Position numbers and translations under genes: made by a program. Shown here piece after piece: positions 1-32,014 of a DNA stretch of 32,014 nt (its first letter is position 1; every line of letters begins with the position of its first letter). The stretch is taken from NCBI GenBank assembly GCA_023511455.1, contig JAIMBJ010000035.1, forward strand, positions 1 to 32,014, read 5' to 3'. Origin of the DNA: Bacillota bacterium. Lineage in GTDB: Bacteria; Armatimonadota; HRBIN16. The notes below the pieces were generated by a model. It did no database searches. It had not been told where the DNA came from and saw only the letters and a program-made list of their open reading frames with translations.

Positions 1-12
1 TCGGCGGTGTGT

Positions 13-39
13 GGAAAGAGTGTATCATGTTCTCTTTCC
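13..39. repeat. Inverted repeat (hairpin) at the window edge
   Basis: GGAAAGAG at 13-20 and CTCTTTCC at 32-39 form a perfect 8-bp stem with an 11-base loop. No T-tract follows, so it is not a standard intrinsic terminator in either direction. It may belong to whatever gene lies left of the window, as an operator or transcript end. Nothing else is recognisable in bases 1-55. Confidence 0.4.
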
Positions 40-55
40 CACGTCTATACTAACA

Positions 56-191
56 GAGCGCAAGCGAAGCATCTCAGCACCTCAAAAGAGATTCTTCGCT
101 TCGCTCAGAATGACAGATGATGTCGCTTTGTGTCGCCAACTCTGCGAGACCATTGCAATTGCCTGACCCCTACCACTTCTCGAACACCCTC
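56..191 (+). repeat. Partial copy of a MITE-like interspersed repeat
   Basis: These 136 bases match 31795-31930 with about five mismatches and no gaps. They are the right two thirds of the complete 202-bp element at 31729-31930, including its right terminal repeat TCGAACACCCTC at 180-191. The left end is missing: bases 1-55 bear no resemblance to the left part of the full copy, so this copy was truncated or rearranged. It contains the right arm (88-115) and part of the left arm of an imperfect hairpin. It carries no gene. The element ends 10 bases before the -35 box of lepA. Confidence 0.9.
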
Positions 192-201
192 GGGCGACTG
201 A

Positions 202-231
202 TTGACTTTTCGCCCCTTTCTCGGATACAAT
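202..231 (+). promoter_or_regulatory. Sigma70-type promoter of lepA
   Basis: The -35 box is TTGACT (202-207) and the -10 box is TACAAT (226-231), with 18 bases between them. The predicted start is near 238, giving a leader of about 17 bases that contains the ribosome site AGGAGG at 244-249. The promoter starts immediately to the right of the repeat fragment. Confidence 0.75.
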
Positions 232-254
232 AGGCATCGGTGCAGGAGGCATCG

Positions 255-2063
255 ATGCAACACGCGCCGCAAGACCATATCCGGAACTTCTGTATCATCG
301 CGCACATCGACCACGGAAAGTCCACCCTCGCCGACCGCATTCTGGAGTTTACGGGTGCGATTGACCCCCGCCAGATGCAGGAGCAGGTGCTGGACCAGAT
401 GGACCTGGAGCGCGAGCGGGGCATCACGATTAAGATGACCGCTGTGCGCCTGACCTACCGCGCGCGCGATGGGCAGGAGTACGAACTGAACCTGATCGAC
501 ACGCCGGGGCATGTGGACTTCACCTATGAGGTCTCTCGCAGCCTCGCGGCGTGTGAGGGTGCGCTGCTGGTAGTGGATGCCTCGCAAGGCGTGGAGGCGC
601 AAACCATCGCCAACGTCAACCTGGCGATGAACAATCATCTCGAAATCATCCCCGTCATCAACAAAATCGACCTGCCCGCCGCCGACCCCGAGCGCGTCAA
701 GGAAGAGATAGAGAATATCCTCATGCTGGACGCCTCGGAAGCCATCCTCGCCAGCGCGAAGGAGGGAATCGGCACGGAAGAGATTCTGGAAGCGGTGGTG
801 CGTAAAATCCCGCCGCCGAAAGGGGACTCCGGTGCTCCCTTGCGTGCACTCATCTTCGACTCGCACTTCGACCCTTACCTGGGCGTGGTGGTGTATATCC
901 GCGTGGTGGATGGGGTGGTGCGCCCGGGAATGCGTATCCGCTTTATGTCTACCGGGCGCGAGCTCGAGGTAACCAGTGTGGGCTTCTTCACGCCGCGCCT
1001 GCAGGAGGGCGATGAACTGCGCACCGGAGAGGTCGGCTACCTGACGGCAGGCATTAAAACCGTCGGCGATACGCGCGTGGGCGATACCATCACCGACGCC
1101 GAACGCCCGGCCGCAGAACCCCTGCCCGGCTACAAACCGGTCAAACCCATGGTTTTCTGCGGGCTTTATCCGGTAGACGGCGAGGAGTTCTCGGAGCTGC
1201 GCGACGCGCTGATGAAACTGCAGTTGAACGACGCGGCGCTGGTGTTCGAACCGGAGACCTCGGCTGCACTCGGTTTCGGGTTTCGCTGTGGCTTTCTGGG
1301 GTTGCTGCACATGGACATCGTGCAGGAGCGACTGGAGCGCGAGTTCGGGCTGTCGCTCATCGCCACGGCTCCCAGCGTGGTATACCGAATCACCACCACC
1401 AAAGGCGAAGTGATTCTGCTGGACAACCCGGCTCACTGGCCCCCGGCAACTACCATCGCCACGGTGGAAGAGCCTTACATCCGCGCCACTATTTTCGTGC
1501 CCAGCGACTACGTGGGACCGATGATGGAGCTGGCGATTGACCGGCGTGGCGAGTTCGTGAAAATGGAGTACCCCACGCCCAACCGTGTGCTGCTCACCTA
1601 CGACCTGCCGCTGGCGGAAATCCTGCTGGACTTCTATGACCAGCTCAAAAGCCGCTCTAAAGGGTATGCCTCGTTCGACTACGAGCCGATTGGCTACCGA
1701 CCGTCCGATTTGGTGAAGCTGGACATCCTGATTAACGGCGACCCCGTGGATGCACTCAGCTTCATCACCCATCGGGAGCGGGCGTATGCACGCGGACGTG
1801 CCCTCGTGGAGAGGCTGCGGCAGGTGGTTCCCCGCCAGCAGTTCGAAGTGCGCATTCAGGCAGCCATCGGCAGCAAGGTCATCGCCGCCGAGCGCATCCC
1901 GCCCTTCCGCAAGAACGTGCTGGCGAAATGTTACGGTGGGGATGTGACGCGCAAGCGCAAGCTGCTGGAGAAACAGAAGGAAGGCAAGAAGCGCATGAAG
2001 CAGCTGGGCAACGTGGAGATACCGCAGGAGGCTTTCCTCAGCGTGCTGAAGGTGGCTGAGTAG
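255..2063 (+). CDS. lepA: Elongation factor 4 (LepA) GTPase
   Basis: A 602-residue translational GTPase that acts on the ribosome, where LepA/EF4 is associated with back-translocation and with initiation or assembly quality. The G1 motif AHIDHGKST lies at residues 16-24. The switch region ERERGITI, the G3 motif DTPGH and the G4 motif NKID follow. The C-terminal domain typical of LepA ends the protein, with its Lys/Arg-rich stretch around [10 protein letters not shown]. Length and motif order are those of normal LepA. ATG 255 was chosen because AGGAGG (244-249) lies five bases upstream; a GTG at 240 is in frame, but it lies upstream of that ribosome site. The gene is monocistronic with its own promoter, and the next gene has a separate promoter. 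Confidence 0.98.
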
Positions 2064-2081
2064 CTCGTTGCGCTGCCAAGC

Positions 2082-2111
2082 TTGACTCCCGGTGAGCCTG
2101 CGGGGTATCCT
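2082..2111 (+). promoter_or_regulatory. Promoter of the tetR gene
   Basis: TTGACT (2082-2087) and TATCCT (2106-2111) are separated by 18 bases. The predicted start near 2118 falls inside the palindrome at 2115-2138, an arrangement suited to autorepression. The -10 box is a weak match (4 of 6). A short CG-rich stem just before the T-run at 2111-2116 might also act as a weak lepA terminator. Confidence 0.55.
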
Positions 2112-2114
2112 TTT

Positions 2115-2138
2115 TTCGCTGAACGCTTGTTCAACGAA
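2115..2138. promoter_or_regulatory. Putative TetR operator O1
   Basis: A 24-bp palindrome: TTCGCTGAAC, a four-base centre GCTT, then GTTCAACGAA. The arms are complementary except for one position. It covers the predicted transcription start of tetR. It has the same 10+4+10 layout and shares the symmetric core CG-N-T-N-AAC / GTT-N-A-N-CG with the palindrome at 2775-2798. Confidence 0.65.
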
Positions 2139-2159
2139 ACGATCTCTGGGAAAGAGTGT

Positions 2160-2783
2160 ATGTCCCGCAGGGAACAGGCGCAACTGCGCCGACAACAATT
2201 GATTGACGCCGCACTGCACCAGTTTGCCGAAAAAGGCTACGACGGTGCGTCGATTCGTGACATCGCCCAGGCTGCCGGCGTCACCGAGGCGTTGGTCTAC
2301 CATTACTTCCGCAACAAAGAACACCTCTTCGAGGAGATGCTGAAGGCGCGCAGCTTCGCACCGGTGCTGAGGCGGGTGCTGGACGAGGCGGGTGATGAGA
2401 CCCATCCGGCACAGGTACTGCACCGCGTGCTGCAGGAATTTCTGGATATGATGTATGATAACGCTTCCATGGCGCGGATGTTTATCATCGAGTTCATGCG
2501 CAACCCCATCTGCCACAAATACTTCCGCGCGATGCTCGAGGACAACACTGCAAACCTCGCCCGCTATCTGCAGCATCAGCAGCAACGGGGCGTATTTCGC
2601 ACTGACATGGATGCACAGGCTGTCGCCGGGATGTTGCTCGGCCTGGCGTTTGCCGTGTTCTTTGCTTGGGGGCATTCGCCAGAACGGGAGTGGCAACAAC
2701 GTCGCGACGACTTCCTCAGACACGGCGTGCCCATCTTACTGGAGGGACTTTGGGGACAAGCCGCAGACGCCAAGAACGTTTAA
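2160..2783 (+). CDS. TetR/AcrR-family repressor, probably of the efflux operon
   Basis: A 207-residue one-domain transcription repressor. The N-terminal helix-turn-helix is clear at residues 10-57: ALHQFAEKGYDGASIRDIAQ, then AGVTEALVYHYFRNKEHLFEEM. The all-helical C-terminal ligand-binding and dimer domain is variable, as in the rest of the family, so the inducer cannot be read. ATG 2160 was chosen because it precedes the HTH by the usual short distance and follows a GGGAAAG stretch. The upstream TTG at 2082 lies in the promoter. The gene is followed by a palindrome that overlaps its stop codon and by the efflux promoter. The matched palindromes at both promoters suggest that it represses itself and the downstream RND operon. 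Confidence 0.92.
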   Translation: MSRREQAQLRRQQLIDAALHQFAEKGYDGASIRDIAQAAGVTEALVYHYFRNKEHLFEEMLKARSFAPVLRRVLDEAGDETHPAQVLHRVLQEFLDMMYDNASMARMFIIEFMRNPICHKYFRAMLEDNTANLARYLQHQQQRGVFRTDMDAQAVAGMLLGLAFAVFFAWGHSPEREWQQRRDDFLRHGVPILLEGLWGQAADAKNV

Positions 2784-2798
2784 CAAATGTTAAACGTT
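2775..2798. promoter_or_regulatory. Putative TetR operator O2 upstream of the efflux promoter
   Basis: AACGTTTAAC (2775-2784) and GTTAAACGTT (2789-2798) are perfect 10-bp arms around the centre AAAT. The site overlaps the tetR stop codon and ends 14 bases before the -35 box at 2813. It is AT-rich and has no T-tract, so it is a poor terminator and a good operator. Its architecture matches O1 at 2115-2138. A further AACGTTTGTTC at 2793-2803 resembles AACGCTTGTTC inside O1. Confidence 0.7.
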
Positions 2799-2812
2799 TG
2801 TTCCGAAGGGTA

Positions 2813-2841
2813 TTGACGGCATACAAAAACAGAGGTATAAT
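2813..2841 (+). promoter_or_regulatory. Near-consensus promoter of the RND efflux operon
   Basis: TTGACG (2813-2818) and TATAAT (2836-2841) are separated by exactly 17 bases, so this should be one of the strongest promoters in the window when not repressed. The predicted start is near 2848. The AT-rich leader 2850-2880 carries the direct repeat CATGATTT (2857-2864 and 2866-2873 by eye). Confidence 0.85.
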
Positions 2842-2888
2842 AGGATTCAACATGATTTGCATGATTTATATGAATTACATGGAGGCAG

Positions 2889-3161
2889 ATGCGAATGCCA
2901 GGCAGAGTGGATTGTCGTCTGGAGGAAGCCACGTATGGCATGGTAACCGTCGGCGAGCGAGGGCAGATTGTCATACCCGCAGAGGCGCGGCGCGAGCTGG
3001 GTATCGAACCCGGAGACAAGCTCGTCATTATGAGACATCCGATGTACGCGGGCTTTATTGCCTTTAAGATGCAATCGGTGCGTGAGTTTCTCGAGATGTT
3101 CCAGCGAGAGGTCGAACGACTGGAAAGCCAGTTTGGAGAATCAGGAGGTGAGGGCGAGTGA
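2889..3161 (+). CDS. AbrB/MazE/SpoVT-type small DNA-binding protein, first gene of the efflux operon
   Basis: A 90-residue protein with a SpoVT-AbrB swapped-hairpin domain at about residues 18-50, containing VTVGERGQIVIPAEARRELG and then PGDKLVIM. A predicted helical tail of about 30 residues (REFLEMFQREVERLESQF) follows. Proteins of this fold bind AT-rich operator DNA as dimers, either as transition-state regulators or as antitoxins. No toxin gene is adjacent, so a regulatory role is more likely. GGAGG at 2881-2885 lies 3 bases before ATG 2889 and 9 bases before the in-frame ATG 2895, so the start could be either. The stop overlaps the GTG of the tolC-like gene by three bases (GTGA), pointing to coupled translation. 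Confidence 0.85.
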   Translation: MRMPGRVDCRLEEATYGMVTVGERGQIVIPAEARRELGIEPGDKLVIMRHPMYAGFIAFKMQSVREFLEMFQREVERLESQFGESGGEGE

Positions 3162-4492
3162 AAGTGTTTCGCTTGTATGCAGTCTGGTTGGTTCTGGTGC
3201 TGTCGGCAGGCGCGCTGGCGCAGCAGCAACCATCCGCACTAACCCTTCAGGACAGTATCCGCATCGCATTGCAGAACAGCCGCAGCCTGCGCAGTGTGTT
3301 GCAGGACGAGCGTAAAGCCAACGCCCGTGTGCGTGAAGCGAAAGGTGCGGCACTACCTCAACTGGATGTATCGGCAAACTACCGCCGACTCGACCGCGTG
3401 CCAAAGGCGAAGTTCCCCTCGTTTGACCCAGTGTCGGGTACCTTTACCTTCAACGAAATCGAGATACAGCCCATCGACTCTGGCACTGGAACGGTGAGCC
3501 TGAGTCAGGTAGTGGACATCAGCGGAGTGGTGCGCACCGCAACGGACGCGGCTTCCCTGTTTTCCCGCATTGCGAATCTGGATGTACAGCGCACGCGCAA
3601 CGAAGTGGTACTGCAGGTGAAACAGGCTTTTTATGATGTGTTGCGCGCGCAGGAACTGGTCAGGGTAGCAGAGGAGGCTTTGCAAAACGCGCAGGTGCGA
3701 CGGAAGCTGGCACAAGCGGCGGTAGACGCCGGTGTCAGCCCAAAACTGGACGTGATGCGTGCGGATGCTGCTGTAGCAGCCGCGCAACAGGCGGTGATTA
3801 CGGCGCGAAACGCCCTGCAGCTGGCGAAGTCCGCCTTCAACAACGTGCTGGGCAGGCGCGTAGACGAGCCTGTGGAACTGCTTCCCGTTGACGAACAGGT
3901 GCCCGATCCAGCCGATTTCAACCAGTATCTGCAGGAAGCGCTTGCCAAACGCCCGGAGATGATTCAGGCGAATCTGGGCATCTCGCTGGCGGAAAAACAG
4001 ATTACCGCAGCGAAGCGCGACCAGCTGCCCACCCTCGTCGTGCGGGGGCAATGGGATTTCAACCTGAAAACCTCCACCTTCCAGCCTCGCGAGTCCAGCT
4101 TTACCACCATTACCGCCGTGCAGTTCAAGATTTGGGATAGCGGTCAGACGCAGGGGCGCGTCGAACAAGCCCGCGCCGATGTGGACAAAGCCAAAATCAC
4201 CGTTGAGAACGTGCGTGAGGGTATCGCGCTGGAGGTGCGCAACGCCTACCTGAGTCTGCAGGAGGCGCGGGAGAAGGTAGCGGCGGCAGAAAAAGGGTTA
4301 CAGGCGGCTACCGAAAGCCTGCGCGTGGCGCGATTGCGATACGAGGCGGGCGTTTCCAACCAGCTGGAACTAAGCGATGCGGAGCTCGCCTACACGCAGG
4401 CTGAACAGAACCTCGTTAATGCCCGCTACGACCTGCGCGTGGCATGGGCGCGCCTCGAGAAAGCGATGGGCAGGTATGCGCAAACACCATAA
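3158..4492 (+). CDS. TolC-family outer-membrane efflux channel
   Basis: A 444-residue outer-membrane factor. It has a signal peptide at residues 1-21 (hydrophobic VWLVLVLSAGALA, cleavage near AQQ). It shows the twofold TolC repeat: LTLQDSIRIALQNSRSL opens the first half, and long amphipathic helices such as RVAEEALQNAQVRRKLAQ alternate with short strand segments. RLRYEAGVSNQLELSDAEL near residue 390 is the usual second-repeat signature (R-Y-x-x-G-x-x-x-x-x-E-L). As trimers these proteins form the exit duct joined to an RND pump by the periplasmic adaptor. The GTG start at 3158 is served by AGGAGG at 3143-3148 inside the previous gene. Co-transcription with the adaptor and pump genes is clear. 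Confidence 0.95.
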   Translation: MKVFRLYAVWLVLVLSAGALAQQQPSALTLQDSIRIALQNSRSLRSVLQDERKANARVREAKGAALPQLDVSANYRRLDRVPKAKFPSFDPVSGTFTFNEIEIQPIDSGTGTVSLSQVVDISGVVRTATDAASLFSRIANLDVQRTRNEVVLQVKQAFYDVLRAQELVRVAEEALQNAQVRRKLAQAAVDAGVSPKLDVMRADAAVAAAQQAVITARNALQLAKSAFNNVLGRRVDEPVELLPVDEQVPDPADFNQYLQEALAKRPEMIQANLGISLAEKQITAAKRDQLPTLVVRGQWDFNLKTSTFQPRESSFTTITAVQFKIWDSGQTQGRVEQARADVDKAKITVENVREGIALEVRNAYLSLQEAREKVAAAEKGLQAATESLRVARLRYEAGVSNQLELSDAELAYTQAEQNLVNARYDLRVAWARLEKAMGRYAQTP

Positions 4493-4508
4493 GGAGAGAA
4501 GGCGTCAC

Positions 4509-6002
4509 ATGAGTTCACAAAGGAGGAGCACTGCCGTGTACCGGAAGGCAATTATCACGGGGTTCACCTTGCTGGGACTGACTATTCTGCTGGGCGGATG
4601 TGCCCGGCGTGCAGCTGTGTCTACCGCGCAGGAGGCAGCCGCGCCGGCAACCGCTGTGGCGGTCGTGAGTGCCCGAACTGGCGACATTCCGTTCACCATC
4701 TCGGTAACAGGCTCGCTGCAGACCCTCGATGACGTGATGCTCTCGGCGAAGATACCGGGCAAGATTGCCAGTGTCTTCGTGCGGGAGGGCGATTCGGTGC
4801 GAGCCGGACAGGTTGTGGTACAACAGGACACCAAGGACCTCGAGGCGCAGTTACGCCAGGCGGAAGCAGCGCTGAAATCGGCGCGGGCGCGCTTACAGCA
4901 GGCACAGACCGCTCTGGAGCTGCAGCCCACCCAGAACGAGACCAGCCTGCGTCAGGCGGAAGCAGCGCTGGAAGCGGCGAAGGCTCGCCTGCGGGCACTG
5001 GAGACAGGAGCACGCCGACAGGAACGTCAACAGGTAGAACAACAGGTCGCCTCGGCGAAGGCGAATCTGGAAAACGCCCAGGCGAATCTGGAACGGGTGC
5101 GCCGTTTGTACCAGCAAGATGCCGTTTCCAGGCAACAGCTGGATGCCGCACAAACCGCCTACGACATCGCTCTGGCGCAGTATCGCACGGCGCAGGAGCA
5201 GCTGAGCCTGGTGCAGGAAGGTCCGCGCCAGGAGGAGATCGACGCGCAGCGGGCACTGGTCAAACAGGCGGAAGAGGCAGTGCGTCTGGCTCGAACCGGT
5301 GACCTGCAGCTGCGCGTGCGCCAGGATGAAGTCAACGCGGCAAAAGCACTGGTGGCACAGGCAGAGGCAGGTCTGTTCTACGCTCGCCAGCAGTACGAAA
5401 GCGCGTTTATTCGCTCTCCGATCAACGGCATTGTGGCGATGCGTGCGGCGCAACCTGGGCAGATGGCGGGAGCGGGAACGCCCCTCCTGCGGATAGTCAA
5501 CCTGAACGCTATCTTCTTCGAAGCGCGCGTTTCCGAGACGGAGGTGCGCCACGTTCGCGTGGGACAGCCGGTAAACGTCACGGTGGACGCCTATCCGGGT
5601 AAGACGTTTCGCGGCGTGGTAAGCCGGATCTACCCGGTGGGTTCGGAAGGCTCACGCGACTTCATCGTGCGCGTGGATATGCGTAACGAGGACGGTTTGC
5701 TCAAGCCGCAAATGTTTGCGCGAGGCGAGATACTGGTGGATGTGCACCGCAACGTTGTGTTGATTCCGAAGGATGCACTGCTCACTCAGGACGGCAAGCG
5801 GGTGGTGTATGTGGTGAAGGAGGGCGTTGCGCGACGGGTGGTGGTGCAGACTGGCTATATCAACGGTGCGAACGCCGAGGTGCGCGGCGTTCCCGTCGGG
5901 GCGCAGGTGGTCGTGCAGGGACAGGAAAACCTGCGTGACGGCGATAAGGTGCGTGTGGAGCAGTTGCAAACAGCGGAAGCCGCCACGTCGGGCGGCTCAT
6001 AG
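4509..6002 (+). CDS. RND periplasmic adaptor (HlyD/AcrA family) lipoprotein
   Basis: A 497-residue membrane fusion protein. It begins with a lipoprotein signal ending LLGGC, with Cys31 as the lipidation site. The first half of the lipoyl domain is around residues 75-115 (SAKIPGKIASVFVREGDSVR). A very long coiled-coil hairpin of roughly 200 residues follows. Its tip, RLYQQDAVSRQQLD, fits the TolC-docking pattern R-L-x6-S-x3-L. The second lipoyl half (IRSPINGIVAMRAA), beta-barrel and membrane-proximal domains complete the protein. The hairpin is longer than in AcrA, so the adaptor should span more of the periplasm. ATG 4509 (AAGGAGAG upstream) and GTG 4536 (AGGAGG at 4521-4526) are both plausible starts. 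The GTG would give a compact 21-residue lipoprotein signal. Confidence 0.95.
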   Translation: MSSQRRSTAVYRKAIITGFTLLGLTILLGGCARRAAVSTAQEAAAPATAVAVVSARTGDIPFTISVTGSLQTLDDVMLSAKIPGKIASVFVREGDSVRAGQVVVQQDTKDLEAQLRQAEAALKSARARLQQAQTALELQPTQNETSLRQAEAALEAAKARLRALETGARRQERQQVEQQVASAKANLENAQANLERVRRLYQQDAVSRQQLDAAQTAYDIALAQYRTAQEQLSLVQEGPRQEEIDAQRALVKQAEEAVRLARTGDLQLRVRQDEVNAAKALVAQAEAGLFYARQQYESAFIRSPINGIVAMRAAQPGQMAGAGTPLLRIVNLNAIFFEARVSETEVRHVRVGQPVNVTVDAYPGKTFRGVVSRIYPVGSEGSRDFIVRVDMRNEDGLLKPQMFARGEILVDVHRNVVLIPKDALLTQDGKRVVYVVKEGVARRVVVQTGYINGANAEVRGVPVGAQVVVQGQENLRDGDKVRVEQLQTAEAATSGGS

Positions 6003-6026
6003 ACCCTGGCAGGAGGAATAGCGAGT

Positions 6027-9000
6027 ATGTGGCTAACCAGTATCGCCATACGGCGTCCGGTTTTCATCCTGATGGTCTTCTCCGCGCTGGCGGTGCTCGG
6101 CTGGACGGCGGCGAGCAAAATGCGCGTGGAGCTGAACCCGAATGTGAACTTCCCGTTTGTCACCATAGTGACGGTATATCCGGGTGCGGGTCCGCGCGAG
6201 GTGGAAACGCTCATCTCCAAACCGATTGAGGATGCGGTCAACGGCATCAACGGTGTCAAGAACGTCACATCGGTCTCTCAAGAAGGCATCTCGCTGGTCG
6301 CTATTGAGTTCAACCTGGGCGTCGATTCGAGTCAGGCAACTGCCGATGTGCGGGAGAAGGTAGATGCCATCCGCGCCTCCTTGCCGCGCGATGCGCTGTC
6401 GCCGTCCATATCCAAACTGGACATCAACGCCTTCCCGGTGCTCTATTACGGCATGTCCAGCGAACGTCCCAGCAAACAGCTGCGCTACATTGCAGAGGAA
6501 ATCGTCAGCAACCGATTGGCGCGAGTGCCGGGCGTTGCGTCCGTCACCGTGCTGGGCGGGGACAGGCGCGAAATCCGCGTGGAGGTGGACCAGGGTCGCC
6601 TGGACGCATACGGGCTGAATATTATGCAGGTGGTGCAGGCGCTGCAGGCGGCGAACCTCAATGTGCCTGGCGGTCGCATCGAGGAACAGCGGCGGGAATA
6701 TGCCATCCGCGTGGTGGGCGAGTTCGAAAACCTGGACCAGATACGCAACGTGCGTATTCCCGTTACGAACCGCATGAACCCGATGGGCGCTCCCAACGTG
6801 ATACATCTTTCCGATGTGGCGCAGATCAAGGACGATGTAGCAGAGCGGACGGAAGACGCGCGTGTGAACCAGCGCAATACCGTTGCCATCATCATCACCA
6901 AAGCGGCGGACGCCAACACCGTCGAGGTGTGCGAAGGGGTCAAGAAGGAAATCGAGCTGCTCAAGCGGGAACTGCCCCGAGACATCGAATTCGTGCTCAC
7001 GCAGGACCAGTCCAAGTTCGTGCTGGAGAGCCTGACCGACCTGCGCGTGGCACTGTTCCTGGCGATATTCCTGGCAGTGTCCATTGTCTACCTTTTCCTG
7101 CACAACATCCGCGGCACGTTCATCGTGTCGCTGGCGATCCCGACCTCTATCGTCAGTACCTTCCTGGTGATGTACGGCTTCGGATTTACCCTGAACACCA
7201 TGACCATGCTGGCGCTATCGCTGGCGGTGGGCATTCTGGTGGACGACTCCATCGTGGTGCTGGAGAACATTTTCCGTCATCTCACCCGGGGCGAGGAGCC
7301 GGCGGAAGCCGCGTTGAACGGGCGTTCCGAAATCGGTCTGGCGGCGATTACCATCACGCTGGTGGATGTGGTGGTGTTCGTGCCCATCGCGTTCATGGGG
7401 GGCATCGTGGGGCAGTTTTTCCGGGCATTCGGTATCACTGTTGCCACTGCCACCCTCTTCTCGCTGCTGGTGTCGTTCACGCTGACGCCGATGCTGGCGT
7501 CGCGCTGGTTCCGCGCAGGTGAGCAAGTGGAAGCAAAGCGCGGAGTATTCGCGGCGTTCGACCGCTTTTACCATGCACTGGACAGCATCTATCGCGGCAT
7601 TCTGGAGCGAGCACTGCGCCGCCGGTGGCTGGTCATCGGCGTTGGCAACGGCCTGCTAATCGCCATCTTGCTGGTGATTGCGGGGTCGCTGGTGGGCAAG
7701 AACTTTATCCTGCCTGCCGCCTCGTTCGCGGGCTTCACGGCGATTTTCGGGTTTCTGTTCTGGCTGCTCGCGCTGATATGGCGCAGTAACCGCAAGCCTC
7801 TGTTTGTGGCGGGATGGGGCACGTTCATCATGGCAGTTGCCTTTTTCCTGTCGGGTCTGCTGGGTAGCAATTTGGGTCGCCCGCTACTGCCGTTCCGCTT
7901 TGCCCCCGACCAGGATCAGGGGCTTATCCAGATTACCTTGGAAATGCCGGCTGGCACTTCGCTTGCAGCCACCGACCGGGTTCTGGCGCGCATCGAGGAG
8001 GCGATATTCAGCACGCCGTCCATACGACGCGATGTGGATAGCGTCTTTACCAGCATTGGCAACACCACCTCGGGCTTCATCGGCACAGGCGGGCGAGGCG
8101 CGCAGTACGGCGAGCTGCAGGTAACCTGTGTCGAAAAGCAGTCGCTCGGCGACAAACTGGTGGGGTGGCTGCCGTGGGTGGAACAGCCCTACCTGCGCAC
8201 CCGTCCGAGTTCCGAAATCGCCGATGAAATCCGCCAGCAAATCGGCACCATACCCGGTGCAAAAGTGAAAGTGAACGCTCTCTCGGGCTTCCGCGGTGGT
8301 GCCGGCGCGCCCATCGAGATCGAACTGACGGGACAGGATACCGAGTTGCTGGTGCGCACCGCCGAGCGGGTGAAGGAGGTGGTGGCGTCTATTGAAGGCA
8401 TCGTAGACCCCGACATCTCGTGGAAGCTGGGTAAGCCCGAGCTGCAGGTGCGTGTAGACCCCGAAAAAGCGGCGTCGGTTGGTATGAGCGTGGCGCAGGT
8501 GGCTTCCGCCCTGCGCACCTACATCGAAGGCAATACCGACACCAAGTACCGCGAGGCGGGCAAAGAGTACGACATCCGCGTGCAGCTGGTCAAACAGCAA
8601 CGCCAGAACATCGACACTATCAGCAGTCTGGTCATCGGCTACTTCAACGGACGTCCCGTGCGCCTGTCGGATGTGGCGGCGGTGGAGATGACCTCCGGTC
8701 CCACCAAAATCGACCGCAAGAACCGGCAGAGGCTGGTGACCTTCACGGCGTATCTCAAGCCGGGCTACGCCCCCGGCAACATGCAGCTGGTCATCGACGA
8801 GGCGCTGGCAAAAGCCAACCTGCCCCCGCCCGGCGTGCAGCTGAAGTGGTCCGGCGAGATACAGTTCCAGCAGGAAGAGGGTGCCTACCTGGGACAGGCG
8901 CTGCTGCTGGCTGTTGTGCTGGTGTACATGTTGATGGCAGCGCTGTTCGAGTCATTACTGATGCCTTTGACCATCATGCTGAGTCTGCCGCAGGCGATGA

Positions 9001-9452
9001 TCGGCGCGCTGCTGGCGTTGATTATCACCGGCAACTCGCTCAACATCGTGTCTATGATAGGCATCATCATGCTGATGGGACTGGTAACCAAGAACGCCAT
9101 CCTGCTGGTGGACTACACCAACACCTTGCGCAGCCGCGGATTGCCGCGATTGCAGGCGTTACTGGAAGCCGGTCCCACCCGATTGCGCCCCATCCTGATG
9201 ACGACCTTCGCCATGGTGTTCGGAATGTTGCCCGTTGCGCTGGCAATCGGGCGCGGCTCCGAGTTCCGGGCGCCGCTCGGAATCGCCGTCATCGGGGGAT
9301 TGCTGTTGTCCACGCTGTTGACACTGGTGGTCATCCCCTGTGTCTACACGGTGTTCGATGACCTGGGTAACTGGATCGCGCGTACGATATTCCGAAGGGG
9401 TGTCTATCGGAAGGAGGAGTTACCCGTGCGCGAACCCCAGGTCGTCGACTGA
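6027..9452 (+). CDS. RND-family efflux pump (AcrB/MexB-like), with an enlarged TM7 region
   Basis: A 1141-residue inner-membrane proton antiporter that takes substrates from the membrane or periplasm into the TolC duct. TM1 follows the start (RRPVFILMVFSALAVLGWTA). The proton-relay pair Asp406-Asp407 lies in TM4 (AVGILVDDSIVVLENI), matching AcrB D407/D408. The TM10 lysine is Lys1022 (GLVTKNAILLVDY), matching AcrB K940. The protein is about 80-100 residues longer than usual. Most of the excess is at residues 555-620, where two additional hydrophobic segments sit between TM7 and the second periplasmic domain (PFRFAPDQDQG). AGGAGG at 6011-6016 supports ATG 6027. It is the last gene of the operon and is followed by a terminator. 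The substrate cannot be read. Confidence 0.96.
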   Translation: MWLTSIAIRRPVFILMVFSALAVLGWTAASKMRVELNPNVNFPFVTIVTVYPGAGPREVETLISKPIEDAVNGINGVKNVTSVSQEGISLVAIEFNLGVDSSQATADVREKVDAIRASLPRDALSPSISKLDINAFPVLYYGMSSERPSKQLRYIAEEIVSNRLARVPGVASVTVLGGDRREIRVEVDQGRLDAYGLNIMQVVQALQAANLNVPGGRIEEQRREYAIRVVGEFENLDQIRNVRIPVTNRMNPMGAPNVIHLSDVAQIKDDVAERTEDARVNQRNTVAIIITKAADANTVEVCEGVKKEIELLKRELPRDIEFVLTQDQSKFVLESLTDLRVALFLAIFLAVSIVYLFLHNIRGTFIVSLAIPTSIVSTFLVMYGFGFTLNTMTMLALSLAVGILVDDSIVVLENIFRHLTRGEEPAEAALNGRSEIGLAAITITLVDVVVFVPIAFMGGIVGQFFRAFGITVATATLFSLLVSFTLTPMLASRWFRAGEQVEAKRGVFAAFDRFYHALDSIYRGILERALRRRWLVIGVGNGLLIAILLVIAGSLVGKNFILPAASFAGFTAIFGFLFWLLALIWRSNRKPLFVAGWGTFIMAVAFFLSGLLGSNLGRPLLPFRFAPDQDQGLIQITLEMPAGTSLAATDRVLARIEEAIFSTPSIRRDVDSVFTSIGNTTSGFIGTGGRGAQYGELQVTCVEKQSLGDKLVGWLPWVEQPYLRTRPSSEIADEIRQQIGTIPGAKVKVNALSGFRGGAGAPIEIELTGQDTELLVRTAERVKEVVASIEGIVDPDISWKLGKPELQVRVDPEKAASVGMSVAQVASALRTYIEGNTDTKYREAGKEYDIRVQLVKQQRQNIDTISSLVIGYFNGRPVRLSDVAAVEMTSGPTKIDRKNRQRLVTFTAYLKPGYAPGNMQLVIDEALAKANLPPPGVQLKWSGEIQFQQEEGAYLGQALLLAVVLVYMLMAALFESLLMPLTIMLSLPQAMIGALLALIITGNSLNIVSMIGIIMLMGLVTKNAILLVDYTNTLRSRGLPRLQALLEAGPTRLRPILMTTFAMVFGMLPVALAIGRGSEFRAPLGIAVIGGLLLSTLLTLVVIPCVYTVFDDLGNWIARTIFRRGVYRKEELPVREPQVVD

Positions 9453-9477
9453 AAACAGCCACTCCTTAGCCCTGGAG

Positions 9478-9506
9478 GACCTCCCGCAGAGCGGGAGGTC
9501 TTTTTT
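9478..9506 (+). terminator. Intrinsic terminator of the efflux operon
   Basis: GACCTCCCGC (9478-9487) pairs perfectly with GCGGGAGGTC (9491-9500) around the loop AGA, followed by six T (9501-9506). This is a textbook rho-independent terminator on the plus strand. The T-run overlaps the last bases of the convergent PhyH gene. There is no T-run on the minus-strand side, so it should act in one direction only. Confidence 0.95.
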
Positions 9507-10356
9507 ACGCGACAGATTCCCAGATGTTGCCGCGTTCCCCTTCACGATAGAGCAGTGGGAAATACGGACCGGTAAACGGGTCACCATGCTTGCCACCCAG
9601 CAGATACACGTTCATGTGCTTATCGCTGGGGGTGCCGGCACGGTAGCGCGTACCGTCAGGCAGCAGGTGGATTGCCCATGAGCGGCGTGGACGTTGACTC
9701 AGATTGGGGCCGCTACCGTGGATGGTCAGACAATGATGAAAGCTCAACGCGCCCGCAGGCATCTCGCACTTCACCGTGCGCCACGGCTGACCCGTGACTT
9801 GCTCGATGCGTTGCTGCAACTTCTCGAGGTCTTGCTCGAAAAAGTTGCCTTCGGGAATGAGCCCCCATTTGTGGCTGCCAGGTACCACCTGCATACAGCC
9901 GTTCTCTTCGGTCACGTCGTCCAGCGCAAGCCAGGCGGTAAGCAGTTCGGCAGGCTCCGCGCACTGCCAGTAACCGTAATCCTGATGCCAGCCGACGTTG
10001 CCGCGCGCGCCGGTATCTGGTGGCTTATAGAGCAACTGGTCGTGCCAGAGGCGAATGCCCTTCGCGCCCGTCAACCGTGCCGCCATCTCGCCGATCACGG
10101 GATGCAGCACCACTTTGGCGATGACCGAATCGCTCCAGTAGCTGTTGTCGATCTTGACGATTCGATCCAGTGGCTGCCCCGGCTCGATGTTGCGGCTCCA
10201 CGGGGGACGTTGGGTGTGGTATTCACCTGCGATGACCTTCGCATGATGCTCGCGCAAAAGCTCCAGCTCATCGTCGGAGAGGATTTTGGGGGCAATCCAG
10301 TAGCCGTTTTCCCGATAAAACTGCACATCGCTTTCGGTCGGCAACGGAAAGGACAT
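9505..10356 (-). CDS. Phytanoyl-CoA dioxygenase (PhyH) family Fe(II)/2-oxoglutarate oxygenase
   Basis: A 283-residue cytosolic non-haem iron oxygenase with a double-stranded beta-helix fold. The metal-binding triad is visible as His124-x-Asp126 (VGWHQDYGYW) and His213 (LTIHGSGPN). Arg224/Arg225 (QRPRRSW) are suited to binding the 2-oxoglutarate carboxylate. The family hydroxylates very diverse small molecules, so the substrate is unknown. ATG 10356 was chosen because the ribosome site AGGAGG (complement of 10364-10369) is seven bases upstream; a longer reading from 10392 would start inside the transcription start region. The gene is monocistronic with a good promoter, divergent from the GH31 gene and convergent with the efflux operon. 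Confidence 0.92.
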   Translation of the reverse strand: MSFPLPTESDVQFYRENGYWIAPKILSDDELELLREHHAKVIAGEYHTQRPPWSRNIEPGQPLDRIVKIDNSYWSDSVIAKVVLHPVIGEMAARLTGAKGIRLWHDQLLYKPPDTGARGNVGWHQDYGYWQCAEPAELLTAWLALDDVTEENGCMQVVPGSHKWGLIPEGNFFEQDLEKLQQRIEQVTGQPWRTVKCEMPAGALSFHHCLTIHGSGPNLSQRPRRSWAIHLLPDGTRYRAGTPSDKHMNVYLLGGKHGDPFTGPYFPLLYREGERGNIWESVA

Positions 10357-10397
10357 CGATGTTCCTCCTGAACGCAAGAGATTGTTTAGCATATCGA

Positions 10398-10426
10398 ATT
10401 ATAACCGTTCTGCACTGAAAAGCCAA
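10398..10426 (-). promoter_or_regulatory. Promoter of the PhyH gene
   Basis: Read on the minus strand, TTGGCT (10426-10421) and TATAAT (10403-10398) are separated by 17 bases. The start is predicted near 10391, leaving a leader of about 35 bases with AGGAGG seven bases before the ATG. Confidence 0.75.
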
Positions 10427-10637
10427 GCGAACAACGCCGGTGTTCTGCGGATTTCCCAGACGCCATCTGGAGGGTTTGGCTCCTGTAGAGTCGTCGCTGT
10501 GGCTGCAAGTGAGGCAGATGCTGATGTTCCAGAGCTGCGCTACCCTGAGGAACGGAAGTGACTTTCACTCGTAGAGGCACGCTCCCCCGCAGGATTGCCC
10601 GCCTGAAAGGCGTAATCTTTGGGCGGGAGGTGCTGCC

Positions 10638-12956
10638 ATGAAGTTTTCCAAAGGCGTCTGGCTCATGCGCGAGGGCGTAACGCCCCACTACGCCGTGCAT
10701 GTCCATGACTTCGAACACGACGACAGGTCACTGACTCTGTACGCGCCCGATAAGTGGGTAACCACTCGGGTGGCGACGCTGGACACACCGCTGCTGACGG
10801 TAAAGGTCTCCTCGCCATTCGAGAACGTGATACGCGTGCAAATCTGGCATCACAGAGGCACGCTGGTGCGCCCACCGCACTTTGAACTGCAAGCGTTGCC
10901 GCCTCCTGCGGTGCAGATAGAGGAAGGCGCGGGATACGTTGCTCTGACTACCGGACGGCTGACCGCGCGTGTGCATACCGAGGGCGAGTGGCTGTTAGCG
11001 TTTTGCGACGGTGAAAAGCGGATTACTACCTCTGGCGCAAAAAGCATCGCTTACATGGACACTCCCGAAGGACGGTTCATGGTGGCGCAACTCGGGCTGG
11101 GTGTGGGTGAATGCGTCTACGGATTGGGAGAGCGGTTCACGCCGTTTGTGAAGAACGGGCAGGTCGTGGAGATGTGGAATGAGGACGGCGGCACCGCCAC
11201 CGAGATTGCCTACAAAAACATCCCTTTCTATCTCACCAATCGCGGTTACGGGGTGTTCGTCGCGCATCCGGAGAAAGTCTCCTTCGAGATTGCTTCCGAA
11301 AACGTGGAGCGCGTGCAGTTCAGCGTGCCGGGCGAGTATCTGGAGTATTACCTCATCTACGGACCGTCACCGAAGGACGTTATCTCACGGTATACCGCTT
11401 TGACAGGGCGTCCCGCCCTCCCGCCTGCGTGGTCGTTCGGGCTGTGGCTCAGCACCTCCTTCACCACTGATTACGATGAGCAGACGGTCACTTCGTTCAT
11501 TCAGGGGATGGCGGAACGCGAGATTCCGCTGAGCGTGTTTCATTTTGACTGCTTCTGGATGCGTGAGTTCCACTGGTGCGACTTCGTGTGGGACAGGCGT
11601 GTCTTCCCCGACCCCGCGGGGATGCTAAGCCGCCTGAAGGAGCGCGGTTTGCACATCTGCGTGTGGATGAACCCGTACATCGCTCAGCGGTCGCACCTGT
11701 TCGAGGAGGGCATGGAGCGCGGATACCTGCTCAAACGCCCTGACGGCAGCGTGTGGCAGACCGACCTCTGGCAGGCGGGCATGGGCATTGTGGACTTCAC
11801 CAACCCTGGGGCGCGCGAGTGGTTCAAAGACAAACTGCGCAGATTGCTGGACATGGGCGTGGATTGCTTCAAAACCGACTTCGGTGAGCGCATCCCCACC
11901 GACGTGGTGTACCACGACGGCTCCGACCCCGTGCGAATGCACAATTTTTACTCCTACCTGTATAACAAAACGGTATACGAACTGCTCACGGAGGTGCGGG
12001 GCGAAGGCGAGGCGGTGCTCTTCGCACGGTCAGCAACGGCAGGCGGTCAGAAGTTTCCCGTGCACTGGGGCGGCGACTGCACCGCCACCTACGAGTCGAT
12101 GGCGGAGAGCTTGCGCGGCGGGCTTTCGTTGAGCCTGTGCGGGTTTGGCTTTTGGAGTCACGATATCGGTGGCTTCGTGGACACCGCTCCCGCCGACCTG
12201 TACAAACGCTGGTGCGCCTTCGGGTTGCTCTCCTCCCACAGTCGACTGCACGGCAGCAGCTCCTACCGCGTGCCCTGGCTGTTCGACGAAGAAGCCGTAG
12301 ACGTGTTGCGCTTCTTTACGCGGCTGAAGTGTCGTCTGATGCCCTACCTGTTCCAGTGCGCTCGCGAGGCGCATGAGATGGGCATTCCTGTGATGCGTGC
12401 GATGTTTGTGGAGTTCCCGGACGACCCCGGCTGTGACACGCTGGACAGGCAGTATATGCTGGGCCCGAGTTTGCTGGTTGCGCCCGTCTTCTCGCCCGAC
12501 GGGTGGGTGGATTACTACCTGCCCTCTGGACGCTGGACGAATCTGCTCAGCGGGCAGGTACTGGAAGGCGGACGCTGGGTGCGTGAGCAACACGACTTCT
12601 TCAGCCTGCCGCTCATGGTGCGACCGAACTCCGTGCTGCCCGCAGGTTCGATAGACAATCGCCCCGATTACGACTACGCGGACGGCGTTACTTTCCATGT
12701 GTTTGAGCTGGATGATGGTGCGGAGGTGCAGACCGTCGTGCCGACCGTGACGGGAAAGACAGCCCTTGTGCTGCACACCACACGCACGGGCAATCAGGTA
12801 ACTTTCCGCGCCGAGGGCGACACCCGTCGCTGGCAGGTGTTGCTGCGCAATATCCTTGCAGTGCAAGCAGTGGAGAGTGCGCAGGCAGTCAGGGAGCGCG
12901 AAGGACTCGTTCTGCTGCCAGTAGGCGATGCTCGCGAGATGGTGGTTCGGCTGTAG
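10638..12956 (+). CDS. Glycoside hydrolase family 31, alpha-xylosidase (YicI-like)
   Basis: A 772-residue retaining glycosidase, probably cytosolic since no signal peptide is present. The start MKFSKGVWLMREGV resembles YicI-type alpha-xylosidases. The nucleophile is Asp414 in KTDFGERIP (YicI D416), and the acid/base is Asp480 in HWGGDCTATYESM (YicI D482). KTDFGERIP is the form seen in alpha-xylosidases rather than alpha-glucosidases (usually WxDMNE), so release of alpha-xylose from xyloglucan-type oligosaccharides is the likely activity. GGGAGG at 10625-10630 supports ATG 10638. No promoter is obvious in the 210 bases upstream. The leader holds a possible stem of CCCGCC with GGCGGG that overlaps the ribosome site. 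No sugar transporter or other glycan genes are adjacent. The gene ends three bases before the stop of the convergent Uma2 gene. Confidence 0.93.
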   Translation: MKFSKGVWLMREGVTPHYAVHVHDFEHDDRSLTLYAPDKWVTTRVATLDTPLLTVKVSSPFENVIRVQIWHHRGTLVRPPHFELQALPPPAVQIEEGAGYVALTTGRLTARVHTEGEWLLAFCDGEKRITTSGAKSIAYMDTPEGRFMVAQLGLGVGECVYGLGERFTPFVKNGQVVEMWNEDGGTATEIAYKNIPFYLTNRGYGVFVAHPEKVSFEIASENVERVQFSVPGEYLEYYLIYGPSPKDVISRYTALTGRPALPPAWSFGLWLSTSFTTDYDEQTVTSFIQGMAEREIPLSVFHFDCFWMREFHWCDFVWDRRVFPDPAGMLSRLKERGLHICVWMNPYIAQRSHLFEEGMERGYLLKRPDGSVWQTDLWQAGMGIVDFTNPGAREWFKDKLRRLLDMGVDCFKTDFGERIPTDVVYHDGSDPVRMHNFYSYLYNKTVYELLTEVRGEGEAVLFARSATAGGQKFPVHWGGDCTATYESMAESLRGGLSLSLCGFGFWSHDIGGFVDTAPADLYKRWCAFGLLSSHSRLHGSSSYRVPWLFDEEAVDVLRFFTRLKCRLMPYLFQCAREAHEMGIPVMRAMFVEFPDDPGCDTLDRQYMLGPSLLVAPVFSPDGWVDYYLPSGRWTNLLSGQVLEGGRWVREQHDFFSLPLMVRPNSVLPAGSIDNRPDYDYADGVTFHVFELDDGAEVQTVVPTVTGKTALVLHTTRTGNQVTFRAEGDTRRWQVLLRNILAVQAVESAQAVREREGLVLLPVGDAREMVVRL

Positions 12957-12959
12957 CCC

Positions 12960-13553
12960 CTATCCCTCAAACACGGCTCTGGCAGTGATTTGCAGCTGCG
13001 GCAGCTGCTGAGAGGGGATTGTCTCCTCGCCCGACGCAGGCTGGTGCCAGTGCCACTCCTCCTCTTCACGCGTGAGCACAAAGACGTGGTTGGGTGTCAA
13101 ATCCACCAGCCACACCTCCGGCACTCCCAAAGTGTGGTAATCCCGTAACTTCGCGTTTAACTGCTCGACCGTGTCGTTGGGCGAAAGCACCTCTATCACC
13201 AGGTCTGGTGCAGCCTCAACGCGGGAGAGCGTTCGCAAAGCGTCTCGTTCCCCAATCTTCTCGTAGAGAATGTACAACACATCGGGCTGCCTGACACGGA
13301 GGGGTTCCTTGCTGACCACCACATCCACCGGTGCAGTCATCACGGCTCCCCGTTCGCGCACCGTCGCTTCGGCGTTCAGCAGCCAGCACAACCTGGCCAC
13401 TATCTGCTGATGAACAGGCGTCGCTCCAGGCAAAGGTATCACCTCTCCGTCCACAATCTCGGCGTGTTCGCCTTTGGGAGGCATCTGCACGTAATCCTCC
13501 CACTGCAACCGCTTCGTTTTCCGCTGCTGCTCCAATACCTGCGGCAGTGCCAT
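12960..13553 (-). CDS. Uma2-family (DUF820) PD-(D/E)xK nuclease-fold protein
   Basis: A 197-residue protein of the Uma2 family, which has a restriction-endonuclease-like fold and is found in many copies in cyanobacteria and some other phyla; its cellular role is not settled. Family marks are Asp91 (VRQPDVLYI), Glu121 (APDLVIEVLSPND) and the end motif LRDYHTLGVPEVWLVD. The start YVQMPPKGEHAEIVDGEVI is the usual family opening. ATG 13553 was chosen because GGAGG lies eight bases upstream; a TTG at 13571 would start before it. It is transcribed divergently from mfd with a predicted leader of about 10-15 bases. Nothing links it to mfd functionally. Confidence 0.9.
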   Translation of the reverse strand: MALPQVLEQQRKTKRLQWEDYVQMPPKGEHAEIVDGEVIPLPGATPVHQQIVARLCWLLNAEATVRERGAVMTAPVDVVVSKEPLRVRQPDVLYILYEKIGERDALRTLSRVEAAPDLVIEVLSPNDTVEQLNAKLRDYHTLGVPEVWLVDLTPNHVFVLTREEEEWHWHQPASGEETIPSQQLPQLQITARAVFEG

Positions 13554-13572
13554 CTTCACCACCTCCACCAAG

Positions 13573-13602
13573 AGTATAGCACAAGCACCGTGTGCCCGTC
13601 AC
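13573..13602 (-). promoter_or_regulatory. Promoter of the Uma2 gene
   Basis: On the minus strand, TATACT (13578-13573) is preceded after 18 bases by GTGACG (13602-13597), a 4-of-6 match to the -35 consensus. It is back to back with the mfd -10 box at 13620-13625, so the two promoters share the same short intergenic stretch. Confidence 0.5.
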
Positions 13603-13625
13603 GACATCTTTGAATGAGGTATAAT
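13597..13625 (+). promoter_or_regulatory. Promoter of mfd
   Basis: A consensus -10 box TATAAT lies at 13620-13625. The region 17 bases upstream (CGTCAC, 13597-13602) is a poor -35 box. The predicted start is about 13631-13633, only six to eight bases before the mfd ATG, so the mRNA would be nearly leaderless. Confidence 0.55.
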
Positions 13626-13638
13626 CGATGCGGTACTT

Positions 13639-17180
<3,542 letters not shown>

Positions 17181-17184
<4 letters not shown>

Positions 17185-17846
17185 AGCACTACGATCCATC
17201 GCCTGCACGGAACCTGAACCAGCCTGTCAGCGCGTACGCGGTGCGCCATATCGGCGGCTTCCGCGTGCTGGTGCATCGCGAGGTATTGACGCACCCGGCG
17301 GAGGCAAAGGAGGCTCTGCGAGAGGTGGACGCACAGATTTGCCAGATTATTCGCGCGGTGCCCCCGCAACCATTGCAGGCACTGCGTCGGGTGCGCATCT
17401 GGCTGGAATGGGAGAACAACCCGCACGGCGCAGCGGAGTACCATCCCTCCGCTGAGTGGCTGCGTGAACACGGCTACAACCCCGAAAAAGCCGGGAGCGT
17501 GGAAATCAACAACGCCCGCAACTTCGTCAGATGGTCGCGCGGGGAACAGCCGTGGATGCTGTTGCACGAACTGGCGCACGCCTGTCACCATCAGGTGCTG
17601 GGATATGAGAACCGGATGGTGCTGATTGCCTATCAGCACGCCGTGCGACGCGGATTGTACGAGCAGGTGGAGTATGTTCGCGGTGGCAAACAAAAAGCAT
17701 ACGCCACCACCAACGTGCAGGAGTACTTCGCCGAGCTGTCGGAAGCCTACTTCGGCAAGAACGATTTTTACCCCTTTACCCGCGACGAACTGGTGAAGCA
17801 TGACCCGGTGGGTTACCGCATGATAGAGCGGGCTTGGAACGGCTAG
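17181..17846 (+). CDS. Cytosolic gluzincin-type zinc metallopeptidase, coupled to mfd
   Basis: A 221-residue protein with a clear zinc peptidase site: His129-Glu130-Leu-Ala-His133 in LLHELAHACHH. Glu181 in NVQEYFAELSEAYFG is a likely third metal ligand. The stretches WLREHGYNPEKAGSVEINN and YFGKNDFYPFTRDEL resemble, from memory, uncharacterised predicted peptidases of planctomycetes and relatives; some of those are secreted. This copy has no signal peptide or membrane helix. The ATG overlaps the mfd stop by four bases, so translation is coupled, but no known pathway joins the two. The substrate is unknown. Confidence 0.8.
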
Positions 17847-17911
17847 TTGTTGGAAGGCTGGTGTGTGGGTGATGGATAAGGTGCTGGGTTGGAAGATTTT
17901 TGCTCAGGGTC

Positions 17912-17940
17912 TTGACGAACACACGCCAAACCAGTATAAT
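17912..17940 (+). promoter_or_regulatory. Strong promoter of the secreted-protein cassette
   Basis: TTGACG (17912-17917) and TATAAT (17935-17940) are separated by 17 bases, giving a start near 17947. The leader to the ATG at 18086 would be about 140 bases, long for this window. It contains a weak stem (GCAGCA with TGTTGC, near 17982-17997) followed by a T-rich run. Another -10-like TACAAT at 18047-18052 lacks a well-spaced -35 box. Confidence 0.8.
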
Positions 17941-18085
17941 CGCGTCAGAGATACGGGTATTGGACCTCTATACTCCATGATGCAGCAGTGTTGTTGCTAG
18001 AAAGTTTTTCTTGCCGCATAGTGGCCTTGCACTTTTTTTTCGATGATACAATGTGTTCAACAAACTACGCAAGGGGGAGTCTACC

Positions 18086-18571
18086 ATGCGGCACCGATTT
18101 TTCAGTTTCGCGTTACTGTTCAGTGTATTCGTGGCGATGTCAGTTGCCGAGGCTCAGTCCTACCTGCCAGAGATGTCGGGCGGTGCTGAGAAGCCAACGG
18201 TGGAAACCGTTAGTGGTTCTCTCTTCCACTACGTTCTTGTCCAGCGCGACATGGATACGCTGGCAGATGGACGGCAAGTGCGAGACGACACCTGCAACGC
18301 AATAGCGGTCTCGATTGCCAGCATGCAACTAGGTACATGCACCGTGTCGTTTTCCTCAGTAGCTCCAGATGGTACCATACGATGGGTGGTATCTGGTCGC
18401 GCCATCCGTGTACAGAGGGAAACGCGAGTGACGGACTTACTGCGTCTCTACAACGATCGCGGGAGTATGGATTGGCGAAAAGACCCGGACATATGGGTAA
18501 GGCAAGTTGTTATCATAAAGCCACCCGCGGTGCAACCGCCTAACCCTCCGGTGCCTCCTGGTGGCGCATAA
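18086..18571 (+). CDS. Secreted hypothetical protein with a proline-rich tail
   Basis: A 161-residue protein that I do not recognise. A signal peptide occupies residues 1-24 (RFFSFALLFSVFVAMSVAEA, cleavage before QSY). The mature part holds two cysteines (DTCNAI and GTCTVS), which could form a disulphide, and a mostly beta-like middle. The tail is proline-rich (KPPAVQPPNPPVPPGG). ATG 18086 was chosen because AGGGGGAG at 18072-18079 lies six bases upstream and the signal peptide starts there; a GTG at 18053 in the same frame overlaps the -10-like region. It has its own strong promoter and precedes another secreted protein by 66 bases. Codon and base usage look less GC-rich than in neighbouring genes (by eye). 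Confidence 0.75.
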   Translation: MRHRFFSFALLFSVFVAMSVAEAQSYLPEMSGGAEKPTVETVSGSLFHYVLVQRDMDTLADGRQVRDDTCNAIAVSIASMQLGTCTVSFSSVAPDGTIRWVVSGRAIRVQRETRVTDLLRLYNDRGSMDWRKDPDIWVRQVVIIKPPAVQPPNPPVPPGGA

Positions 18572-18578
18572 GGTGATA

Positions 18579-18602
18579 GGGGGCAGGTTTCGCTCTGCCC
18601 CC
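18579..18602 (+). terminator. Hairpin between the two secreted-protein genes, weak terminator or attenuator
   Basis: GGGGGCAG (18579-18586) pairs perfectly with CTGCCCCC (18595-18602) around an eight-base loop. The sequence after it is only moderately T-rich (ATAGAATTGTAATTTT), so termination would be partial. It probably lowers expression of the second gene relative to the first, or protects the 3' end of the first transcript. Confidence 0.5.
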
Positions 18603-18637
18603 ATAGAATTGTAATTTTGGTGGAGGAGGCGACGGTA

Positions 18638-19636
18638 ATGAGCAAAACTGCCTTCAGCATCGTGACGGTGGTGGTAGCGGTTTCTCTCTGCATGGGGCAG
18701 CCAGCCAGTACGGAGAGGCGGATCAACCTTCAAGTACAAAGTGCCACCTTCACCAAGGTTTGCGATGCTCTGGCGAGACAATACTCTCTGAACATCGTTG
18801 CAGAACTCCATCTTGCAAATAATCCGCCTGCTTCCAACGTGGAGATAAAAGACCTCAGCGAGCAGAAAGCCGTTGCCACCCTGGCGGAATACTACGGCCG
18901 GGTGTTTGTTTTTACGGGCAAGGCCTACATCTTGAGAAGTAAGCGCTGGGCACTACGCAGAGAGCAGGACCGGTTCGGCATAGTGAATTACGGCTTGAAG
19001 TGGAGCACTGCGGGGAAGGTAACCATCGCAACCAAAACGACATCAGAGGGGCTGTTGCGTTTGAATGTAGAGGTAACAGAGGCAAGTTTGTCTGCGTTCG
19101 CGCAGGAGCTTTCCAAGCGAACCGGGTGGCTGCTGCACGTGGAGAAGGACCTCGAACAGATACGCCTTTTCATCCGATGGAACGATGCCTCGCCAGGGGA
19201 ATTACTGGAAGCGCTAACTGTGTTGCTCGGGGCTCGTCAGACAGTACGCATCGATCGCTCGGAAGAGCAGAAAAGGCGAGACCTTCACCAACTTGAGGCC
19301 GCCGCTGACGCACGCTCCGAAGAGGAGAGGGAATCGGAGCAGCTTCTGCCAAAGCTGCTAGCCGTTCTGAACGAGGAAGAAAAGCAGAGATGGCTCAATG
19401 GGGAGCGCCTCTCCGTGCCACTTTCGCGTCTACCCGCGGATGCTTTCACGCAAGCGTACGAATATGCCGCCAAAAGGTTTCAGCGTGCGCTGAAAACTTT
19501 TCCTTCTGAATACGCCCCGCCTCCCGACCTTTTATCCAATATAGAGGATATTTCCCTCGTGCTGCCCAGTCCATCTGAAACCGTTATTCGGGTGTTCGTT
19601 CGGGATCGACGCCAAAATGTGGATTACCTTTTGTGA
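18638..19636 (+). CDS. Secreted protein with two STN-like (secretin/TonB N-terminal) repeats
   Basis: A 332-residue exported protein. The signal peptide is at about residues 1-22 (AFSIVTVVVAVSLCMG). Residues 28-97 resemble the short N-terminal domain of secretins and TonB receptors: INLQVQSATFTKVCDALARQ, then LNIVAE, VEIKDLSEQKAVATLAEYYG and a final YILR strand. A second similar unit follows at about 140-205 (LRLNVEVTEASLSAFAQELS, LLHVEK, FIRWNDASPGELLEALTVLLG). The rest is a Glu/Arg-rich helical region and a short beta-like end. No secretin pore or TonB barrel is present. ATG 18638 has GGAGGAGG at 18622-18629. The function is unknown; the domain assignment comes from the pattern only. Confidence 0.7.
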   Translation: MSKTAFSIVTVVVAVSLCMGQPASTERRINLQVQSATFTKVCDALARQYSLNIVAELHLANNPPASNVEIKDLSEQKAVATLAEYYGRVFVFTGKAYILRSKRWALRREQDRFGIVNYGLKWSTAGKVTIATKTTSEGLLRLNVEVTEASLSAFAQELSKRTGWLLHVEKDLEQIRLFIRWNDASPGELLEALTVLLGARQTVRIDRSEEQKRRDLHQLEAAADARSEEERESEQLLPKLLAVLNEEEKQRWLNGERLSVPLSRLPADAFTQAYEYAAKRFQRALKTFPSEYAPPPDLLSNIEDISLVLPSPSETVIRVFVRDRRQNVDYLL

Positions 19637-19665
19637 GGGCTGTAGAAACATTTCATGCGCAACAG

Positions 19666-20484
19666 CTAACTGCCAGCCCGTTTCCGCAGTCCCTTTTCCA
19701 CCAGCAGCTGGTGGAGCCAGTTCATGCCCTCGGCATCCAGTGGCGGGTCGGGGTCGTGCGAGTAGTTAATCAGCCGGTTGTAGCGACCGACTTCGTAGCA
19801 ACGTTGGAGTAGTTGCTGTAAATCCAGCACCACGTCGGCATCGCTGGGGCGCAGCGGCACCGCTACCTTCGGCAACGGCTGGTTCAATGCGATGGGATAA
19901 ACCTCCCGCTGGCGGGGTTGCCAGCTGCGGAACACGCATACCAGATAGGGCACGTTCACAAACTGCAGGAGGCTGGTGGGCGACAGGCTGACCACGCGCT
20001 GCCCAGTGCGCAGCAGGTCTATCTCCACCAGATTCACCCCCGCCTCCAGCAGTCCCTTTTGTTTGCTCCGATACACGTCCTGTCCCACTCCAGGCACCTT
20101 GTTGGAAACGCTCAGCACCTCAATGACGGTAATCACCAGCCCACCCGCTGGGTCCACCACTTCGATGTAGGTCTCGACGATGGGCACCTCTTCTTCTTCC
20201 ACGATGATGCGGGTGCTGATATCCACTGCTTCGAGGACAGCGGGCGCCGTGCCAGCCGAGGAGGACGGAACAGGCTGGCGAAGGTCGGAAACACGGATGT
20301 CGGGGTAGATGAGCCGGGTAATGCTCTCGCGAGGGTAGTCCACGTACACCCGCTCCTCAATGCGAGCAATCAGTCCATCGGGAAGCTGCGCCTGCAGGGA
20401 ATCACAGGCGTACACGATGAGCCTCGCATGCACATCCCGCCAGTGCCGCTCTAGATATGGGTTCATGCCGGGAAAGGGGTTCAT
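19666..20484 (-). CDS. DUF4058-family protein
   Basis: A 272-residue cytosolic protein of a family with no known function. Family features are the opening MNPFPGMNPYLERHWRDVHARLI, the motif RVYVDYPRE...YPDIRV, and the middle GGLVITVIEVLSVSNKVPGVGQ. The end contains LDLQQLLQRCYEVGRYNRLINYSHDPDPPL. Like Uma2 proteins, these are often present in many copies in cyanobacteria and Chloroflexi/Armatimonadota-type genomes. ATG 20484 has no ribosome site; the -10 box TATAAT lies seven bases before it, so the transcript should begin at or next to the ATG. The gene lies downstream of motE on the same strand but has its own promoter, and it converges with the STN gene. Confidence 0.9.
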   Translation of the reverse strand: MNPFPGMNPYLERHWRDVHARLIVYACDSLQAQLPDGLIARIEERVYVDYPRESITRLIYPDIRVSDLRQPVPSSSAGTAPAVLEAVDISTRIIVEEEEVPIVETYIEVVDPAGGLVITVIEVLSVSNKVPGVGQDVYRSKQKGLLEAGVNLVEIDLLRTGQRVVSLSPTSLLQFVNVPYLVCVFRSWQPRQREVYPIALNQPLPKVAVPLRPSDADVVLDLQQLLQRCYEVGRYNRLINYSHDPDPPLDAEGMNWLHQLLVEKGLRKRAGS

Positions 20485-20490
20485 GCTTTT

Positions 20491-20519
20491 ATTATACCTG
20501 AATGGAGAGGATTAGGAAA
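20491..20519 (-). promoter_or_regulatory. Leaderless promoter of the DUF4058 gene
   Basis: On the minus strand, TATAAT occupies 20496-20491. The ATG begins at 20484, exactly where transcription is expected to start. The -35 region (TTTCCT, 20519-20514, spacing 17) is weak. No Shine-Dalgarno sequence fits between the -10 box and the ATG. Confidence 0.6.
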
Positions 20520-20524
20520 CCGCC

Positions 20525-21022
20525 CTACCGCTGCACCATCAGCGTTTTGGAGAGGCTGGCGGAGCGGTCGGGGGGTAACAGCGCGAGGATTTGCGCCACC
20601 TGACGCTGCTTCATGCGGCGCAACAGCGGTATCACCTCGCGGTCGCTCATCCGCTCCAAAATGCGCACCGCCTCCTCTGGCTCCATGTTCTCGTATACCT
20701 TCGCCAGCCAGCCGATTTGTCGGCTCGCGTCTTCCTCTGACGGAGAGTGGGCAGCGGCAGGTGGTGGCACACTTTGTGTGGGCGGAGGCGCAGGACGAAC
20801 CACTGGCGGGGCAGGGGTGGTTTGCGCAGGAGGCTCAGATGCCTTTGTGTCTGCCTTTACCGTTTGCTGGCGGGGCAGTAAGCCCAGCGTCCGCGCCACC
20901 TTCGCCGCGGCAGGGTTCTTTGCGGTCAACTTGCCCACGGGAATCACCCCAAACTTCGCCAGCGCGTAAGGCACCCCCAGCAACACCAGCAGCACCACCA
21001 GTATCACCAGCAACCGCCTCAT
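20525..21022 (-). CDS. motE: MotE-like flagellar protein (MgtE-N domain)
   Basis: A 165-residue membrane-anchored protein. Residues 3-24 form a transmembrane segment (LLVILVVLLVLLGVPYALA). A proline-rich linker covers about 65-95. The C-terminal helical domain resembles MgtE_N and FliG folds (YENMEPEEAVRILERMSDRE, then LLRRMKQRQVAQILALLPP). This is the layout of MotE (COG3334), the chaperone that stabilises the stator protein MotC in some bacteria and that lies after fliJ in Firmicutes (ylxF). The start overlaps the stop of the transglycosylase by four bases. It is the last gene of the flagellar train. No terminator is visible in the 40 bases after it, so read-through into the DUF4058 gene is possible. 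Confidence 0.82.
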   Translation of the reverse strand: MRRLLVILVVLLVLLGVPYALAKFGVIPVGKLTAKNPAAAKVARTLGLLPRQQTVKADTKASEPPAQTTPAPPVVRPAPPPTQSVPPPAAAHSPSEEDASRQIGWLAKVYENMEPEEAVRILERMSDREVIPLLRRMKQRQVAQILALLPPDRSASLSKTLMVQR

Positions 21023-21549
21023 CGCTGTTCACCCTGCCACAGGTTGATGACACGCTGCACGAACTTCTGGGTTTCCGCATAAGGAGGGATACCCCCATAT
21101 CGGCGTACCGCTGGTCCGCCCGCGTTGTATGCTGCCAGGGCAAGCCGCACGTCCCCGAACTCGTCCAGCAGCCCCCGCAACAGGCGCACGCCGCCGCGCA
21201 GGTTCTGCTCGGGGTCAAAGGGGTTCTGCACGCCCATCGCTCGCGCGGTTTGCGGCATCAGCTGCATCAAACCCATCGCCCCCTTCGGGGAGACAGCGTT
21301 CGGGTTGCCGCCAGATTCCGCCTGCACCACTGCCCGCACCAGCGCCTCGTCCACGCCCTCTTCCTGCGATACCCGCGCGACCAACTCGCCGATGCTCTGA
21401 GGTAGCATAACGGTTGTGGCTCGCTGCGCCACACGCAAGACCTGCGCAAACCCGGAAGGCGCGGTCGTGGGAGCACCGGCGGATAACTGCTCCACCCTCT
21501 CCCACAGCGCTTGCATTCGGGCCACTGCCCGCGTGTAAAGACTACTCAT
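21019..21549 (-). CDS. Lytic transglycosylase (SLT domain), flagellum-associated
   Basis: A 176-residue protein with a Slt-type lysozyme-like domain at about residues 52-170. The catalytic Glu78 lies in VQAESGGNPNAVSPKGAMG, followed by LMQLMPQTA and AYNAGGPAVRRYGG, all standard family motifs. It should cleave peptidoglycan glycan strands to let the flagellar rod pass. No signal peptide is seen: the first 50 residues are helical and moderately polar. Export through the flagellar type III apparatus, as for FlgJ, is therefore a reasonable inference. The start overlaps the fliJ end by eight bases and the stop overlaps motE by four. No FlgJ-type rod-capping domain is attached. Confidence 0.9.
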   Translation of the reverse strand: MSSLYTRAVARMQALWERVEQLSAGAPTTAPSGFAQVLRVAQRATTVMLPQSIGELVARVSQEEGVDEALVRAVVQAESGGNPNAVSPKGAMGLMQLMPQTARAMGVQNPFDPEQNLRGGVRLLRGLLDEFGDVRLALAAYNAGGPAVRRYGGIPPYAETQKFVQRVINLWQGEQR

Positions 21550-22018
21550 GCTCCTCCCCTCCTGCCTGCATCGTCAACAAGGCGGGCGCGATGGTGGCTC
21601 GCACGGTTGCCAAGTCGTCCAGCGCTTTCTGCTCGGTACGCAGCCACTCCTGACGCCATTGCTCGTACTGCTTCTCGCGCAGGAGTTCCATAGTTTTTCG
21701 TTCCCGCTGTGCCTCGATCAACGCCTGTCGCTTCTCCTCCAGTACCTTTTCTGCCTCTGCCACCCGCTGACGCTGTTGTTCGATGCGCTCCTCCAGTGCC
21801 GAAAGATAGGTCTGTTCGACCGCCAGCAGCTCCACCGATAGATGTTGACGGCGGTGCGAGCGGCGCAAACACTCTTCGCGCTCGATAAGGAGTTTGTGCA
21901 GCACAGCCTGTTCGTGCGTCAACTGTGCCTGCGCTTCCGCGAAGGCGCGGATTGCCTGCTCTTCCAGCCGTTGCCGGTAGTCCAGAACTTTCTGCAGCGA
22001 GAACACAAACCGCCGCAT
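21542..22018 (-). CDS. fliJ: Flagellar export protein FliJ
   Basis: A 158-residue, almost wholly coiled-coil protein (FVFSLQKVLDYRQRLEEQAI at the start, Glu/Gln/Arg-rich heptads throughout). This is the FliJ pattern. FliJ is the stalk of the flagellar type III export ATPase, sitting in the FliI ring and recycling chaperones. ATG 22018 was chosen because it lies four bases after the fliI stop and gives the canonical MRRFVFSLQKVL opening; a TTG at 22033 would overlap fliI. Only a weak GAGG site precedes it, so translation is probably coupled to fliI. Confidence 0.9.
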   Translation of the reverse strand: MRRFVFSLQKVLDYRQRLEEQAIRAFAEAQAQLTHEQAVLHKLLIEREECLRRSHRRQHLSVELLAVEQTYLSALEERIEQQRQRVAEAEKVLEEKRQALIEAQRERKTMELLREKQYEQWRQEWLRTEQKALDDLATVRATIAPALLTMQAGGEEHE

Positions 22019-22022
22019 CGCC

Positions 22023-23369
22023 TCACTCTGCAAACAGCGTCTTCATGCGCTGTATCGTCTCGCCCAGCGGGCAACCCTCCTGCTTACCCTGCTGCAGGAA
22101 GGCGCGCACCTTGCCGATATAGCGCAGGGCGTAATCGATATCCGGATTGCTTCCCTGCTGGTACGCGCCGATGTTGATCAGGTCTTCCGCCTCGGTATAG
22201 TTTGCCAGCACCTGGCGCACCTGCGCGGCTGCCTGCTGATGCTCCGCGTCGGTAATCTGGGGCATGACGCGCGATACACTCGCCAGCACGTCAATGGCCG
22301 GGTAGTGGTTGCGGTGCGCCAGCGCACGCGACAGCACGATGTGCCCGTCCAGGATGCCGCGCACGGTGTCGGCGACCGGCTCGTTCATATCATCGGCTTC
22401 CACCAGCACGGTGTACAGCCCCGTAATCGTGCCTTTGTCAGAGGTGCCAGCGCGTTCCAGCAGCCGCGGCAGCATCGCAAACACCGATGGGGTATATCCC
22501 CGCGTGGCGGGCGGCTCCCCAATCGCCAGCCCCACCTCGCGTTGCGCCAGCGCGAGACGGGTCACCGAGTCCATCATCAGCAGCACGTCCAGCCCCTGGT
22601 CGCGGAAGTATTCGGCAATCGTGGTCGCCACCATCGCTGCCTTGATGCGCAGCAGGGCGGGCTGGTCGGAAGTGGCAACCACGACCACCGACCGTTTCAG
22701 TCCTTCCTCACCGAGGTCTTCCTCCATAAACTCGCGCACCTCGCGCCCGCGCTCGCCGGTGAGGGCGATGACGTTCACATCCGCGCTGGTGTAGCGGGCG
22801 ATCATGCCCAGCAGGGTGCTTTTGCCCACGCCGGAGCCTGCAAAGATGCCGATGCGCTGTCCCTTGCCGACGGTGAGCAAGCCGTCGATGGCGCGCACGC
22901 CCAGACTGATGGCGTCGGTGATGCGCTTGCGGACAAGGGCGTTCGGTGGCTGGCGGTGGACGGGGTAAAGCACGTCGCTGAATACGGCTGGGCCCCCATC
23001 CATCGGTCTGCCCAGCCCGTCCAGCACCCGCCCCAGCAGGCATTCACCCACAGGCACTTGATGCACCATTCCCGTGGCCACCACCAGACTGCCGGGCGTG
23101 ATGCCCTCCATCTCGCCCAGAGGCATCAAGAGCACGCGGTTCTGGCGGAAGCCCACTACTTCTGCAAAGATAGGCGGGCGCGTGCGCTGGAAGTGAATCT
23201 CGCAGACCTCTCCCACCCGCGCGGCAGGCCCGATGCTCTCGATAACCAGTCCGATCACCTGCTGCACTCGACCGTGTACCCTAATCGGGTCCAGCAGGCG
23301 CAGTCGTTCCCGCGCCGCCGAGAGGTCCGGCGGCGAGAGAGGTGGCAGGTTGGTCAGTGTGTCTGGCAT
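22023..23369 (-). CDS. fliI: Flagellar type III export ATPase FliI
   Basis: A 448-residue F1-beta-like ATPase that energises flagellar protein export with FliH and FliJ. The P-loop [12 protein letters not shown] is at residues 174-185. The Walker B region [20 protein letters not shown] and the family stretch [23 protein letters not shown] follow. C-terminal motifs include [24 protein letters not shown] (a family hallmark; split here across the known DGHIVLSR and YPAID motifs). ATG 23369 was chosen because the GAGG of TGAGGG (23380-23375) lies about six bases upstream. That ribosome site is the end of the hairpin repeat unit lying between fliH and fliI. Confidence 0.97.
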
Positions 23370-23374
23370 GGTTG

Positions 23375-23520
23375 CCCTCACCCCTGTCCCCTCTCCCACG
23401 CTGTGGGAGAGGGGCGTATTGCGCCCTCACCCCGTCCCCTCTCCCACGCTGTGGGAGAGGGGCGTATTGCGCCCTCACCCCTGTCCCCTCTCCCACGCTG
23501 TGGGAGAGGGGTGCTGTTTG
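23375..23520. repeat. Three tandem palindromic repeats (REP-like) between fliH and fliI
   Basis: Three units of 48-49 bases start at 23375, 23424 and 23472. Each holds a perfect hairpin of CCCCTCTCCCAC, loop GCT, and GTGGGAGAGGGG, at 23388-23414, 23436-23462 and 23485-23511. The units are nearly identical; the second lacks one base and the third diverges after the hairpin. Similar CCCTCTCCC...GGGAGAGGG palindromes are common as interspersed repeats in many bacteria. There are no unique spacers, so this is not a CRISPR. On the minus-strand transcript the hairpins would sit upstream of fliI. Bases 23521-23604 hold no gene. Confidence 0.95.
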
Positions 23521-23604
23521 CCCTCTTCCCCTGCAGGGACAAAGGGTACGGCAGGCGGGTCCTCCAAGGCCCGGCGGAAGCGTCGCCCTCTCTGCGGCGA
23601 TACC

Positions 23605-24306
23605 TTAAGCCGCCTGCTCGCTCTCGCGCAACGCCTTCTCCACCGACTGCATCTGCGTGCGTAGCGAGGCATCGATAGTGCCGCTGGGTGTCTCAATAAT
23701 GCAGCCTCCGCCGCCCACGCGCTGGTCGTCCACAATCTCGATGTGCCGCACCCCGTCGCAGACCGCGAGAAAATCGCTGCGGTGTTCGCGGGCGATTTGC
23801 AGGTCGTCGGGGTGTACGCGGATGCGCACCTGCTCGGTATCCGCGACGCGCCGCAGGGCGTGCTTGATGATGGACAGGGTGGCTTCTCGACGCGCCTGAA
23901 TCTCCTCACGCAGCACTTTGCGGGCAATCTCCAGCACCAGTTCGATGACCTGCGGCTCGATCTCTTCCCACAGTCGCTGCCGTTCGGCAAGCAACGCATC
24001 CACCAGCTTCTGCACCTCTGACTGCAAGTTCGCTATCGCCTGCTGGTACTCGCGGCGTCCCTCTTCCCGCCCTATTTGCAAACCGTCTTCATAGCCTTTG
24101 CGCACGGCGTCCTGCCGCATCTGGTCTGCCTGTCGGTGTGCCTCCGCAAGCACGCGGCGTGCCTCTGCCAGCAGGTCTTCCGGGGTCGGTCCTGTTGGCT
24201 GTGGCGGTTGCTGTGCTTCCTCTGTCGGTTGCCGCACCTGCAGGGGCGTACCCACCCAGCGGGTGAAGCGCCCAAGCTGGTCGCCTTTGAGCACCTGCAC
24301 GCGCAT
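23605..24306 (-). CDS. fliH: Flagellar assembly protein FliH
   Basis: A 233-residue regulator of the FliI ATPase. A Gln/Pro-rich N-terminus leads into a long helical region (EDLLAEARRVLAEAHRQADQ, RKGYEDGLQIGREEGRREYQ) with the Gly-spaced pattern typical of FliH. The globular C-terminal domain carries VIELVLEIARKVLREEI, VRIRVHPDDL and GGCIIETPSGTIDASLRTQM, matching V-type ATPase subunit E/FliH families. The gene lies three bases after fliG. Downstream, 235 bases separate it from fliI, the only wide gap in the train. A repeat array fills that gap. Confidence 0.93.
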   Translation of the reverse strand: MRVQVLKGDQLGRFTRWVGTPLQVRQPTEEAQQPPQPTGPTPEDLLAEARRVLAEAHRQADQMRQDAVRKGYEDGLQIGREEGRREYQQAIANLQSEVQKLVDALLAERQRLWEEIEPQVIELVLEIARKVLREEIQARREATLSIIKHALRRVADTEQVRIRVHPDDLQIAREHRSDFLAVCDGVRHIEIVDDQRVGGGGCIIETPSGTIDASLRTQMQSVEKALRESEQAA

Positions 24307-24309
24307 CGC

Positions 24310-25332
24310 TTACACCACCATCTCTTCTGCGCCGCCGCCTCGCGCGATGACAATCTCGCCCGCTTCCTCCATGCGCCGGATAATCGCCACGATGCGTTGC
24401 TGTGCCTCTTCCACGTTGCGCAGGCGCACAGGTCCCATGAACTCCATGTCCTCTTTGAGCATGTTGGCGGCGCGTTCGGACATGTTCTTGAAGATGCGCT
24501 GCTGCACCTCCTCGCTGCAGCCCTTCAGCGCGAGCGCGAGCTCCTTCATGTCCACTTCCTTCAGCACCGCCTGGATGGAGCGGTCGTCCAGCTGCACGAT
24601 GTCCTCGAACACGAACATCATCTTCTTGACCTCTTCCGCCAGCTCGGGGTTGGTCTCGGAGAGGCTGTCCAGAATCATGCGCTCGCTGGTGCGGTCGATC
24701 CAGTTGAGCAGCTCCACCAGTGCTTTCACGCCGCCCGCAGTGGTGAAGTCCTGAGAAATCACCGAAGAGAGCTTCCGTTCCAGCACCCTCTCTACCTCGC
24801 GGATGACATCGGGCGGTGTACGGTCCATAATGGCGATGCGGTGCGCCACGTCGGCGCGCAGTTCGGGCGGAAGACCCTGCAACACCTGAGCCGCCTGATT
24901 GGGAGGCAGGTACGCCAGAATCAGAGCGATGGTCTGAGGATGTTCGTCCTGAATGAAGTTCAACAGCTGGCTGGGGTCGGTCTTCTTGATAAAGTCAAAC
25001 GGCACAATCTGCATGGCTTGAATGACACGGGTGATGAGCTCGTTCGCTTTTTCAGGTCCGAAGGCGTTCTCCAGCACCTGTCGGGCGTGTTGCAAACCAC
25101 CCTCTGCAATATACTCCTGTGCGACACACAGTTCGTGAAACTCCTCGATGACCGCTTCACGCACCTCCGGCGCAATTTTGCCCATCCGTGCGATTTCGAG
25201 GGTGATTTGCTCCACCTCGTCTTCGTCCAGATGGCGCAACACTTTACCCGCCACATCGGGTCCCATGGCGACAATCATGATAGCCGCTTTCTGGCGATGA
25301 GTCAGTGAGGGTGTCGCTGTTCGTGTCGCCAT
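24310..25332 (-). CDS. fliG: Flagellar motor switch protein FliG
   Basis: A 340-residue C-ring protein that transmits stator force to the rotor. The N-terminal domain binds FliF (HRQKAAIMIVAMGPDVAGKVL). The middle domain contains the EHPQ motif at residues 130-133 (FIQDEHPQTIALILAYL). The C-terminal domain carries the charged torque helix (FEDIVQLDDRSIQAVLKEVD) with the conserved Arg/Asp/Lys residues. Length and order are typical. The ATG overlaps the last base of the fliF stop codon, so translation is coupled. Confidence 0.97.
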   Translation of the reverse strand: MATRTATPSLTHRQKAAIMIVAMGPDVAGKVLRHLDEDEVEQITLEIARMGKIAPEVREAVIEEFHELCVAQEYIAEGGLQHARQVLENAFGPEKANELITRVIQAMQIVPFDFIKKTDPSQLLNFIQDEHPQTIALILAYLPPNQAAQVLQGLPPELRADVAHRIAIMDRTPPDVIREVERVLERKLSSVISQDFTTAGGVKALVELLNWIDRTSERMILDSLSETNPELAEEVKKMMFVFEDIVQLDDRSIQAVLKEVDMKELALALKGCSEEVQQRIFKNMSERAANMLKEDMEFMGPVRLRNVEEAQQRIVAIIRRMEEAGEIVIARGGGAEEMVV

Positions 25333-26954
25333 TATCGCTCATCCTCCGCTAACCAGCCTTTAATCAGCATCGCCACCTTCTCCGGTTTCTGGTCCGCCAG
25401 CCGGATGACGCTTTCCAGATTCACATCCACCCGCTCGCGGATGGGCGTAATCTCCACCTCTTCTTCGGGCAGTTCAGCTCCGGCGGTTTTCTTCCGCGCC
25501 GCCGCTGCGGCGGCTGCCGCGAGATCGCCCTCTTCTTCACCCTCCACAGCAATCTCCTCAGGCACCTCACCACCCGGCAACGACATCACGACGCCTTCCG
25601 GAGTCTGTGCCACGCGCGCCGGTCGCAACGCCTTCGCCAGTAACAACAGCACGATGAGCAGCATCAACAACGGCAGGTATCGCAACGCGGTGTCCATCAG
25701 CTGGCGGCTGGCAAACTGCTTGCGGGCAGATTCGGCTTCCTTCGCCAGCGTGTTGTCGAAGGGGATGCTCTCCACAATCACGCGAAAACGGCGGTTGGGG
25801 TCGCTCTGGTCTGCGCCGACCGCCCCCTCCAAAAAGGTGCGCACCTTCTCCACCTGTTCCTGCGGCACCGAGGCATCGATCATCGCCGCTACCGACATAC
25901 GCACCACCCTGCCCGGCATCTTTACCCGATGGATGGTGCTCTGCCCCACTTCGTAGTTCGTGGTAGTGGACGAGTGCTTGTATTCGCCAGGGGCGCCTGC
26001 CGGTGCGGTGGGATAGGTCGGTGTTCCTGCGGCGCCGCCAGTCCCGCGCGGCGCAGCCCCTCGCACAGTCTCCTCAGTGCGGGTTTCACTGATAGCGATG
26101 CCCTGCCCGTCTGGACCGGTCTCAATCTGCTTCTGGTTCACCTCTTCGCGGTCGAGGTCGAGCTCGGCGGTCACCGTAAGCCGCGACTTGCCCGGACCGA
26201 GCACGGCATCAAGCTGCTGTTGCAGCTGTCGCTGTACGGTCTCTGCGTAAGCGCGTTCCAGCTCCAGCTTATTGCTCGCCACGCCGGGCGCCATGTCCGA
26301 AGCCTGCGAGCCATCCCAGAGCAGGTTGGCGTACTCATCCACGACTGAGACGTTCTCTGGAGATAGCCCTGCTACGCTGCGCGAGACAAGAAACACGATG
26401 GACGCAATCTGTTCGCGAGTGAGTTGCTGTCCCGGCTTCAGGTCGACCATGACGCTCGCTTTCGCCGGTTTCTTCTCGCCCACGAAGGGGGAATCGATAG
26501 CGGGGGTGATATGCACGCGCGCGCCCGCCACCGGCTGCAGGCGAGAGATGGTGTTTTGCAGTGACTCTTCGTGCGCGATGCGGGTGGTCTCCTGTTCCAC
26601 TGTCTGTGTGGTGCCAAAGCCCAGTTTCTCCAGACGGCTGTAGCCCAGCGTGCCCTGATTGGGCAGTCCTTCTGCCGCCAGCGATAGCAGTATCTCATCG
26701 CGCCGGTCCGCAGGCACCTCGATGGTACTTCCGCCCGCCGACAGGCGATAGGGCACCTTTGCCTGCTTCAACCGCGCCACGATAGCCCCCGAATCCGAAG
26801 GCGACAAGCCGGTGTACAGCACGTCCCATTCGGGCTGAGTCGCCCAGAAGGAGAGGGCTATCATCACCACCAGCAGCCCCACCGCCGACGCGACGGCAAT
26901 CAGACGGGTCTGGCGGTCGCTGGTTTGCCACCACTCGCGAACGCGCTCTAACAT
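25332..26954 (-). CDS. fliF: Flagellar MS-ring protein FliF
   Basis: A 540-residue integral membrane protein that forms the basal-body MS ring and housing of the export gate. The first membrane helix is at residues 18-38 (LIAVASAVGLLVVMIALSFW). It is followed by the ring-building motifs (YTGLSPSDSGAIVARLKQA and AGARVHITPAIDSPFVGEKK). The second helix lies near 425-442 (YLPLLMLLIVLLLLAKAL). The cytoplasmic C-terminus (VDVNLESVIRLADQKPEKVA) binds FliG. A Gly/Pro/Thr-rich loop (TGGAAGTPTYPTAPAGAPGE) lies in the periplasmic part. The gene starts three bases after the fliE stop. Confidence 0.97.
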   Translation of the reverse strand: MLERVREWWQTSDRQTRLIAVASAVGLLVVMIALSFWATQPEWDVLYTGLSPSDSGAIVARLKQAKVPYRLSAGGSTIEVPADRRDEILLSLAAEGLPNQGTLGYSRLEKLGFGTTQTVEQETTRIAHEESLQNTISRLQPVAGARVHITPAIDSPFVGEKKPAKASVMVDLKPGQQLTREQIASIVFLVSRSVAGLSPENVSVVDEYANLLWDGSQASDMAPGVASNKLELERAYAETVQRQLQQQLDAVLGPGKSRLTVTAELDLDREEVNQKQIETGPDGQGIAISETRTEETVRGAAPRGTGGAAGTPTYPTAPAGAPGEYKHSSTTTNYEVGQSTIHRVKMPGRVVRMSVAAMIDASVPQEQVEKVRTFLEGAVGADQSDPNRRFRVIVESIPFDNTLAKEAESARKQFASRQLMDTALRYLPLLMLLIVLLLLAKALRPARVAQTPEGVVMSLPGGEVPEEIAVEGEEEGDLAAAAAAAARKKTAGAELPEEEVEITPIRERVDVNLESVIRLADQKPEKVAMLIKGWLAEDER

Positions 26955-26957
26955 TGG

Positions 26958-27260
26958 CTATACCTGCATCCGCATGATTTCCTGATACGCCTCGATGACC
27001 TTGTTGCGCACCTGCACCGCTAACTGCAGTGCGACGGAAGCCTCTTCCGCCGTCGTCACGACGCGCACGAGGTCATCGGTCTCGCCAGCGGCAAATTGTC
27101 GAGCGAGCTGAGCGGAATCGAGCTGCATCTGGTTGATCTTGTCAAAGACGCCCTTCAGCGTTTCCGCAAAGGAAGGGGCATCGTCGCGATTATGGAGCGG
27201 GGAGATGCTGGTCAGGGTTCCTGCGGTGCCCGGCAGCACAGTGTTCAACCGAATATCCAC
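26958..27260 (-). CDS. fliE: Flagellar hook-basal body protein FliE
   Basis: A 100-residue protein that joins the MS ring to the rod. The C-terminal family signature is AEEASVALQLAVQVRNKVIE followed by AYQEIMRMQV. The central SFAETLKGVFDKINQMQLDS is also typical. It starts with GTG at 27260; an AGGAGG-type site lies nine bases upstream in the 14-base gap after flgC. An ATG in that gap is out of frame. Confidence 0.95.
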   Translation of the reverse strand: MDIRLNTVLPGTAGTLTSISPLHNRDDAPSFAETLKGVFDKINQMQLDSAQLARQFAAGETDDLVRVVTTAEEASVALQLAVQVRNKVIEAYQEIMRMQV

Positions 27261-27274
27261 GGCTCATCCCCTCC

Positions 27275-27718
27275 TTATGCGTTCCTGCCGATGTCCAGGG
27301 TGCGCAGCGCCATCTGTTTGGCTGCGTTCATGGCAGTGACGTTCGCCTCGTAGGCGCGGGTGGCGGTAATCATATCTACCATTTCGGTGACCACGTTCAC
27401 GTTGGGCATCAGCACATAGCCGTCGGCTTCAGCGTCGGGATGTCCGGGGTTGTACACCCGCTGTGAAGGGGACGTATCCTCCGCAATGGCTGCGACGCGC
27501 ACGCCGCCTCTTCCCATCCGAGAGGCATTCTGAATGCCCAGCAGGTCGGCAAAGCCGACGGGGCGTTCCTCCAGCACCGCCACTTTGCGCCGGTAGGGAC
27601 CGCCTGCCGCCGTGCGCGTGGTGTTGACGTTCGCCAGATTGTCGGCAATGACGTCCAGACGCAGCCGTTCGGCGGTCAATCCCGACGCGCTGATGCGTAG
27701 CGAGTTAAACAGGCTCAT
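27275..27718 (-). CDS. flgC: Flagellar basal-body rod protein FlgC
   Basis: A 147-residue proximal rod protein. The N-terminal rod motif is SLRISASGLTAERLRLDVIADNLANVNTTRT (positions 6-36; key residues SGL, NLANVNT). The C-terminal motif is NVNVVTEMVDMITATRAYEA with NAAKQMALRTLDIG. Both ends pack as the conserved D0 coiled coil. The gene starts three bases after flgB stops. Confidence 0.96.
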   Translation of the reverse strand: MSLFNSLRISASGLTAERLRLDVIADNLANVNTTRTAAGGPYRRKVAVLEERPVGFADLLGIQNASRMGRGGVRVAAIAEDTSPSQRVYNPGHPDAEADGYVLMPNVNVVTEMVDMITATRAYEANVTAMNAAKQMALRTLDIGRNA

Positions 27719-27721
27719 CGC

Positions 27722-28123
27722 TTACCTCCCTCCGCCGCCCGTAATGACCAGTTTCAGGCTCTGGTAGCGTCCGGTAATCAGCTGGCTGAGTGCCTGAAAG
27801 CGTATCTGGTTCTCCGCAAGTTGCGCCATTTCGTAGTCGATATCGACAGTGTTTCCATCAGGACGCATCGGTGCATCTTCGTCAGGGGCGACCTGCGGGT
27901 TCGCCAGCAAGGAGGGCGGCGCGGCATAGTGTCGTGGGCTCGTAGTGCGCAAAGGGGTTGTTTGTGCAGCTCTCAAGAACTCCTCAAAGGAGACGTCGAT
28001 CCGGCGATAACCCGGCGTGTTCACGTTGGCAATGTTGTGCGCGATTGCCTCGTGCCGAAGGGCACTCGCATGAAGCGCCTGCTTCAGCAAAGGATAATGG
28101 CCGCCAAAAAGTTTATCCGTCAT
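27722..28123 (-). CDS. flgB: Flagellar basal-body rod protein FlgB
   Basis: A 133-residue proximal rod protein, usually the first gene of the flgB-flgC-fliE set. The rod motif is ALRHEAIAHNIANVNTPGYR, and the C-terminus is DYEMAQLAENQIRFQALSQL with ITGRYQSLKLVI. The start overlaps the end of the upstream CpsB-type phosphatase gene by 11 bases. There is no separate flagellar promoter at this junction, so the flagellar genes are expressed from the upstream polysaccharide genes or from a promoter inside them. Confidence 0.96.
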   Translation of the reverse strand: MTDKLFGGHYPLLKQALHASALRHEAIAHNIANVNTPGYRRIDVSFEEFLRAAQTTPLRTTSPRHYAAPPSLLANPQVAPDEDAPMRPDGNTVDIDYEMAQLAENQIRFQALSQLITGRYQSLKLVITGGGGR

Positions 28124-28931
28124 CGGTTTCCCTCCTCAAAACAGCCCGCAGTATTCGTTTCCATCGGCTTTCATCGGTTGTGGTGTTCTTCCACACCCGT
28201 TCCAGTTCTATTTTCGCACCCCGCAGCAGTGCGCGAGGCACACCCATTGTCAGCATTTGTGTCACATGTCGTCCGTACGTACGACGAAGCAGTTGCGCCG
28301 CCTCGCCCATGTCGCAGCGGCGGTGGGTGACGCCATGGCAGTCCGAAGCCACCACGCTCACCAGCCGTCGTTCCATCAGCTCATAGGCGCATCGCGCCAC
28401 TGCTGGCGAAGCCCTGCCCGGTATGAGCGAGCTGGTGGTCAACTGCAGGTGCACGCCCATCTGCACCAGACCTTCCAGCAAAGGCAGGTTGCGTTGCAGG
28501 GCGGGTATGCGCTCCGGGTGCGCCAGCACCACCGTCCAGCCCGCGTCCAGCATCTCTTCGATAACCGACTGCCCGAAGGAGGGCCATTCCTCCCACAGCG
28601 GCTCCACAAGCACCACACGTGTCCCCTCGCCCATCGACATCCACTCATCGCTCTCCAGCCGTCGCAGCAGGTCGGGAGCAATGGGGATTTCGCAGCCGGG
28701 CTGTACCTCTAACGGCACGCCCTTCGCCCGCAGCAGGACATTCAGTTGCTCTACCCCCTCGCGAATCTGCGCCGCGCCAAGGGCAGGGCGGTCGCCCCAG
28801 TAGAGATGCGGGGTAGCCACCATTGTCGTCACGCCCTGCGCGGCAGCATCTTCTGCCAAGAGCAGCGCATCGCCCATGTCGATGACACCGTCGTCGACGC
28901 CGGGGAGAATGTGGGTGTGGATATCTATCAT
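28113..28931 (-). CDS. CpsB/YwqE-type PHP phosphatase (manganese-dependent protein tyrosine phosphatase)
   Basis: A 272-residue PHP-domain enzyme. Metal ligands are visible in MIDIHTHILPGVDDG (His5, His7), ATPHLYWG, LAHPER and SDCHG. This is the CpsB/CapC/Wzb-type phosphatase of Gram-positive and other bacteria, which removes phosphate from tyrosine-rich tails of polysaccharide co-polymerases or BY-kinases. No BY-kinase or co-polymerase gene is in the window, so its partner must be elsewhere. The start lies six bases after the polysaccharide exporter gene, and its last codons overlap flgB by 11 bases. It may link exopolysaccharide control and motility (inference). Confidence 0.92.
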   Translation of the reverse strand: MIDIHTHILPGVDDGVIDMGDALLLAEDAAAQGVTTMVATPHLYWGDRPALGAAQIREGVEQLNVLLRAKGVPLEVQPGCEIPIAPDLLRRLESDEWMSMGEGTRVVLVEPLWEEWPSFGQSVIEEMLDAGWTVVLAHPERIPALQRNLPLLEGLVQMGVHLQLTTSSLIPGRASPAVARCAYELMERRLVSVVASDCHGVTHRRCDMGEAAQLLRRTYGRHVTQMLTMGVPRALLRGAKIELERVWKNTTTDESRWKRILRAVLRRETDDG

Positions 28932-28937
28932 GGAAGG

Positions 28938-30026
28938 CTAACGGCGGAAAACGGAGTAGGTTGCCAGCAGGGTGCCCAGGATCGCCGTCCATTCATAGTT
29001 GGGTCGAGGGCGCGAGGGCACAATCACCACATCGGTCGGCTCCAGCGGGAAGCGCGCACCCTGTGGCGTGGTGGCGTTGACCTGCAGGAACCGGTTGCTG
29101 CGGTTCACCACGATACGGTCCAGACGAGCCTCCCTGGTGGGACCTCCTGCGGCGGTGAGTGCATCCATCAGCGTTTCACAGCGTCCCTTCTGCCAGCCGT
29201 ATGCCCCAGCCCGTGCGACCTCGCCAATGATGAACAGGGTGTTCTCGCGTTCGGGCACGCGGATGGTCATGCCTGCCTGCAACGGTCGCTGGCGGACGCT
29301 CGCATCGAGCAGGTCGACCACCTCCACCTTTTCGCCGACCTGAACCTCGGCGCGAGACGGGTCTCCGAATGTCAAGGTGCCTCCGGCGGTCGCCAGTGCC
29401 TCTTCCAGGCTTCGCAATGTGCCTATCGGATACACTCCCGGACGTGCCACCGCACCGGTGATGGTGAAGGTGGCTTCGGTCACAATCAGGTTATCACCCG
29501 GCTGAAGCACAAAGCGTGCCGCCGAATCCTCTCGTGAGAGATTATCGGTAAACCTCACGGAGAACTTTACGTCTTGCGTCCCTTGCCTACGGAGGACGGT
29601 AAGGTGGTCGCGGTCGGCGTTTGGGGAGAACCCGCCAGCCAGAGCGATGGCTTCCGCAGCGGTCAGGCCGGGTTGCAGGGGATAGACTCCCGGGCGAGCC
29701 ACCGCGCCCAGCACGAAAACCTGATGCTGTGCGAAAGATTTGACGATGACGCTCACGCGCGGATTCTTGACCCAGCGGGAAAGGGAGGTGGTGATACTCT
29801 GTGCCAGCGCATCTGGGGTCGCTCCCTGCGCACGTAATTCTCCCACTACCGGCAGTGAGATGTTGCCATCGGGGCGTACGATGACCGTGCGCGACAGGTC
29901 TTCGTAGCCCCAAACCGCCACTTCCAGCGTGTCGCCGGGGCTGATACGGTAATCGTCGGCACCTGCCATCGCCCATGATGACAGCAGGAACAGAATACCG
30001 AGCAGCAGGGCGTATCTGGCACCCAT
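28938..30026 (-). CDS. Wza-like polysaccharide export protein with SLBB domains
   Basis: A 362-residue exported protein. The signal peptide is at residues 1-22 (LLLGILFLLSSWAMAGA); there is no lipobox cysteine, unlike Wza. The Poly_export domain follows at about 24-95 (YRISPGDTLEVAVWGYEDLS, VRPDGNISLPVVGEL). Three SLBB-type units come next, marked by VLGAVARPGVYPLQPGLTA, ITGAVARPGVYPIGTLRSL and IIGEVARAGAYGWQKGRCE. The C-terminus is a short hydrophobic stretch (WTAILGTLLATYSVF) that could be the outer-membrane helix. It should form the outer-membrane channel for a capsule or exopolysaccharide. It starts six bases after the zinc-ribbon gene and precedes the phosphatase by six bases. Confidence 0.93.
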   Translation of the reverse strand: MGARYALLLGILFLLSSWAMAGADDYRISPGDTLEVAVWGYEDLSRTVIVRPDGNISLPVVGELRAQGATPDALAQSITTSLSRWVKNPRVSVIVKSFAQHQVFVLGAVARPGVYPLQPGLTAAEAIALAGGFSPNADRDHLTVLRRQGTQDVKFSVRFTDNLSREDSAARFVLQPGDNLIVTEATFTITGAVARPGVYPIGTLRSLEEALATAGGTLTFGDPSRAEVQVGEKVEVVDLLDASVRQRPLQAGMTIRVPERENTLFIIGEVARAGAYGWQKGRCETLMDALTAAGGPTREARLDRIVVNRSNRFLQVNATTPQGARFPLEPTDVVIVPSRPRPNYEWTAILGTLLATYSVFRR

Positions 30027-30032
30027 GCCTGA

Positions 30033-30302
30033 CTACACCTCTTCTTCCTCTTCTTCCGCTCCCTTTTCTTCTTCTTGAGCCAGCTCCTCTAGCGAGGTGG
30101 TCTCCAGACCTTCCTCGCGCTCGATAACATCCATATCCTCGACAGGCTCATCGGTCAGAGGGGGCAGGTCGTCCAGAACCACCACTGGCGTGCGGTGTTT
30201 GGTGCGACACTCCTCGCAGGTGAACTTCACCTTCACTCCAGCCAGCCAGGAAGGGATTTTCTCCAGAGGCTTGCCGCAGTCCACACAGGTCACCACACTC
30301 AT
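30033..30302 (-). CDS. Small zinc-ribbon protein with an acidic tail
   Basis: An 89-residue protein with no recognised function. The N-terminal zinc ribbon uses Cys6-x2-Cys9 and Cys29-x2-Cys32 (VTCVDCGKPLEKIP and VKFTCEECR). The second half is strongly acidic and ends in a run of Glu (EEKGAEEEEEEV). The start overlaps the stop of the upstream membrane-protein gene by four bases. It could be a nucleic-acid or protein adaptor; nothing in the sequence decides this. Confidence 0.8.
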   Translation of the reverse strand: MSVVTCVDCGKPLEKIPSWLAGVKVKFTCEECRTKHRTPVVVLDDLPPLTDEPVEDMDVIEREEGLETTSLEELAQEEEKGAEEEEEEV

Positions 30303-30547
30303 TTGAGAGACTCCTCCTTCTGTTTCGAAGATTGCTCCTGCTCCTTCATCTTGTGCTCGTAATGCCGTACCGAGAGGATGGCGTTCACCACCATCAGGAT
30401 GGCAGCAGCGAAGTACAGCCAGGGTAGCAAGGGGTCATGCGGCTGACCGGGGTCGCGAATGGCATCCGCCCCATATACTAGTCCCAGCGCCCCAATCAGA
30501 AACAACAGCACTGCCAGACCGGTAAAGCTGTTCAGAAACTTCCACAC
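30299..30547 (-). CDS. Small two-helix membrane protein
   Basis: An 82-residue unrecognised membrane protein. Helix 1 is at about residues 8-28 (FTGLAVLLFLIGALGLVYGA) and helix 2 at about 43-60 (LPWLYFAAAILMVVNAIL). The C-terminal tail is highly charged (RHYEHKMKEQEQSSKQKEES). GTG 30547 was chosen because GGAGG (complement of 30557-30561) lies nine bases upstream; a longer reading from ATG 30616 would overlap the GH76 gene by 38 bases. A -10-like TACAAT is present at 30588-30583 but no matching -35 box. It is coupled to the zinc-ribbon gene. Confidence 0.7.
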   Translation of the reverse strand: MWKFLNSFTGLAVLLFLIGALGLVYGADAIRDPGQPHDPLLPWLYFAAAILMVVNAILSVRHYEHKMKEQEQSSKQKEESLK

Positions 30548-30578
30548 GAGATGAAGCCTCCATGAACGTAATAGCACA

Positions 30579-31673
30579 CTATATTGTACCCGCTTTTGAG
30601 AGGGCATGCCGGTCATCCGAGGCGGGTATCAGCCAGAACAAGCACGCTGCGGAGGCAAGCGACATCAGGCTCGACACCGGTTCGTTTTTTCGCTCCGCGT
30701 ACCAGTCCTCGGGATAGTCCCCTTCCGCTGAACGCAGCGACTTCACCAATTGTGCCGTGTGGATGACCAGTACCGTCCATCGATTGTCGCCGACCACTTC
30801 CGCCAGATGCCGATACGCCGAGCACAGCTTCACCACGAATGGCGCGTAACCCTCTATAGCGCGGCTGCGCCAGCCCAGCCAGCATCTCTGTGAAGACCGT
30901 GCCAGCCGTATCGCCTCGTGTAAGTAATCCTCTTTGCGGGTGAGGCGATGCCACCAAAGGCTGGCATCTATCATCAGAGCGGTGTTGTAGGCAAACTTGG
31001 TGGGGTCCACTTTTCCGTCCATCTGGACGTTGTCCCAGAACAGTCCGTCCTCAGGGTCCTGCAGGTGCTGGCGCAGCCATGCATGGATTTGCTCCGCCTG
31101 CTTCAGATAACGTGCATCGTGGGTGAGCGCATAGAGTTCCAGCGCGGAAACCAGGGCGGGTGCATTAGAACAGGTGTTCTTGCTCTTTCGGCTCTGGTGC
31201 CAGTAGATGCCTCCGCCGAGCCGTTCGTCCCAGCCGCTCCACACGAAGCGATGCACATCCTGTGCCCAGCGCAACCACTCTTTTTCACGGGTTAGCCTGT
31301 ATAGCCTCAGGTAGTTCAGCACCATCCAGGCGTTATCGTCGTAGTACTTGTCGTTGCCTTTCGGGTAGGCGTCGAAGCCCGGCGGGTCATGCTGCTCATC
31401 CCAGTAGGCAAGCAGAGTCTGCTGAAGTTGCCTCAGCCGGGGCAGGTAGCGCTTTGGTTCGATCTCGGCGGCAGAAATCATTGCGGAATGCAACATGCTG
31501 AGCGGCCACAGGGTGGTGTATGGCAGGTTAGCTCCCGTCAGCCTGTCCCGGTACATCGGGCTATTTGAGATGCGAAGGTTCTTCTCGATGCGCTCCAGCG
31601 CCTCCTCAGCCATCCGATGGTACATTTCCCCTTCGTGTCTCCCAGTGCAAACTTCCGGCAAGTATGATACCAT
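30579..31673 (-). CDS. GH76-like glycosidase (alpha/alpha-barrel)
   Basis: A 364-residue protein with an (alpha/alpha)6-barrel pattern. The Asp-Asp pair in NDKYYDDNAWMVLNYL is placed as in family GH76 alpha-1,6-mannanases, and GGGIYWHQSRKSKNTCSNAP and LQDPEDGLFWDNVQMDGKVD also fit that family. Other (alpha/alpha)6 enzymes such as GH88/GH105 or epimerases remain possible. No signal peptide is seen, so it would act in the cytosol unless the start is wrong. ATG 31673 has GGGGGTGG just upstream; ATG 31625 (MYHRMAEEALERI) is an equally good start. It is the first gene of the polysaccharide/flagellar train. A MITE lies 56 bases upstream of the start and may have displaced its promoter. Confidence 0.72.
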   Translation of the reverse strand: MVSYLPEVCTGRHEGEMYHRMAEEALERIEKNLRISNSPMYRDRLTGANLPYTTLWPLSMLHSAMISAAEIEPKRYLPRLRQLQQTLLAYWDEQHDPPGFDAYPKGNDKYYDDNAWMVLNYLRLYRLTREKEWLRWAQDVHRFVWSGWDERLGGGIYWHQSRKSKNTCSNAPALVSALELYALTHDARYLKQAEQIHAWLRQHLQDPEDGLFWDNVQMDGKVDPTKFAYNTALMIDASLWWHRLTRKEDYLHEAIRLARSSQRCWLGWRSRAIEGYAPFVVKLCSAYRHLAEVVGDNRWTVLVIHTAQLVKSLRSAEGDYPEDWYAERKNEPVSSLMSLASAACLFWLIPASDDRHALSKAGTI

Positions 31674-31719
31674 TTTCCACCCCCACTTGCATGGCTTCCC
31701 GCAGCGCAAGATTTCCGGA

Positions 31720-31939
31720 CGACCAGCTGAGGGTGTTCGATAAATCGCCTCGCGGCTTGTTCCAGCGACTGAAGCGACACTGTCCTGTCATGCTGAGCGC
31801 AAGCAAAGCATCTCAGCACCTCAGAAGAGATTCTTCGCTTCGCTCAGAATGACAGATGATGTCGCTTTGTGCCGCCAACTCTGCGAGACTATTGCAATTG
31901 CCTGACCCCTACCAGTTCTCGAACACCCTCCGACCAGCT
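31720..31939. repeat. 9-bp target site duplication flanking the MITE
   Basis: CGACCAGCT occurs at 31720-31728 directly before the left terminal repeat, and again at 31931-31939 directly after the right one. This is the footprint of a transposition event. The empty site can be restored by deleting one copy plus the element. Confidence 0.9.
31729..31930 (+). mobile_element. MITE-like non-autonomous transposable element, complete copy
   Basis: A 202-bp element without a gene. The terminal inverted repeats are GAGGGTGTTCGA (31729-31740) and TCGAACACCCTC (31919-31930), perfect over 12 bp. A 9-bp target duplication flanks it. Inside, TGTCATGCTGAGCG... (31786-31814) and ...CGCTCAGAATGACA (31827-31854) form an imperfect hairpin of about 28 bp. 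From memory, this core resembles a TGTCATTCTGAGCGAAGCGA-type interspersed repeat seen in many bacterial genomes. It must be moved by a transposase encoded elsewhere. The right two thirds recur at 56-191 with about 96% identity. Bases 31940-32014 beyond it hold nothing recognisable. Confidence 0.85.
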
Positions 31940-32014
31940 GTTGTTACCAATGGCGAGTCACATTTAATTCCCAGTTTGAAATGTCACATATCCAAACGCT
32001 TCGATGGTATCACA

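Follow-up and report, generated by a model that had tools for sequence, protein, structure and literature searches.

Insertion at a fixed distance upstream of vegetative promoters has been described for TnGBS, ISLre2 (p-MULT 3) and part of the ISKra4 group (p-MULT 4), all of which use Mutator-type transposases (PMC3942029). TnGBS inserts 15-17 bp upstream of the -35 box; 13 insertion sequences (IS) of the ISKra4 group have promoters on either side and two nearly identical ends; and the authors, who called promoter targeting an unusual property, proposed contact with the initiation complex and drew a comparison with yeast Ty3, whose integration is directed to promoters via transcription initiation factors (PMC3942029). 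Within the IS903 group of the IS5 family, MITEAba12 (ISAba12) makes 9-bp duplications with a preference for AT-rich DNA only, the paper giving no target motif (PMC6382973).

The 202-bp MITE presented here is very probably a non-autonomous member of an IS5-family, IS903-like transposon family that targets sigma70-type promoters, 1 base inside the -35 box. It resembles TnGBS, ISLre2 and the ISKra4 elements in DDE transposition at a fixed distance upstream of the -35 box of vegetative sigma-factor promoters, and the ISKra4 group also in its near-identical ends and in having promoters on either side. It differs from all of them in having an IS5-type transposase, theirs being of the Mutator superfamily, and in inserting at 8-11 bp with a cut inside the -35 box rather than 15-17 bp upstream; TnGBS, furthermore, are large conjugative elements. 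To judge from sequence, then, the element would work like the promoter-targeting Mutator elements without being a member of that family. Ty3 is a eukaryotic retrotransposon, and the likeness to it is an analogy of function only. With ISAba12 and MITEAba12 the family shares an IS length of about 1 kb, a single DDE transposase gene, 9-bp duplications and, probably, mobilisation of MITEs by a resident IS; their ends are GGCTTTGTTG..., unlike GAGGGTGTTCGA here, and the transposase here lies far below the IS5_2 cut-off. Our search of the open-access literature (subscription papers and ISfinder lay outside it) found no IS5-type example of promoter targeting, and the only precedent found for promoter-directed insertion was the Mutator-type TnGBS/ISLre2/ISKra4 group.

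The MITE, its copies and its parent IS

The window, the whole stretch of DNA analysed (32,014 bp), is the entire contig 35 of a 3.85-Mb genome in 73 contigs (G000), which was compared with nine other genomes of the genus (G001-G009). The features at its right end are:

31720-31728, no strand: left target-site duplication CGACCAGCT, 9 bp, from the sequence
31729-31740, plus strand: left terminal inverted repeat GAGGGTGTTCGA, 12 bp, from the sequence and a genome pattern search
31729-31930, no strand: complete MITE, 202 bp, without a gene inside; both-ended copies on C10, C39, C6 and C1
31784-31855, no strand: internal palindromic core CTGTCATGCTGAGCGCAAGC...GCTTCGCTCAGAATGACAG, from folding and partial matches (about query 56-141); many sites without MITE ends
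31919-31930, minus strand: right terminal inverted repeat TCGAACACCCTC, from the sequence and a genome pattern search
31931-31939, no strand: right target-site duplication CGACCAGCT, its last base doubling as the first T of the IS end alongside
31939-32014, no strand: truncated end (TGTTGTTACCAATGG...) of another multi-copy IS, standing in place of the MITE's former neighbour; the contig ends here, with a 77-mer common to about 10 contig ends

A preliminary description of this DNA had proposed a complete MITE with 12-bp perfect terminal inverted repeats, a 9-bp direct duplication on both sides and an internal hairpin, and the genome bears it out: repeats and duplications are perfect, the single-strand fold has z = -5.5 (0 of 200 shuffles equally good), and several copies elsewhere have both ends. 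Searches of the genome revealed four further near-full-length copies with both ends (C10:56317-56518, C39:3376-3577, C6:15351-15552 and C1:53905-54106) in unrelated flanks; the description had held that flanking CGACCAGCT shared by other copies, or the lack of any copy with the same two ends, would point to chance, and CGACCAGCT is absent from all four of these both-ended copies. The 12-mer GAGGGTGTTCGA occurs exactly 28 times in the genome, against 0 for the reversed control pattern; some of these ends are solitary, no partner end being detected. Short, non-coding, multi-copy and bounded by terminal repeats and target duplications, the element has the make-up of a MITE, and its ends are common to a resident autonomous element, the GAGGGTGTCCGA/GAGGGTGTTCGA IS on C19 described below. 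An Rfam search of the window gave no match. The window copy lies directly upstream of the start of a glycosyl hydrolase family 76 type gene (PF03663; 30579-31709, minus strand); its flanking gene is present in six relatives, but the orthologous region upstream of that gene lacks conservation in the nine further genomes, and no empty site for the window copy was found among them.

Between identical ends lie two or more unrelated bodies: the window copy has the TCATNCTGAGCG palindrome, other copies one of the form CCCCTCTCC...GGAGAGGGG. A 186-bp version of the second body is present in about 100 copies in G005, where exact ends number 213. The TCATNCTGAGCG...CGCTCAGAATGACA core is also found at tens of genomic places without the MITE ends, and inside a second short unit with different ends, TAGGAGTTACGCAGTTG and CAACTGCGTAACTCCTA (L009, G000:C6:48989-49146; L010, G000:C2:255228-255383). 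One core is therefore carried by two different end sets, and the earlier proposal that it can travel inside a transposable unit is supported. Elsewhere in the window, at 23374-23530, a 49-bp repeat that contains a CCCCTCTCCCACGCTGTGGGAGAGGGG palindrome stands three times in tandem, resembling the body of the second MITE type.

A resident transposase gene with matching ends, as the preliminary description had suggested seeking, was found in a 1038-bp IS (C19:61766-62803), which is bounded by GAGGGTGTCCGA and GAGGGTGTTCGA and flanked by the 11-bp duplication AGCAGGGGACA. The gene, of DDE_Tnp_1 type (C19:61869-62405), scores 27.3 bits against PF01609 (cut-off 23), as an IS5-family catalytic domain should; alignment places the catalytic residues at D124, D204 and E262, and D124, D204 and E262-QVFGSV-K269 (E-x6-K) are invariant in three copies. 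Its Pfam and NCBIfam matches are to DDE_Tnp_1 and IS5/IS4 types, with no Mutator-type family among them; the nearest NCBIfam model is NF033579 (transpos_IS5_2; E 6e-12), for which it scores 45.6 bits against a curated cut-off of 140. A tblastn comparison with plasmids gave no match. Homologues of 57-61% identity occur in G003, G005 and a fourth species, G009 (public record CALJAP010000170.1), where duplication ACACTATTG is followed by TGACTTTT (L083). In G003 and G005 they belong to full IS copies, 1024 bp long in the first and 989 bp or more in the second, almost all of which are flanked by perfect duplications of 9 or 10 bp adjoining TGAC.

IS of the family are 0.99-1.04 kb long. Their duplications are those of the IS903 group, 9 bp in most insertions and 10-12 in some; their ends are GAGGGTGTTCGA, not the IS903-type GGCTTTGTTGcataaA. 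A wider search of the phylum, covering 291 genomes, gave IS5_2 matches in no more than 5; the two with the highest scores, which have IS903-type ends (GGCGTTGTTGCATAAA/GGGCTTTGTTGCATAA), could not be tied to promoters. Because true IS5_2 members of the phylum have IS903-type ends, the parent family appears to be an IS903-like branch of the IS5 family with other ends, its exact subgroup only loosely placed by a score so far below the IS5_2 cut-off. From the shared ends, shared target and shared arrays we infer that the parent transposase mobilises the MITE.

Position of insertions at predicted sigma70-type promoters

End-to-TTGAC distances were collected over the whole genus with a pattern allowing any gap of 0-30 bp; reversed controls gave 0 matches. 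Among the 106 matches listed, TTGAC starts 8 bp outside the element end in 79, 9 bp in 18, 10 bp in 4, 11 bp in 2 and 7 bp in 1, with 2 elsewhere (103/106 at 8-11 bp), and the base preceding it is C in 63% of cases. Where an insertion has a duplication as well as TTGAC (35 cases), this distance invariably equals the duplication length minus 1. Whether 9, 10, 11 or 12 bp long, the duplication has the first T of TTGAC as its last base, and the promoter-side cut is therefore fixed 1 base inside the -35 box while the other floats. Insertion at a fixed distance upstream of a vegetative -35 box, as in TnGBS, ISLre2 and ISKra4, thus occurs here at 8-11 bp. This fixed position at the -35 box is the target specificity of the element, which the preliminary description had not seen, which falls beyond the coordinates it gave, and which is the more important property.

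Promoters were predicted from the E. coli consensus. Of 46 unique insertions that have a duplication, 38 show a -35/-10 pair scoring at least 9/12 at exactly the anchored position; any one of the 21 other shifts examined gives such a pair in 0-2 of the 46. Examples are:

Insertion with duplication GCGTGTAGGGT, then TGACA-N18-TATAAT
Insertion with duplication GGCAACCCCT, then TGACA-N17-TATTAT
Insertion with duplication AAAAACGCT, then TGACA-N18-TATACT

About 4-8 of the 46 have no convincing promoter on either side (L177, L187, L193 and the window copy among them), and at L172 and L223 TTGAC is present and a -10 box absent. No promoter is readable at the window copy because another IS starts at its right duplication, which runs straight into the TGTTGTTACCAATGG... 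end, the right flank belonging to that IS from about 31938; either the adjoining IS displaced the promoter or the insertion was off target. This multi-copy IS has ends TGTTGTTACCAATGGCGAGTCACATTTAATTCCC and TGTGGTTTCCAATTTGAAATGTCC and is seen at about 10 contig ends in the genome and at L262 (G007:C148:6600-7917) and L261; the part of its reading frame that was tested had no Pfam match.

Either end of the element can face the promoter in G005, one about twice as often as the other. A symmetric palindromic target (GTCAA N7 TTGAC, both sides) was considered and rejected: the non-promoter side has no TTGAC in complete insertions, the copy on C39 excepted. That copy has promoters on both sides and no matching duplication, and may thus be a product of recombination between copies. 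The idea that the elements bring an outward promoter of their own was likewise rejected, the promoters being host sequence that is present in empty sites.

Such empty sites were found for a second copy, at the left end of the window:

56-191, no strand: right two thirds of the second MITE copy; the left third is at C10:67-133, another element (1-55) having inserted between
192-202, no strand: target-site duplication of the second copy, GGGCGACTGAT, 11 bp; the identical 11 bp precede the left end on C10
202-231, plus strand: predicted lepA promoter, -35 TTGACT 202-207, spacer 18, -10 TACAAT 226-231; empty sites in G007, G003 and G002
255-500, plus strand: start of a lepA-like GTPase gene, presumably driven by the predicted promoter; named from its translated start by inspection

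The first T of the lepA -35 box is the last base of the GGGCGACTGAT duplication (promoter sequence TTGACTTTTCGCCCCTTTCTCGGATACAAT). In G005 the same promoter carries a different MITE with a 9-bp duplication, GGCGTGCAT; it is element-free in G007, G003 and G002 and, more distantly, in G001, G004, G006 and G009, with a single related upstream sequence. Thus ...AGCGTGCATTGAC in G002 stands against GGCGTGCAT-MITE-GGCGTGCAT-TGAC in G005, and ...GGGCAACTGATTGAC in G007 against GGGCGACTGAT-MITE-GGGCGACTGAT-TGAC in G000: the lepA promoter was struck independently in two species. The TTGCCTTCC.GAACGCTTCGGGGTACAAT promoter also has insertions in both G000 (AGTCGGTCA) and G005 (AGCCTGTTG). Tandem arrays have one repeated duplication between units (CGTGTCCGT, CTAGCAACC and CTTGAATCTCT, three times each), the pattern expected if a promoter that outlasts one insertion receives the next element at an unchanged distance.

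Two further rearrangements were noted in G005. Neighbouring MITE+MITE or MITE+IS pairs appear to have transposed as a composite with a new outer duplication (L171, L203 and L108; at L171, AGGTTTACC-MITE-CGTGTCCGT-MITE-AGGTTTACC), and at L183 and L087 the flank pairs are swapped (AGAGGCTAT/AGGTGCCTT), probably because copies recombined and so rearranged the chromosome. The element at window 1-55 is itself multi-copy, with ends AGTCTATGTTGTTTGTCAAGGG... and ...ACGTCTATACTAACA, and also lies at contig ends of C2, C14, C17, C30, C31, C49, C50 and C56; in 9 of the 9 copies seen it occupies the same nucleotide of a palindromic core (TCATGCTGA^GAGCG or close variants), its insertions including the core of the lepA MITE. 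An IS110-type identity for it was unsupported, no IS110-type transposase being found in the assembly.

Probable promoter recognition and competing explanations

Whether the promoter or merely a DNA word is recognised was judged from -10 boxes (5/6 or better, spacer 16-19). The most serious competitor, which we consider unlikely, is that the transposase reads only the word TTGAC, with C preferred before it, and that insertions at TTGACs in genes were lost by selection. TTGAC is indeed the strongest common feature, with the preceding C at its 63%, and junctions with TTGAC and no -10 box exist (L172 and L223). On the other side, a -10 box follows 31 of 51 junction TTGACs, compared with 11 of 206 TTGACs elsewhere (Fisher 1.3e-17) and, in a small control, 3 of 16 in intergenic DNA (p = 0.004). 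The 11 insertions without TTGAC mostly keep a -10 box at the right spacing: one of at least 5/6 stands at the anchored position in 7, as against 0-1 at shifts of 2 or more, the -35 variants at insertions being as poor as TTGTGT, TTGCCT, TTGATT, ATGACA and CTGACA. Because the -10 box is enriched after junction TTGACs and is in register where the -35 box is poor, the data favour the view that the promoter or its complex is recognised, and not TTGAC by itself, though the intergenic control is small.

It is very improbable that insertion was random and that the survivors are those just upstream of promoters, where they do least harm. Most sites are promoter-sparing, as this would have it, but selection cannot fix a distance to the base, and 79 of the 106 matches listed are at exactly 8 bp; the promoter-side cut, moreover, is constant while duplication length varies from 9 to 12. 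The base-exact offset refutes selection as sole cause, though selection may add to targeting. Slightly less credible again is the proposal that GAGGGTGTTCGA serves a regulon as an operator or activator site, set upstream of promoters by its function, and is not the end of a transposon. The constant distance to the -35 box and the solitary ends in G000 would suit it, but for complete copies it is refuted by the perfect duplications, by the empty lepA sites, by the transposase gene that a pair of these ends encloses, and by the presence of about 100 nearly identical copies in one sister genome with none in others; solitary ends could have been co-opted. Finally, that 31720-31939 is a generic chance palindrome with coincidental repeats has practically no probability left, being refuted by the recurrence of the same two ends in different flanks and by the 28 exact ends against 0 control matches.

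Proposed mechanism and its meaning

The ends, duplications, positions, consensus promoters, empty sites and arrays were observed, and the following scheme of promoter recognition is built on them. The DDE transposase of the IS, presumably active, would work in trans on whatever DNA lies between GAGGGTGTTCGA ends, and unrelated palindromic bodies would therefore be carried between the same ends. The transposition complex would select sigma70-type promoters, probably through promoter-bound RNA polymerase or promoter shape rather than TTGAC alone, and would cut one strand between the first two bases of the -35 box (T^TGACA) and the other 9 bp further upstream, sometimes 10, 11 or 12. Such staggered cuts would yield the 9-12 bp duplication, and the complete -35/-10 promoter would be left undamaged at 8-11 bp from the element end; a site spared in this way could be struck again, and tandem arrays could form. 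We see an even chance that, independently of the Mutator-type elements, an IS5-type transposase came to dock on the RNA polymerase bound at promoters, at sigma region 4 over the -35 box, and to measure its cuts from there: the first would always fall 1 bp inside the -35 box, the second anywhere from 9 to 12 bp upstream, promoters then becoming re-usable, harmless and repeatedly filled landing sites.

Earlier work on promoter-directed DDE transposition in bacteria presented it as something unusual, a trait of two Mutator-type lineages. An IS5-type case, with a different distance and a cut inside the -35 box, would mean that promoter targeting arose at least twice, and would offer a second system in which to study the way a transposase locates RNA polymerase. 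The sites of insertion would constitute a natural map of vegetative promoters, more than 70 of them marked to the base in one genome, and promoter-sparing insertion may be a simple reason why about 100 MITE copies can accumulate without killing the host.
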